64,000 nucleotides of DNA from Calditrichia bacterium (lineage in GTDB: Bacteria > Calditrichota > Calditrichia > RBG-13-44-9 > J075). The stretch spans positions 1-64,000 of the forward strand of contig JANQQU010000088.1 of assembly GCA_028284905.1 (NCBI GenBank). The letters run 5' to 3'. Below are positions 1 to 64,000 of the stretch, piece by piece (position 1 is the first letter of the stretch; each line of letters starts with the position of its first letter). A program made the position numbers and the translations under genes. The notes under the pieces are model-generated. The model did not search any database. It had not been told where the DNA came from and saw nothing but the letters and a program-made list of their open reading frames with translations.

Positions 1-90
1 TTATTTAGAACACCAGGACAATATTGAGAGGCTGAAGTCTAATTTTAATTCATTCTTGCGAAGATAATGAAAACTTTCGCACACTATTGA

Positions 91-182
91 TGCGGAATTG
101 GGAATGCGGAATTCATAGTGTCTTTTATTTAGTCATTCCGCATTCGCCATTCGCCATTCCGAATTCTCCTTTCCGCATTCAA
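91..182. repeat. Short-word inverted repeat array (GGAATGCGGAATT words, then the reverse-complement words)
   Basis: tgcggaattgggaatgcggaattc (91-114) faces tcattccgcattcgccattcgccattccgaattctcctttccgcattc (133-180). Confidence 0.85.
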
Positions 183-551
183 TCATTTGCTTCTTTTCCT
201 CGCCGTTTTAATCGATGCTACTATAATTGAAAGTATTTCATAGTTCTCATCTCTGATCGCTATTAGATCTTCGGGCTTAAGAAGTTTTAATTCTTCAATT
301 AGTTCCATCCAGAATAATGATTCATCCGCCTCTTCTTCAACAATGCCTAATTTGGCGATAAATTCTTTCACTGATCTGGCTCGGCATGCAGCTCTGTAAT
401 TTGCAGCCACTGAAGTGCTTGAGCGAAAAAGCTGATCAGCCAGGCGTCTTCCTTCATAATTCCCGGGCAGCTTTCTGCAAAGATTAACAACACTTATAGA
501 GAACTGTTTAGTACGTAATTTTAAATCTCTTTCAGCCATGATTTCCCCCAA
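183..551 (-). CDS. Four-helix bundle protein (S23/IVP/Avd-like family)
   Basis: 122-aa ORF; FRSSTSVAANYRAACRARSVKEFIAKLGIVEEEADESLFWMELI is typical of the 23S rRNA intervening-sequence protein family. Confidence 0.85.
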   Translation of the reverse strand: MGEIMAERDLKLRTKQFSISVVNLCRKLPGNYEGRRLADQLFRSSTSVAANYRAACRARSVKEFIAKLGIVEEEADESLFWMELIEELKLLKPEDLIAIRDENYEILSIIVASIKTARKRSK

Positions 552-629
552 AGCATGTAAAGCACATAGATTCCAACAATATGTATTTAATCTACATTAA
601 CCCCGGAAAACAAAATTTAGAAAAGAAAC

Positions 630-752
630 AAATTGGGAATGCGGAACTCGGAATGCGGAATGATGGAATAGAAGCTATTTTGTATTCCGCATTCCGAGTT
701 CCCAATTCCGAATTCTTAATTCCGCATTCCCCATTCCCCATTCCGCATTCGC
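630..752. repeat. Short-word inverted repeat array (GGAATGCGGAA family)
   Basis: gggaatgcggaactcggaatgcggaatgatgg, short loop, then tattccgcattccgagttcccaattccgaattcttaattccgcattccccattcc. Confidence 0.85.
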
Positions 753-753
753 T

Positions 754-1353
754 TCACGATTTTATCTCCCTATACAACCAGGCCTTCGCTGTCACCCACT
801 CTCGTTTCACCGTTGCCGGGGAAATAGATAAGACTTCTGCTGTTTCTTTTATCGTTAATCCGGAGAAGTAACGTAACTCAACAATTCTGCTTAGTCTTAC
901 ATCCTGGGCTTCCAATAATTGAAGTGCTGCATCCAGTGCGATGATATCCTGCGACTTTTGTTCTTTATGAACATACTGCTCTTTAAAAGTTACCGGTTTA
1001 TCGCCACCCCCGCGTTTTTGGGCCTTTTTTTGTTTCGCATAGAAAACCAGAAATTGCCGCATGGCGCGCGCAGCGACTGCAAAAAAATGAGCACGATTTT
1101 CCCAGGAAAAATGTGCTTCGTCAATAAGACGGAGATAGGCCTCATGGACCAGATCGGTTGTTTGTAATGTATGTTTGGCGGATTCTCTGCGCAGGAAATT
1201 CGAAGCGATGGCTCGCAATTCCTGATAGATCAATGGGGTTAACGCTTCGAAAGCTTGTTCATTGCCATTTCTTAATTCCAGTAAAAGGCGTGTGATTTCT
1301 GTTGGTGAAGTTTGCAAAGCTGCCTGATGCTCAGGTTTTGTCATGTTTGACAT
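754..1353 (-). CDS. ECF-type RNA polymerase sigma factor
   Basis: Region 2 (TTDLVHEAYLRLID) and region 4 (RYFSGLTIKETAEVLSISPATVKREW) motifs; start placed at MSNMTKPEHQ. Confidence 0.85.
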   Translation of the reverse strand: MSNMTKPEHQAALQTSPTEITRLLLELRNGNEQAFEALTPLIYQELRAIASNFLRRESAKHTLQTTDLVHEAYLRLIDEAHFSWENRAHFFAVAARAMRQFLVFYAKQKKAQKRGGGDKPVTFKEQYVHKEQKSQDIIALDAALQLLEAQDVRLSRIVELRYFSGLTIKETAEVLSISPATVKREWVTAKAWLYREIKS

Positions 1354-1634
1354 TATAAAATAAAGTTCTAAAAAATATAATTTTCGTTGAGCCAATAGGC
1401 AAAGATTTTTTCCCTTTAGAAGTAAAGGGGATCTTTGGTGTTCTCTCTTGTAGGGAAAGAACGATTATCCCTTTCCCTACAAGCCTAAAGCCGTTATGGA
1501 TGTGCGATTATCTATAGATGAGAGAATTGTAAATATAAAATGTGTAACTGAATTGAAATGATTATCTCCTCCCGCTCCCTTTGAGGAGGGTTTTGGGAGG
1601 AGATGATTCTTTGTTAATCTGGGGAATTTCGCGA

Positions 1635-3293
1635 ATGAAAATTTTGAAAATATTTTTAAAATCGTTATGGGGAGTATTTCTATTTCCTGTATCTCTGGCA
1701 TTTGCTCAATTTAATACGACAACAATTGATCCACCCACACCTCAGCAATTTGCCGGATTTGGTCGTTCAATGGTTGCCATCGGCGATGTCAATAATGATG
1801 GAATCGCCGATCTGCTTGTCAGCGCTGCTACGGAAGATGTTTCCGCGATTGTGGATGCTGGCAGGGTATATGCGATCAATGGGGCAAATGGGGGAGTGCT
1901 CTACGAACTGGATACGCCCAATCCGGAAACATTCGGCACCTTCGGATTTACTCTTGCTGCCACAGACGTCAATAACGACGCGGTAAAGGACTTAATCATC
2001 GGTAGCCAGGAAACCGTCAACAACTTAGACGGTGCTGGCCGGGTATATGTTTTTGATGGTACCAATGGCGCGCCATTATATGATGTGGTTGCCCCATCGC
2101 CGGCGCAATTTGCCTGGTTCAGCCGATCGCTGACGGTTATTGATGATTTAAATAATGACGGGATTTCCGAATGGGTGGCAGGTAGTGGCGCATCTGCAAG
2201 TGGGATTACTGAAGCGGGTCAGGCATATGTGTTTAGCGGTATTGATGGAAACTTTCTCTTTGCGATTGATTCTCCAAATCCTAATGAAAGTGGATTGTTT
2301 AGTCTATCGATGGCTACAATCGCTGATGCAAACAACGATGGCTTTTCCGACATATTGATTGGTAGTCAGGAAACCCCGGACTCTCTTACAAAATCCGGAC
2401 GGGCTTACCTGATGAGTGGCATGGACGGCACACTTATTCATACGCTGAACTCATCTCACCCCAAAAATAATGGTAAATTTGGCTGGGCGGTTGCTGCTCC
2501 CGGGGATGTTAATGGCGATGATATTCCGGATTTGCTCGTTGGCAGTTCCGAAGATGTAAACGGTTTTGTCGATGCTGGAAGAGCCTATCTGTTTGATGGG
2601 GCTTCCGGTAATTTTTTATTTAGTATCGAATCACCAAATCCATTTCATGTCGATTGGTTTAGCCGAGGACTTGCCAATGCCGGTGATGCAAACAATGACG
2701 GAATCGATGACTTGTTAATTGCTGCGCCCCTGGCAGATATTTCCGGTACTTTTGATGCGGGACGTGTTTACCTGTTCAATGGTGCAAATGGAAATGTATT
2801 GGATTCCTTAACGGCTGTTAATCAGGAATTTAACGGCCTCTTTGGATTTTCCATGTTAGGCAGTTGGCAAACCGCTTCTTCAGTAGCCGATTATTTAATC
2901 AGCAGTTATACGGAAGATGTCAATAGCGTCGGGGATGCCGGGAGAATCTATCGCTTCCGGGCGGACAATGTTGCCATTGAGGTAGCCGGTGACTATCTAC
3001 CGAATCAGCTAAACCTGAAGCAAAATTATCCCAACCCTTTTAATCCTTCGACGACAATCGAATTGGAAATCGCTCCTGGCAACGCTCAGGGTGAAATGAG
3101 CTTGATAATCTACGATTTACTGGGAAAGCAGGTGCGGAAACTACTCTCCGGGGAAAAAATATCCGGGAGTTATCAGCTGGTATGGGACGGGCGAAATGAG
3201 GAGGGAACATTAGCGCCCAGTGGCATTTACTTCTACACTTTGAGTGCCAATACAGGATATTCCCAAACGAAAAAAATGTTGTTAACCAGATAG
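1635..3293 (+). CDS. Secreted FG-GAP/integrin-alpha-like repeat protein with C-terminal sorting domain
   Basis: Signal peptide; repeated 'GDVNNDGIADLLVSA' blocks; NLKQNYPNPFNPSTTIELEI...GIYFYTL C-terminus. Confidence 0.9.
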   Translation: MKILKIFLKSLWGVFLFPVSLAFAQFNTTTIDPPTPQQFAGFGRSMVAIGDVNNDGIADLLVSAATEDVSAIVDAGRVYAINGANGGVLYELDTPNPETFGTFGFTLAATDVNNDAVKDLIIGSQETVNNLDGAGRVYVFDGTNGAPLYDVVAPSPAQFAWFSRSLTVIDDLNNDGISEWVAGSGASASGITEAGQAYVFSGIDGNFLFAIDSPNPNESGLFSLSMATIADANNDGFSDILIGSQETPDSLTKSGRAYLMSGMDGTLIHTLNSSHPKNNGKFGWAVAAPGDVNGDDIPDLLVGSSEDVNGFVDAGRAYLFDGASGNFLFSIESPNPFHVDWFSRGLANAGDANNDGIDDLLIAAPLADISGTFDAGRVYLFNGANGNVLDSLTAVNQEFNGLFGFSMLGSWQTASSVADYLISSYTEDVNSVGDAGRIYRFRADNVAIEVAGDYLPNQLNLKQNYPNPFNPSTTIELEIAPGNAQGEMSLIIYDLLGKQVRKLLSGEKISGSYQLVWDGRNEEGTLAPSGIYFYTLSANTGYSQTKKMLLTR

Positions 3294-3302
3294 CTTCACT
3301 GA

Positions 3303-5309
3303 ATGGAGAATGAAATGGACAGAATTATATCGTTCCTCTTTTTTCTGCTGATATTCTTTTTTGTTTCACCGATTGTAAATGCCCAGGTATATCCGCTACG
3401 GACGATCGAGGAAGTGCAATTTGTGCTAAATCCGCAAAATGACGATCAATCTTTCCTGCTGGGCGATACCATCGAAGTGCGTGGATTAGTAATGAATAAT
3501 GTGCGTGATCTTGCAGTGAATGAAGGCTGGGCCTGCTTTATTCTCGATGTCGATTTCCCGCAAGATCCCTGGCAGGGTTTACAGATTGTGCAGAACGATA
3601 CAACCGTTACGGCAACACTCTTCGGAAACGTGCAATCCGGTATGATCTGCCGTTTTACCGGCGTCGTTGAGGAAGCGGAAACGATGACTCAGCTATCTTT
3701 GCTTACTGATCCATTAGTGCCGGTCGTTATTGAATCTGCCGGTACTTTTTTACCTGCACCGATTCCACTCGGTACTGCAGATCTTACCAATCGGGAAAAT
3801 GGTGAGCAGTGGGAAGGACAGTTGGTGCGAATCGAAACTGCGATGATTACTGACAATAACTTTTCATCCAATCGGGCTGTCATCGAAGATAATAGCGGTA
3901 TGCCGACATTTGCTGATGACGGCTTTGCATTTTTTAACACTCGCTTCGGAAACGGTTCCTATAACTGGCCTCCCAATGGTACGGAAATTAGCATTGCAGG
4001 ATTCGTGCGAAGTCTTACTGATGGCAACAGTATTAACCCGCGGGATTTTACGGATTTAACAACTAACATTAATGCGCCGCAAATCAGCGAAGTGCAACGA
4101 TCGATTATCGTGCCGACATCAACAGATATGCTGACGATCAGCGCGGTTATTACGGATAATGGCAGTGTAAGCAGTGCCTCCCTTCACTATAGCGTTGATG
4201 ATAGCGTCTGGACAACTGTCGCCATGAGTGCAACGAGTAATCTTTGGGAAGGCGAAATTCCCCCGCGGGCCGACGGCAGTTTTTTGCGCTACTTTGTATC
4301 GGCGATTGATGATGATGGATTTATGTCCAGTTTTCCAGCGGACACCTCTCGTGCCTCCGGTAATGTCTTCCGCTATATCGTACGTGATAATGGGGCGCGA
4401 ATTGCCGATGTTCAAAGAACCTATGGGTATAATAATGATGCCTCGGGATATGTCGGTTATACCATTGAGTTGCAAGGGATAGTAATGTCCCAGCCAACTC
4501 AGTTTGCCGGTTATTTTATTCAGGATGCCGCTGCTGCCTGGTCTGGCATTTTTACAACCGGCACTGTGAATATCTACGAAATTGGTGATCTGGTTACGAT
4601 GAGCGGGATGATCGAAGAAGATTTCGGATTGACGAAGATGAATATTATTACCAGCGAATTGGAAACAGCGGGTGTGGGCGCATTTATGCCAGTGCCACAG
4701 CAAACCGGCGATTTAACCACAGGGGGTCTGTTAGCGGAAGCGTATGAATCAGTCTTTGTTTCTTTTCAAAATGTTACCGTTACGGAAGATTTACCCGATT
4801 CGGCGAATAATTTCGGAGAGTTCATCATCGACGATGGGAGTGGCGGCTTGCGTGTTGATGATTTGTCTGAACAGTATGAGGGGAATCTCGGTGGCGCTAT
4901 TATTCAGGGATCAGTGGGTGATATTCAGGGAATTCATTATTATCAATTTAGCGAATTTAAACTGGAGCCTCGCGATAGTAACGATGTTAATCTGGCCGTT
5001 GTCGGAATAAATGAAGAAAGCAATCTACCGCTTAATTTTGCGCTTGAAGTAAATTATCCCAATCCATTTAATCCATCGACAACAATTCGCTATCAAATTG
5101 CCACAGCCGGGTTTACCAAATTGATAATTTATAATGTGCGCGGAGAAAAAATACGAACGTTGGTTGCCAGCGAGCAATCTCCCGGTCAATATTCTGTTAC
5201 CTGGAACGGCCGCAATGAAAACGGAAAAATGGTAGCCAGTGGGATATATTTTTATCAATTAAAGTCCGGCAATCAACAGCAGGTTCGGCAAATGTTACTT
5301 ATGAAATAA
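3303..5309 (+). CDS. Secreted protein with C-terminal sorting domain (OB-fold-like repeats likely)
   Basis: Signal peptide; ALEVNYPNPFNPSTTIRYQI...GIYFYQLKSG C-terminus. Confidence 0.8.
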   Translation: MENEMDRIISFLFFLLIFFFVSPIVNAQVYPLRTIEEVQFVLNPQNDDQSFLLGDTIEVRGLVMNNVRDLAVNEGWACFILDVDFPQDPWQGLQIVQNDTTVTATLFGNVQSGMICRFTGVVEEAETMTQLSLLTDPLVPVVIESAGTFLPAPIPLGTADLTNRENGEQWEGQLVRIETAMITDNNFSSNRAVIEDNSGMPTFADDGFAFFNTRFGNGSYNWPPNGTEISIAGFVRSLTDGNSINPRDFTDLTTNINAPQISEVQRSIIVPTSTDMLTISAVITDNGSVSSASLHYSVDDSVWTTVAMSATSNLWEGEIPPRADGSFLRYFVSAIDDDGFMSSFPADTSRASGNVFRYIVRDNGARIADVQRTYGYNNDASGYVGYTIELQGIVMSQPTQFAGYFIQDAAAAWSGIFTTGTVNIYEIGDLVTMSGMIEEDFGLTKMNIITSELETAGVGAFMPVPQQTGDLTTGGLLAEAYESVFVSFQNVTVTEDLPDSANNFGEFIIDDGSGGLRVDDLSEQYEGNLGGAIIQGSVGDIQGIHYYQFSEFKLEPRDSNDVNLAVVGINEESNLPLNFALEVNYPNPFNPSTTIRYQIATAGFTKLIIYNVRGEKIRTLVASEQSPGQYSVTWNGRNENGKMVASGIYFYQLKSGNQQQVRQMLLMK

Positions 5310-5312
5310 AGG

Positions 5313-5417
5313 ACGAATTCGGAATTCGGAATGCGGATTTTCAAATGCGGAATGCGGAATTTCGAATTCGGAATTATTAGTTCAACATTCCGCATTCGCC
5401 ATTCGTCATTCCGCATT
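5313..5417. repeat. Short-word inverted repeat array (GGAATGCGGAA family)
   Basis: gaattcggaattcggaatgcgg...aatgcggaatgcggaatttcgaattcggaatt faces cattccgcattcgccattcgtcattccgcattt. Confidence 0.85.
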
Positions 5418-6272
5418 TAGTAAAGGTTGTATAAACGGATGATCATCGGCGATAAATTTTTTGATTCCCATTTGTTGAACACTAGCCAGATCCGCTTCAC
5501 TTTTGATGGTGTAGGCGATGTAGCGGTTTAGCATGTCGTTCTCTTTTAACCACTCCACATAACTCTCATCAATTTTATAGTGAAAAGTCGCGATAAAGTC
5601 CGGCTGAAAACGAACTGGAATCCAGTTGAACAGTAGATGGCTGGGGGGATTGACTGCTTCCAGGCAGGTTATTATTTCCGGATAATGATACTCCAGATAA
5701 GCAATAAACAAGGGATCGGCACTGGATACAATGCATTTTTCCCGGGCGGAATGTTTAACGAGAAAATCGTTGATCAGTCCGGCGCGGGTAACCAGATCGG
5801 CATTCCCGGGATACCGTTTCATATCCAGATAGAAGATAAAGTCTTCCCCGAAATCCTCAATTGCATCAGACAGGGAAAGGACGCGTTCCCGGATTTCCGG
5901 ATCTTTGCTTTGCAGAAAATTCTGCTGAAGCTCGGAGAGGCGTCTGCTGGTGACCGGGCCGGGCATCTTTAGCATGCGCTCCCCGGTTTTATCATGGAAG
6001 AGGAAAAATTGCTGATCCTGGCTGAGCTGAACATCAATTTCCACGCCGGGAAAACCGCGGGATTTCGCATGCTGTAGCGCTCCGGCAGAATTTTCCGGAA
6101 AGGGATAGAGCACGCCACGGTGCGCAAAAATGAATGTCCCTTCCTGCGCTATAAATGCCGTTGGCAGATGTGCTTTCGGGCCATAGCCACCCCCGATAAT
6201 CAGGAGCATCACTGCCAAACTAATAAAGGCAGTGATGAGAATGATCAGTAGCTTCTTAATAATTTTCATCAC
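5406..6272 (-). CDS. Glycerophosphodiester phosphodiesterase
   Basis: FIFAHRGVLYPFPENSAGAL...GVEIDVQLSQDQQFFLFHDKTGERM. Confidence 0.9.
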   Translation of the reverse strand: MMKIIKKLLIILITAFISLAVMLLIIGGGYGPKAHLPTAFIAQEGTFIFAHRGVLYPFPENSAGALQHAKSRGFPGVEIDVQLSQDQQFFLFHDKTGERMLKMPGPVTSRRLSELQQNFLQSKDPEIRERVLSLSDAIEDFGEDFIFYLDMKRYPGNADLVTRAGLINDFLVKHSAREKCIVSSADPLFIAYLEYHYPEIITCLEAVNPPSHLLFNWIPVRFQPDFIATFHYKIDESYVEWLKENDMLNRYIAYTIKSEADLASVQQMGIKKFIADDHPFIQPLLNAE

Positions 6273-6277
6273 TGCAG

Positions 6278-7504
6278 CTACTTCTTGAATTCGGCCATGA
6301 CGCTTAATACATAATCGATGTCTTCGGCAGTGTGGGCAGCGTTAATCTGGAAACGCATGGTTTCATCGCCGCGTGGCACCACCGGAAAGGTGAGGCCAAC
6401 CACCAGCACACCTGCATCGTAAAGGCGTTTAACCAACTCGTGGGTTTTTGCCGTATCCCGCACCAAAACCGGTACAACGGCGTGCGGCCCGGGAATCGAT
6501 TCAAACCCAAGATCCGCCAGTCCGGAGCGGAACTGCTCGGTGCGATCTTTAATTTGCTGCAGGCGCTTTTTGCCTTCAGCGCTATCTGCAATATCGATCG
6601 CCTGGGTTGCTGCGGCACAATCCGCGACGCTTAACGGATTTGTATAGATGTAGGTGTCCGCTTTCTGACGCACTGCTTCCACCAGCGCTTCGCTGCCGGC
6701 AATAAATCCGCCGTTTACCCCAAACGCTTTCCCGAATGTGCCGATAATAATATCCGGATTGGCACCGGCATGCTCCGGGGTGCCACGACCGCTGTCACCA
6801 TATGCGCCAATACCGTGCGAATCGTCGACAATGGTGATAACGCCATCGGGGAATTTGTCGTTATAGCCAGCGGCAGTTTTGACAATCTGATCCACCGGGG
6901 CAAAGTCACCACGCATACTGAAAATACCGTCAAAAATAATCATCACCCGGGTGATGCCCTCAGGCACTGCATCGAGATGACGCTTGAGATCGTCCATGTC
7001 ATTATGTTTGTAGATGCCCTTGTTCGCACTGGCAACATTGGAGATGCGCATCGCCCGGATGATGCTGTTATGGTTCAGTGCATCACCAATCCAGTAGGTT
7101 TGCTTATTGTTGACCGTCAAGGCGAGGGCGAGATTTGCAGTGTAGGCCGAATTAAAAATTTTTGCCGCCGGTTTATCGACAAAACGAGCGACCCGTTCTT
7201 CCAAAGCAATGTGGTAGTTAAAAGTGCCGTCAATAAAACGAACAGCGCCGGGACCGACACCAAATTTGTGTGTCGCTTCGTCTGCAGCATGGATCAAATC
7301 CGGATGGTTCGCAAGAGAAAGGTAGCTGTTGGAATTCATGCGGATAAACTCGGTGTCACTGTCCTGTAACTTATAACGGGGGCCACGACCGTCTTTGGGA
7401 GGAATATAATCAACAATAATTCGTTCCGGCGGCTTTGCCCGGCCTTCGGTTTTGAGTTGTTCAACTTCCTGAATCAGGGCGTGATCAAGTTTTTCCAGAG
7501 ACAT
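6278..7504 (-). CDS. PLP-dependent aminotransferase class I/II, KBL/BioF-like (alpha-oxoamine synthase family)
   Basis: FNSAYTANLAL, IIVDDSHGIGAYGDSGRGTPEH, GTFGKAFGVNGGF. Confidence 0.85.
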   Translation of the reverse strand: MSLEKLDHALIQEVEQLKTEGRAKPPERIIVDYIPPKDGRGPRYKLQDSDTEFIRMNSNSYLSLANHPDLIHAADEATHKFGVGPGAVRFIDGTFNYHIALEERVARFVDKPAAKIFNSAYTANLALALTVNNKQTYWIGDALNHNSIIRAMRISNVASANKGIYKHNDMDDLKRHLDAVPEGITRVMIIFDGIFSMRGDFAPVDQIVKTAAGYNDKFPDGVITIVDDSHGIGAYGDSGRGTPEHAGANPDIIIGTFGKAFGVNGGFIAGSEALVEAVRQKADTYIYTNPLSVADCAAATQAIDIADSAEGKKRLQQIKDRTEQFRSGLADLGFESIPGPHAVVPVLVRDTAKTHELVKRLYDAGVLVVGLTFPVVPRGDETMRFQINAAHTAEDIDYVLSVMAEFKK

Positions 7505-7518
7505 AGCAGCATCCTTTC

Positions 7519-7562
7519 AAGTTCCAGGTTCAGAGTTCAAAGTTCAGAGTTCGAAGTTACAA
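7519..7562. repeat. Short-word array, GTTCAGAGTTCAAA family
   Basis: agttccaggttcagagttcaaagttcagagttcgaagttac. Confidence 0.7.
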
Positions 7563-7648
7563 GCTAGAGAAGGAAACATTAAACGCTGAACTCGTTTCAA
7601 ATCGAAGATAGGTCTTTTGCGGAATCTTGTCAACGATTTCTAAGATTT

Positions 7649-7850
7649 TGGAATGGGGAATTGGGAATGCGGAATGTGGAATTCGGAATTATTCTCTGGT
7701 GAAAGTTTGCATTTTGAGGAAAGCCCTTGGGGGGAATGGGCAAATGAGCAAATATGCAAATGAGCAAAACAATCGGGTTGGGTTTGAAGCTTTGAAGATA
7801 AACCTTTAAATCTGAATTCCGCATTCCGAATTCCAAATTCCGAAATCCGA
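7649..7850. repeat. Short-word inverted repeat array (GGAATGCGGAA family), with a GCAAATGAGCAAA word block inside the loop
   Basis: gggaatgcggaatgtggaattcggaatt ... gcaaatgagcaaatatgcaaatgagcaaa ... gaattccgcattccgaattccaaattccg. Confidence 0.8.
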
Positions 7851-7940
7851 AGGGTTGATTGTCAAATAATAAAGTATTACTATTAATTAAACTAATGAAC
7901 GGCAACTGGGAATTTTTTCCGGCAAAGACAAGCCTGTATT

Positions 7941-10142
7941 ATGATGATTGGTAAAACCATTCTCCATTATAAAATCCATGAAAAACTCGGCGAAGGCGGA
8001 ATGGGAGAGGTCTATCTGGCCGAAGATACCCGCTTGAAGCGGCATGTCGCCATCAAGTGGTTACCGGAACAGCTTTCCCTGAATGTTGAAGACCGGCAGC
8101 GTCTTCACACCGAAGCGCAGGCCGCGGCCGCTTTGAATCATCCCAATCTGGCAACCATCTTTGCGATAGAAGAGATTGAAGAACGCCCATTTATCGTGAT
8201 GGAATATATCGAAGGGGAGGAGTTGAGCGACCATTTTGAAAAGGGCCAGTTGTCTTCGGATGCGGTTATTCCAATCGCTTTGCAAATTGCGGAAGGGCTG
8301 CAGGCGGCGCATCAGAAAGGCGTCGTTCATCGCGATATCAAAAGTGCCAACATTATGATAAATAATGCCGGGCAAGTCAAGATCATGGACTTTGGTCTGG
8401 CAACATTTGCGGATCAATCCGGCCTGAAGGAACGGGGACTGATTTCCGGAACTGCCGCATACATGTCCCCGGAGCAGGCCAATGGGGAAACGGTCGATCA
8501 TCGCAGTGATATTTGGTCGTTAGGCGTGGTGCTGTTTGAGCTGCTTACCGGGGAACTGCCGTTTCAGGGGGATTACGCGCAGGCGTTGTTCTACGCGATT
8601 TTATCGGAAGCGCCGCAAAAACTCGATGAGATGGGGGTTGATGCCCCGGAAATTCTGCAATCCGTGCTGGACAAAGCATTAGCGAAAGATCGTGAACAGC
8701 GTTATCAGCAATTGACGGAATTGATTGCGGATTTAAAGCAGGTGGCGGACTGGGCGCCTCTGGTGGAAGATACTCCGCCATCACTGGCTGTTCTGCCTTT
8801 TAAGAATATCAGCGCGCAGAAAGAGCAGGAATATTTTTGCGACGGGATGACGGAAGAGTTGATCGATGCATTAAGCCGGGTGGAAAACTGGCGGGTCGTC
8901 TCCCGAACATCGGTGTTTGCCTTGAAGGAGCAGCTGGGCGATGTGCGGGAAATTGGGGAGCGACTCAACGTCAGTCATCTCATCGAAGGCAGCGTTCGCC
9001 AGGTCGGTAACCGGGTGCGGGTGAGTGCGCAGCTGATCAATGTCGCCGATGGGTTTCATCTCTGGTCAGAGAAGTATGACCGGGAGCTTGACGATATCTT
9101 CGCCATTCAGGATGACATTGCCCAGGCCATCGTGGAAAAACTGAAAATGAAACTGAGCAGCGGGGAAAGCGCCTCCCTCTTCAAACGGTATACCGATAAC
9201 AAGGAAGCGTATCAGCTCTATCTGAAAGGACGCTACTTTCTGAACCGCGGCACTTCCGTCGATTCCCAAAAGAGTATCGAATACTTTGAAGAAGCGCTGG
9301 AAAAAGATATCAACTATACCCTCGCTTACTCCGGGCTTGCCGATGCCTACATCCTGCTTGGCGGCACTTTCTCCGCGCCGCTTTCTCCGCAGGAAGCGAT
9401 GCCGAAAGCAAAAGCTGCTGCAAAAAAAGCGATGGCCATCGACGACCAGCTGGCGGAAGCACACACCTCGCTGGCATTTGTTCGTTTCTGGTACGATTGG
9501 GATTGGGCCGGGGCGGAAAAAGAATTTCTTCGGGCGATAGAATTGAAACCGGCCTACACCCGCGCCTATCAATGGTATGCGGAATATCTCTCAGCGATGA
9601 AACAGTTCGACGCCGCGCGGGAAATGATCCTGAAAGCGTTGGATATCGATCCCCTTTCCGTGCACATCACCTGGCATGTGGGGAAAATCGCCTTTTTGGC
9701 CGGGCGGCACGATGAGGCCATCGAATACTGCAATAAGGCGGTGGATATGGATCCCGGCTTTCTGCCCGCGCACGGCATTCTCCGCCGGGTTTATGAACAA
9801 AAGCGGATGTTCCCGGAAACCCTGAAAGCCGCGGGGTGGCTCTCCGGGAAAAAGAGTGAATCACCGGCAGCGCTGGAAGCCGCATATCAGCAATCCGGCT
9901 GGGAAGGGGTCTGGCAATCGCAGTTGGAGTTGTTTAAAAAGAAAAATTCCCCACCGCTACGTTATGCCGAATTGTACGCACTGCTCAACGATAAAGATCA
10001 GGCCTTTCATTGGCTGGAGGAAGCATTTCAGCAGCGTTCCAGCTCACTGGTTTATCTGAATGTTTATGCCAGTTTCGACAATTTACGGGCCGATGCCCGC
10101 TTCGATAAACTCTTGCGAAAAATCGGCTTGAATATTGATTAA
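7941..10142 (+). CDS. Serine/threonine protein kinase with TolB-N/FlgO-like middle domain and TPR repeats
   Basis: GEGGMGEVYLAED, HVAIKW, HRDIKSANIM, DFGLA, GTAAYMSPEQ; then LAVLPFKNIS...YFCDGMTEELIDAL and TPRs. Confidence 0.92.
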   Translation: MMIGKTILHYKIHEKLGEGGMGEVYLAEDTRLKRHVAIKWLPEQLSLNVEDRQRLHTEAQAAAALNHPNLATIFAIEEIEERPFIVMEYIEGEELSDHFEKGQLSSDAVIPIALQIAEGLQAAHQKGVVHRDIKSANIMINNAGQVKIMDFGLATFADQSGLKERGLISGTAAYMSPEQANGETVDHRSDIWSLGVVLFELLTGELPFQGDYAQALFYAILSEAPQKLDEMGVDAPEILQSVLDKALAKDREQRYQQLTELIADLKQVADWAPLVEDTPPSLAVLPFKNISAQKEQEYFCDGMTEELIDALSRVENWRVVSRTSVFALKEQLGDVREIGERLNVSHLIEGSVRQVGNRVRVSAQLINVADGFHLWSEKYDRELDDIFAIQDDIAQAIVEKLKMKLSSGESASLFKRYTDNKEAYQLYLKGRYFLNRGTSVDSQKSIEYFEEALEKDINYTLAYSGLADAYILLGGTFSAPLSPQEAMPKAKAAAKKAMAIDDQLAEAHTSLAFVRFWYDWDWAGAEKEFLRAIELKPAYTRAYQWYAEYLSAMKQFDAAREMILKALDIDPLSVHITWHVGKIAFLAGRHDEAIEYCNKAVDMDPGFLPAHGILRRVYEQKRMFPETLKAAGWLSGKKSESPAALEAAYQQSGWEGVWQSQLELFKKKNSPPLRYAELYALLNDKDQAFHWLEEAFQQRSSSLVYLNVYASFDNLRADARFDKLLRKIGLNID

Positions 10143-10236
10143 ATGATCAATAAGCGTGTTTTTTGAATAGACGGCAAAAAATGGCTCGGACAACCGTTTG
10201 GGCCGGCAAAATAAACGCAAATGACGGGTCGTTGAA

Positions 10237-11325
10237 ATGCAGGAAAAACTTCAAAAAACCGAACGCCTCTGGACCGTACGCGGATTCCGTGATGGCGATG
10301 AGCATCAGGCAGCTGCACTTTTTAATCAAATTTTCAATAAATCGATAACGCCGGATCAATACCGCTGGAAGGTCATCGATACTCCCTGGCCAATCGGGGC
10401 GCCGACAACCTGGTTTGCCGATGCCAATGGTCAGTTGGTCGGCCAGTATGCCAGTACCGCAATGCGTTTCTGGATGAACGGGGAAGAGATTCCTATCGTG
10501 CACGCTTGCGATGCGATGACCCATCCGGATTTTCGCCGGCAGGGTATTTTGTCTGCGGTGGGAAAAACCGCGCATCGTCAATGGGCGGACCAGGGTGTGG
10601 GTTTTGTCATCGGATTTCCCCACAAAGGCTGGGGAAGTCGCTCCGGTTATTTGAACTGGCAAACGATGTATCATGCTAACTGGCTCTGGAAACCACTCCG
10701 CCTCGACCTGCTCCTGAAAGAACGCCTGCCATTCGAAAATTTTTTTGCGATGCCGCTGCGCGCGGTTGGTAAAATGGGGAATACATTCCTGAAAAAAGCA
10801 ACCCGGGCAGAGCGTCCTGATATTGAAATCAGCACGGTTAGCGATCCCGGTGAAGCATTTGACGAACTCTGGGAGCGCTTCAAATCGAAATATGATGCCC
10901 TGGTGGTTCGTGACCGCCAATGGGTATCATACCGCTATGCCAGTGCACCGGCATTGGGGTATAGTTTGCTGTTGGCCAAATCCGGAGAAACTCCGCTGGG
11001 CTACCTCGCTTTGCGGGTGCGCCATCTGGAGAATGGCATCGTTGGGTACATCACCGATGTTTTTACTGACCCGGAAGATATTAAAACCCGCCTGGCATTG
11101 ATCCACTATGCGTTGGGATTTTTATATGATGTCGGTGCCCGGGCAGTGCTGACGGTGGTTGCCCGGCAGGCTCGCTTAAGCCGGCCGTTCCGTCTTGCCG
11201 GTTTCGTAAAACGCTTTAGTGCTTTCGAAGTGTCGATTGTGCCGCTGCAGGAAAACCTCCCTTATGATGTGATGAAGGATGCGAATCGCTGGTTTACCAT
11301 GGGAGGCGATTTTGACATCGTTTAA
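10237..11325 (+). CDS. GNAT-type N-acetyltransferase
   Basis: HPDFRRQGILSAVGKTAHRQW acetyl-CoA-binding-like motif; overall GNAT-like layout. Confidence 0.7.
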   Translation: MQEKLQKTERLWTVRGFRDGDEHQAAALFNQIFNKSITPDQYRWKVIDTPWPIGAPTTWFADANGQLVGQYASTAMRFWMNGEEIPIVHACDAMTHPDFRRQGILSAVGKTAHRQWADQGVGFVIGFPHKGWGSRSGYLNWQTMYHANWLWKPLRLDLLLKERLPFENFFAMPLRAVGKMGNTFLKKATRAERPDIEISTVSDPGEAFDELWERFKSKYDALVVRDRQWVSYRYASAPALGYSLLLAKSGETPLGYLALRVRHLENGIVGYITDVFTDPEDIKTRLALIHYALGFLYDVGARAVLTVVARQARLSRPFRLAGFVKRFSAFEVSIVPLQENLPYDVMKDANRWFTMGGDFDIV

Positions 11326-11332
11326 GCCGATA

Positions 11333-12190
11333 ATGCGGCGCATGGTATTTGGCACTGTGGAAAAGTGCTGGGAATGGGGATTTTCTCTGGGGGGGCGACT
11401 TGCTTCTCATCCCCCCTTACTTTTTTTCCCCGGGAAACAGCGCGTTGTCATCGTTGCGCCGCATCCGGATGATGAAACCATTGGTGTCGGCGGCACGGCA
11501 GTATTGCATCGCCAACGCGGCGATGATGTTACCGCGATTGTGCTAACCGACGGGCGGCAGTCCCGCGCGGCAAATTTACCACCGGATGAAATGGCGGCCA
11601 GGCGCGCCCGGGAAATGACGTCTGCTGCGGACATCCTGGGAATTAAACTCGTGCATTTTCGCTTGCCGGAAGGCAGCTGGCAGGAGCAGGATGTGCAGAA
11701 AAAACTGGCGCCATACCTTACTACAGCCGATGTGATTTATGCACCGTCCTGCATCGATTTTCACCCGGAGCATATTAAAACCGCCGTAGTTGTGGCCCGG
11801 CTCACTGAAAATGGACAGATCGTCCGTATTTTCGAATTGGGTGTGCCATTATCCCAAACGCTGGTGAATCGCTGCAGTGATGTTTCCGAAGTTATCACAA
11901 TTAAAAAGAAAGCATTGGCAGCGTTTAAAACGCAGGCCGGGGCAATTTACCCCCTGCAGCGAATGTCCCAATACCGGGCGCGCTACTATCGCTTGAAAGC
12001 AGTGGAATTGTTCCGGGAACTGGATGGGGCGGATTACCGTAAATTTATTAGCGGAGGCGACTGGCAGCAGGAAAAATCTCCCCCGTTTTACGGAGTGCGC
12101 TACCGGCCTTTCAGCGATCCACTGGCTTACTGGATCGGGCAGAAAGAACGTCGCCATTTACGGTCAATTATTACGCCGAAAACTTTATAA
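11333..12190 (+). CDS. PIG-L family deacetylase
   Basis: VVIVAPHPDDETIGVGG...VLTDG...IDFHPEHIKTA. Confidence 0.9.
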   Translation: MRRMVFGTVEKCWEWGFSLGGRLASHPPLLFFPGKQRVVIVAPHPDDETIGVGGTAVLHRQRGDDVTAIVLTDGRQSRAANLPPDEMAARRAREMTSAADILGIKLVHFRLPEGSWQEQDVQKKLAPYLTTADVIYAPSCIDFHPEHIKTAVVVARLTENGQIVRIFELGVPLSQTLVNRCSDVSEVITIKKKALAAFKTQAGAIYPLQRMSQYRARYYRLKAVELFRELDGADYRKFISGGDWQQEKSPPFYGVRYRPFSDPLAYWIGQKERRHLRSIITPKTL

Positions 12191-12327
12191 TACCCTATTT
12201 GGGGTAAAGTCTTTCCGGTCAGCAGGAGTTTCCCCCGCAAATATGGCCTGTTTTGGGGATAGCATTTCCACCATCTTTTTTGTTTCATTATAGTGTACGT
12301 TCCATACTTCCGTCAATAGAGGGTTGC

Positions 12328-15300
12328 ATGCACAATCGCTATCTTGCTTTTATCTTCATTATTCTATGTCTTTGCCAAACGCAGCTGGTCTTTGCTTTTG
12401 GAAAAAATAAAGTAAAGTACAAGCAGTTCGACTGGCAATTTATCCAAACGGAACATTTCGATATCTACTTCTACGAAGGTGGAAATGAGCTGGCTGGATT
12501 AACCGCCGATATTGCCGAAAACGCCTATCTGCAAATCAAACGGGACTTCAAGTATGAAATTGAAACCCGGATTGTTTTTATCGTCTATAATTCCCACAAC
12601 GACTGGCAGCAAACCAATGTGGTCAGCCATAGTTTCAGCGAAGCGACCAAAGGAATCACGGAGCTTTTTAAGAATCGCATTGTGGTGAAATTTGAAGGCG
12701 ATTATGAGCAGTTTCGCCACGCGGTACACCATGAACTTGTCCATGGCGTGATGAACGATATGCTCTACAAGGGCCTCTTTACTTCGGTAATAACCGCCGA
12801 GAGCTACCGGCCGCCGATCTGGTTTAGCGAAGGCCTTGCTGAATTTCAGTCAGAGGGCTGGTCGACCCGGAAAGATATGGTGATACGCGATGCCGTTGTG
12901 AATAATTACTTACCGAATCTCGCTACGCTGGAATATTCCCTGGCTTACCAGGGCGGCGCTTCCGTATTTAAATACATCGCGGAAACCTATGGCCGGGAAG
13001 AAATTGCTGATCTGATTTATCATCTGAAGAAAAATATCTTTTTTGACCGGGTGCTCCGCTCTGCACTGGGGGTAAACATCCGCGAGTTTACCCGGGGATG
13101 GCATCGCTATCTGCACCGGGAATACTGGCCGGAAATTGCCAATCGCCGCGAGCCGGGAGACATTGCCCGCCAACTCACCGATCATAACCATCGAAAGACT
13201 GCTTTTAACGTCAGTCCGGCGATTTCTCCGGATGGCAGCAAGGTGGCGTTTATCGCCGAGCATAACGGCTACCGTAATGTTTACCTGATGGATGCACTGA
13301 GCGGGCGGATAATCAAGACGCTGATCAAGGGCGCGAAATCCGATTCATTTGAAGAACTGCATTTCCTGCGCCCGGGAATGAGCTTTAGTCCGGATGGCAG
13401 CCAGCTGGTTTTCTCTGCGAAAAGCGGCGCGCATGATGCTATTTTTATGATTAACATCGAGACCGGCGATCTCCAAAAGTTCGAACCGGCGCTGGATGGC
13501 ATCTATACCGCCGCCTGTTCCCCGGACGGCGAGCGGATTGCATTTATCGGTAACAAGAATGGCCGCAGCGGCATTTACCTGCTTTATCTCGCAGATGGCC
13601 GTTTGGAAGGGCTGACTGACGATTACTTCTCCGATGACGAACTCTCCTGGTCGGCCGATGGCAAGAAGCTCGCCTTTACATCCAATCGTGGTTATTACCT
13701 TACCCCGGAGCATACTCCGGCGGATATCCCCCTGAGTGAGTTAGTGACCGGTGCGAAGGATATTTATGTGCTTGATCTGGAAAGCCGGAAAGTCGAACGC
13801 ATTACCGATACCCCCTGGGAAGAAGGGAGTCCGATTTTCTCTCCGGATGGTAATACCCTGGCATATGTCTCCGACGAAAACGGCATCTCGAACCTGGTTT
13901 TACAAAACCTGGACAGTGGGGAATACTATAGTGTGACCGATGTTATTTCCGGCATTTACCAGATCAATTGGGACCGCCGGGCCAAGCGGATGGTCTTTAC
14001 AACCTATTACCAGGGCGGATATGATATTTATATGCTCCATAAGCCGCTGGATCGTGCACCGGTGCCGCTGCGGAAAACGGTTTATGCGGAAATGCGTTTC
14101 CAGGATAAACGTCCGCCGTTTGCCCGGGACTGGGACCCGGAGCGGGATAAAGTGCAAAAATTATTGTCGCCCAATAACCGTCCGCGTGTTCGGCGGATCC
14201 GGGATCTGAGTGAGCACGTTTTTGTGGTGGGGAACCGATCCGCAGTGGAGCGGGTGAAGCGGCAAAACGCCCGCCTGGCCCAAAGCCAGTACCGCGAAGC
14301 AGATGGCAGCTACAAAGTAAAAAAATACAGCCCGAAATTTACGCCGGATGTCCTCGATCTGAATCCTCGTTACGATATCCTGCTCGGTGCAGCGGTAAAA
14401 GCAACCTTTGCCCATAGCGATCTGCTTGGTGATCATAAATTCCTGCTGAATGTCGATCTCGTCAATGAGTTGAAAAACAGCGGGCTGGGCATTTTCTACC
14501 AGAATTCCCGTAATCGTTTCAATTACGGGTTTGGTGCCCGTCAACGAACGTTGTTTTTTGACAATGACGGGGTAAAAAATCAACGCTATCGCACTTATGG
14601 ACTGAGCCTTTCCCTGGCATATCCGTTTAACAAATCCAATCGCCTGGAGCTAAATGTCGATTGGAATGATATTACCCTGAAACATCTGACGCTCTCAAGA
14701 AATGATGATCGTCTTTCCACATTGTTGCCGACACTATCATACGTGCATGATTCCGTTCAGAAGAATCGTATCGGTCCCATTGATGGCCGCCGCTACATTA
14801 TTAGTTTTAAAGCGGCAAACAGTCTTTCCGGTGGAGGATACGACTTCCGGACATTATCGCTGGATTACCGGCGCTACTACATGGTGAACAGCGATTACAA
14901 CTTTGCCTTTCGGGTCGGTGGTGCCGCCAGCTTCGGCGAGGCGCCGCAGCGCTTCTTTGTGGGCGGTATCGATAATTGGGTAAATCCCGATTTTCGCGGC
15001 AGCCGTCGCACCGATAATATTCGCGATGTTTACTTTTCCGAATATGCCACGCCGCTTCGTGGCGCCGCCTTCTACGAAACCGAGGGCAATCGTTATCTGT
15101 TGTCTAATCTCGAATTTCGTTTTCCGCTGATTCGCTTTCTCGGACTGGGATTCCCGCCATTGCGGGTATTCAATGTTCGCGGTGTTTTCTTCTACGATGT
15201 CGGGACAGCATTTGACGCCGGAGAAAGCTGGTATAAAAATGCAAACTGGCGCGGCACCCGGCGAAATGCAAACGGCGAGCGGGAATTCCGGGATATTATC

Positions 15301-15429
15301 AGCGGATACGGGTTCGGCGCAAGAATCAATATTCTTTATTTCTTGTTACGGGCGGATGTTGCCTGGCGCTACAACCTGACCAGCACCAGCAAGCCGGTCT
15401 GGTATCTCTCATTGGGCGCTAATTTGTAA
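12328..15429 (+). CDS. Outer membrane protein: HExxH peptidase-like domain, TolB/WD40-like propeller, BamA-like beta-barrel
   Basis: HHELVHGVMND and PIWFSEGLAEF; repeated 'SPDGSKVAFI' blocks; C-terminal FFVGGIDNW...FYDVGTAFD barrel motifs. Confidence 0.8.
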   Translation: MHNRYLAFIFIILCLCQTQLVFAFGKNKVKYKQFDWQFIQTEHFDIYFYEGGNELAGLTADIAENAYLQIKRDFKYEIETRIVFIVYNSHNDWQQTNVVSHSFSEATKGITELFKNRIVVKFEGDYEQFRHAVHHELVHGVMNDMLYKGLFTSVITAESYRPPIWFSEGLAEFQSEGWSTRKDMVIRDAVVNNYLPNLATLEYSLAYQGGASVFKYIAETYGREEIADLIYHLKKNIFFDRVLRSALGVNIREFTRGWHRYLHREYWPEIANRREPGDIARQLTDHNHRKTAFNVSPAISPDGSKVAFIAEHNGYRNVYLMDALSGRIIKTLIKGAKSDSFEELHFLRPGMSFSPDGSQLVFSAKSGAHDAIFMINIETGDLQKFEPALDGIYTAACSPDGERIAFIGNKNGRSGIYLLYLADGRLEGLTDDYFSDDELSWSADGKKLAFTSNRGYYLTPEHTPADIPLSELVTGAKDIYVLDLESRKVERITDTPWEEGSPIFSPDGNTLAYVSDENGISNLVLQNLDSGEYYSVTDVISGIYQINWDRRAKRMVFTTYYQGGYDIYMLHKPLDRAPVPLRKTVYAEMRFQDKRPPFARDWDPERDKVQKLLSPNNRPRVRRIRDLSEHVFVVGNRSAVERVKRQNARLAQSQYREADGSYKVKKYSPKFTPDVLDLNPRYDILLGAAVKATFAHSDLLGDHKFLLNVDLVNELKNSGLGIFYQNSRNRFNYGFGARQRTLFFDNDGVKNQRYRTYGLSLSLAYPFNKSNRLELNVDWNDITLKHLTLSRNDDRLSTLLPTLSYVHDSVQKNRIGPIDGRRYIISFKAANSLSGGGYDFRTLSLDYRRYYMVNSDYNFAFRVGGAASFGEAPQRFFVGGIDNWVNPDFRGSRRTDNIRDVYFSEYATPLRGAAFYETEGNRYLLSNLEFRFPLIRFLGLGFPPLRVFNVRGVFFYDVGTAFDAGESWYKNANWRGTRRNANGEREFRDIISGYGFGARINILYFLLRADVAWRYNLTSTSKPVWYLSLGANL

Positions 15430-15448
15430 TCGGTCTTTATTACTCTTT

Positions 15449-15484
15449 CGGCAGCATTTTGCAACCAAATTATAAATGCTGCCG
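15449..15484. other. Hairpin after the outer membrane protein gene
   Basis: cggcagcattt / aaatgctgccg 11-bp perfect stem without a clear T-run. Confidence 0.5.
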
Positions 15485-15596
15485 TCCCTCCTTAGAACAT
15501 TTCAAAAAATAAAAAACAGCTTGAAATCGAGCAGTGAGCGATTTATTTTTTAGTGTATTTATGTTCACTCTCAATCTTAAAAAGAAGGAGTATCTT

Positions 15597-15971
15597 ATGG
15601 CAAATGCAGTTAACTGGTTCGAAATTCCCGCAGCAAATTTTGAGCGGGCGGTAAAGTTCTATAGTGATATTTTTCAGATTGAAATGCCCACTAATGAAAT
15701 GAATGGTACTATGATGGGTTTTTTCCCCGGAGACGGCATGAAAGGGGAAGTCAGCGGCGCCGTTTGTACTGGCGAATTGTACCAGCCGTCCGAGAATGGC
15801 ACAGTTGTCTATTTAAATGGCGGCGATGATCTGGGGAATGTTTTGAACCGCGTGGAGGGCGCTGGTGGCAAAACAGTTGTACCGAAAACCAAGATTACAG
15901 ACGAAATCGGCTACTTTGCCATGTTTGTTGATTCCGAAGGAAACAGAGTCGCATTGCATTCCATGGGATAA
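15597..15971 (+). CDS. VOC family (glyoxalase/bleomycin resistance-like) protein
   Basis: NWFEIPAANFERAVKFYSDIFQ...DSEGNRVALHS. Confidence 0.9.
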   Translation: MANAVNWFEIPAANFERAVKFYSDIFQIEMPTNEMNGTMMGFFPGDGMKGEVSGAVCTGELYQPSENGTVVYLNGGDDLGNVLNRVEGAGGKTVVPKTKITDEIGYFAMFVDSEGNRVALHSMG

Positions 15972-15994
15972 TCTCTTTCGAAATAAAATTTTTG

Positions 15995-16032
15995 AAAAGC
16001 ACGGAAAATATTAGGTCTTTTTCCGTGCTTTT
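15995..16032. terminator. Rho-independent terminator, potentially bidirectional
   Basis: AAAAGCACGGAAAA-loop-TTTTCCGTGCTTTT, 14-bp perfect stem. Confidence 0.8.
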
Positions 16033-16134
16033 GTTATATAAAACTATATAGGGATGAGTCAGTATAGATAGTGGGACAAAAAATATTTGATAAAGGGTTT
16101 AGCACTGAAAAGATCAGCACGATGAATTCTGGCA

Positions 16135-16175
16135 CCATTTGCCCATTTGCAAATCTACAAATGTGCAAATGGCGC
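16135..16175. repeat. Short-word palindromic array, CATTTGC/GCAAATG family
   Basis: catttgcccatttgcaaatctacaaatgtgcaaatgg. Confidence 0.65.
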
Positions 16176-16281
16176 AGAGAAATGCAGGTAATCTGTCTAT
16201 TCTCTAAATATTTTGTCTCCTTGCTTACTTTTCAGTTTTTTTCTTTTGCCCGGTTTCCGGGAAATATAAACAGGTGGCATC

Positions 16282-16785
16282 ATGCGAAGAACTTTACTAA
16301 AATTTACCTGGGTGCTGATTTTCACAATAGCGATTACCGGATGTGCAAATGAGGAAACGCCGGCCCCAAAAGCGGAAAATACTGCGCCGATTGCACAGTT
16401 TGAATGGCTGCTTGGTGATTGGGAACGCCAGGGCAGAACGGCAGTAATGCTGGAGCAATGGCGCAAAACTGACGATAATAAAATGAGCGCGGTGGTCTAT
16501 AAAATTAGCGGCAGCGATAGTGCTGTTACCGAACGCATCTCCCTGGAAGTAACCCCGGATGGCATCTATTATATTCCTTTGGTCGATCATAATCCCGGGC
16601 CGGTTTCTTTCAAGTTAGTTGATGATACGAATGAGATCTTTGTCTTTGAAAATAAAGCACATGATTTTCCGAATCGGATTATTTACCGGCAGTTATCGCC
16701 GGATTCGATGCATGCACGCATCGAAGGGAGTAACGATGGGAAAGAGGTTGGGGTAGATTTTTTCTTTGCAAGAAAAAAGAATTGA
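16282..16785 (+). CDS. DUF6265-like lipoprotein
   Basis: Lipobox-like TIAITGCAN; FEWLLGDWERQG...ENKAHDFPNRIIYR. Confidence 0.75.
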   Translation: MRRTLLKFTWVLIFTIAITGCANEETPAPKAENTAPIAQFEWLLGDWERQGRTAVMLEQWRKTDDNKMSAVVYKISGSDSAVTERISLEVTPDGIYYIPLVDHNPGPVSFKLVDDTNEIFVFENKAHDFPNRIIYRQLSPDSMHARIEGSNDGKEVGVDFFFARKKN

Positions 16786-16797
16786 AAGGAGCAGGAG

Positions 16798-17280
16798 ATG
16801 AATCCATTGTTAGTCGGTATTGTCGGCTTGTTAAAAGCTGGCAATTACCTGTTTAATAAGGGAGTGGCGGATCTGGATATGGATCAGTACTACGAGCAGA
16901 TCGGCGAAAGAAGTAATCCAATCGTCTGGATTGCCGGTCATATGACCAACAGTCGTTACAATGCCCTAAAAATGCTTCGTGTTGATGCGGAGTTTTCCTG
17001 GCAGGAAACCTTCAAGCGAGGATCACGCTTTCATCCCGATCGGGATTACCCGACCGTGGAGGAATTACTGGAAGCCTGGCAGAGCGGCAGTGAAATTCTC
17101 ATCGAAAAAGTAGCGCAATTAGAGGAGGCAGAACTGAGCCGGAAGTTGCCGGCAAAATTTCCCCATGGCGACAATACTGTGATGGGAATGCTTTCCTTTA
17201 TTGTTTTTCATGAATCTCATCACATGGGGCAGATTTCATATATCCGCCGCTGTATCGGCTTAGATGGTTTGGTAAAATAA
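16798..17280 (+). CDS. DinB family protein
   Basis: WIAGHMTNSRYNALK...FHESHHMGQISYIRR metal-ligand His pattern. Confidence 0.85.
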   Translation: MNPLLVGIVGLLKAGNYLFNKGVADLDMDQYYEQIGERSNPIVWIAGHMTNSRYNALKMLRVDAEFSWQETFKRGSRFHPDRDYPTVEELLEAWQSGSEILIEKVAQLEEAELSRKLPAKFPHGDNTVMGMLSFIVFHESHHMGQISYIRRCIGLDGLVK

Positions 17281-17286
17281 GAAGAC

Positions 17287-17862
17287 ATGAAAACTATTCG
17301 TGCGTTTATCGCTATAGAAATACCGGAAATGCTGCTTGGCGCATTTAGCGACATGCGCAATGCGCTCCGGCGTAGCGACGACGGTATCAAATGGGTGCAG
17401 CCGGATCGCATCCATCTGACCCTGAAATTTTTGGGAGATATTACCCCGCAGCAGCAAAGTGATGTTGAAGCAGGTTTACTGGTAGCTGTTGCCGGCATTC
17501 CTGCTTTTACTTTACAAAGCGGCAGCACCGGGGCATTTCCTTCCCTGAAGCGGGCGCGCGTATATTGGGTAGGGCTCCATTCCGAGGGGCAGGACCAGCT
17601 TCGTCACTTACATCAACAAATTGATTCCGCCCTGGCGGCGCGGGGATTTTCCCGGGAAGAACGCCGCTTCAATCCGCATTTGACTATCGGCCGGGTACGG
17701 AACAACCGCGCTGTTTCCGATGCTGCGTCGGCAATCCGCGACTATCATTTCCCCGCCCATGAGATTCCTGTCAACCACATTCACCTCATCAAAAGCGAGC
17801 TGACGCCGCGGGGACCGATTTACACCACGCTTCGTTCCTTCCCGCTTTCTGCTGCCCAATAA
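17287..17862 (+). CDS. thpR: RNA 2',3'-cyclic phosphodiesterase
   Basis: Two HxT motifs, HLTLKFLGD and HLTIGRVR; RAFIAIEIP N-terminus. Confidence 0.92.
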   Translation: MKTIRAFIAIEIPEMLLGAFSDMRNALRRSDDGIKWVQPDRIHLTLKFLGDITPQQQSDVEAGLLVAVAGIPAFTLQSGSTGAFPSLKRARVYWVGLHSEGQDQLRHLHQQIDSALAARGFSREERRFNPHLTIGRVRNNRAVSDAASAIRDYHFPAHEIPVNHIHLIKSELTPRGPIYTTLRSFPLSAAQ

Positions 17863-17911
17863 CGCCTGTTTTCAGTGCTTTTTCGGTAAGCGAAAAAAAA
17901 TTCTAAAAAAA

Positions 17912-17925
17912 TTACATTTTTGTAA
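17912..17925. promoter_or_regulatory. Candidate SOS/LexA-type operator upstream of recA
   Basis: TTACA-TTTT-TGTAA perfect inverted repeat about 145 bp upstream of the recA ATG. Confidence 0.3.
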
Positions 17926-18068
17926 ATTTATAGTTGTAAATGCTATTTCGTTGCTCTATATTAGCGGTATATCTTTGTTCACTATATTGTTTTTGCACAG
18001 GCAAAAGCAGGGGCATCAAGCAGGATAGAAAAAATTCATTTATAACAATACTTAACTTTGAGGTCAAC

Positions 18069-19148
18069 ATGAGCGCACAGAATGGCGATAAGACAAAAGC
18101 AGTCGATCTGGCAATGTCCCAGATTGAGCGTCAATTTGGTAAAGGATCAATTATGCGTCTGGGAGACCGGCCGAAGGTAACAGCTGATGTTATCTCTACC
18201 GGTTCTATTTCATTGGATAATGCCCTGGGAATCGGGGGAGTTCCCCGGGGCCGTATCATTGAGATTTACGGTCCGGAATCTTCCGGTAAAACAACCTTGA
18301 CACTGCACATTATTGCCGAAGCGCAGCGCAGCGGCGGTCTTGCTGCTTTTGTTGATGCGGAGCATGCCCTGGACCCAATTTATGCCCGTAAGCTTGGCGT
18401 GGATACTGTGAATCTGCTGGTTTCCCAGCCGGATCATGGTGAGCAGGCACTGGAGATTGTCGAAACCCTGGTGCGCAGTGGTGCGTTGGATATCGTCGTT
18501 GTGGATTCCGTTGCAGCCCTGGTGCCGCGTGCAGAGATTGAAGGCGAAATGGGCGACTCTCACATGGGCCTGCAGGCCCGTTTGATGTCCCAGGCGCTTC
18601 GTAAGTTGACTGCTACGGTTAGCCGCTCTAATACCAGCGTTATTTTTATTAACCAGCTCCGTGAGAAAATCGGGGTGATGTTCGGAAGCCCGGAAACCAC
18701 CACCGGTGGCCGCGCGCTGAAATTCTACACTTCAGTCCGGATGGATATTCGTCGGATCGCTTCCATTAAAAACGGCACTGATCTGGTCGGTAACCGTACC
18801 CGCGTAAAAGTGGTTAAAAATAAAATGGCGCCGCCGTTCCGCGAGTGCGAATTTGATATCATGTATTCCCAGGGAATTTCCAAAGAAGGAGACTTGCTGG
18901 ATCTCGCTACCGATATGAATATGGTCCAGAAAAGTGGAACCTGGTACAGCTTTGGCGAGGACCGTTTGGGGCAGGGCCGGGAAAATGTGAAGAAATATAT
19001 GAAGGAAAATCCGGCCTTCTTCAGCAAGCTGGATAAGCTGGTTCGGGAAAAGCTGAACCTCGATGCGGAAGCAGAAATGGCTGAGGTAACCGGAAAGGCA
19101 GCAGAGAAAGCCGCCGCCCCGGCAGAAGCCAATGGCGCTAAAAAGTAA
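18069..19148 (+). CDS. recA: Recombinase RecA
   Basis: [62 protein letters not shown]. Confidence 0.98.
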
Positions 19149-19202
19149 ATATATTTTCTGACTTGTTGCTGAGATCAGCGGCAAATTAGCGAACATTTCA
19201 AG

Positions 19203-19241
19203 CAAGCTTAAGGTTGAAAGAATGGCCTTAAGCTTGTTTTT
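19203..19241 (+). terminator. Rho-independent terminator after recA
   Basis: CAAGCTTAAGG-loop-CCTTAAGCTTG followed by TTTTT. Confidence 0.8.
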
Positions 19242-19272
19242 GTACAACGTAGTTATAGTAAAGATTCAGCGG

Positions 19273-19917
19273 ATGCCAAAAATACTCGACATTGTTTTTA
19301 AACGTCGCCGCCCGGAGCGCTTTCTGGTGCTTTGGGATAATGGCGAGGAGCAGCTTTTTAGTCCGGAAATTGCCGCGATCTATCAATTTAAGATCAACAA
19401 GATATTCGACGAAGAGGCTTATCTGCAGATCTTGTTGGAAGATGGTATCCGCCGGGCAAAAGATCAGATGATGAAGTATCTGGGCATTCGTTCCCACAGC
19501 GAGCAGGAACTACGGTTGAAAACGCTAAAAAAGGGATATACTGAAGCACAAATCGAACAGGCGTTGGTGGACATGAAAAAATTAAACCTCATCAATGATG
19601 CCAAATTTGCCCGCCAGTTTATCCAGAACGAAATGATGTTGCGTCCGGTCGGCAGAAAGATGCTTCAAAATAAACTTTTCCAGAAGGGAGTTGCCCCGGA
19701 AGTCTTCGATCCGATTCTCGATGAGTTATGTCCCCCGCCATCTCAGGAAGCGGCGATCCGGATCTTGGCGGAAAAATTTCTGCGCCGCAATGAGCGGCAT
19801 CCGAAAGAAAAGCGAATCGAAAAGTTGATCCGGCATTTGCAGAGTAAAGGATTTGGCTGGGATTTGATTAGCTGGGTGTTATACCATTCCGGGTTGGTTG
19901 ATAGCACTACAGAGTAA
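19273..19917 (+). CDS. recX: Regulatory protein RecX
   Basis: YLGIRSHSEQELRLKTLKKGYTEAQIEQALVDMKKLNLINDAKFARQFI; downstream of recA; start moved past the terminator. Confidence 0.9.
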   Translation: MPKILDIVFKRRRPERFLVLWDNGEEQLFSPEIAAIYQFKINKIFDEEAYLQILLEDGIRRAKDQMMKYLGIRSHSEQELRLKTLKKGYTEAQIEQALVDMKKLNLINDAKFARQFIQNEMMLRPVGRKMLQNKLFQKGVAPEVFDPILDELCPPPSQEAAIRILAEKFLRRNERHPKEKRIEKLIRHLQSKGFGWDLISWVLYHSGLVDSTTE

Positions 19918-19921
19918 AATA

Positions 19922-20839
19922 TCAAAGACGAAAATGGCGAAATAGTTTGATCGCCACCCGATGCAAAATGGAATGACGCAAGGCCAGACGCCCGATGTTT
20001 TTGTCATACCCGCCACCAATAACGCAGGCAATCGGAAAGCCATTCGCCAGGCAACTACCAATGACCATTTCGTCCCGCTTGAACAGGCCTTCATCGGTCA
20101 TCATTAATTTCCCCAATAAATCATCCTGGTGTGTATCGACACCGGCATCATAGAGCACTAAATCCGGATTTACCCGGGATAGCAGTTCCGGAAGGTGAGC
20201 GTTCAATTCAGAGAGATATGCTTCATCCGTCATGCCTGCCGGTAAATCCACGTCCCAGTCGCTTTGCTGTTTTTTAAAGGGAAAATTTACGCCGCAATGC
20301 ATCGAAAAAGTATAGATTGCCGGATCATCACGGAAGATAAGCGCCGTCCCGTCTCCCTGGTGCACATCGAGATCGAGGATCAATATCTTTTGAGCTAACC
20401 CCCGCTGTTTAATATTGGCAGCGGCAACCGCGAGGTCGTTGAAGATGCAGAATCCTGATCCGAAATCCGGAAAGGCGTGGTGGGTGCCGCCAGCGGTGTT
20501 ACAGGCCAGTCCGTATTGCAACGCCAGCTCTGCGGTAAGAATTGTGCCACAAACTGCGGTGCGGGTACGCACCATTAATCCCTTGCTCCAGGGCAAACCG
20601 ATCCGCCGTTCCATTTCGCGGGGAAGATTACCATTGCAAAAACTTTCGATGTAATCGGCAGAATGAACAATTTGCAGCAATTCCCGGGTAGCCATCTCCG
20701 GTTCATGAAATTGCTCCGGGCTTGCCAGCTCTTCCTCAAGGAGAATATCCCGCACGCTTTTAAACTTCATCATCGGAAAGCGATGGCCTTCCGGAAGTTC
20801 GGTAACGTAATTGGAGTTGTAAACGAGTGGTAATGCCAT
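19922..20839 (-). CDS. Histone deacetylase family protein
   Basis: TAGGTHHAFPDFGSGFCIFNDLAVAA, ILDLDVHQGDGTA, LYDAGVDTHQDD. Confidence 0.93.
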   Translation of the reverse strand: MALPLVYNSNYVTELPEGHRFPMMKFKSVRDILLEEELASPEQFHEPEMATRELLQIVHSADYIESFCNGNLPREMERRIGLPWSKGLMVRTRTAVCGTILTAELALQYGLACNTAGGTHHAFPDFGSGFCIFNDLAVAAANIKQRGLAQKILILDLDVHQGDGTALIFRDDPAIYTFSMHCGVNFPFKKQQSDWDVDLPAGMTDEAYLSELNAHLPELLSRVNPDLVLYDAGVDTHQDDLLGKLMMTDEGLFKRDEMVIGSCLANGFPIACVIGGGYDKNIGRLALRHSILHRVAIKLFRHFRL

Positions 20840-20844
20840 CGATA

Positions 20845-21354
20845 TTACTGGAAGTATTTTTTGATGTAGGATTCGAACATACGCATATTACCGGGCAGGT
20901 CAATTTCTTCGACAATATTGCCTTCCCTGTCCAGCACAAAAGAGCGGGGCAGCATAGTAAAGCCGCCAAACTGCTCGACAACTTCATCTGTCGCCCATAA
21001 TACCGGATAGGGTATTTTTAATTTCCGGGAAATCTGTAAAATTCGCTTCTTCTTCAGGTTCATCGGGTGAACCAGGCCAAGTATCTCGAAACCTTTATCA
21101 GCGTATTTTTTCCGGAGTTTAATTAGCTCCGGTATTTCATGAATACAGGGCGCGCACCAGGCAGCCCAAAAGTTCAACAGAACAATTTTTCCCTGATAAT
21201 CCTCTAGATTAACATCATTATCGGTAGTGTCTTTCAAGATGAATGACGGTTTTTCTTTTTTCTCGGATTGGGCGACCAGCGTAGTGGAAAGAAACAAGCC
21301 AATAAATAAAAAGATCGGAATTAAAATAGATTTAAGGAAAGCGGGGCGCGGCAT
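20845..21354 (-). CDS. TlpA-like thiol-disulfide oxidoreductase
   Basis: KIVLLNFWAAWCAPCIHEIPEL; signal peptide. Confidence 0.92.
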   Translation of the reverse strand: MPRPAFLKSILIPIFLFIGLFLSTTLVAQSEKKEKPSFILKDTTDNDVNLEDYQGKIVLLNFWAAWCAPCIHEIPELIKLRKKYADKGFEILGLVHPMNLKKKRILQISRKLKIPYPVLWATDEVVEQFGGFTMLPRSFVLDREGNIVEEIDLPGNMRMFESYIKKYFQ

Positions 21355-21638
21355 TATTTCTCCTGCGTTTTATATACCTTATGCAATTTAATTACTATCG
21401 CAATTTTTGCAAGTAAATCAAATTTTTGATGCACTAAACAGTTACCGGGTACAATACGATAATAAAACGTATTGAAGTATATCATCAGTCAAGAATTTTG
21501 CTTTGGATTGAACTATTGTAAAAGCTGGCAATATATATTATTATTGTTATCAGTTGTTTTCAACAACTGTGAAACTGAAAAGTTCGATTCAGGGGCAGAT
21601 CAGCGGACACCGCAAATTGTTAAACATTCAGGTTCAAT

Positions 21639-23780
21639 ATGAAAAGAAAAAATATCTTCGCGCAGCTTATTCTAATAATCTTATTAAGCATCACCGCTAT
21701 TCATGCGGATACGATCGACACCGGCCAGGCAAAAGTTTCCCTGGTTGCCGAGGTGAATTCGATCCAGGCCGGCCAACCCTTCTGGATCTCCATGCGGATG
21801 AGCCTTGCGCCCCACTGGCATGTTTACTGGATTAATCCCGGGGATGCCGGTGCTGCGCCATCGATTAAATGGGAACTTCCCGAGGGATTTAAGGCTGGCG
21901 ATATTCAATGGCCGTATCCTGAACGTGTGCCGCTCGATGAATTTGTTAATTTCGGCTATGAAGATGATGTGGACTTTCTGATAGAGATTACACCGCCACA
22001 AACTTTGCCTGCCGGAAAAGAAATGACTTTAAAGGCCAGCGTCCATTACCTGATTTGCAAAGATATTTGTATTCCGGAGTCCGGGGATTTATCATTGACG
22101 CTCCCGGTAAGCGCTGGGAAAGCTGAGGCGAATCCCGCAGAGTTGACCAACTTTGCCAATGCCCGGGCAAAATTGCCGATTAAAAGTGCAGACTGGCAAA
22201 TTGCCGCCAGTATTAGCGATACGACGTTATATGTTTCCGCCTCTCCACCAACGTGGTTTAGCGATGAGATTTCCCAAATCGAATTCTATCCTGAAGAAGA
22301 ATACCTGATTCATAACAGCGCACCGCAACCGCTTACTAAAGTCGGTAATGGATACCAGGTAGCTATTCCGCTTTCTCCCGATCGTGAAGGTGATCCCACT
22401 GAAATTCGCGGGATGCTGGTCTCCGATATCGGTTGGCGGGGCGCCGGATCGGAAAGAGCGCTGCAGATAGAAACTGCTGTCGGGAAAGGCACATTGCCGG
22501 TAGGTAATGCCGCCGGTGCCGATGGCGTGAATAGTTTTGGCCTCGCCCTGGTGTTTGCATTTATCGGCGGCATGATTCTCAATCTAATGCCCTGCGTGCT
22601 ACCAGTCTTGTCCTTGAAAATTCTCGGGTTCGTCCAACAGGCCGGGGAAGATAAAAGCAAAGTTTTTCAGCACGGCTTATCATTCACCGGTGGGGTATTG
22701 GTCTCTTTTTGGATACTGGCCGGGGCATTATTGCTGCTGCGGGCAGGCGGTGAACAATTGGGCTGGGGATTTCAATTGCAGTCACCGGTATTCGTCACCA
22801 TCCTTTCCATATTCCTCTTTCTGTTTGGATTGAGCCTGTTTGGCGTCTTTGAAATCGGTACATCGTTGATGAATGTTGGTCAGGGAAATGCCATGCAGCA
22901 GACTGGCAATTTTGGTTCTTTTATGAGTGGCGTTACCGCGACAGTAGTGGCAACACCGTGTACCGCGCCATTTATGGGAGGCGCTTTAGGCTATGCAATT
23001 AGCCAGCCGCCGCTGAATTCGATGTTGATTTTTACCTTTCTCGGATTGGGGATGGCTGCACCATATGTCGTTCTTGCATCGGTGCCGGGATTGCTCAAGT
23101 TTGTCCCGAAACCGGGGCCCTGGATGGATTCTCTAAAGCAGTTCATGGGATTCCTCTTAATGGCAACGGTTATCTGGTTGATCTGGGTATTTGGTAGCCA
23201 GGCCGGGACTAATGCCGTTTCCGCGCTCCTGCTGGTGCTGATGTTCAGCGGCATGGGAGCCTGGATACTCGGTCGCTGGGGCAACATTATGAAGGTGAAG
23301 AAGACTCGCCTGATCGCTCAGTTAATCGCTGCTTTAACGATTATCATTCCGCTCTATTTCTTCCTCAGCAATCTCGACTTTCTCGCTGTAACACCTGATC
23401 AGGGAAGCAGCGCTATTGTTCAGGAAGAAGGCGCGATCCAGTGGCAGGATTTCTCACCACAGCTGGTCTCGCAACTGCGGGAAGAAGGAAAACCGGTATT
23501 TATCGATTTTACCGCGAAATGGTGCTTAAGCTGCCAGGTAAATAAAAAAGTAGCATTCAGTTCTTCAGAAGTACAGGCAGCGTTTGCGGATAAAGGAATC
23601 AATGCGGTGATTGCCGATTGGACCAATTACGATGCCACCATTGCCAAGGCACTGGCTGAGTTTGGCCGAAACAGTGTGCCGCTCTATGTGCTCTACAGTC
23701 CCGACCCGGCAAAGCAGCCGATTGTCCTCCCGGAGTTGTTGACGCCTGGCATTGTGCTGGATGCCTTGAAGCAGCTGTAA
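21639..23780 (+). CDS. Thiol:disulfide interchange protein DsbD-like
   Basis: GGMILNLMPCVLPVLSLKILGFV, TATVVATPCTAPFMGGALGYA; C-terminal FIDFTAKWCLSCQVNK thioredoxin domain. Confidence 0.92.
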   Translation: MKRKNIFAQLILIILLSITAIHADTIDTGQAKVSLVAEVNSIQAGQPFWISMRMSLAPHWHVYWINPGDAGAAPSIKWELPEGFKAGDIQWPYPERVPLDEFVNFGYEDDVDFLIEITPPQTLPAGKEMTLKASVHYLICKDICIPESGDLSLTLPVSAGKAEANPAELTNFANARAKLPIKSADWQIAASISDTTLYVSASPPTWFSDEISQIEFYPEEEYLIHNSAPQPLTKVGNGYQVAIPLSPDREGDPTEIRGMLVSDIGWRGAGSERALQIETAVGKGTLPVGNAAGADGVNSFGLALVFAFIGGMILNLMPCVLPVLSLKILGFVQQAGEDKSKVFQHGLSFTGGVLVSFWILAGALLLLRAGGEQLGWGFQLQSPVFVTILSIFLFLFGLSLFGVFEIGTSLMNVGQGNAMQQTGNFGSFMSGVTATVVATPCTAPFMGGALGYAISQPPLNSMLIFTFLGLGMAAPYVVLASVPGLLKFVPKPGPWMDSLKQFMGFLLMATVIWLIWVFGSQAGTNAVSALLLVLMFSGMGAWILGRWGNIMKVKKTRLIAQLIAALTIIIPLYFFLSNLDFLAVTPDQGSSAIVQEEGAIQWQDFSPQLVSQLREEGKPVFIDFTAKWCLSCQVNKKVAFSSSEVQAAFADKGINAVIADWTNYDATIAKALAEFGRNSVPLYVLYSPDPAKQPIVLPELLTPGIVLDALKQL

Positions 23781-23807
23781 ATTACATTATCACCGCCCGA
23801 GAGGTGA

Positions 23808-24845
23808 CTATGCAGATTCATTTCGGGCGGTATCACTCTCCATAAAAATCGCCGGCCGTTCGTCGAGGATTTCGTCAGGAATCTTTTCAACAGCATCCCA
23901 AAGAATCTTTCCGGTGGTGCCCGGTTTGTAGGCATTTTCACTGAGGTAGCGCTTCCAGGCGCGGGTGCCCGGTTTAAAATGAAAGAGACCGTGCATGTGG
24001 CGAATTACTTTGTTTGGAAAGACACCTGCCTCGGCCACCTTGTCAATGTATTCTATCGTTCTTGCGATAATTTCCCGCCGGCTCGGTGGCTGGCGCTCAT
24101 CGTTGTAAAAAGTTGCATCTACCGCGGAAAAGAGGAAGGGATTTTCGTAAGCGGCTCTACCGAGCATTACGCCGTCGACATGCTGCAGATGCATTTGCAT
24201 ATCTTCAATCGTTTTGATCCCGCCGTTAATCTCGATAATCAGATGAGGAAATTCCCGCTTCAGCCGGTAGACATCCTCGTAGCGCAGCGGGGGAATGGTG
24301 CGATTCCCTTTCGGATCGAGCCCCTGCAGGAGGGCGATCCGGGAATGCACGATAAAGCGTTCGCAGCCATAGCGGGAAACGATATCGACAAAATTGGCCA
24401 TATCTTCATAGCGTTCGAGATCATCGATCCCGATACGATGCTTCACCGTCACCGGAATCTTCACCGCCTCCTGCATCGCCGCCACGCCGGCGCCGACCAC
24501 TTCCGGCTGGGCCATTAAGCAGGCGCCGAAGTTCCCTTTCTGCACCCGATTGCTCGGACAGCCGACATTGATATTCACTTCGTCATATCCCCACTCTTCG
24601 GCGATTTTCGCACTCTGCGCCAACTCGGCAGGGTCATCGCCGCCCACCTGCAGCACCAGCGGATGTTCCGGCTCGGAAAAGCCGATAATGCGTTCGTGAT
24701 CGCCGTGGATCACCGCGCCGGTGGTTTTCATTTCGGTGTATAACATGGTGTGGCGGGTAATCTGCCGCATAAAGGAACGATAATGGCGATCGGTCCATTC
24801 CATCATCGGGGCAATGCTGACTGGCCGTTTATCTGTATATTTCAT
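23808..24845 (-). CDS. dusA: tRNA-dihydrouridine synthase, DusA type
   Basis: VSIAPMMEWTDRHYRSFMRQITRHTMLYTEM, NVGCPSNRVQKGNFGACLM. Confidence 0.92.
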   Translation of the reverse strand: MKYTDKRPVSIAPMMEWTDRHYRSFMRQITRHTMLYTEMKTTGAVIHGDHERIIGFSEPEHPLVLQVGGDDPAELAQSAKIAEEWGYDEVNINVGCPSNRVQKGNFGACLMAQPEVVGAGVAAMQEAVKIPVTVKHRIGIDDLERYEDMANFVDIVSRYGCERFIVHSRIALLQGLDPKGNRTIPPLRYEDVYRLKREFPHLIIEINGGIKTIEDMQMHLQHVDGVMLGRAAYENPFLFSAVDATFYNDERQPPSRREIIARTIEYIDKVAEAGVFPNKVIRHMHGLFHFKPGTRAWKRYLSENAYKPGTTGKILWDAVEKIPDEILDERPAIFMESDTARNESA

Positions 24846-25090
24846 TTTTTTCGCGTTTTTCTTTTTTCATTGCTTATATTGGCGATCCAAAGATAATGCG
24901 AAAGGGCTGTCGAGAATAGTGCTTTTTCGAAAATAGCAAATAATAGCGCACTTAAACCATTATTATAGCATGCAACTAGCGATCTTGTGACGTTGCTATC
25001 AATCGCTTTAAAGACAATGCTTAAATTATGGGACGATAAATTAAAGATTGATTTTTGACCGCAAATGGTTAAATTGCGCCGGGTGAAACT

Positions 25091-25564
25091 ATGCAAGAAC
25101 GTATCAACAAGATAATAGAATTCCTGATTAAGGAAATTTCACAGCTCTCCGAACCGTTCGGACTCAGTATCGAAAAACTCTCCGAAAAGCTTTTAAAAGA
25201 AGGTTACACCGAGGGAGAAATCCACAAGGCGGTTGAGTGGGTGATTATGAATTTGAATCACGAAAACGTCAGCTATGCCTCGCAGATTGTCAAACAATCT
25301 CCGCCGGCGGTTCGTTTTTTGATTGCTGAAGAGCTAAACTTCTTTTCCCCGGAAGCGCATGGCTACCTGATTCAACTGCAGATGCTCGGAATTATTTCCG
25401 CCCTGCAGGTGGAGCAAATCATTGAGCGTTGCTTTCTGCTCGGTATGGGAAAAGCCGGTATCGATGATGTAAAAAATGTAGTTTCCCAAATGCTCCTTGG
25501 GAAGGAAGTGGGAACTTTTGATACGGATGCGGTGTATTATCCGGGCAATGACATGCTAAACTGA
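25091..25564 (+). CDS. DUF494/Smg family protein
   Basis: Small helical protein immediately upstream of topA; ELNFFSPEAHGYLIQLQMLGIISALQVEQIIER. Confidence 0.8.
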   Translation: MQERINKIIEFLIKEISQLSEPFGLSIEKLSEKLLKEGYTEGEIHKAVEWVIMNLNHENVSYASQIVKQSPPAVRFLIAEELNFFSPEAHGYLIQLQMLGIISALQVEQIIERCFLLGMGKAGIDDVKNVVSQMLLGKEVGTFDTDAVYYPGNDMLN

Positions 25565-25573
25565 TAGAGCGAG

Positions 25574-27850
25574 ATGAGTAAAAGTAACGGAAAAAAATTA
25601 GTTATTGTTGAGTCTCCTGCCAAAGCAAAAACAATCAACAAGATTCTTGGTAAAGATTTCAGCGTTTCCGCCTCGGTAGGTCATGTGATCGATCTCCCCT
25701 CGAATAAATTAGGGGTGGATATTGAGAATGGCTTTCAACCGGAATATACGGTAATCAAAGGCAAGAACGATGTTATCAAGAAGTTGAAGTCTGCTGCGAA
25801 GGGGGTATCGGAAGTATTACTGGCGACGGACCCCGACCGCGAAGGGGAGGCGATTGCCTATTTTGTTGCCGACAGCATCAAGAAGATCAATACGAATATT
25901 CAGCGTATAGAATTTAACGAAATTACCAAGCCGGCAGTATTGAAAGCGCTGGAAAATCCCCGCACCATTGACATGGACCGTGTGCAGGCCCAGCAGGCCC
26001 GCCGGGTGATGGATCGCATTGTGGGTTACCAGGTCAGCCCGGTGTTGTGGAGCACCATCCATAAAGGATTGAGCGCCGGCCGGGTACAATCGGTGGCTCT
26101 GCGCCTGATCTGTGAGCGCGAAGATGAAATCGAAAAGTTTGTCCCGGTCGAATACTGGAGCATTACCGCCGATCTGGAAACCGAATCGAAGGAAAAATTC
26201 TCCGCCAAGCTGGTGCGCATCGGGAAAGAGAAACTCGATCCGAATAAATTCCGCATCTCCAACCAGGGAGAAGCGCAGAAGCATTACGAGCAGCTGCTCA
26301 AGGAAAAGTTCCAGGTATCGAAGATCAAGCGGGAGAAAATCAACAAGCGCCCCGCACCACCGTTCATCACCAGTACTTTACAGCAGGATGCCGCTCGCCG
26401 CTTTGGCATGACCACTTCCCGAATTATGTCCAATGCCCAGAAGCTTTACGAAGGGATTAATATCGGTGAAAAAGGGGAAGTCGGTTTAATTACCTATATG
26501 CGTTCTGATTCGGTGCGGGTCAGCCCGGAAGCGATCAAATCGGTGCGGGAATATGTCGCCTCCAGTTACGGTCCCGACTACCTGCCCCCGAAGCCGAATG
26601 TTTACAAAACGAAAAAAGGCGCACAGGATGCGCACGAAGCGATTCGCCCGACCTACATTAGCAGCGAGTATGAGCCGAAGAAGCTCAAACCGTTTCTGAC
26701 GCCGGATCAGTTCAAGGTTTATGATTTGATCTGGAAGCGTTTCGTTGCCAGTCAGCTGAAACCGGCGGTTGCCGATCGCCTCACCATCGAAATCACTGCC
26801 GGCGACTATCTTTTCCGCGCCAGTGGAGAAGTGATCACTTTCCGTGGTTGGATGCTGGTCTATCAGCCCCAGCCGGAAGAAAAGAAAAATGATGACGAGG
26901 ATGGTGAACAGCGTCCGGAAAATCTGCCGCAGAAAATATCGGAAGGGGAAGTGCTTAATCTCCTTGAGCTGATTCTGAAACAGCATTTTACCAAACCTCC
27001 GGGCCGTTTTTCGGAAAGCTCCCTGGTGAAAATGATGGATCGGTTAGGCATCGGACGACCGAGCACCTACGCGGCGATTATATCCACCCTCTTTAATCGC
27101 AAATACATCGTGAAAATGGATCGCGCATTGGCCCCGACGGAATTGGGCCGCACCGTTAATTTCCTGCTGGTGAATAACTTCCCGGATATCTTCAATGTGC
27201 AGTTTACCGCCAATATGGAAGAAGGTCTGGATAAGATCGAACAACATGAGTCATCCTACGGGGAGACCCTCGATAACTTCTACCTGCTCTTCAAGAAAAC
27301 TCTCGATCAGGTGACCGATAATATTAAGTCGATCAAGCAATCCCTGCAGAAGGATTCCGGGGAAAAGTGCGATAACTGTGGGAAACCGATGTTGATCAAG
27401 TGGGGCCGCAACGGTCAGTTCCTCGCCTGCAGCGGTTATCCAGAGTGTAAAAACACTCGTCCGCTGGAAGCACCGCCGGAGCCGATTGAAACCGACGAAA
27501 AGTGCGATAACTGCGGCAGCACCATGGTGATCCGCCAGGGGCGCTACGGCGAGTTTATGGCCTGCTCCCGCTATCCGGAATGTAAAACCACCAAGCCAAT
27601 CAGCACCGGGGTTTCCTGTCCGAATGACGGTTGTAACGGCACTTTGGTGCAAAAGCAGTCCCGCAAAGGGAAAATCTTTTTCGGCTGCGACCAGTTCCCG
27701 AAATGCAATTACGCCATCTGGAACAAACCGCGTGCCCAGGCCTGTGGCAAATGCGGCTTCCCGCTGGTAGAAGAGAAAACTACCCGCAATGACGGTTTTT
27801 TCTTGCAGTGCCCGACCTGTAAACATAAAGAGAAAGTCGAAGAATTATAA
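25574..27850 (+). CDS. topA: DNA topoisomerase I
   Basis: VIVESPAKAKTINKILG, ATDPDREGEAIA, ITYMRSDSVRVSPEA, four C-terminal zinc ribbons. Confidence 0.97.
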   Translation: MSKSNGKKLVIVESPAKAKTINKILGKDFSVSASVGHVIDLPSNKLGVDIENGFQPEYTVIKGKNDVIKKLKSAAKGVSEVLLATDPDREGEAIAYFVADSIKKINTNIQRIEFNEITKPAVLKALENPRTIDMDRVQAQQARRVMDRIVGYQVSPVLWSTIHKGLSAGRVQSVALRLICEREDEIEKFVPVEYWSITADLETESKEKFSAKLVRIGKEKLDPNKFRISNQGEAQKHYEQLLKEKFQVSKIKREKINKRPAPPFITSTLQQDAARRFGMTTSRIMSNAQKLYEGINIGEKGEVGLITYMRSDSVRVSPEAIKSVREYVASSYGPDYLPPKPNVYKTKKGAQDAHEAIRPTYISSEYEPKKLKPFLTPDQFKVYDLIWKRFVASQLKPAVADRLTIEITAGDYLFRASGEVITFRGWMLVYQPQPEEKKNDDEDGEQRPENLPQKISEGEVLNLLELILKQHFTKPPGRFSESSLVKMMDRLGIGRPSTYAAIISTLFNRKYIVKMDRALAPTELGRTVNFLLVNNFPDIFNVQFTANMEEGLDKIEQHESSYGETLDNFYLLFKKTLDQVTDNIKSIKQSLQKDSGEKCDNCGKPMLIKWGRNGQFLACSGYPECKNTRPLEAPPEPIETDEKCDNCGSTMVIRQGRYGEFMACSRYPECKTTKPISTGVSCPNDGCNGTLVQKQSRKGKIFFGCDQFPKCNYAIWNKPRAQACGKCGFPLVEEKTTRNDGFFLQCPTCKHKEKVEEL

Positions 27851-27851
27851 G

Positions 27852-27876
27852 AACGGTTGGTATCTTACCAGCCGTT
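27852..27876. terminator. Hairpin after topA (possible terminator)
   Basis: AACGGTTGGTA-tct-TACCAGCCGTT stem; T5 tract 12 nt downstream. Confidence 0.5.
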
Positions 27877-28322
27877 AGTGCCTGACATTTTTATCCCAAA
27901 ACTTCCCCTCAAGCATTTCCAAAAAATAATCAAAAATCTTAAGCTATTTGTAAAATTCCCTAACGCATCGTATTATTGGGAATTAGGAGTTTGACCGAGA
28001 TCTCAAAATTTCCGAAAATTGCAGCATTTAAATCCCAAGCGCGAACATATTTTAATGTCCTGTGGATTTATGCGATATTGCTTTAAGTCGCTGGTAATAT
28101 TGGTTTTGAATATTTGACTTTTCTTTTTTGACAAGTTGTTAAAACTGAAAAGACAAAATAATTTATTTTTTTTTCTAAAAAAATCCACGACCTGCCAATA
28201 TGAGAATGTAGACGATCGTTCGTAAAGAGTCAGGCCTGAACGAATGTGGAATAAGTAAGTTTTTTAATGTTCAATGAATACGGAAGCTGCGAGGCACCGT
28301 GAAATTTAGTGAGGTTTTTGTT

Positions 28323-28889
28323 ATGCGTAATTATGGTAAGTTTTTTCTGTTTAGTGTTTTGTTGGTGTTGATGAGTATCCTGGTATCTTGTAATGATTCT
28401 CAACAGATTACTGAGCCGGCTGCTTTGGATGGTGGGGAGAGAGTGCTGGAAAAGGGTAAGGAAGTTGATGGAGAAAATCAGCCCGTTACATATGATGAAG
28501 ATGAAGATTCTATTTATGATTTTCAATGGGAATTTAGAAATGATATTAGAGAAATAAGAGGTTGGGAATATTTTGAAGCTGTAGACGGTAGTGAAGGTTT
28601 GAAAACTATTATGACAACTATATTGAATGGTCATAGTGACGAGTATATTGAACATAATTTTACTACTGAAACGGAACATCCATACGATGCAAAATATACT
28701 TGGGTGCTTAATGGGGAAACTTTACAAACTGGAATAAACCTAACCAATATTAGTTTTGAAACTGAAGAAGAAGGTGAATACTTTTTAGAATTGACTGTAG
28801 ATCGATACTCATTAGAAGGCTTTATAATTGCAAAAGATTATTTTTGGTGTTTTATAGAGGTCGAATCGGGTCAGGCAATATTACCCTGA
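28323..28889 (+). CDS. Lipoprotein with PKD/Ig-like fold (hypothetical)
   Basis: Lipobox LMSILVSC; YTWVLNGE...EEEGEYFLELTV. Confidence 0.6.
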   Translation: MRNYGKFFLFSVLLVLMSILVSCNDSQQITEPAALDGGERVLEKGKEVDGENQPVTYDEDEDSIYDFQWEFRNDIREIRGWEYFEAVDGSEGLKTIMTTILNGHSDEYIEHNFTTETEHPYDAKYTWVLNGETLQTGINLTNISFETEEEGEYFLELTVDRYSLEGFIIAKDYFWCFIEVESGQAILP

Positions 28890-28917
28890 TAATAAAATAC
28901 GATATCTAATTTAAATT

Positions 28918-28974
28918 CCGCCTTCAATAAAATTTAAATGACAACTAAATATTTTGAAGGCGGTGTATTTTTTA
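28918..28974 (+). terminator. Rho-independent terminator
   Basis: CCGCCTTCAA ... TTGAAGGCGG then tgtaTTTTTT. Confidence 0.8.
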
Positions 28975-29069
28975 TCAAAAATAAATTGATGATATAATAT
29001 TATGTCGTTTTATAAATCATTGCTTTTAAAATCAGGATAAGTATTTCATTCTAAATTTTCTAACTAGAT

Positions 29070-32000
29070 ATGCTGAATAATCTTTTTACTAATAGGCTTA
29101 GCATGAAGTGTTTATTCTCAGTTATTATAATTATAATTATTTCAAATAGCGTTTTTCCTCAGAATAATGCAGATATAGAAATAAAACTTGGAATTGCTGA
29201 GGATTATTATCAACTGGCTAAAAAGATGCGAAAAGAAGCTCTTTTTGATAGCGCTTTAATTCTTTTTAAAAAAGCTGAATATATATTTAGAAAACATAAA
29301 GAACATCCTAGATATATAAGCTGTTTAAACTTAATAGGGCGAAGTTATCAACAAAAATTGAAGTACGAAATGGCAATTCCATATTTGGAAAAAGCTTTAG
29401 AATATAGCAAAACATACCTTGATTCTAATCATTCAGAAATAGCACTAGCAAATAATTTTCTTGGTATTTCATACAGGCGTTTGCATAAGTATGAAAAAGC
29501 AAAAAACTATTACAAAGTTGCTTTAAAGGTCCGGAAGAGCCTTTATGGCGAAGATCATAAATTAGTAAAAAGCATTTATAAAAACCTTGGGAATCTTTAT
29601 AGAGAATGGGGAGATTATGATAAAGCTTTCAAGTATACATGGAAAAGAATCGGAGATGATTTTAATAAAATCGATCCGATAGAAATTGGACAGTTATATT
29701 TCAGCATTGCTAACATTCATTATTATAAAAATGATTATTTTCAAGCTGAATTATTTTACAAAAGATCAGTATCTATCTTTTTGGATAATAATGCTAATAA
29801 TAGGCTAATAAATATGGCCTATCATAATTTAGGAATAATTTTTGCTAAAAAATTCGATTATGAATCTGCTATTTATTACTACTTGCAATTAATTGATTCT
29901 TTTAATGAAGAAACAGACGAATATGTTCTTGCACTTACTAATCTTGGATTGGCATATAAGGATATAAAAGATTACACTAAAGCCCTTAAATGTTATAATA
30001 AAGCAATTGAGATACAAAATAGAATTGCTGCAAACAATAATTTTTCTAAATATAACCTGTATAACAATTTAGGAGATTTATATTTAGCGAAAGAAAAATG
30101 GAGTTTAGCTTTAAAAAATATGAACAAGGCGGTTTATTTCAAATCTCTGATAGAAAATGATAAACGTACGAGTGTATATGAGGGTTTATCTCAAACTTAT
30201 ATTCATTTTGGAAATTATAAAAAAGCTATTCAGGCAATTGAGAAAGGTTTAGAAATAGCATATCGATTTAAAGATTCTGAGCAAATCCAAATATTTCAAT
30301 TACTATCCCGATATGGTGATGTCTATTATGCTCAGCAAGATTTTCCAACTGCTCTTTCATTTTATCAAAAAGCTATTTGTGCAATCAATAATTACTGCTC
30401 AATTAAGGATGTAAATGTATTACCACCAATTGACAAAAGTATCGCAGATTACCATTTCTTAAAGGGAATTTTAGCAAAAATTAAAACATTTCAAGAATTA
30501 TCAATCGAAGAACCTTTAAAAAATAAGAAAGTTGTTTACTTAAAATCTATTAATTCACATTACGATGCTGCCAATGAATTAGCCCACAAAATCCGCACTG
30601 GCTTTAAAAGCGAAGGATCCAAGTTCCTATTCGCCAAAGAAGTCCTGAAAATTCTCGATATATCATTGGATGCTGCCCAGGAGTTGTATGAGCTTACCGG
30701 AAATGAAACTTACCTCGCACAAATATTCGAAATGGGAGAATTAGGAAAGTCAATGGCATTAGCAGATGCGCTAGCGGAGTCTCGTGCGAGAACTTTTGGG
30801 CAATTACCGGACTCTTTACTGGAGCAAGAAAGTGCCCTGAAAATAGACCTGGTTGCCCTTGAAAATCGTATCGAGAAACTACAGTCAAATGAAGCGTTAA
30901 GAGATAGCTCTCTTATCGATTCATTAAACGGGCGTTACGGTAAACTCCAAATTACATATAACGAAATGCTGGAGTCGTTCGAAGAAAATTATCCGGAATA
31001 CTACAATCTGAAATACAGCAATACCTTGCCGAAATTAGCCGATGTGCAGGCGAGTTTAGGTGATAATGAAGCGATGCTCGAATACTTTCTCGGGGAAAAA
31101 GATGTGCGACTTTTCCTGATCACCCAAAACAATTTCGAGATCCACAAATTCCCAAACGATACCACTTTTCAGGAATTGCTCAGCAGCTTTAATCGATCCA
31201 TCCGTAAAGTCTCTGAAGCAGGCAGCTTTGCTGAACGCAGCGCGGCGCTTTATGATAAACTGATTAAACCGATTGCTGGTAAGATCGCCGATAAGAAAAA
31301 GCTCGTAATCATTCCAGATGGAGAACTCTACTACCTGCCTTTCGAAGCGTTGATTAAAGAAATGCCAGCAAATACGCAGGATTTTGCCTCGATGGCTTAC
31401 CTCGTGAAGGATGTGGAAGTCTCCTATCACTATTCTGCTAATCTCTACTTACATAGTCTGGAAAAAGAGGTTGCCGAAACCAAGTACAACGTCGCTGGTT
31501 TTGCACCGGTTTTTCAGGATGGAGATGACGGTGCGGAGATATTGGAAAGTGGCTCTCCGGTATTGGGACAGATCGTCGATTACCTGAAAGATATCACTCG
31601 AGATGGACAGCAATTTAACGAGTTGCCACATTCTGAAAATGAGGCGAGGGAGATTGTCAATCTTTTTGACTGGGAATCGCAAAAGAGCTTTGGATATTTC
31701 CGGGGGGAAGCAACAGAAGAACGTTTTAAGCAGGATGCTCATCAGTTCAAATATTTGCATTTGGCGACCCACAGTTTTGTCAATGAGGAGCGCCCGCAGC
31801 TATCCGGCATTGCCTTTTCCCAGCCTGCCGATACTAGTGCAACTGAGGATGGCATCCTTTATTCCGGGGAAATCTACAATCTCGATTTGAACGCTGATTT
31901 GGTCGTGCTCAGCAGCTGCGAAAGCGGTTTGGGGAAACTGATTCGCGGTGAAGGACTGATGGCAATGACTCGTGGATTCCTCTATGCGGGTGCTACCAAT

Positions 32001-32186
32001 GTGCTGGTTTCACTGTGGGCAGTCTATGACCGCCATACCAGCGATTTAATGACCGAATTTTATCGCCAGATTGATGATCCGAAATCCTATGCACCGGCAT
32101 TGCGAGCAGCAAAGCTGAAGATGATTGAAAACCCAGACACAGCATTTCCGGCGCTGTGGAGCAGTTTTGTGTTGATTGGCCGATAG
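29070..32186 (+). CDS. Exported TPR-CHAT protein (caspase-like peptidase domain)
   Basis: N-terminal signal peptide; TPR array; KYLHLATHSFVNEERPQLSGIAFS and VVLSSCESGLGKLIRGEGLMAMTRGFLYAGA. Confidence 0.92.
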   Translation: MLNNLFTNRLSMKCLFSVIIIIIISNSVFPQNNADIEIKLGIAEDYYQLAKKMRKEALFDSALILFKKAEYIFRKHKEHPRYISCLNLIGRSYQQKLKYEMAIPYLEKALEYSKTYLDSNHSEIALANNFLGISYRRLHKYEKAKNYYKVALKVRKSLYGEDHKLVKSIYKNLGNLYREWGDYDKAFKYTWKRIGDDFNKIDPIEIGQLYFSIANIHYYKNDYFQAELFYKRSVSIFLDNNANNRLINMAYHNLGIIFAKKFDYESAIYYYLQLIDSFNEETDEYVLALTNLGLAYKDIKDYTKALKCYNKAIEIQNRIAANNNFSKYNLYNNLGDLYLAKEKWSLALKNMNKAVYFKSLIENDKRTSVYEGLSQTYIHFGNYKKAIQAIEKGLEIAYRFKDSEQIQIFQLLSRYGDVYYAQQDFPTALSFYQKAICAINNYCSIKDVNVLPPIDKSIADYHFLKGILAKIKTFQELSIEEPLKNKKVVYLKSINSHYDAANELAHKIRTGFKSEGSKFLFAKEVLKILDISLDAAQELYELTGNETYLAQIFEMGELGKSMALADALAESRARTFGQLPDSLLEQESALKIDLVALENRIEKLQSNEALRDSSLIDSLNGRYGKLQITYNEMLESFEENYPEYYNLKYSNTLPKLADVQASLGDNEAMLEYFLGEKDVRLFLITQNNFEIHKFPNDTTFQELLSSFNRSIRKVSEAGSFAERSAALYDKLIKPIAGKIADKKKLVIIPDGELYYLPFEALIKEMPANTQDFASMAYLVKDVEVSYHYSANLYLHSLEKEVAETKYNVAGFAPVFQDGDDGAEILESGSPVLGQIVDYLKDITRDGQQFNELPHSENEAREIVNLFDWESQKSFGYFRGEATEERFKQDAHQFKYLHLATHSFVNEERPQLSGIAFSQPADTSATEDGILYSGEIYNLDLNADLVVLSSCESGLGKLIRGEGLMAMTRGFLYAGATNVLVSLWAVYDRHTSDLMTEFYRQIDDPKSYAPALRAAKLKMIENPDTAFPALWSSFVLIGR

Positions 32187-32313
32187 ATCAAACACTACGA
32201 CATTTCAAAATTCAAATTTAGGGGGAATCTCAACTTCATCAGCTGCGTGATGCGCTGATGATGCTCCACATATCATATCTTTAACTTCACTTACATCAAT
32301 TAGGGGGAAACTA

Positions 32314-32880
32314 ATGAAAAAGTGGCGAAGTTCATTCATCCGACGAAAACCGGATATTGCTTTGTTATCCGTGACGCTCTTCTGCGTCTTGTGGGTAACG
32401 GTCATCAGCACTTTGAGTTTTACCAGAAATGCTAAAATTGGTTACGTTCATTCGGCGGAAATGCTGGAGAAATATCCAGCTGCAATTGCTGCTCGGGAGA
32501 AACTGGAAAAACAGATGGTGCAATGGCAGGAGAATATCAATGTGCTGGAAGCGGAGATCAATCGTTTCCGAGAAAATTTAAATCAACATGCTGCTGAATT
32601 TAGCGCGACACAATTAGCGGTAAAAAATGACACATTGAGAATAAAACGAGAAAACTATTTACGCTACAGGCAGGCGATTCAGGATAAAAAAGCGGAATTG
32701 AATGAAACACTAATGGCGCCGGTGCTGGCAGAGATAAATGGTCATTTGAATGATTTTGGGGAAAAAAATGGCTACAAAATTATTTTTGGCACTTTGTCCG
32801 GGGGAAACATTCTCTTTGCGCAAGATGCGGTAAATTTGACCGATGATTTTCTGGCATATGTGAATGATAAATTGAATTAA
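32314..32880 (+). CDS. OmpH/Skp-like membrane-anchored protein
   Basis: N-terminal TM; KIGYVHSAEMLEKYPAAIAAREKLEKQM coiled coil. Confidence 0.75.
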   Translation: MKKWRSSFIRRKPDIALLSVTLFCVLWVTVISTLSFTRNAKIGYVHSAEMLEKYPAAIAAREKLEKQMVQWQENINVLEAEINRFRENLNQHAAEFSATQLAVKNDTLRIKRENYLRYRQAIQDKKAELNETLMAPVLAEINGHLNDFGEKNGYKIIFGTLSGGNILFAQDAVNLTDDFLAYVNDKLN

Positions 32881-32909
32881 CGGAAAAACTTGAATGTGCA
32901 GGGGGAAAA

Positions 32910-33437
32910 ATGACCAGGAAAATAATCCTCCTCTGGTGGGGGATATTATTGATCATTATCTGGCTGGCAATGGGGGAGATGAATATCAGTGCCAGTCAGG
33001 TTCATTCGTTGACAATAAACGGCGTAAAAATTACTGCTGAAAAACTGCCTGCTGATAGTCTGCAGCGGTTAATTTTTGCAGATTTATCTTTGGACGAAAT
33101 CGAAACGATTTCCAAAGAAACCTTTTACCTTCGCTTAACTATTGGGTATGTGGGAAAGCAGGACTTGGTATTTCAGGGCGCAGCAAGCAGAGATCTTGGA
33201 TACAGTGAGTGGCTGCAGCGGCTTTCGTATCATATGAGCGATTATATCTCACTGTATACAACCGATGGGAATGAAATTCCACTAAGTAGCTATCAATTGA
33301 TACGGACATTTGGGCTACGGAAAGACCGGACGCTGCTATTAGCTTTTTCGGCGAAATATATGACGGAAGAGACAACGCTGGTGATCAAGGAGTTTGGATT
33401 GGATACAGGTCGGCTAAATTTTAAGTTTCGCCTTTAA
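32910..33437 (+). CDS. Hypothetical exported protein
   Basis: ORF with N-terminal hydrophobic segment and an RBS-like agggggaaaaATG. Confidence 0.6.
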   Translation: MTRKIILLWWGILLIIIWLAMGEMNISASQVHSLTINGVKITAEKLPADSLQRLIFADLSLDEIETISKETFYLRLTIGYVGKQDLVFQGAASRDLGYSEWLQRLSYHMSDYISLYTTDGNEIPLSSYQLIRTFGLRKDRTLLLAFSAKYMTEETTLVIKEFGLDTGRLNFKFRL

Positions 33438-33463
33438 TAGAAATCTACCCCCTGTTTCTGAAA

Positions 33464-34654
33464 CTACCAAACCCGCAACAGAAATGTTTTCAAATACTCC
33501 CCTTCCGGATGATATATATTAATCGGATGATCGAACGACTGTCCGGGACGAGCAATGATTTGCACTGTACGCCCGGCTTCCTGCGCGGCGGAAAAGATGA
33601 TTTTCCGGAAGAGGTCCCAGCTAATATAAGAAGAGCAGGAACAGGTGAGCACCAACCCACCGCTGGCCACCTGGGCGATGGCAAGTCGATTGATATCCTT
33701 GTAGCCACGCGCGCCTTTGTTCACCTGCTGCTTTGCCTTCACAAACGCCGGAGGATCGAGTACAATGACGTCATATGTCTCCGGCATCTCCCGCAGCCAT
33801 TCGAACGCATTCGCGCTGATGAATTGGTGGTTGTCAGTCGGCAGGTTATTCAGCGCAAAATTCTCTTTCGCCAGCGTAATCGCTTCCTTACTGATATCCA
33901 GCGAAGTGGTTTGCGCGCCTTGCTGTGCTCCGTAAACGCTGAAGCCGCCACTGTAAGAAAAACAGTTGAGCAGTCGCTTCCCAGCAGATAAATTGCCGAT
34001 TATTTGCCGATTTTCCCGTTGATCGAGGAAAAAGCCAGTCTTTTGTCCTTTTTCCAGATCCACCTGAAAACGCAGATTGTTCTCCAAAATTTCCGCGGCA
34101 GGGGGTACCGCGCCATTTAATGATTGATTATCTGTTTCCAATCCTTCCGCGCGACGGGATTTCATATCGCTTCTTTCCAGAATACCTTTCGTTTTAGTGA
34201 TCTCACTAAGGAGATCGGTAAGCAACGACTTTTGCTGCTCAACGCCGGCGGAATGGAATTGGGCGACCAGCCACTCGCCGTAACGATCAACCGTTAATCC
34301 GGAGAGGCCGTCGCCATCGCTGTGGATGAGGCGGTAGGCATTTGTGTCGGGCGGCAACAGCGCCTGGCGATGCGCAATGGCCTGTTGAAGCCGGGTACGG
34401 AAAAAGTCGGCAGTGATATCTTCGTCCTGAAAAGTGAGCAGGCGAACGCGGATTTGCGAGGCCCGATTGATAAATCCTTTCCCGAGAAAGCGCTGTTTGG
34501 CATCAAATACTGAGACGATATCGCCGGGCTGATAATCGCCCTGAACTTCCCGAATGCCGCCGGAAAAAATCCAGGGATGGCGATTGCGAATCGATTTTTC
34601 CCGTCCCGGTTTCATTACCACTTTCGCGTTTTTGTTCTCAAGTGTCGCCATCAC
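33464..34654 (-). CDS. Class I SAM-dependent rRNA methyltransferase (RlmI-like, PUA domain)
   Basis: GRIRNRHPWIFSGGI-type N-terminus; LLNCFSYSGGFSVYGA; YDVIVLDPPAFVKAKQQVNKGARGYKDINRLA. Confidence 0.92.
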   Translation of the reverse strand: MMATLENKNAKVVMKPGREKSIRNRHPWIFSGGIREVQGDYQPGDIVSVFDAKQRFLGKGFINRASQIRVRLLTFQDEDITADFFRTRLQQAIAHRQALLPPDTNAYRLIHSDGDGLSGLTVDRYGEWLVAQFHSAGVEQQKSLLTDLLSEITKTKGILERSDMKSRRAEGLETDNQSLNGAVPPAAEILENNLRFQVDLEKGQKTGFFLDQRENRQIIGNLSAGKRLLNCFSYSGGFSVYGAQQGAQTTSLDISKEAITLAKENFALNNLPTDNHQFISANAFEWLREMPETYDVIVLDPPAFVKAKQQVNKGARGYKDINRLAIAQVASGGLVLTCSCSSYISWDLFRKIIFSAAQEAGRTVQIIARPGQSFDHPINIYHPEGEYLKTFLLRVW

Positions 34655-34800
34655 AATTCCTTATCTCAATGAAATTAGTTCCCGAAAATCGGAAATTTTC
34701 GATCAAATTAGATTCTTCTGCGTAAAAAAATGTGCGAAAGCACTTAGCATCGGAAAGAAGCTTATATTATATTGTTTCCGCTCTAAACACAAGAGGATAT

Positions 34801-36141
34801 ATGACACGCATCATTCTGTTTTCGATCTTAATCTGGCTATTCAGCTCTTCCCTTATTGCCCAAAATGCGCTTCAATCTCAAATTTTTAATGCCCGGGACC
34901 GGGTAATGCCTGCGCTGGTGCACGTCGAGCCGGTGATTCAAATTTTTACCCGTGGTGAAAAACAGCATACTGTGGTTACCGGTAGTGGGGTCATTTTTTC
35001 CAAAGAAGGATATGTGCTCACCAATCATCATGTTGCGGCGAATGCCACGAAAGTTTGGTGCACGCTGTCTACCAAGGAGCGGATTACCGCTACCGTGGTC
35101 GGCAGCGATCCATCCACTGATATTGCCGTGTTAAAACTGAACCTGGAAGAGTTGGAAAATGAGGAAATCCCCTTTGCCGAATTGGGGAACTCCGATAGCC
35201 TGGAAGTCGGGCAAATTGTCCTGGCGCTGGGAAGTCCGTTGGGATTATCCCGCTCTGTATCGATGGGGGTGGTGAGTTCGATCGATCGCTATTTCCCTAA
35301 CCGAGGATCGATGGTTTCTCCTTATAATCTCTGGATTCAAACCGATGCGGCGATTAACCCGGGTAACAGCGGCGGGCCGTTGATCAATTTGTTCGGTGAT
35401 GTTATCGGCATCAATGCCCGGGCAGTGTTCTTTGCCGAAAACCTCGGTTTTGCTATTCCAGTAAATCTGGTGCGGGAAGTGGCGGAAGAAATAATCGAAG
35501 GCAGCTCGGTGAAGCGCGCCTGGATTGGCCTGGAATTTCAGCAGATCAAGGATTTGAAAGAGTATCTCGGGAAAGATGATTTTCATGGGGTGCTGGTTTC
35601 CCACGTCACTGAAAACTCTCCCGCCGAAAAGGCCGGGATTAAATCCGGCGATGTGATCCAACATATCGGCAAGGAAAAGATCAACGTGGTGTATGAAGAA
35701 GATCTGCCGACCTTACGAAAAATAATTGCCGCGCTGCCGGTGGGAAAAAAAACCGGCTGGAAAATTTGGCGAAACCAGAAATCGATGGATGTAAAAGTGT
35801 CTGCGATTGAGGAGCCTTTTAAGGATGATCCGGAATATGAAGCTTCCGAATGGGGACTGGTCGTTAAGGGACTCTCCTGGCATATTTTTCAGATGCAATC
35901 GTTGCCGGATTACAATGGCGTCTATGTTTCCAGCGTAAAACCGAGCGGCCCGGCAGATGAGTCCAGCATTCGCAACGGAGATGTGATTCGGAAAATCAAC
36001 GACAAGGTGGTCACTTCCGATCAGGAATTCAAATCGTTGTATGAAACGTTAATTGCCAAAGATGGTGGATTGATCTATCTCGAATTGGTGCGAAATGGAC
36101 ATCCTTATTTTGCCGTGATTAAACCCGGCGCCGGTTCATAG
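34801..36141 (+). CDS. HtrA/Deg-type serine protease with two PDZ domains
   Basis: YVLTNHHVAANA, STDIAVLKL, INPGNSGGPLI catalytic triad. Confidence 0.92.
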   Translation: MTRIILFSILIWLFSSSLIAQNALQSQIFNARDRVMPALVHVEPVIQIFTRGEKQHTVVTGSGVIFSKEGYVLTNHHVAANATKVWCTLSTKERITATVVGSDPSTDIAVLKLNLEELENEEIPFAELGNSDSLEVGQIVLALGSPLGLSRSVSMGVVSSIDRYFPNRGSMVSPYNLWIQTDAAINPGNSGGPLINLFGDVIGINARAVFFAENLGFAIPVNLVREVAEEIIEGSSVKRAWIGLEFQQIKDLKEYLGKDDFHGVLVSHVTENSPAEKAGIKSGDVIQHIGKEKINVVYEEDLPTLRKIIAALPVGKKTGWKIWRNQKSMDVKVSAIEEPFKDDPEYEASEWGLVVKGLSWHIFQMQSLPDYNGVYVSSVKPSGPADESSIRNGDVIRKINDKVVTSDQEFKSLYETLIAKDGGLIYLELVRNGHPYFAVIKPGAGS

Positions 36142-36219
36142 AAACCGGATAGTTGAATGACAACGATCAATCAATTTCCGGGAATAAAAAGATTTATCGT
36201 GACTTTGAAGGATATTAAA

Positions 36220-37623
36220 ATGAAATACATCCGTTTGTTTATCACTATTGTTTGTTTAGGCAGTTTTGCCGCTTTTGCGCAGGGCCCGCAGGATATTTTT
36301 GAGAAATACCGGGACAATGTCTGTCTGGTGGAATATTACAAGAATATTTCTTCTCAAACGAAAATCGGTTCCTACATGAAGCTGAAGCAAAAGCGGATCG
36401 GCCTGATTGCCAGTGCCGATGGACTGATCATCGTTAACAGCGATGTATTTCCGATTTCCCTCGATATACTTTCCATGGATGTTGGATCTTTCCGCTCCGG
36501 AGAGCCGAGCGACTTTAAAGTAAAGCTGCATGATGGCCGCGAATATAAGGCGGAATTTATTGGGAAAGATGATGTCGCCCAAATGGCCTTTATTCAGATT
36601 ACTGATGCGATTGAAGCGCCACTCCCATTCGTGAAGTTCGATGATACCAGCAACATCCGGGTGGGGCAGCCGGTATATCTCCTGGAGCTGCTGGGTGAAG
36701 GATACGAGTATGAGCCGCTTTTTACATCTTACACTATCAATGCGGTAATTAAATCGCCCCGTCGTAAATTCTTGATCAAAAATGATATCAACGCCCTTTC
36801 CGCCGGTGGGCTGGTGATTACCGCTGAAGGCGCCGCCGTTGGCATTACGCTGCGCAATGGTTATAATATGGATTTCAGTGAGCATGGTGAGTTTGATGAC
36901 TTCCGGCGGGACTTCCTGGAAATTGCCCCGACGGAAAACTTTCAGGGACTGATCGAAGATCCCCCGATTTTTCAGAAATCCGCACACCGCGGAAAAGCCT
37001 GGCTGGGCATCGGGATGCAGGCGCTGACTGATGGATTAAAAGAATTCTGGCAGGTACCGGCAGAAGGGGGCATTATCATCGACCGGATCTATCCCGAGTC
37101 CCCGGCAGGTAAAGCAGGACTGAAAGTGAAAGATGTGCTGATTGAATTTGATGGTCAGGCAATTGACGTTACTCGTGATGAAGAACTTCGCCGTTTCCGG
37201 GAGCTGATCACAAACAGTAAGCCGGGCGCCGTTATTGAATTCTCCGTATTCCGCGATGGAAAAGTAAAGAAAGAAAAAGTAACGCTGGGTTCAGCGCCAC
37301 GCTCGATCGATTTGGCAGAAAAATATCAATCTGCCAAATTAGGTCTGGAAGTGCGGGAACTGACCTGGGATATTTTATACGAATACGATTTACCGCTAAA
37401 AACCACTGGTGTCTACGTTTTTCAGGTCGATCGCGCCTCCCCGGCGGGACTTGGCGGTCTGGACGTTGGCAGCATTATTACCCACATTGATGGCAAGGCA
37501 GTAAAAGGCCTGGCGGATTTTGAACAGAAAATTAGCGAAGCGGTTGAGAATGGAAATAATAAGATTATGTTCCAGGTGCGCTACCGTCGGGTAACCAGCT
37601 TTGTCTTTATCGACGCGAAATAG
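36220..37623 (+). CDS. HtrA-like pseudoprotease with PDZ domains
   Basis: Paralog of the preceding gene; the His, Asp and Ser positions are all replaced (see findings). Confidence 0.82.
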   Translation: MKYIRLFITIVCLGSFAAFAQGPQDIFEKYRDNVCLVEYYKNISSQTKIGSYMKLKQKRIGLIASADGLIIVNSDVFPISLDILSMDVGSFRSGEPSDFKVKLHDGREYKAEFIGKDDVAQMAFIQITDAIEAPLPFVKFDDTSNIRVGQPVYLLELLGEGYEYEPLFTSYTINAVIKSPRRKFLIKNDINALSAGGLVITAEGAAVGITLRNGYNMDFSEHGEFDDFRRDFLEIAPTENFQGLIEDPPIFQKSAHRGKAWLGIGMQALTDGLKEFWQVPAEGGIIIDRIYPESPAGKAGLKVKDVLIEFDGQAIDVTRDEELRRFRELITNSKPGAVIEFSVFRDGKVKKEKVTLGSAPRSIDLAEKYQSAKLGLEVRELTWDILYEYDLPLKTTGVYVFQVDRASPAGLGGLDVGSIITHIDGKAVKGLADFEQKISEAVENGNNKIMFQVRYRRVTSFVFIDAK

Positions 37624-37647
37624 ACGTCGTCTCTTTTTGGAAGTGCT

Positions 37648-39381
37648 ATGAAACCGATCAGCGAAGAACAAATTCAGGAATATCGTGACGCTACCGATGC
37701 GGCCATTCGGGAGATGACCGGGGCCTTTATGACCCTGATGACTCAATTGAAAAACGATGGTGCCTCAGCGGAAGCAATTGCCAGTGTCGAGAAACTGTTT
37801 AAACAATCCCTCGCTTTTGGCCAGGGAATGAACAGCCGTCTTTCCGGCATTCTGGATGCTCATGAAAAATCCGTTCGCGAGGTCGATAAATTTTCCAACG
37901 AAATTGAACGACTGAGAACCCTCTATACATCCGGTATCACTTTTTCGACAGTGACCGAGAAGCAGGAGTTACTGCAGATCGCCATGGATGTTGTCGGGCA
38001 GGCGCTGGAAGCCGATGCCGGATATATCGTGTTGGTCGATGAAACTGGCGAAGTTACTGACACCTTTGGGCGCAACATGGAACCGGAAGAGCAGCAGGCT
38101 GCCAGCGATATGAGTATGACAGTGATTCGCAATACCATCGCCCAGTCGCAGCCAACCCAGATAGGAGATACTGACAAAGATGTCGCGCTTGCCCAGAAAA
38201 CCAGTATCCTTCATCTCGATATTAAATCCACACTATGTGTGCCATTAATGCTGGGCAACCAGGTGATGGGCGCGGTGTATCTCGATCGCCGCAATGAAGC
38301 CAATCCCTTTCGCGAGGACGATCTGGCATTCTTGATGTCATTTGCCGGACAAATTGTGCGGGGATTAAGCGTTTCCCGGCAACTGGAAATGCTCGAAGAT
38401 CGTTTGATCGCCGACGCTGCTATGACCCTGGAAAATCTCCGTGAAGAATTTCAGTGCGAAAATATTATCGGCAGCAATCCGGTAGTGTTTGATATGCTCC
38501 GCATGGCATCGCGAATTGCGCCGACAGATGCTGCACTACTTATTTTAGGTGAAAGCGGCACCGGGAAAGAATTAGTGGCCCGGGCAATTCATACCAACAG
38601 TCAGCGGCCGCAGGGGGCTTTTGTCGCAATTAACTGTGGCGCTATTCCGGATAATTTGCTGGAGTCCGAACTGTTCGGTTACGAGAAGGGCGCTTTCACC
38701 GGTGCGGCGAAAGCGAAGCCGGGCAAGATCGAGGTGGCGAACGAAGGCACCCTCTTTCTGGACGAAATTGGCGAGATGGACATTCGCCTGCAGGCAAAGC
38801 TGCTTCGCGTGCTGCAGACCAAAGAGATCGAGCGGATCGGAAGCGTCACCCCGCGCAAGCTGGACATTCGGATTATCGCCGCCACCAATCAGGATATCCC
38901 GGCTATGATTGCCGAAAAACAGTTCCGGGAAGACCTCTACTATCGTTTGAAAGTTATCGAATTAACGGTGCCGCCTTTACGGGAACGTTATACGGATATT
39001 CCCGAACTGACGGAACATTTTATCGAAAAATATGCGCCGGATAGCCCCATCACCATATCCGATGAAGCGCTGGATGTATTGGAAAGTTACCAATGGCCGG
39101 GGAATATTCGCGAACTGGAAAATGTTATTCAGCGCTGTGTGTTACTGGTGAAGGGGAACGAAATTCAGAAAGATGATTTACCACAGGATCTCGTTAGCCA
39201 GGTTTCTCCGGAAAATATTTTGCAGGCTGAACAAACGCTGAAAGAAGCGGAAGAAAAATTTCGCCGGCAATATATTCTGAAAGTGCTCCGTAAAACGAGT
39301 TCGAAAGCTGAAGCAGCGAAGATGCTTGGCGTCAATCGCACCTACCTTTACAAAATTCTCGAAGAACTAGGCATTTCTTAA
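37648..39381 (+). CDS. Sigma-54-dependent transcriptional regulator with GAF domain
   Basis: GAF region; GESGTGKELVARAIH, GAFTGA, Fis-type HTH AAKMLGVNRTYLYKILEELG. Confidence 0.93.
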   Translation: MKPISEEQIQEYRDATDAAIREMTGAFMTLMTQLKNDGASAEAIASVEKLFKQSLAFGQGMNSRLSGILDAHEKSVREVDKFSNEIERLRTLYTSGITFSTVTEKQELLQIAMDVVGQALEADAGYIVLVDETGEVTDTFGRNMEPEEQQAASDMSMTVIRNTIAQSQPTQIGDTDKDVALAQKTSILHLDIKSTLCVPLMLGNQVMGAVYLDRRNEANPFREDDLAFLMSFAGQIVRGLSVSRQLEMLEDRLIADAAMTLENLREEFQCENIIGSNPVVFDMLRMASRIAPTDAALLILGESGTGKELVARAIHTNSQRPQGAFVAINCGAIPDNLLESELFGYEKGAFTGAAKAKPGKIEVANEGTLFLDEIGEMDIRLQAKLLRVLQTKEIERIGSVTPRKLDIRIIAATNQDIPAMIAEKQFREDLYYRLKVIELTVPPLRERYTDIPELTEHFIEKYAPDSPITISDEALDVLESYQWPGNIRELENVIQRCVLLVKGNEIQKDDLPQDLVSQVSPENILQAEQTLKEAEEKFRRQYILKVLRKTSSKAEAAKMLGVNRTYLYKILEELGIS

Positions 39382-39760
39382 TTTTCAATGTCCAATGCTC
39401 AATTTCCAATGTAAAAGTAAAAGAACTGATCTTAATCCACTTGGATATTTTACATTGAGTGTTGGAAATTGGACATTTATTTTAATCACCACTTAATCTT
39501 GCCAATATGCCCCAGTGGGCCAATCAGAGTATTGTAGAGCATATATAGCCTCATCCTTTACAAAATCCTCGAAGAACTAGGCATTTCTTAATTTTCAATA
39601 TCCAATGCTCAATTTCCAATGTAAAAGTAAAAGAACTAATCTTAATCCACTTGGATATTTTACATTGAGTGTTGGAAATTGGACATTTATTTTACTTACC
39701 ACTTAATCTTGCCAATATGCCCCAGTGGGCCAATCAGAGTATTGTAGAGCATATATAGCC
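39345..39760. repeat. Tandem direct duplication, about 206 bp x 2 with 210-bp offset
   Basis: 39345-39550 repeats at 39555-39760 with few mismatches. Confidence 0.9.
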
Positions 39761-40775
39761 CATCAAAAAGGATGAAATTCAGCAAAGAGGTTCGTTCTTG
39801 AAAAATGGTTTGTCCGCGCCGGGTGACCAGGTAATCGGCCAATAATTTCAAGAGGAGAAAGAATAGGGCCGGTGTGTAGATTAACGGCATTATCCAGAGT
39901 AACAAATTACTCAAGTGAAAGAAAAAGTAGCCAACTTGTAGTCTGGTAGAATAGCGCTGACCAGCAGAAAAATGCCGTCGGCGTTGCCGGAGAAAATGAG
40001 AAAAAGAGTTCAGGTGCGGGGTGCGTACCCAGCCTGCCGGGTTAAGACAGAAATCGATCCGGGCTCCTAGTTTGCCAAAACGCTGCAGCATTAGATCGTC
40101 ATCGCCGCTGAGCGATTCCCGAATTTCTGCAAAGCCGCCGCTCTCCGTAAAAACTTTTCGGGTGTACCCCCAATTGCCGCCGTAAGAGATAATCGGTGCA
40201 TTGTAGCCAACGCCTGCACCGGAAATACACCAGCTAATCAATTTTTCAAAAACGATGAAACGTTGCCAAAAATTTTGCGGTGGATCGAATTTCATTAGAC
40301 TGACCACTGCGGCAGTATTCTGCCGGAAGCTTTCATCCATTGCCCTTAAATGGTTCGCTGGCGTAATGACATCGGCATCAAGGAAAATAAAATGATCGAA
40401 GTTGGCTGCCTGAATAGCCAGGTCCAGCGCATTTTTTTTCGGAGAAACCCCAGGGGGAACGTCTTTAATTTCGATAATGTGTAGCCGGGAAAATTGGTCA
40501 TGAAATTTTTCTGCGATTGCCACAGTCTCATCCGTGCAACGATCTGCAGCGAGGATGACTTCAAACTTTTCCGCCGGATAATTTTGATTTGCCAATGCCT
40601 GCAGACAATCGGCGATTTGTGTCGCTTCGTTATGAGCGGCAATAATCAAAGAATAGTTATGTTGTTGTGGGGCACTTTGCCGGGATTTTTTGCGCAGTTT
40701 ATGCAGGCCGAGTAGCAGCCAGCAAATGAAATACCCATAAATCGCGGCGATAAAAATAGTCAATAACAGCATCAT
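39696..40775 (-). CDS. Glycosyltransferase family 2
   Basis: YSLIIAAHNEATQIADCLQALANQNYP; FIFLDADVITP; ESLSGDDDLMLQRFGK. Confidence 0.9.
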   Translation of the reverse strand: MMLLLTIFIAAIYGYFICWLLLGLHKLRKKSRQSAPQQHNYSLIIAAHNEATQIADCLQALANQNYPAEKFEVILAADRCTDETVAIAEKFHDQFSRLHIIEIKDVPPGVSPKKNALDLAIQAANFDHFIFLDADVITPANHLRAMDESFRQNTAAVVSLMKFDPPQNFWQRFIVFEKLISWCISGAGVGYNAPIISYGGNWGYTRKVFTESGGFAEIRESLSGDDDLMLQRFGKLGARIDFCLNPAGWVRTPHLNSFSHFLRQRRRHFSAGQRYSTRLQVGYFFFHLSNLLLWIMPLIYTPALFFLLLKLLADYLVTRRGQTIFQERTSLLNFILFDGLYMLYNTLIGPLGHIGKIKW

Positions 40776-40781
40776 TGCGGA

Positions 40782-41675
40782 TCAGGAATTATGGCTCCAG
40801 CGGCGGATATCCCGGAAATCCTTTCCCCAGTTCAGCTTGCTGTGTAAGAGGTGATAAAAGTTGCTGTTGAGTGGCTTAACAAGGTTGGCGCAAAATTCAG
40901 CTTTTTCAATATCGAGTTCCGTGCGGGTTTTGCAGCGACGGACATCCCGGCCATCTGCGGCAATATTAAATTTCGCAGACTCCGTCCGCACCATGGCGCG
41001 AATCTTCGCATTTGCCGGAATAATAATTGGCCGGTTGGTCAGTGAATGGGGGCAAATCGGGTTGATGACCAGGGCATCCGCAGAAGGCACCATGATCGGA
41101 CCGCCCGAGGAGAGAGAATAGCCGGTCGAACCGGTTGGGGTGGAAACCAATAGCCCATCGGCGACATAGGAGTTGAGAAAATGACCGTCGATATCGATCT
41201 GTATTTGAATGACACGAATCGAGCTGGCTTTATCGATGAGAATTTCGTTTAAGGCATACAGTGGTTGAGACTTATCATCTATTTGCGCTTTAAGCATAAA
41301 TCGCTTTTCGATGAAAAATTCACCGCGGCAAATATTGGCAAATTCCGCAGTGAAATTATCGAGTCGAATCTCGGTAAGAAAACCGAGGCCGCCTACATTG
41401 ATGCCGAGAATTGGTGTCTCCCGTTCCCCGATATTTTGCACTGCCCGTAAAATCGTGCCATCGCCGCCGATAGCTAATACCATCTGGCAGTGCGAAGGAA
41501 GATCAGCTTCCGGCAAGGCGGAAAAGTGCCGGAATTCCTTCGGAAATTTTTTGTGATCATAAATGGATTGGGAAATTGTTAAAGGAAGATTGTACTTCTC
41601 AAACCAATTCAGGAAATCCGGTAGTTTTTCCCAGAAAAGAACTTTGTTAACATTGGCAACTAAACCGTAGTGCAA
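40782..41675 (-). CDS. NAD(+) kinase
   Basis: VLAIGGDGTILRAVQ, GINVGGLGFLTE, STPTGSTGYSLSSGGPI. Confidence 0.95.
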   Translation of the reverse strand: MHYGLVANVNKVLFWEKLPDFLNWFEKYNLPLTISQSIYDHKKFPKEFRHFSALPEADLPSHCQMVLAIGGDGTILRAVQNIGERETPILGINVGGLGFLTEIRLDNFTAEFANICRGEFFIEKRFMLKAQIDDKSQPLYALNEILIDKASSIRVIQIQIDIDGHFLNSYVADGLLVSTPTGSTGYSLSSGGPIMVPSADALVINPICPHSLTNRPIIIPANAKIRAMVRTESAKFNIAADGRDVRRCKTRTELDIEKAEFCANLVKPLNSNFYHLLHSKLNWGKDFRDIRRWSHNS

Positions 41676-41787
41676 GAGGATGTCCTTCTTTTCGGCAACA
41701 TCATTGATATTAGGAGTTTACCCGCGGCCTTCAGGCGAAATTACGACAGCTTGGGAAAGATGTCAAGCAATATGCTGGAAAAACATG

Positions 41788-41843
41788 TTGATTTCCAATA
41801 TCTCTTTTAGTATACTCAAAGAAGAAATTTAGGTAAGGCTAAA
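41788..41843 (+). promoter_or_regulatory. Sigma-70-like promoter with overlapping or downstream DtxR-type operator
   Basis: TTGATT-17 bp-TATACT; TTTAG-GTAAGG-CTAAA at 41828-41843, upstream of the DtxR-family ATG at 41865. Confidence 0.55.
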
Positions 41844-41864
41844 AAATATCTTTGGAGGCATTAA

Positions 41865-42533
41865 ATGCCCAATGTCGCAATTGAAGATTACTTAAAGAGA
41901 ATATATAAAATTCAGCAAACCGGTAAGGTCTCAACTACTTTGCTGGCGAAGGAGCTTGGAGTAACACCCGCTTCGGTTACCGGTATGATTAAGAAGCTTT
42001 CTGAAATGGGATTGGTATCATACGAACCCTACCAGGGAGTTGAACTGGTTGAAAAAGGGCGAAAAATTGCACTGGAGGTTATTCGCCATCACCGCCTGAT
42101 CGAACTGTTTCTGGCGGAAACGTTGCAGGTTCCCTGGGATAAAGTGCATGAAGAAGCGGAAAAATGGGAGCATGTGCTTTCCGAAGAAATGGAGGATCGC
42201 ATCGATGCCCTATTGGGATATCCCACCCACGATCCGCATGGTGCACCGATTCCCTCCCGTAGTGGGGAAGTGCCGGAGTCTTCTCGCTTGCAAATGGCGC
42301 AGCTGGTTGATGGACAGGCCGCGATCGTTGCCGAGGTAACAGATCACGATCCGGAAATGCTGCGCTACCTGGGGAATATCGGTCTGTATCCTAACGTGCA
42401 ATTTACTGTTCAGCATGTTGCCCCATTTGATGGCCCGATCACCATATTGCTCGATAATAAGGAACACACCATTGGGCGAAAAATATCCGAATATATTTTT
42501 GTGAAATTACTTACTGAAAAGACTATTGATTAA
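41865..42533 (+). CDS. DtxR/MntR-family metal-dependent transcriptional regulator
   Basis: IEDYLKRIYKIQQTGKVSTTLLAKELGVTPASVTGMIKKLSEMGLV; HEEAEKWEHVLSEEMEDRI; C-terminal SH3/FeoA-like domain. Confidence 0.93.
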   Translation: MPNVAIEDYLKRIYKIQQTGKVSTTLLAKELGVTPASVTGMIKKLSEMGLVSYEPYQGVELVEKGRKIALEVIRHHRLIELFLAETLQVPWDKVHEEAEKWEHVLSEEMEDRIDALLGYPTHDPHGAPIPSRSGEVPESSRLQMAQLVDGQAAIVAEVTDHDPEMLRYLGNIGLYPNVQFTVQHVAPFDGPITILLDNKEHTIGRKISEYIFVKLLTEKTID

Positions 42534-42553
42534 TACTTGCAGGAGTTGTCGAA

Positions 42554-43531
42554 ATGTTCAAGAAATCGTTATTCATTATTTTTACAATACTTTGCTGCTG
42601 GTCCTGTGGCGAACGTAGTGGAGATCAGGCGACTGCCCGGGATTTGGCCGGCCGCCAAATAAAAATTGTCGCCACCACCGGTATGGTTGGTGATGCCGTT
42701 AAGAATGTTGGTGGAGAGCGTGTGCAGGTAACCACCCTGATGGGGCCGGGAATCGATCCGCACTTGTATAAAGCCAGCGAAGGAGACGTTACTCGTATGG
42801 CCAGTGCAGATATGATTTTCTACAACGGTCTGCACCTGGAAGGAAAGATGGCGGAAGTTTTTGAGAAGATGCGCAGTCGAATCAAAACAGTCGCGATCGC
42901 GGAAGGGATCGATTCCACTAAGTTGCTGACACCCCCGTCATTTACTTATGCTTATGATCCGCATATCTGGTTCGACGTTTCACTATGGATCGAAGCCGTG
43001 AACCGTGTCGCCCGGTCGCTGGAGGCTTTCGATGCCGCTCATGCTGCGGTGTATCAGGCCAATGCCAAAAAATATATCGATGAGGAGTTAGCGGCGCTGC
43101 ATCAGTATGCCAAGGATGAGATTGGGAAAATTGATCCGCATAAAAGGGTGCTGGTAACCGCGCATGATGCTTTTAATTATTTCGGAAAAGCGTATGGCAT
43201 GGAAGTGCGCGGATTACAGGGAATCAGTACTGCCTCGGAAACCGGTACCGCAGATGTGCAGGCCCTGGCGGAATTCATCGTCGAACGGCAAATTCCGGCG
43301 GTTTTCGTGGAAACCTCTGTGCCGCCCCGTTATATCGAGGCACTGCAGGCAGCGGTGAAGTCCCGTGGATTTGATGTCGCAATTGGTGGCCATCTCTACT
43401 CCGATGCAATGGGAGATCCCGGCACGGCAGAAGGCACTTACCTGGGAATGGTGCGCCATAATGTGAATACAATTGTGTCAGCGTTGACCCGGCAAAACGG
43501 CGTGGCGATGCATTCTCAATCTGCTCGGTAA
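42554..43531 (+). CDS. Metal (Zn/Mn/Fe) ABC transporter substrate-binding protein
   Basis: VATTGMVGDAVKNVGG, DPHLY, YDPHIWFDVSLW, VTAHDAFNYFGKAYGM. Confidence 0.94.
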   Translation: MFKKSLFIIFTILCCWSCGERSGDQATARDLAGRQIKIVATTGMVGDAVKNVGGERVQVTTLMGPGIDPHLYKASEGDVTRMASADMIFYNGLHLEGKMAEVFEKMRSRIKTVAIAEGIDSTKLLTPPSFTYAYDPHIWFDVSLWIEAVNRVARSLEAFDAAHAAVYQANAKKYIDEELAALHQYAKDEIGKIDPHKRVLVTAHDAFNYFGKAYGMEVRGLQGISTASETGTADVQALAEFIVERQIPAVFVETSVPPRYIEALQAAVKSRGFDVAIGGHLYSDAMGDPGTAEGTYLGMVRHNVNTIVSALTRQNGVAMHSQSAR

Positions 43532-43598
43532 ATCAGGTATACCAATGACGCGTTCGCGATAAGCAGATGTAATAATCTATGAAGGAATTGAGGCGAAG

Positions 43599-44411
43599 AT
43601 GAAGTTCTCCTACAACGATATTGACGACCCCGGCCGGCGGGATTGGGCCATTAAAGTTGAAGACCTTACCCTGGCATACAATGAAAAACCGGCACTCTGG
43701 GATATTGATCTGGAAGTGCCGCCCGGTGTGCTGATGGCAATTGTCGGTCCAAACGGTGCCGGAAAAACGACTTTGATTAAGGCGATGCTTGGCCTCCTGA
43801 AACCGGTGGCTGGCAGTGTCTCTATTTTCGGTAAGCCTTATAAAGCGCAGCGGCACATGCTCGCCTACGTACCGCAAAGACGCAGCGTCGATTGGGATTT
43901 TCCCACGAACGTTCTCGATGTTGTGCTGATGGGCCGTTACGGCGAACTGGGTTGGTTTAAACGTCCCCGTACTAAAGACCGGGAAATGGCCATGGAAGCG
44001 CTGGAAAAAGTCGGGATGACTGATTTTTCCAAACGGCAGATCAGCGAGCTTTCCGGGGGGCAGCAGCAGCGGGTTTTTCTGGCCCGGGCACTGGTGCAAA
44101 ACGCCAACATATATCTGATGGACGAACCTTTTCAGGGCGTTGACGCTACCACTGAGCGCACCATTATCGATTTGCTAAAATCGCTTCGTGCCGAAGGAAA
44201 AACCGTTGTTGTGGTTCATCATGACCTTCAGACAGTGAGTGATTACTTCGATTGGGTAATGCTCCTCAATGTGCGCAAAATTGCTTCCGGTCCCGTAGAA
44301 GAGACCTTTACCGATGATAACCTGCGACTTGCTTATGGCGGACATGTTGCTTTTCTGCAGGCCAGAAATATTCAGGCGCAGGCCGGGAAATCCGAAAAGG
44401 TCCGGTCATGA
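43599..44411 (+). CDS. Metal ABC transporter ATP-binding protein
   Basis: [43 protein letters not shown]. Confidence 0.94.
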
Positions 44412-45538
44412 TCGAAATTCTATACAATATTTTATTCGACTACACCCTGCGCACTGTCGCGCTTGGTGCCGGGGTTTTGGGAATTGTCAGCGGAATTCTG
44501 GGTAGCTACGCGGTTTTACGGAAGCAGAGTTTGTTGGGAGATACCATTTCCCATGCAGCGTTACCGGGCATTGCCCTCGCTTTTCTTTTTACCGGCAGTA
44601 AATCCGTCTTATTGATCCTTACCGGCGCTGCTTTAGCCGGATGGGTCGCGACCTTACTGATGATCAGCATCATTCGTACCACCCGGATTAAAGAGGACAG
44701 CGCGCTCGGACTGGTGCTCTCAGTCTTTTTCGGATTTGGATTAGTGCTGCTGACGTATATTCAGAAATTGCCCAACGCCACCCAGGCCGGGCTGGAAAAA
44801 TTTCTCTTCGGGCAAGCAGCCACTTTGCTGGCGGAAGACGTTTTGGTAATGGCAATTCTCTCCCTGGTAATTCTTGCCCTGGTCCTTTTGTTCTGGAAAG
44901 AATTTAAGCTGTTGAGTTTTGATGAAGACTTTGGGGCGACCGTCGGTTTTCCCATGCGTAGCATCGATATTCTGCTTACTTCTCTGCTTGTAGTCGCCAT
45001 TGTCATTGGTCTGCAAACTGTTGGTGTGGTATTAATGAGTGCGATGATTGTTGCACCCGCTGCGGCCGCACGCCAGTGGACCAATCGCCTCGGTATAATG
45101 ATTGCTCTCTCGGCACTTTTCGGCGCAATTGCCGGTATTGGTGGTGCAATTATCAGTAGCCTTACTTCGAAGCTGCCGACCGGCCCTACGATTGTGCTCT
45201 GTATTAGCGCGATTGTGCTACTCTCTCTCTTTTTGGCCCCGGCCCGTGGACTGGTATGGCAATGGATACAGCAAAGCCGTAATCGCCATAATTTTCACCT
45301 CGATGCGGTACTGCTCGATCTCTATGCGCTGGCTCAACAACATCGGGATCGTTTGCATGGGCATCACGCCGCTGTTCTGAAAACGATGAATCTAAAGCAA
45401 AGTGCTGTCAACCGCTGTTTGCGCGAATTGAAAACCCAGGGACTTGTCCGGCAAATTTCCCGGGATCTATGGGGATTAACGGAAGCAGGGTTACAACAGG
45501 CGGAATCGCTGGCGAATACCCAGGGAGGTGCGGCATGA
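44408..45538 (+). CDS. Metal ABC transporter permease with C-terminal winged-helix extension
   Basis: ABC-3 permease motifs ([21 protein letters not shown]); tail [44 protein letters not shown]. Confidence 0.9.
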
Positions 45539-46641
45539 CGACACCACAACTGGAAATTCAATTAATCGCTGCTGTCGTGGCAGTCGCCTGTGCATTACCG
45601 GGCGTATTCTTGATTCTCCGCCGTATGGCAATGATGAGTGATGCAATTAGCCATGCCATTTTGTTTGGCATCGTTCTGGCCTTTTTTATTACGGAAGACA
45701 TTACCTCGCCTTTGCTGATTCTTGGCGCCGCTTTAACCGGCGTGCTAACGGTCAGTTTGGTTGAAGCGCTGCACAGCACCCGCCTGGTACGGGAAGATGC
45801 CGCCATTGGATTAGTCTTCCCGGTATTATTTAGTATCGGGGTTATTTTAATCTCCCGCTATGCCGGCAATGTTCATCTCGATACCGATGCCGTATTGCTG
45901 GGAGAATTAGCCTTTGCCCCTTTTGACCGCCTTTACATTGGTAATTATGATATTGGCCCGAAATCGCTATACGTGATGAGCGCTATCCTTCTTCTGAATA
46001 TCGTTCTCATCGCTCTCTTTTATAAGGAGCTCAAGCTTGCATCTTTCGATGTCGGGCTGTCTGCAGCCCTGGGCTTTTCGCCGATGTTACTCCACTATGG
46101 ATTAATGACCCAGGTTTCCCTGACGGCAGTCGGTGCCTTTGATGCTGTCGGCTCCATTCTGGTTGTTGCGCTGATGATTGCACCTCCGGCAACTGCATAC
46201 TTGCTTACCAGCCGTCTTTCCCTTATGTTAATATTCAGTTCAATGATAGGAATTGTAAGTGCGATCAGCGGTTACTGGCTGGCGCATCTACTCGATGTGA
46301 ATATTGCCGGTGCCATGGCAACGATGACTGGCGTAATTTTCGTGATGACTTATTTACTCGCACCACGCCGTGGATTGATCGCTGTTGGCCGTCGCAAGAT
46401 CCGCCAGCGCTGGCAGTTTGCACAGCGCATGCTGGTTGTCCATTTGCTTCATCACCTTGGGTTGCCGGAAGAATCGCAGGAATGCCACACCGGTACCGTT
46501 CATCAACATTTGAAATGGGAAAAAAAATTTGCCGGTAAAGTTGCTCGAATGGCAGAAAAAGAAGGTCTCATATTCCAAAAAGATGGTTTGCTCCGCCTAA
46601 CGGACAAAGGATTGGAAACTGCCCAGCAAGCAATGATGTAG
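45535..46641 (+). CDS. Metal ABC transporter permease with C-terminal winged-helix-like extension
   Basis: LRRMAMMSDAISHAILFGIVLAF; ATGA overlap with the upstream gene; tail FAGKVARMAEKEGLIFQKDGLLRLTDKGLETAQQ. Confidence 0.9.
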   Translation: MTTPQLEIQLIAAVVAVACALPGVFLILRRMAMMSDAISHAILFGIVLAFFITEDITSPLLILGAALTGVLTVSLVEALHSTRLVREDAAIGLVFPVLFSIGVILISRYAGNVHLDTDAVLLGELAFAPFDRLYIGNYDIGPKSLYVMSAILLLNIVLIALFYKELKLASFDVGLSAALGFSPMLLHYGLMTQVSLTAVGAFDAVGSILVVALMIAPPATAYLLTSRLSLMLIFSSMIGIVSAISGYWLAHLLDVNIAGAMATMTGVIFVMTYLLAPRRGLIAVGRRKIRQRWQFAQRMLVVHLLHHLGLPEESQECHTGTVHQHLKWEKKFAGKVARMAEKEGLIFQKDGLLRLTDKGLETAQQAMM

Positions 46642-46649
46642 GCGAAGGA

Positions 46650-46742
46650 AGTTCAAGGTTCAGAGTTCAAAGCTCAAAGCTCAAGAACATACACCCAAAC
46701 AACTGTCAACTGATAACTGTCAACTGTTCACTGATAACTGAC
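46650..46742. repeat. Two adjacent short-word arrays (GTTCAGAGTTCAAAGCTC and CAACTGATAACTGTCAACTG)
   Basis: gttcaaggttcagagttcaaagctcaaagctcaagaac ... aactgtcaactgataactgtcaactgttcactgataactg. Confidence 0.8.
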
Positions 46743-46753
46743 CAGGAAAAAGC

Positions 46754-47287
46754 ATGTCTTCAGCAGCACATTTTTCAGAGCTTTACCGGCACATGAGTTG
46801 GGCGGATGCTACGGTCTGGCAGGCAGTATTTGAACTTCCGAAAAATGTCGATAAAACTGTTATTCGGGAAAAACTATATCATATTCATACGGTGCAGCAT
46901 GCCTACTTGCAGATCTGGCAGAAAAAAGAGATGAGTATTCCACCGTTAGAAACGTTTGCCGATTTAACTGAAATCGTTCATTGGGCAGCTGAATATCATG
47001 CGAACGTGGAGCGCTTTATTGCCGAACTCGATAAAGCGAAATTAGCAACAACTGTCAAATTTCCCTGGATAGGCCACATCGAGGAAAGATTTGGAAAACC
47101 GGTCCCTGCAGCGACGGTTACCCAAACCCTCACTCAGGTTAGCGCGCACAGTAGCTATCACCGGGGGCAGGTAAATACCTTGATTCGGGCCCTGGAAGGC
47201 GAACCACCCTTGACGGATTTTATCGCCTGGATTTGGCAAAAAAGCCCTGCTGCAGCGTGGGATAAAATCAGTAATAAACAGTCGTAA
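46754..47287 (+). CDS. DinB family protein
   Basis: HMSWADATVWQAV; QVSAHSSYHRGQVNTLIRAL. Confidence 0.88.
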   Translation: MSSAAHFSELYRHMSWADATVWQAVFELPKNVDKTVIREKLYHIHTVQHAYLQIWQKKEMSIPPLETFADLTEIVHWAAEYHANVERFIAELDKAKLATTVKFPWIGHIEERFGKPVPAATVTQTLTQVSAHSSYHRGQVNTLIRALEGEPPLTDFIAWIWQKSPAAAWDKISNKQS

Positions 47288-47437
47288 AATAAATTCAAAA
47301 TCAGAAATTTGATTATTGCTTTATGTTATAGATCAATAATTAGAAATTGCTGATTCGTTATATAGTGATATTGACTAAGCTTTCCTTGTCTGGGTAGTTC
47401 CTTTGGACTGTAATCGCTAGTTTAAAAATTACCAACC

Positions 47438-48427
47438 ATGAGAATGATTAATATTATTCGTCAAAAATTTTTGCAATTGTCCAAACCCGTTAGCGATTTA
47501 TTAATAATCGGGGTTATCGGGGGAGTTGTATACCTGACTTCGGTTTATTTTGATTTATTCGAGAAGCTAATTGTAATATTACGACGATATGAAGCATTTG
47601 AATTAGATGAGATAATACTCTTAATTTGCACAATCAGCATTTGTATGTTTGTCTATTCCCGACGCCGTTGGCTGGAGTATAAAACCGAGTTGAGGCGGCG
47701 GCAAAACAAAGAAAAATCACTGATCTTAACCCAACAAAAATTACGCAATCTATCTGACCGAATCGATAGTATTCGGGAGGAAGAACGGCGTTGGATTACT
47801 TTGGCATTAAATGAAGATGTTGCTCAAATATTAGCGACTATCAAGCTTGAGATCGAACAGGAATTAATGTTTTCAGATTGCGAAAATACCGGCACTAAAG
47901 AACAGCAAGTATCTTATTTGAAAAATGTTCTCGACAAGCTCCAATACATTACACAACGCCTGCGTCCTGCCGCATTGGACCATTTGAATTTCCTCGAAAC
48001 GGTTTTCTGGTTTTCTAGGGAGTTTCAGGAGCGTACCGGAATTAAATGCCGATTGGAATTGGTCGGCGAAACAACAGGTCTCGATGAAAATGTCGCTTAT
48101 GAATTATACCGGGTATTGGAAGAAGTCTTTACAAATACTGAAAAGCATGCCCTCGCGGATCAAATTTCTCTGAAAATTTCGATTGATGATAAACAAATTC
48201 ATCTGGTAATAGAAGATAATGGGTGTGGCATCCGGCAAGAACAATTGGCCAGCCTCAAAGCGACCGGACTAATGTATATTCAGGAAAGAATTTTCCGTCT
48301 GGATGGCAGTCTTAATATCGTCGGTATTCCAGAAAAGGGCACGTTTATTAGTATCAAAGTTCCCCTGGATAGTGATAAAAAATCCGATCTTCATCAGCCG
48401 GTTGTGTATGAAGATTCGCTTTTATAA
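47438..48427 (+). CDS. Membrane histidine-kinase-like protein with HisKA_3-like region and HATPase domain; acceptor His replaced
   Basis: Two hydrophobic segments; EEERRWITLALNEDVAQILA; EVFTNTEKHA, IEDNGCGI, GLMYIQERIFRLDGSLNIVGIPEKGTFISIKVPL. Confidence 0.85.
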   Translation: MRMINIIRQKFLQLSKPVSDLLIIGVIGGVVYLTSVYFDLFEKLIVILRRYEAFELDEIILLICTISICMFVYSRRRWLEYKTELRRRQNKEKSLILTQQKLRNLSDRIDSIREEERRWITLALNEDVAQILATIKLEIEQELMFSDCENTGTKEQQVSYLKNVLDKLQYITQRLRPAALDHLNFLETVFWFSREFQERTGIKCRLELVGETTGLDENVAYELYRVLEEVFTNTEKHALADQISLKISIDDKQIHLVIEDNGCGIRQEQLASLKATGLMYIQERIFRLDGSLNIVGIPEKGTFISIKVPLDSDKKSDLHQPVVYEDSLL

Positions 48428-48963
48428 TGATGAGAAAAGATGATATTCTAATTCGCCGGGCGACTATCCTCGATGCATCATTACTCGCCGATGTTGGCGC
48501 GGTTTGTTTCCGGGATGCCTTCGGTGCGGATAATGATCCTGAAGACTTGAAATTACATCTCGAAACCACCTACAATGTCGAAACGATTCGTCAGGCATTA
48601 GACGATCCGACCATCACCTACCTGATTGCTGAAATTAGTGGCACTGCCTTTGGGTTTGCCCGCCTCAGTGTAGCGGAAACACCGGTGAAAATTACTTTAA
48701 ATGATGCGATTGAACTTCAACAAATTTATGTATTGAAACGTGGTTGGGGAAAAGGCTTTGGACCGACGTTGATGGAAAAATCCGTTGAATTTGCCCGTGA
48801 CCATCAGAAAACGGGCTTATGGCTTGGGGTTTGGAAAAAGAACAATCGGGCAATTGCTTTTTACAAAAAATGGGGATTCGAAATTACCGGCGAACATACC
48901 TTTATGGTCGGTAACGATTCTCAGCAGGATTTTTTAATGGAATTAGCGTTCCGTCAGGCTTAA
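48427..48963 (+). CDS. GNAT family N-acetyltransferase
   Basis: LQQIYVLKRGWGKGFGPTLMEKSVEFAR...LGVWKKNNRAIAFYKKWGFEITGEH. Confidence 0.92.
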   Translation: MMRKDDILIRRATILDASLLADVGAVCFRDAFGADNDPEDLKLHLETTYNVETIRQALDDPTITYLIAEISGTAFGFARLSVAETPVKITLNDAIELQQIYVLKRGWGKGFGPTLMEKSVEFARDHQKTGLWLGVWKKNNRAIAFYKKWGFEITGEHTFMVGNDSQQDFLMELAFRQA

Positions 48964-48978
48964 ACGAACAGGCGCAAT

Positions 48979-49686
48979 TTATACCTCTTCCTCTCCGGAA
49001 AAATATCTCTCCAAAGTTTTCAGGGTATGCTCATCGGTCTGAATATCCTGGATAATCCGGCCATTGTCCAGCAAGGCAATGCGCTCACAAATCTCGGTAA
49101 TATGATTGAGATTATGGCTGGATATTATTAAGGTGACCGTTCGCTCCTGGCGGATATGCTGCAATATTCTTAACAGTTGAATAACAGAGCGGGGGTCGAG
49201 ATTGGCAAACGGTTCATCAAGGATGATGATTTCCGGCTCGCCGATTAAAGCTGCAGCAATACCGACCTTCTTCTGATTTCCTTTGGACAACTGCCGGATA
49301 TATTTTGTTTCTTCGATAATCTGCTCATTAAAAAATCCGTTCAATAATTGCAGCTGTTGACGCAGTTGGGAAGAGGTCACTTTTTGCAAGTTGGCGATAA
49401 AGCGGAAATACTCCATCGGCGTGAGAAATTCGATCAGAAATGATTCGTCGAGATATGAGCCGGTATAGCGTTTCCAGCTTTCGGATACGGTAACATCCAG
49501 TCCTTTGGAAGCAACCGATCCCTGGCTGGGCAGCACCAGATCGAGGATGAGCCGTAAAAAAGTGGTTTTCCCCGCGCCATTATTGCCCACCAGACCGAAA
49601 CACTCTCCGGGAGAAATCGTCAGCGAAGGTATATCCAACGCTGTCTTTCGATCATATTTTTTGCTTAAGCCCCGGACTTCAATCAT
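48979..49686 (-). CDS. ABC transporter ATP-binding protein
   Basis: VGNNGAGKTTFLRLIL, LSKGNQKKVGIAAAL, IILDEPFANLDP; start overlaps the upstream stop. Confidence 0.93.
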   Translation of the reverse strand: MIEVRGLSKKYDRKTALDIPSLTISPGECFGLVGNNGAGKTTFLRLILDLVLPSQGSVASKGLDVTVSESWKRYTGSYLDESFLIEFLTPMEYFRFIANLQKVTSSQLRQQLQLLNGFFNEQIIEETKYIRQLSKGNQKKVGIAAALIGEPEIIILDEPFANLDPRSVIQLLRILQHIRQERTVTLIISSHNLNHITEICERIALLDNGRIIQDIQTDEHTLKTLERYFSGEEEV

Positions 49687-51179
49687 CAATTCATCTCCCG
49701 ATACGCTTCCGCCATTAAATATTTCAGGCGGGAAAATCGCTTTACCAGTCTGCGAATCCAAAATCGATAACCCAATACACCCAGTAACCCGCTGCCTCCC
49801 AGAATGAGCAGGCCAAGGAATTCCAGATCAATCAGATAGAATATACTATAAATGATTACCGGGATAAATACAATGAGCAGACCCATTAAAAAATGAATCT
49901 TGCTGCTGCCCTGCCAATTGAAATAGGCTGTTTCATTTAAAGCAATCTTGTGCGGCGTCGCCATGGAAAAGTGAATCATCAGGTAAAGGTTGATGCCCAT
50001 ATTCCATAAATAAGCAACGCTGATGAGGGCAAATATTTGTGGATCCCAGAACAATACGAAAAAAAAGAGAGAGTAAGGAACCGTCATGAACAACATCATC
50101 AGGAGATATTGTGCGGTAATAAAGCGGCGATGATCGATGTTTCCGGTAAGCAGCATATCGAAAAAACTGCTCTTCCAGTTGAAAAGCAATTGCGCGTAGG
50201 CAATCACAAAAAAACCGGTGATAAAAATGCCGGCAAAAAAAATCTGAAAGGCATCAAATCCATTGGTTACCGGATAGGCGCTGGCGAGAATGGGAATCGG
50301 GTAAATCAGGATCATGGGTAGCACGGAATAACTGAGGGAACGCGGGCGCTTATTTCGCCAGATTAATTGCAGTTCGAGGGCCATCAATTCACCCACCCGC
50401 CCAAAGCGTTTCAGGAAAGAAAAGCCCTGCCGGGAAATCGCTTCCCCGGATTGCCGTTCCTGGATCTTATCCAGATAGAGCAAATTATGGAAACGTTGAA
50501 AATCGAGACGATAGACGAAAAGCAAAAGTAGCAAAGGCAACAGGGCAAAAATCGGTTGTTCATAAATAGCAGTGAAGCAAATATCGGAAAGCAGCGATAG
50601 GGAAATGATCCCATAGTTATCGAGGAAAATCAGTAAAAGCAGCGTCACGCCCCAGAGAATAACTTCCAGCGGCTTCAGGGAAAATATTTGCTTGAGGTAG
50701 ATGACCAGAAAGTGGTTGAAGAGCAGCATTGCGGAGACTGCTAAAAACCAGGCAAACATGTTCAATACGCTTGCCCCCAAATATATTGCACTGATGGCAA
50801 ATGGCAGGACGATCAATACCGGAATTAGATTAAACAGGCTAAGGAGGCTTTTCCCCAGCAGAAAGTGGATGAGTAATTTCTTCTTCAGCGGGAGGTGCAG
50901 ATACGGTTGCACAGTTAATGCAGATACTTTTTGCAGGTAAAAGCGCCAGATCATTTCTATGCCGAGGTAATATAGCAGGCCCTGATTGAATACTGATAAG
51001 GGCGGATTTTCCGGAAATACCGTCTTGAGTATGAAATATAAAAAGATGCCAATGCCCAGCAGGTAAACCAGGAAAAAAAAGATGAGAAAAGAGATGAAGA
51101 TGTTAAAGAGTAGTGTTTTTCGCCAGATTGGCGATCGACTCATCTCCCGCCATTGATGTATGATCAACTGGCGGATCAT
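49686..51179 (-). CDS. DUF5687-like ABC transporter membrane protein
   Basis: Polytopic; paired with the ATPase by TGATG overlap; MIRQLIIHQWREMSRSPIWRKTLLFNIFIS. Confidence 0.8.
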   Translation of the reverse strand: MIRQLIIHQWREMSRSPIWRKTLLFNIFISFLIFFFLVYLLGIGIFLYFILKTVFPENPPLSVFNQGLLYYLGIEMIWRFYLQKVSALTVQPYLHLPLKKKLLIHFLLGKSLLSLFNLIPVLIVLPFAISAIYLGASVLNMFAWFLAVSAMLLFNHFLVIYLKQIFSLKPLEVILWGVTLLLLIFLDNYGIISLSLLSDICFTAIYEQPIFALLPLLLLLFVYRLDFQRFHNLLYLDKIQERQSGEAISRQGFSFLKRFGRVGELMALELQLIWRNKRPRSLSYSVLPMILIYPIPILASAYPVTNGFDAFQIFFAGIFITGFFVIAYAQLLFNWKSSFFDMLLTGNIDHRRFITAQYLLMMLFMTVPYSLFFFVLFWDPQIFALISVAYLWNMGINLYLMIHFSMATPHKIALNETAYFNWQGSSKIHFLMGLLIVFIPVIIYSIFYLIDLEFLGLLILGGSGLLGVLGYRFWIRRLVKRFSRLKYLMAEAYREMN

Positions 51180-53422
51180 CAGCGTTCCAGCTGTCCGGCT
51201 TGCTGCGCCTGGCGATACTGCCACTTGCTTTTCAGGTGCCAGTCAAACGCAGAAAGAAAGATTGTCGAGAGAATTTTAGTGCCGGCACCGACAACACCAC
51301 GAAGCGTTCCGGAAATTTTCGATTGCCCGATTCTTTTCCGGTAACTGACTGGCACTTCACCGGCAGGGACACTACGCTGGGCAGCCTTGATTTGCATTTC
51401 CACCGTCCAGCCGTAATTTCTGTCCCGCATATTTAAGGATTGCAGGCTGTCGTAGCGAATCGCCCGGAAAGGACCGAGGTCTGTGTATTTTACGCCCCAG
51501 AAAAGCCGCATCAATTTGCAGGAAAGCCAGTTCCCGAAAATCGCCTGTGGGGTCAGCGCGCCTTTCTCCGCGTTGCCGGCCACCCGGGAGCCGATCATCA
51601 TTTCTGCCTCGCCGGCGATAATCGGGTCGGTTAGTAATGGCATTTCTTCCGGATAATCACTGTAATCCCCGTCCAGAAAAACCACGATGTCAGTGGGCGG
51701 TAAGGAAGCGATGCCGGTCAGGCAGGCGGCGCCATAGCCGCGCTCCGGTTCAAAGACGACTTCCGCCCCGGCTGCCCTGGCGATCTCTACTGTACGGTCG
51801 ACAGAGCCATTATCAACAACAATAACCTTGTCCACCCACTCAGGAATATCTGTGATCACTTTGCCAATGGAAGCTTCTTCATTGATCGCAGGAATAATGA
51901 CGGATATTCGTTGATTATCTTTCATTGGACGTGCCACCTCCGGGGCTAGATTTCGGGCAGATTGCCGGACTGTATGCCATTCCCAAATTAGTAACGCCCA
52001 AACGGGAATGAATTGTACCCATACGATATAGTAATCAAATAGTTCAACATTTCCCAGCGCATCGTAATAATAGCGCAGGTAGTAAATTGGCATCAGCAAA
52101 GTTAATAGTAATAGCGACTTGCGGGGATAAATGGCCAGCAGTGGTAAAAGCCATACGGCATACCAGGGAAACCCGGTTGGTCCCAGTAAAAAGAGCGCAG
52201 TCGTGATGAGCAGACAATGATCAAACACTTTTCGCAAATTCGCCGGTTGCCGTAAAGAGAAAAATAAAACAGCCAGAATGATAAGTATCGCGATAACGCG
52301 CCGGGCGACAATCTGGCTTTTCCAGGTAGGATTATCGGTGATATCCAATCCAATATGAGAAAGATTCAATATCACCCGGAAAAGGCCGTCGTTTAACTGC
52401 CAGCGATTGCTATAGGCATTGAAGCCGGAACCGGTATCTAATCCCGTAAGGTAGATCGGCAGAAACATCACCAGGCATAAGCTCAAAAACATCGCTGAGC
52501 TGATTATCACTTTCCGAAAGTCCGGAAGCATTTGACGCAAGAGAATCGGAAAAAGCAAAGCCGGCCAAATTTTCGCCCCCGCTGCTAAGCCGAGGAAAAT
52601 CGCTGCCCAATAAGGCCTTTCCGAGATGGAAAAGTATAACGCAGCCATTAGGAAGGGAAAAAGGATCAGGTCCATATGAGCCGCGTTGAACATCTCTTTT
52701 ACCAGTAACGGATTAAGCCAGTAGATGCTTGCCCACAGCGGGGAAAGATCCAGGCGCCAGAGAATGGCAAAAAGGAAGAGCAAAGTAGCGATATCAAATA
52801 TGAAAAGCACCAGGCGCCAACTGAACAGGCTCCAGGGCTTTATCCAATAGGCAAGGGCAAAAGCGGCCTGGGTAACCGGAGGATAAATCGTCCGCAAATA
52901 GGCATGATTGATTTTCGTAATGGTGCTACCCGGTTGTTCGCTCAGCTGGCGTAGCTCAGGGGGAATCGATGCGTCTTTATTAGCCACGCTTTCCGGGGAA
53001 TGGGCGTAGGGATTAATGCCGTTGGCGGTAACGGCGCCATCCCAGAAGTACCGATTGAAATCCACTTCGAGTATGGGAGTGGTGTCGAGCATTGCGATGC
53101 GCATAAGACCACCGGCGAGCAGCAGCCAGATCATCAGATTGCGATTATTATCGCTGTGGATGATTAATTCTGCGAGGAAAAGGAAAACGGCGCCGGCGAA
53201 GATCATTAATGCCACAAATTGCAAAATCGGTTGCTGCAGGAGAGGGACTGATGCTTGAAAATCCGGGGATAATAAACGCAGATAATAGAAAATGGCTAGC
53301 AGAGCTACGCTGCCGAGCCACCAGCGCAAAGGGACAGTTTTTTTCCGGGGAAGCTCCGGCCGGTCCGGCACTGCAGCCCCGGGGAAGTGGCTGAGAATAT
53401 ATCGTAAAAACGGTTTGCGCAT
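51179..53422 (-). CDS. Fusion glycosyltransferase: N-terminal polytopic GT-C (GT87/DUF2029-like) plus C-terminal GT2 (DPM1-like)
   Basis: N-terminal TM array with EVDFNRYFWDGAVTANGINPYAHSPE; C-terminal ISVIIPAINEEASIGKVITDIPEWVDKVIVVDNGSVDRTVEIA...FLDGDYSDYPEE. Confidence 0.85.
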   Translation of the reverse strand: MRKPFLRYILSHFPGAAVPDRPELPRKKTVPLRWWLGSVALLAIFYYLRLLSPDFQASVPLLQQPILQFVALMIFAGAVFLFLAELIIHSDNNRNLMIWLLLAGGLMRIAMLDTTPILEVDFNRYFWDGAVTANGINPYAHSPESVANKDASIPPELRQLSEQPGSTITKINHAYLRTIYPPVTQAAFALAYWIKPWSLFSWRLVLFIFDIATLLFLFAILWRLDLSPLWASIYWLNPLLVKEMFNAAHMDLILFPFLMAALYFSISERPYWAAIFLGLAAGAKIWPALLFPILLRQMLPDFRKVIISSAMFLSLCLVMFLPIYLTGLDTGSGFNAYSNRWQLNDGLFRVILNLSHIGLDITDNPTWKSQIVARRVIAILIILAVLFFSLRQPANLRKVFDHCLLITTALFLLGPTGFPWYAVWLLPLLAIYPRKSLLLLTLLMPIYYLRYYYDALGNVELFDYYIVWVQFIPVWALLIWEWHTVRQSARNLAPEVARPMKDNQRISVIIPAINEEASIGKVITDIPEWVDKVIVVDNGSVDRTVEIARAAGAEVVFEPERGYGAACLTGIASLPPTDIVVFLDGDYSDYPEEMPLLTDPIIAGEAEMMIGSRVAGNAEKGALTPQAIFGNWLSCKLMRLFWGVKYTDLGPFRAIRYDSLQSLNMRDRNYGWTVEMQIKAAQRSVPAGEVPVSYRKRIGQSKISGTLRGVVGAGTKILSTIFLSAFDWHLKSKWQYRQAQQAGQLER

Positions 53423-53457
53423 ATCCGCGAGTCGGGGCTAGCAGTTGATGGTCTCAG

Positions 53458-54909
53458 TTAACGCTGACCGGAAACAGATGAAAGGCCAATGTAGAAAAAA
53501 CCAACTTGAAATAGCAGGAAAAATGGCATGGAATAATACACTTCCTGCGAAATGAAATACAGCGCGCCGTAGGTGAAGTAACTGGCGATCAGCAACTCGA
53601 TCAACGGTTGATAGCTCCAGCGGGGTTTGTAAAGTTTTTTCCGCCAGGTATCTTTTTTTCCTTCCAGCTTAAACTTCGGGGTGCGGAGAAAGTCGGTTTT
53701 ATGCCCGAAAATAGCTTCCAGAGCGGCGCGGCCGTTATTGAGAGAGAGGCCGATACCCAATGCCATCAGCAGGGGAATGTAGAGAACGTGCGGCCAAAGT
53801 TTCCCCAGGGAATTTTTAATAGTGACGCAATAATAAATGACAATAGAAAAGGTCGCTGCAAAAAATACCGCAAAATAGAGGAAGACCAATTTCCAGGGGA
53901 CGACATACATTTCCGCCTGAATTTTTACTACTGGCACGAGAAGGAGGGCCGGGATTGCCATCATTAAGTAGGCAAAATTGTTACTAAGATGAATAATCGC
54001 TTCCGCACGAATGTAAAAGGGGAATTTGGAGCGCCAGATGGTCGGGATGAGCTTCAGGCCAGTTTGCACCGATCCTTTCGCCCAGCGATGCTGCTGATTT
54101 TTATAACCGTTCATCTCCGCGGGCAGTTCTGCAGGGCTAACTACATCCGGAAGGTAAATAAAGCGCCATCCTGCCAGCTGGGAGCGATAGCTTAAGTCCA
54201 GGTCTTCGGTAATTGTATCGTGCTGCCAGCCGCCGGCGTCGATAATCGCCTGCTTGCGCCAGATGCCGGCGGTGCCGTTAAAATTAAAGAAACGGCCGGA
54301 GCGATTACGGGCAACATGCTCGATCAGAAAGTGCGCATCGAGAAAAATGCCCTGTAAGCGGGTTAACATGGAATAATTACGGTTGATATGTCCCCAGCGG
54401 GTTTGCACCAGACCAATGCCTTCCTGCATAACATGCGGCACAGTCTTCTTGAGGAAATCCGGGTTTGGGGCAAAGTCTGCATCGAAGATGGCAATATACT
54501 CTGCTTTGGTGCGTTCTACGCCGTAAGCCAGGGCGCCAGCTTTAAAACCAACGCGCTGCGGGCGGCGAACATGATCGATGTTCAATCCTTTTTCTCTCAA
54601 AACAGCAACCAGGCGGCGGGAGAGCTTTACGGTGATGTCCGTAGAGTCGTCCAATAACTGGACATGCAGCTTATCCAACGGATAATCCATGTTAGCTATT
54701 GATTTCAGCAGCCGTTTGATTACGTAACGTTCATTGTAGATTGGCAGCTGGATGGCGACTAATGGCCATTCATCCGGATCCGCCGGTTGGGGGAGCGGAC
54801 TTTTACTATATTTTCGGTATTTATGAAGAATATGATATTTATGAATACCAAACAATCCCAAAGCGATCAGGGAGATCATATACAAAGCAAATAAAATTGT
54901 GTCACCCAC
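53458..54909 (-). CDS. Membrane glycosyltransferase family 2 (cellulose synthase-like)
   Basis: VAIQLPIYNERYVIKRLLKSIANMDYP; IFDADFAPNPDFL; TITEDLDLSYRSQLAGWRF; QQHRWAKGSVQ. Confidence 0.93.
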   Translation of the reverse strand: MGDTILFALYMISLIALGLFGIHKYHILHKYRKYSKSPLPQPADPDEWPLVAIQLPIYNERYVIKRLLKSIANMDYPLDKLHVQLLDDSTDITVKLSRRLVAVLREKGLNIDHVRRPQRVGFKAGALAYGVERTKAEYIAIFDADFAPNPDFLKKTVPHVMQEGIGLVQTRWGHINRNYSMLTRLQGIFLDAHFLIEHVARNRSGRFFNFNGTAGIWRKQAIIDAGGWQHDTITEDLDLSYRSQLAGWRFIYLPDVVSPAELPAEMNGYKNQQHRWAKGSVQTGLKLIPTIWRSKFPFYIRAEAIIHLSNNFAYLMMAIPALLLVPVVKIQAEMYVVPWKLVFLYFAVFFAATFSIVIYYCVTIKNSLGKLWPHVLYIPLLMALGIGLSLNNGRAALEAIFGHKTDFLRTPKFKLEGKKDTWRKKLYKPRWSYQPLIELLIASYFTYGALYFISQEVYYSMPFFLLFQVGFFYIGLSSVSGQR

Positions 54910-55023
54910 TACTATTTCCTCAATTTCAGGAACAAAAATGTCTAAGTATCGCGCAAAAATAGCGAAGCAAGTAATGTTAATGCTCTAGCCTTAATTTTGC
55001 AAAACGTTTTTAATGTACTGCCT

Positions 55024-55752
55024 TTACAGGCTGTTTAACTGCCAGTTATAAGGGTTGAATGACAATTCATAATCCCCGGGAATTTTAGCTTCCCGGTAAC
55101 GATTGATATATTCGAGAATGGTAACGCCTTCATTTTCAAAGTCACCACGGAACCAGTTGAAAATTTCTGAAACCGCTACTTTCTTTGCTTTTTCATCAAC
55201 AATTATAAAACTGTCATCATTCAGGATTTCGATGGTGCTGGCATCCAATTGCTCATCTAAAATTGCCGGTAGATAGGCAAACGGTTTAATTGGCGGGCAT
55301 CCCAGTGCGGCACAAACTAGGGCAAAATGGATTCGGGCGTCTCCATAAACCGGACGGATTTTTTTGTGCTCAATATCGTCAAGTGTCAGATTCTCTCCGG
55401 CCGCCGGATAGGTAATCGTTTTGAAAAATCCCTCAACATCCAGGGGGGAATTGATCGGCAGATGCGTTACGACACCTCTAATGACCAGGATGTTGTAAGC
55501 ATTCAACCAAAATGCTTTTGTTTCGGCGGCATTTAGATTACCCAGATCAAATTCGGCAATCGTTTTCGTTAAGTCATCTAATTCTGAAGAATTTTCTTTC
55601 AGAGCGCTGTAGTTTACCTTGCCATCCTTCACATGATTAGCAAGAAACTTGCCTGTCGCCTCAAAAAAATCGTCACCATTATTCGCTGATAGAAAAGTGC
55701 AAATAATTATTAAAAAAATGTAAATCTTGTGCATCATCTTCATATTCATCAT
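55024..55752 (-). CDS. DUF547 domain-containing protein
   Basis: KAFWLNAYNILVIRGVVTHLPINSPLDVEGFF...DARIHFALVCAALGCPPI. Confidence 0.9.
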   Translation of the reverse strand: MMNMKMMHKIYIFLIIICTFLSANNGDDFFEATGKFLANHVKDGKVNYSALKENSSELDDLTKTIAEFDLGNLNAAETKAFWLNAYNILVIRGVVTHLPINSPLDVEGFFKTITYPAAGENLTLDDIEHKKIRPVYGDARIHFALVCAALGCPPIKPFAYLPAILDEQLDASTIEILNDDSFIIVDEKAKKVAVSEIFNWFRGDFENEGVTILEYINRYREAKIPGDYELSFNPYNWQLNSL

Positions 55753-56091
55753 AGTCTCCTTTCATCGCTACCTAGCCGGTTAGGCAGTGAGTGCCCTAAT
55801 ATTGATTATCACGATGAGTGATTCATCACAAAATTGTAAACTTTTCGTGCCAATTTTGAGCTTTAGGGGATATTTAGTGATATTTGAAGGAAAGAATTAA
55901 TGCAACCTGCAGGAAAACCCGGAAATTTTCGCTTTTGGTAGGGGGCAAAAATAGGTATTATATAAAGTTCTGCAAGGCAAGGAATTTGCAGTCAGAAAAT
56001 ATCCGAAAAGCAGGTGGGATGATTGTTAATTTTTGCGCTTACACTGACTGCTGCCGGAAAAGTCTATTATTCAGGAGTTTATTAAAATCGA

Positions 56092-58044
56092 ATGCCGATA
56101 GGATTTTATCATTTCTCTTTGTCCGGAGATAATCCGGGCGCCAGCGAAAGTCTGAATAGTGCGCAACACCAGGCATTATCTGTCGAGTTCGGCAGTGACT
56201 GGCTGTATCTACGGCATGAAGATGATGTACTGCTTTTTGTTGCCCGCCCCGACAGTGCCAGCCGGATTGATGTCGAAAAAATACTCGATAACAATCAAAT
56301 CCTTTCCCGCCCGGCAATTAATGAACGCCACCTGGAAAGCGGCCGCGCTGCTGTTTCCCGCCTATTGGAAATTATCACCGGCACTGCAGTGGAATTCCTG
56401 AATAAACTATCTTTGGAATCCCTTCATCGCGCCTATAACGAAGCGGTGGAAGCAGGGCATATTGGTGCGGACTTGCAGCGACTGTTTCAACGGGGCATCT
56501 GGTTGCATGAGCGCGTGCGTCAGGAAACACCATTCTTTCGTTTTGCAACCGTCGAAGAAGCTGTATTTTGCGAACTGGCAGAAAAGATTGTCGGCACCCT
56601 GGCGAACAGAAACGTCGGTATTATCGGTTATGACCCTTCGCTGCCGCGAATCGTTTCCCGCCTGAAAAGTGCCGGTTGTAAAACCTTTGTCTTTCTCGGA
56701 AATGATACGGAGATCGACGATGATCTGGTGCTTCGTTGCGACGGCACTTCCAGCATCAGCAAAAATTTGAAAGAATTGCCGGCAGGCCTCGATCTGTTAC
56801 TCGTTTATTATTCCACGACGCATAAATTAACGGAAGCACTCCTTACCGAGCACATTGCCCGAAAGAGATACGAGCCGCTGCTGGTGTTTGACTATGCGAA
56901 AAGCGGGCTGAACCAGAAAAAACTAAAACGAATCAACCGCCTTTATTTTTACGATGCCCGCGATGTTGAAAAAGCTATCAATTTTAATAAGGCCGAGCAG
57001 ATGGATTCCCTGCAGGAAATCCATAACTGGATCAACAAAGAAACCCGCAATTATTACAATTGGCGGCAAAGCGAAGATCGTTTTCAGTTTGCCGGCATCA
57101 TTGGCCGAAATAGTCGAATGCAGCAGGTCTTTCAAATGATTTCCCGGATTGCCCGCACGGATATCACCGTATTGATTGATGGGGAGAGCGGCACCGGAAA
57201 AGAGCTGGTCGCCCGGGCGGTTCATCAATTAAGTGCCAGGAGCCGTCGTCCCTTTCAGGTGGTGAACTGTGGCGCAATCCCGGACAATTTGCTTGAAAGT
57301 GAACTGTTTGGGCACGTCCGCGGAGCGTTTACCGGGGCGGTATCACCAAAAACCGGCCTTTTCGAAGCTGCCAATAGCGGCACGGTCTTTCTCGATGAAA
57401 TCGGGGAATTGCCGCCACATCTGCAGGTAAAGCTGCTCCGGGTGTTGCAGGATGGGGAAATTAAACGGGTTGGCGGTAATGAAACGATTCGGGTAGATGT
57501 TCGCCTTGTCGCCGCTACCAATCGCGATTTGGCCGCGATGGTAGAAAATGGCGATTTTCGCAGTGACCTTTTCTATCGTCTGAATGTCATTCAACTGACC
57601 GTTCCGCCATTGCGGGAACGCCTCGATGATGTTCCTTTGCTGGTAGGGCACTTTATCCGCAAATACGCGAAAAAGCTGAAGAAAAATGTCTCCGGAATTT
57701 CCCCGGAAGCCTTGCAAATTATCGAAGGATATCACTGGCCGGGTAATATTCGCGAACTGGAAAATGCCATCGAGCGATCGGTCGCGCTATCGTTTGGAGA
57801 TAAAATCCAGAACTATGATTTACCACCGGTTATCCGCCAGCTGCCATCTACAACGGTGAGTTCTCCGGAAGGTGGATTAACCTTGCGGGAGATGGAAAAA
57901 CAATATATTTTACAAACCCTCGAAGCTTGTGAATGGAACTATGAGCTTGCCAGCAAACAACTGGCTATCGGGCGGACGACCTTGTGGCGTAAAATGCGTG
58001 AATACAAGATGCCTGAAGAAGGTGAGCAGTTTAGCAAAAAGTAA
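56092..58044 (+). CDS. Sigma-54-dependent activator (AAA+ and Fis HTH) fused to a degenerate glutamyl-tRNA-reductase-like N-terminal region
   Basis: C-terminal: DGESGTGKELVARAVHQ, GAFTGA, HWPGNIRELENAIERS, HTH NYELASKQLAIGRTTLWRKM. N-terminal (about aa 1-325): IGFYHF, SLHRAYNEAVEAGHIGADLQRLFQRGIWLHERVRQET, LYFYDARDVEKAINFNKAEQ...INKETRNYYNW. Confidence 0.85.
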   Translation: MPIGFYHFSLSGDNPGASESLNSAQHQALSVEFGSDWLYLRHEDDVLLFVARPDSASRIDVEKILDNNQILSRPAINERHLESGRAAVSRLLEIITGTAVEFLNKLSLESLHRAYNEAVEAGHIGADLQRLFQRGIWLHERVRQETPFFRFATVEEAVFCELAEKIVGTLANRNVGIIGYDPSLPRIVSRLKSAGCKTFVFLGNDTEIDDDLVLRCDGTSSISKNLKELPAGLDLLLVYYSTTHKLTEALLTEHIARKRYEPLLVFDYAKSGLNQKKLKRINRLYFYDARDVEKAINFNKAEQMDSLQEIHNWINKETRNYYNWRQSEDRFQFAGIIGRNSRMQQVFQMISRIARTDITVLIDGESGTGKELVARAVHQLSARSRRPFQVVNCGAIPDNLLESELFGHVRGAFTGAVSPKTGLFEAANSGTVFLDEIGELPPHLQVKLLRVLQDGEIKRVGGNETIRVDVRLVAATNRDLAAMVENGDFRSDLFYRLNVIQLTVPPLRERLDDVPLLVGHFIRKYAKKLKKNVSGISPEALQIIEGYHWPGNIRELENAIERSVALSFGDKIQNYDLPPVIRQLPSTTVSSPEGGLTLREMEKQYILQTLEACEWNYELASKQLAIGRTTLWRKMREYKMPEEGEQFSKK

Positions 58045-58058
58045 TAGAACAATCGGAA

Positions 58059-59456
58059 ATGTCGATCTTAAAAGATACACCTGATAAAGAATTTTTAATT
58101 CGTCTGAATGAAGCAGCGGCCACAGTTGGGACAGTCGTTTTTCCCGCGGGTGCATATGTGCGCGAGCTAATGCTGGGGCGTCACCGTTCAAAAATATCCC
58201 TGATCGTTGCCGGTGATACGGAACCGTTTATTCAACATTTACGGGAGAGTGCCGGTGCAAGCAATAGCGACTCAGGTGACGAAAACGAAACACCCGCCCT
58301 GCAATACGATAAACATTTGATGAGAGTGTTTGCGGGAGAAAACATCACCGAAGATACCGGGAGCGCCCAGGCACTGGCAAGCAGCCTCAATCAAAAAGAT
58401 TTTTCCATCAATGCAATGGCAGTGGATATTCGGCCGGATAAATTTGGCGCTTTAATCGATCCTTTTCAGGGGGAAGCGGATTTGGAGAAGCGTATTATTC
58501 GCACAACCCTCGTTCCGGAAGTTGCCTTTCAGAAATCTCCGTTAAATATGCTGGCAGCAGTTTATCTGGCGGCCAGACTACATTTCCATATCGAGCAGGC
58601 AACTTTTCAAGCAATTCAGGATAATGCTTCTCTGTTAAAAGCAGTCCCCCGGGAAAATGTAACCAGCTATTTTAAAAGATTGATTTTGCTGAAGAAACCT
58701 TCCACCGGACTGGATTTGATGAAGAAGTCCGGTATTAGCCAGGTGGTATTTCCGGAGTTGGATGCGATGACCGGCGTGGAACAGCGCAACGAGTATCTGC
58801 ATAAAGATGTTTTTTACCACACCCTGAAAGTGCTGGACAACATTTCTGAGCATACCGATAGTTTCGAATTACGGATGGCAGCACTAATGCACGATATTGC
58901 CAAACCGCAAACCAAGCGATTTGTTAATGGCATTGGCTGGACATTTCATGGCCATGAAGAGCTGGGGGCCCGGATGGTATTGCGCATCGCCCGCCGGATG
59001 AAGCTGCCTATTGCATCTGCGGAATATATCAGTAAATTGGTTCGCCTTCACATGCGCCCCAGTCAGTTGGTGGGGGATGGAGTAACCGATAGTGCCGTCC
59101 GCCGCTTGATTACGGAAGCAGAGAAAGATATTAATGATTTAATGACACTTTGCCGCGCGGATATTACCTCGAAAAATCCGCACAAAGTTCGTAAATACCT
59201 TAATAATTTCGACAAGGTTGAAAGTCGGATGAAAGATGTGGAGGCGCTGGATCGTGAACGCGCTTTTCAGCCGGCAATTACCGGCAACGACATTATGAAA
59301 CACCTCGGAGTACCACCCGGTCCAATGATCGGAAAGATTAAAAAAGCCATTACAGATGCGATTCATGCCGGGGAAATTCCCAACGAAAAAGAAGCGTGTT
59401 TTCAGTATTTTTTGCAGATAAAAGAGCGCTTTACCAAGGAAAACGGTGAAAATTAA
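58059..59456 (+). CDS. CCA tRNA nucleotidyltransferase/poly(A) polymerase-like protein with HD domain; nucleotidyltransferase motifs degenerate
   Basis: FPAGAYVRELMLGRHRSKISLIVAG, NQKDFSINAMAVDI, ALIDPFQGEADLEKRIIRTT, FQKSPLNMLAAVYLAARLHFHIE; HD domain KDVFYHTLKVLDNI...AALMHDIAKPQTK. Confidence 0.85.
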   Translation: MSILKDTPDKEFLIRLNEAAATVGTVVFPAGAYVRELMLGRHRSKISLIVAGDTEPFIQHLRESAGASNSDSGDENETPALQYDKHLMRVFAGENITEDTGSAQALASSLNQKDFSINAMAVDIRPDKFGALIDPFQGEADLEKRIIRTTLVPEVAFQKSPLNMLAAVYLAARLHFHIEQATFQAIQDNASLLKAVPRENVTSYFKRLILLKKPSTGLDLMKKSGISQVVFPELDAMTGVEQRNEYLHKDVFYHTLKVLDNISEHTDSFELRMAALMHDIAKPQTKRFVNGIGWTFHGHEELGARMVLRIARRMKLPIASAEYISKLVRLHMRPSQLVGDGVTDSAVRRLITEAEKDINDLMTLCRADITSKNPHKVRKYLNNFDKVESRMKDVEALDRERAFQPAITGNDIMKHLGVPPGPMIGKIKKAITDAIHAGEIPNEKEACFQYFLQIKERFTKENGEN

Positions 59457-59567
59457 GTCGTTGGTTTGTTCGGAATCACATGGAAATAGTTACGGGAGAA
59501 TAAATTCCCCTGAAACAAATAAAAATCTAACAACGTCAATTGACAACATTAGTGGAAAGGAGCAGTA

Positions 59568-59819
59568 GTGGCTGATACAAAAAAAGGGAAAAATACCGAG
59601 AGTAAAGAAATCAGCGATATTCTGGATCAACTTTCCGAAACGGATAAGCCGCAATCGCAATCGAAACCGGCTGAGAAAAAAGAGGAGATCATTAAGAAAC
59701 CTGCGGGCATTACCGATGAGCCAGAAGATATTGAGGGCATGCTGGAAAAAATTTCCGAAAAACCGCGTGAAAAGCCCGGTTTTTTTCAAAAGCTGCTAAG
59801 CTTTTTCAAGAAATCGTAA
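59568..59819 (+). CDS. Small charged hypothetical protein (83 aa)
   Basis: ORF starting with GTG/ATG context 'ggaaaggagcagtag'; Lys/Glu-rich with amphipathic C-terminus GFFQKLLSFFKKS. Confidence 0.55.
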   Translation: MADTKKGKNTESKEISDILDQLSETDKPQSQSKPAEKKEEIIKKPAGITDEPEDIEGMLEKISEKPREKPGFFQKLLSFFKKS

Positions 59820-60010
59820 CATTATTTTTTTGACATTGATTCTTTAATATTCTTCTTGTTTCTGTCTGCATAGGTTCTTGAATGATTCGCAGCAGCGGAA
59901 TAAAATTGAGGGTTCAGACAATAAGTGCTGAAGTTCCGCAAGCTGTGCCGGCAAGCGGTTGCCGATACTGTAAATGAGATTATGATGATTGTTCAAAAAC
60001 GGAGGAACCT

Positions 60011-61378
60011 ATGAAGTTGAAGTGGAACGTTATTGCGTTAGTAATACTGTTTTGTACCTTACCTGGATGGGGACAGAGTTCATCCCCGCTTTCTTTAAAA
60101 GATTGCATTCGCATTGCGTTGGAAAACAACGTTTCTGTGCAAACCAACGAAAACCTTTCAAAAATTGCATCCAACAACTACCTGGCATCTTATAGCGATA
60201 TTTTACCGACTGTTTCCAGTTCATTCTCGGCCAGTCGCACGACTATCGGCCCGTCGGAATTCCTCGACCAGGTACCGGTTGGTTTTGACAGCACTACCGG
60301 TGATGCGATTTATGAAACCCGTGTGCGCGTCAGTGATAAATTGGAATTTAACTCCCACCGGGCCAATGTTACTGTGAATCAAAATATCTTTGATGGTGGC
60401 CGCTGGTGGAACAATATTCGGCAGGGAAAAGCAAATAAGAATGCCGCTGAATACAATTTCTTAAGCGAGACCAATTCGACAATTACCACTGTTGCTCAGA
60501 ATTATATCGATTTACTGAAGCAGGAAAAACTGCTGGAAGTGAATGAATTGATGGTTCAGCGTAGCCAGGACAACCTCAATCGTAGCCAGAAAATGTTTGA
60601 AATCGGCTCCGTGGCAAAAGTCGATGTTTTTCGCGCCAGAGGCAATTTAGGGCGTGACCGTATAACCATGATTAATCAGCGTAACCAGGTTCACCGGGCG
60701 CGCCAGCGGTTGAATATTTCTCTGGGAAGAGCGCCCAATACTCCCCTGGAGATTGCGAAAGATTACGAACTGGACTATAGTCTGCCTGCGCTGAAAGAAC
60801 TTACCGATCGGGCTTTCGATAATCAGCCGGAATTGCGTCGTCAGGAAATGCGAGTGCGCTCCGATGAACTGGATGTTTCCCTGGCAAAGAGTGCTTTCGT
60901 ACCGCGTGTTTCCGCATTCTTTTCCTATAACCGCGACAACGATGAATTGAAAAAACTCTACACAAGTTTTGATCGCAACTGGTCAACAGCCGTGGGGATT
61001 AACGTCAATTTCAATTTGTTCAATGGTTTTCAGGACATGGTTAATCATCAAAATGCCAAGATTGATCTGAAAAACACTCGTTTGGCATTGGAAGATTACA
61101 AACGTCAATTAACTTCGGACATTTCCGTTACCTATCAGAACTACAAAGATTTAGTGGAAATCGTTGAAATTAATGAGACCAACCTGGAAGCAGCCCAGGA
61201 AGAGTATCGCCTTGCAAACGAACGCTATCGCCTTGGTTCCGGCACTTCTCTTGATGTTCGTGAATCCCAGGTTAGCTTAACAGATGCTGAGCGAATTCTT
61301 GTTGCAGCGAAGTACGACTTAATCAGCACTTATGCTCGCCTGATGGAACTGGTCGGCAACGGTCAAAACGCATTCTAA
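60011..61378 (+). CDS. TolC family outer membrane protein
   Basis: Signal peptide; SLKDCIRIALENNVSVQT; long coiled-coil repeats; YRLGSGTSLDVRESQVSLTDAERILVAAKYD. Confidence 0.93.
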   Translation: MKLKWNVIALVILFCTLPGWGQSSSPLSLKDCIRIALENNVSVQTNENLSKIASNNYLASYSDILPTVSSSFSASRTTIGPSEFLDQVPVGFDSTTGDAIYETRVRVSDKLEFNSHRANVTVNQNIFDGGRWWNNIRQGKANKNAAEYNFLSETNSTITTVAQNYIDLLKQEKLLEVNELMVQRSQDNLNRSQKMFEIGSVAKVDVFRARGNLGRDRITMINQRNQVHRARQRLNISLGRAPNTPLEIAKDYELDYSLPALKELTDRAFDNQPELRRQEMRVRSDELDVSLAKSAFVPRVSAFFSYNRDNDELKKLYTSFDRNWSTAVGINVNFNLFNGFQDMVNHQNAKIDLKNTRLALEDYKRQLTSDISVTYQNYKDLVEIVEINETNLEAAQEEYRLANERYRLGSGTSLDVRESQVSLTDAERILVAAKYDLISTYARLMELVGNGQNAF

Positions 61379-61392
61379 TTTTTTATTGATTC

Positions 61393-61452
61393 CAGATATC
61401 GGAATGCCTGATCGTCTTTTAACAATCCGGCATTCCGATATCTGAATTTTTT
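61393..61452 (+). terminator. Rho-independent terminator
   Basis: CAGATATCGGAATGCC-20 nt loop-GGCATTCCGATATCTG then AATTTTTT; 16-bp perfect stem. Confidence 0.88.
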
Positions 61453-61603
61453 CCTCATATATTCTTCCCGCTATTTCATATCCTGGTAATAAATCCTACA
61501 GCTTTTTCCAGCAAGCGCCCCATTCATTTTAGTCGTTGAACTTGTTACGATTTAACACTAATTTGCAAAGGAACTGTCGAATTTTAATCATGGAGATTCA
61601 GGT

Positions 61604-63670
61604 ATGAGATGTACTACAAAAAGAACAGTCAATTTGCTTGCGTTGGTGGCGATTTTATGGGGAACGCCACTGTGGTCAGATGAAGGGGGAATCACTCAAC
61701 CGGTTTCTCTGCGCTTTCTGGATAGCGCAACTGGAATGGCAATAATTCCGCAGGGAATAACATTGCTGGATTATGAAAACCGACAAACCCTTTCCATTAA
61801 CCCGGTGGAAACTAGCGCTCCGGATCGCATGTCGTTTTGGGTAGCTGATGGTAACTATATCGCTACGGTGCAATCGGATGGCTATCAACCGATGAACGTG
61901 CGCGTCAATGTTGCCGGAGAAACGCCGCCGGCGATGAGCATTTTTCTCGATCCGCTGGAAACGCCAGCTGAATTGACAGATGCATACCTGGATGCCTTGC
62001 GTAAAGATGATGCCACGCTGGTGACGGGATTTATTAGCGATGCCGAGAGTGGATTCCCGCTTGTTGGCGCCCAAATCATTAATCCGCTGGATGGCACGGA
62101 AACAACGACAAATAGTACCGGTTATTTTCGGATATATCTCGATAACGCCCGGGAAAGCGGCTCACTTCGGGTAGAAAAAAATGGCTACATTTCTCAGGAA
62201 TATACCGGGATAGAATTATGGCCGCGCGGGGACTGGCAGTATCCGATTCGCCTCCGGCCCGGTACCGGCAGCGATGCCATCAACGAAAGTAAGGCCGAAC
62301 GCGGTACCGGCACTTGTGCCGATTGCGAACCGGCCGAGCCGGTAGTTGCGGAAGGCGGACTGCCTCCCTTACTGCTTTCTCTGACAATCCGTGTCGGGCG
62401 TAATTGTGGCGGAGGCCCGACATCCTGTACCAGTGTCGATGTGTTATCCCTGGAGACCTACTGCAAACGCGTGTTGGTTTCCGAATGGTTTTCCTGCTGG
62501 GGCTCGTTACCGAATGGATTGAATTCCATGCAAGCCGGGGCAATTGCGATCCGCACTTACGCCGCATGGCACATGTATAATTCCATCAGCGGCAGCTATG
62601 ATATTTGTGACAATACCTTTTGCCAGTTCCTGGGGAATTCTCAGACCAGCAACGGGAATTTTTCTGTGGATGCCACGGCCGGGCGAATTTTGCGGAATGC
62701 AATCGGGCAGGTAGTGCGGGCAGAATATGCTGCAGAAAACAATAACAAGGGATGTGGGAATGGTTTTACCGGCACCGGTTCATCCTGGCCCTGTATTAGT
62801 GATCCGGTTTGTATCAACCAAAGCCCGAATGGACATGGCCGCGGTATGTGCCAGTGGGGATCCGCGCGCTGGGCAAATGGCACGGCGATTTCCACTTCAT
62901 CACCCTGTAATGCCGGCCCGACCCATGGCAATGGCACGAAGAACTGGGAAGAAATTTTGAATCATTATTATCCGGACTATGAAATTGGTTATGCGGTTGG
63001 TGCAGAACTGACCAGTGCGCAGGGATTGCCATCTAACGTTTCTCCGGGGGAAACGACTCAGCTGATTTTTGCACTGGAAGCATTGTCCCCCAGTGAGTTT
63101 TTACTGGGCGCTTCTATTGCACCCAGCGGCAGTTTCGACTGGATCGATGATCCTGATAATGATGTTTTACTGAGTTTGAATAGCGGAACAAATGCAGTCG
63201 GCCGGGATTTTGATATTCCCGCGACAGTGACTGTTGGCGGTAGCTACGATGTGCTGGCAGCAGTTTGGTTTGACTCTGATGAAAATGGCGTTATCAATAC
63301 CGGGGATTTACAGGTGCACGGCATGCGCTTTGAAAATGTGTTAACCATGAATGTTACCGGTCTCACCCCGGTTAATGATTTGCTACCAGGCAGTTTTGAA
63401 CTTGGGCAAAATTTCCCCAATCCATTTAACCCGACAACAACTATTCAGTTTTCGCTGCCCAGCGCCGGTTGGACCACTTTGAAGATCTTTGATACGCTGG
63501 GTCGGAACGTTGCGGTCTTAACCGCTGCTCAACTGAGTGCCGGCAATTATGCCGTAAACTGGGATGCCTCTGCGCTTCCCGCCGGCGTTTATTATTACCG
63601 AATGACAGTCACCGGCAGCGAAGGCACCACCAGCTTTTCAGACAGCAAGCGATTAATACTTGCCAGGTAA
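61604..63670 (+). CDS. Secreted SpoIID/LytB-domain protein with carboxypeptidase-regulatory-like domain and C-terminal sorting domain
   Basis: DVLSLETYCKRVLVSEWFSCW...SMQAGAIAIRTYAAWHMYN...NGHGRGMCQWGSARWANG; ELGQNFPNPFNPTTTIQFSL. Confidence 0.85.
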   Translation: MRCTTKRTVNLLALVAILWGTPLWSDEGGITQPVSLRFLDSATGMAIIPQGITLLDYENRQTLSINPVETSAPDRMSFWVADGNYIATVQSDGYQPMNVRVNVAGETPPAMSIFLDPLETPAELTDAYLDALRKDDATLVTGFISDAESGFPLVGAQIINPLDGTETTTNSTGYFRIYLDNARESGSLRVEKNGYISQEYTGIELWPRGDWQYPIRLRPGTGSDAINESKAERGTGTCADCEPAEPVVAEGGLPPLLLSLTIRVGRNCGGGPTSCTSVDVLSLETYCKRVLVSEWFSCWGSLPNGLNSMQAGAIAIRTYAAWHMYNSISGSYDICDNTFCQFLGNSQTSNGNFSVDATAGRILRNAIGQVVRAEYAAENNNKGCGNGFTGTGSSWPCISDPVCINQSPNGHGRGMCQWGSARWANGTAISTSSPCNAGPTHGNGTKNWEEILNHYYPDYEIGYAVGAELTSAQGLPSNVSPGETTQLIFALEALSPSEFLLGASIAPSGSFDWIDDPDNDVLLSLNSGTNAVGRDFDIPATVTVGGSYDVLAAVWFDSDENGVINTGDLQVHGMRFENVLTMNVTGLTPVNDLLPGSFELGQNFPNPFNPTTTIQFSLPSAGWTTLKIFDTLGRNVAVLTAAQLSAGNYAVNWDASALPAGVYYYRMTVTGSEGTTSFSDSKRLILAR

Positions 63671-63723
63671 CTTTTAACTGATGAATCGTGCAATCTATCT
63701 AAACCGATGGGACAGAGAAGCGA

Positions 63724-64000
63724 ATGTATAGAATTGAATCGAAAATTGATACCGGCAGCAGCGATTTTAAAGAAAACAAAGCAGCAATGGATAAATTGCT
63801 CGATGAATTAAAATCCCGGGTTGCCGAAGTAAAAAAGGGTGGACCTCCCCATGCCCACAAGGCCCACGAATCCCGGGGAAAACTGTTTGTCCGGGAACGC
63901 CTGAACAAGCTGTTTGATCCCGATACACCTTTCCTGGAATTTTCACAACTCGCTTCCTGGGATATGTATAAAAATCAATCGCCATCTGCCAGCATGGTAA
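63724..64000 (+). CDS. Acyl-CoA carboxylase carboxyltransferase subunit (methylcrotonoyl/propionyl-CoA carboxylase beta-like), truncated at window end
   Basis: ATG at 63724: MYRIESKIDTGSSDFKENKAAMDKLLDELKSRVAEVKKGGPPHAHKAHESRGKLFVRERLNKLFDPDTPFLEFSQLA; no stop before 64000. Confidence 0.85.
   Translation, partial: MYRIESKIDTGSSDFKENKAAMDKLLDELKSRVAEVKKGGPPHAHKAHESRGKLFVRERLNKLFDPDTPFLEFSQLASWDMYKNQSPSASMV

Follow-up and report, generated by a model that had tools for sequence, protein, structure and literature searches.

Class II bacterial CCA-adding enzymes with a C-terminal HD/HDIG domain, such as E. coli Cca and M. tuberculosis Rv3907c (NCBIfam TIGR02692), are built in the order head, neck, body, HD and tail, and in related enzymes the tRNA is contacted by the body/HD/tail region. 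The role of the HD domain in these enzymes is hard to study in cells where the enzyme is essential. Structural work has shown that in class II enzymes three carboxylates bind the metal and a D..R pair recognises the base (PMC3925840). In the M. tuberculosis enzyme, a DLD-to-AAA change in motif A abolished CCA addition while pNPP phosphohydrolase activity persisted; this activity was lost in the HD mutant H298A (PMC10673834). The same paper cites E. coli work in which removal of 2',3'-cyclic phosphate from tRNA ends is ascribed to the HD domain, and it links the ER form of the ERxxxE motif to full CCA addition. An HD domain related in fold to the CCA-enzyme body is also found in the beta subunit of bacterial GlyRS, where it may contribute to tRNA binding without a nucleotidyltransferase role (PMC8464048).

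The window analysed here is a stretch of 64,000 nucleotides from a Calditrichia bacterium (contig JANQQU010000088.1), whose genome (G000) comprises 8.55 Mb in 93 contigs and has an estimated completeness of 100%. One of its ORFs, with an ATG start and no internal stop, translates into a protein of 465 aa (P0001; Table 1). Homology to class II CCA enzymes spans head, neck, body and HD according to PDB and Foldseek matches and to Pfam, in which the PolyA_pol head, RNA-binding, HD and C-terminal domains each scored above cut-off. P0001 matched TIGR02692 with an E value of 7e-77, but its 259 bits lie far under the equivalog cut-off of 438.8; it shares domain order and HD site with this group and differs from it in being without any catalytic or templating head residues. 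The best PDB match in both sequence and fold (first in Foldseek) was the Aquifex CC-adding enzyme AaS, which covers the HD-like region and has a short loop in common with P0001; however, AaS retains D58, D60, D112 and D182/R185 (PMC3925840), the equivalents of which have been lost in P0001. In having the head inactivated and the HD intact, P0001 resembles the M. tuberculosis DLD-to-AAA mutant, which keeps hydrolase activity (PMC10673834), but that mutant is laboratory-made whereas P0001 is a natural gene maintained over genera. The comparison with GlyRS beta is the reverse one: GlyRS beta lost the HD pair, while P0001 keeps the pair and lost the head. P0001 is a degenerate form of a known family, seen in two genera, and is not a new kind of system. 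Literature searches for degenerate or inactive homologs of CCA enzymes gave no relevant hit, an absence in a limited library that is not proof of novelty, and a search on Calditrichota found nothing.

Table 1. Features of the P0001 locus, with positions in the window.
Feature	Position	Strand	Basis
Whole CDS, degenerate HD-type class II tRNA nucleotidyltransferase homolog (P0001)	58059..59456	+	Pfam PF01743, PF12627, PF01966, PF13735, all above cut-off
Head (nucleotidyltransferase) domain, residues 1-150, eroded, predicted to fold still	58059..58508	+	29% identity to G003; head branch 2.45 subs/site; AlphaFold
K45 replacing first catalytic Asp	58191..58193	+	D in 25/25 other class orthologs; R in G003
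S47 replacing second catalytic Asp	58197..58199	+	D in 25/25 other class orthologs; S in G003
R89 replacing third catalytic carboxylate (Glu, LEF strand)	58323..58325	+	Alignment; E89 nearly invariant in consensus
Flexible-loop remnant (relatives: ARxEHYxxxSRKPxVxxAD)	58338..58382	+	Alignment
Q112-K113 replacing RR of motif B (RRDFT)	58392..58397	+	R at both sites in 25/25
Neck/body domains, residues 151-245, acceleration partial	58509..58793	+	Domain distances
K159, S160, N163 replacing DDxxR nucleotide-templating residues	58533..58547	+	D, D, R in 25/25
HD domain, residues 246-375, conserved	58794..59183	+	75% identity to G003; branch length normal to slightly raised; residues invariant
Putative HD metal-site residues	H254 (58818), H278-D279 (58890-58895), H299 (58953), H331 (59049), D368 (59160)	+	Invariant in alignment
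C-terminal tail region (tRNA_NucTran2_2), residues 376-465, conserved	59184..59453	+	Pfam; 57% identity to G003
Short ORF, no Pfam family, charged, syntenic 3' of CCA gene, orthology marker	59568..59819	+	Order CCA - short ORF - TolC common to G001 to G008
TolC-like ORF, syntenic downstream neighbour, orthology marker	60011..61378	+	Gene order

In the preliminary description, P0001 was read as a catalytically degenerate CCA-adding-enzyme homolog whose motif A has no gap and carries Lys and Ser in place of both catalytic Asp. The translation indeed puts K45 at codon 58191 and S47 at 58197, and in a gap-free alignment motif A is GAYVRELMLGRHRSKISLIV against GGFVRDLYLGKEGTDIDFVV in the orthologs. 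The same translation bears out the altered DPLRMLRAVRFA motif, which appears as SPLNMLAAVYLA, and the family landmarks described as persisting, KDFSINAMAVDI, LIDPFQGEADLEKRIIRTT and the HD motifs, are retained. The degeneracy extends further than described, to R89, to the RRD motif (QKD in P0001), to the loop and to ERxxxE, which reads ENVTSY. Residues D45, D47, D159, D160 and R163 are kept in 25/25 other aligned class orthologs. In the independent MAG G003 the ortholog carries R45 and S47, has T for the third acid and Q159/Y160, and keeps R163. Since the 25 orthologs are intact and the loss in G003 concerns these catalytic sites but involves different residues, chance or sequencing error does not account for the motif loss in P0001. 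Functional class II CCA enzymes combine DxD and a third carboxylate with DxxR and RRD and with the flexible loop and ERxxxE, and P0001 lacks all three sets; of the features of a CC-adding enzyme it has the short loop, while DxD and DxxR are absent. An alternative DxD in register, which the preliminary description had named as evidence against its reading, was sought in the alignment and in the AlphaFold model, and there is no acid on strands 45-51 and 86-93. The model has a mean pLDDT of 89 over the whole protein, and the head is predicted to be folded, with block pLDDT of 79-97 apart from residues 71-80 and 91-110. Having neither a metal-binding carboxylate nor a templating site, P0001 would no longer be able to polymerise. 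Together with the intact second enzyme described below, this makes the assignment of P0001 as a predicted pseudo-nucleotidyltransferase, proposed at the outset, well supported.

Orthologs of P0001 were found in 24/24 class genomes of at least 90% completeness, and both by synteny and in the tree its gene is orthologous to that of the sole CCA enzyme in other Calditrichota, where motif A has an intact DxD. The gene order CCA - short ORF - TolC is common to the window and to G001 to G008, and on the basis of this shared short ORF and TolC order we consider them the same locus. The short ORF is kept downstream of the CCA gene across Calditrichota. On the upstream side, a sigma-54 activator gene (56092-58044) stops 14 bases 5' of the P0001 gene; at the G003 locus the upstream gene was judged by eye to code for an S1/Tex-like protein instead, so this side is not conserved. 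Apart from those of G000 and G003, all full-length class orthologs examined have an intact DxD. Both Asp were lost only in G000 and G003, the latter belonging to another genus of the same family. The R and S at motif A of the G003 ortholog are specified by different codons in an open frame; an in-frame stop suspected in this gene was rejected, the terminal stop being the only one. The resident copy of G002, assembled from two contigs overlapping by 25 bases, has intact catalytic residues and a shortened flexible loop, an intermediate state. In a broader collection of loci, some of them the same gene twice, 83 had an intact DxD, and ExD was common in Ignavibacteria: L057, L061, L062 and 23 other loci, mostly from Ignavibacteria, have Glu for the first catalytic Asp, lineage-wide. 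A homolog from candidate division KSB1 (L120:8001-9353, JAFGKD010000113.1) has KxD (NDKIDLVV) at motif A and an intact DDPLR, and it is the sole PF01743 protein detected in its genome.

The preliminary description had proposed to look for a second, intact cca gene in the genome, and one was found on another contig (G000:C31:34224-35582, minus strand), so P0001 is not the only CCA enzyme of this bacterium. The product, P0003, is the second PF01743 protein of the genome and has intact DxD, EDPLR, RRDFT and ERxxxE motifs. It belongs to a lineage other than that of the resident CCA enzyme, and its orthologs among 41 phylum genomes are those of G003 (65%) and G002 (57%) only. The gene trees of the resident enzyme and of P0003 both have the topology (G000,G003),G002. 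This is what a gain that happened once and was then inherited vertically would give, and such an event in the common ancestor of the three is the simplest account. Conservation of P0003 is equal in head and HD (67.6% and 69.0%), and its HD domain keeps most of the residues kept in P0001. Since CCA is encoded by only 3/31 tRNA genes of the genome, a working CCA enzyme is needed and P0003 must add CCA. The nearest P0003-like gene outside the phylum (L147:1492-2088 in G385) is 58% identical and has NxD at motif A; this gene is cut by a contig end, and support for its placement in the tree is moderate.

Erosion of the resident enzyme in G000 and G003 was found to be domain-selective. The distance from the order ancestor was 6.39 (G000) and 7.36 (G003) substitutions/site for the head versus 0.28-0.76 in ten intact relatives, and 0.47 and 0.37 for the HD versus 0.09-0.28. 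Head/HD ratios were 13.6 and 19.6, with a mean of 2.7 in the ten intact relatives and 5.9 in G002 (z of ln(head/HD) 5.2 for G000 and 6.5 for G003). On the topology from non-head domains, terminal head branches measured 2.45 and 3.43 and the stems 1.94 and 1.70, all other terminal head branches being at most 0.9; the terminal HD branches (0.24 and 0.15) fell inside the range of the others. HD distances from the ancestor were somewhat above the mean of the relatives (z 1.9-2.4), and on these figures the HD domain is not unusually slow, yet clearly constrained. Because silent sites are mostly saturated in the comparison of G000 with G003, dN was compared alone, without dN/dS, and it amounted to 0.19 for the HD and 0.96 for the head. 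Identity between the two proteins was 29% in the head, 75% in the HD and 57% in the tail. As the HD lies downstream, the open frame across the head is not evidence of head function.

The HD region had been described as competent, a view supported by its low divergence and by the retention of the putative metal-site residues H254, H278, D279, H299, H331 and D368, of which H254, H278-D279 and D368 are invariant in 32 aligned sequences. P0001 matched PF01966 with 48.9 bits (cut-off 22) and the HDIG family TIGR00277 with 30.9 bits (cut-off 27.6).

The explanation that we favour, with a probability of roughly 0.6, is that a resident CCA enzyme turned into a pseudo-nucleotidyltransferase after a second enzyme was gained, and was kept for its HD/tRNA-binding half, probably as a tRNA 3'-end phosphohydrolase. 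The gene would be the HD-type CCA-adding enzyme that Calditrichota have passed on by vertical inheritance. The ancestor of the three genera represented by G000, G003 and G002 would have gained P0003 from another lineage, so that CCA addition no longer depended on the resident copy; that copy would have lost its flexible loop first, as in G002, and later, in the G000/G003 lineage, its templating site and the three carboxylates that bind the metal. Orthology, the second enzyme, the loss of catalytic residues and the domain-selective constraint are the parts of this account that the sequences support. P0001 would then have been retained as a tRNA-binding protein with the HD domain as its working part, most likely a metal-dependent phosphohydrolase trimming phosphate or 2',3'-cyclic phosphate off tRNA 3' ends; the absence of transferase activity, the HD hydrolase activity and its substrate, and the retained tRNA binding are all features that we infer. 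Action of the HD on tRNA ends is favoured because the body/HD/tail and the HD residues are kept and because the M. tuberculosis mutant offers an analogue, and by this analogy the phosphohydrolase reading is plausible. Its main weakness is that HD activity alone would not be unique to P0001, P0003 having an HD with most of the same residues; P0001 must therefore offer something more, be it another substrate, a partner or regulation.

Conservation of body, HD and tail could also come from tRNA binding alone. Under an explanation of this kind, which we consider unlikely, P0001 would only bind tRNA or another RNA as a chaperone or in a regulatory partnership, perhaps with P0003, with a structural rather than catalytic HD site and with the basic K45 and R89 standing in for the metal and holding phosphate without catalysis. 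The conserved tail and HD agree with it, as do the basic residue at position 45 in both P0001 and G003 (K/R) and the GlyRS beta HD fold, which lost its HD pair and may assist tRNA binding (PMC8464048); however, P0001 has kept all six putative metal-site residues, whereas GlyRS beta lost the HD pair. The second enzyme might instead have taken over all of the CCA work only at a later stage, after which the resident head died. The short loop beside intact catalytic residues in G002 fits this order of events, a short loop being a hallmark of CC-adding enzymes (PMC3925840), and the resident copy of G002 may on its sequence represent a CC-adding stage; but P0003 carries the ER form of ERxxxE, which is tied to full CCA addition (PMC10673834), and loop decay could be neutral, so we regard this course as doubtful.

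Slow decay of a gene with no selected function, the HD half merely lagging behind the head, is very improbable. The fast erosion of the head, the neck and body being affected as well, and the existence of P0003 as a functional replacement would suit it, but two genera have kept the frame open where, in the absence of constraint, some 14 and 20 nonsense events should have arisen on the terminal head branches alone; moreover, the HD is 75% identical while silent sites are saturated, and synteny is kept. A pseudogene was disfavoured on similar grounds, namely the open frame in G000 and G003, the constrained HD and a loss of constraint that is not uniform. We give scarcely any credence to P0001 still transferring nucleotides via unusual residues, for instance as a partial enzyme together with P0003: the head fold is predicted intact, the Aquifex CC-adding enzyme is the best match of the whole protein, and KxD in the sole copy detected in KSB1 suggests that the first position may be tolerant, but P0001 has lost RRD and the loop along with the templating pair and all three carboxylates, and both catalytic strands are without acid.

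Returning to the favoured explanation, a more specific version, which we hold only tentatively, is that P0001 acts as a dedicated tRNA 3'-end phosphohydrolase in which the pseudo-polymerase head and the tail position the tRNA, the HD clears end damage and the second enzyme rebuilds CCA; if true, end repair and polymerisation would be naturally split between two genes. Two functions may thus have been separated by evolution in one Calditrichota branch, an essential activity being stripped from one copy and the HD half kept, with the intermediate G002 and the intact relatives available for comparison. Such a natural case of separation of function would open the role of the HD to direct testing.

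The tRNA genes were also inspected for a link between gene-encoded C74 and the enzyme switch. This link was rejected, as intact relatives and Ignavibacteria encode C74 in all tRNA genes examined. C75 and A76 are mostly not encoded in the tRNA genes examined, and C74 is encoded after the discriminator base in 31/31 tRNA genes of the genome itself, in 42/42 of five relatives and in 13/13 tRNA genes of Ignavibacteria and others.
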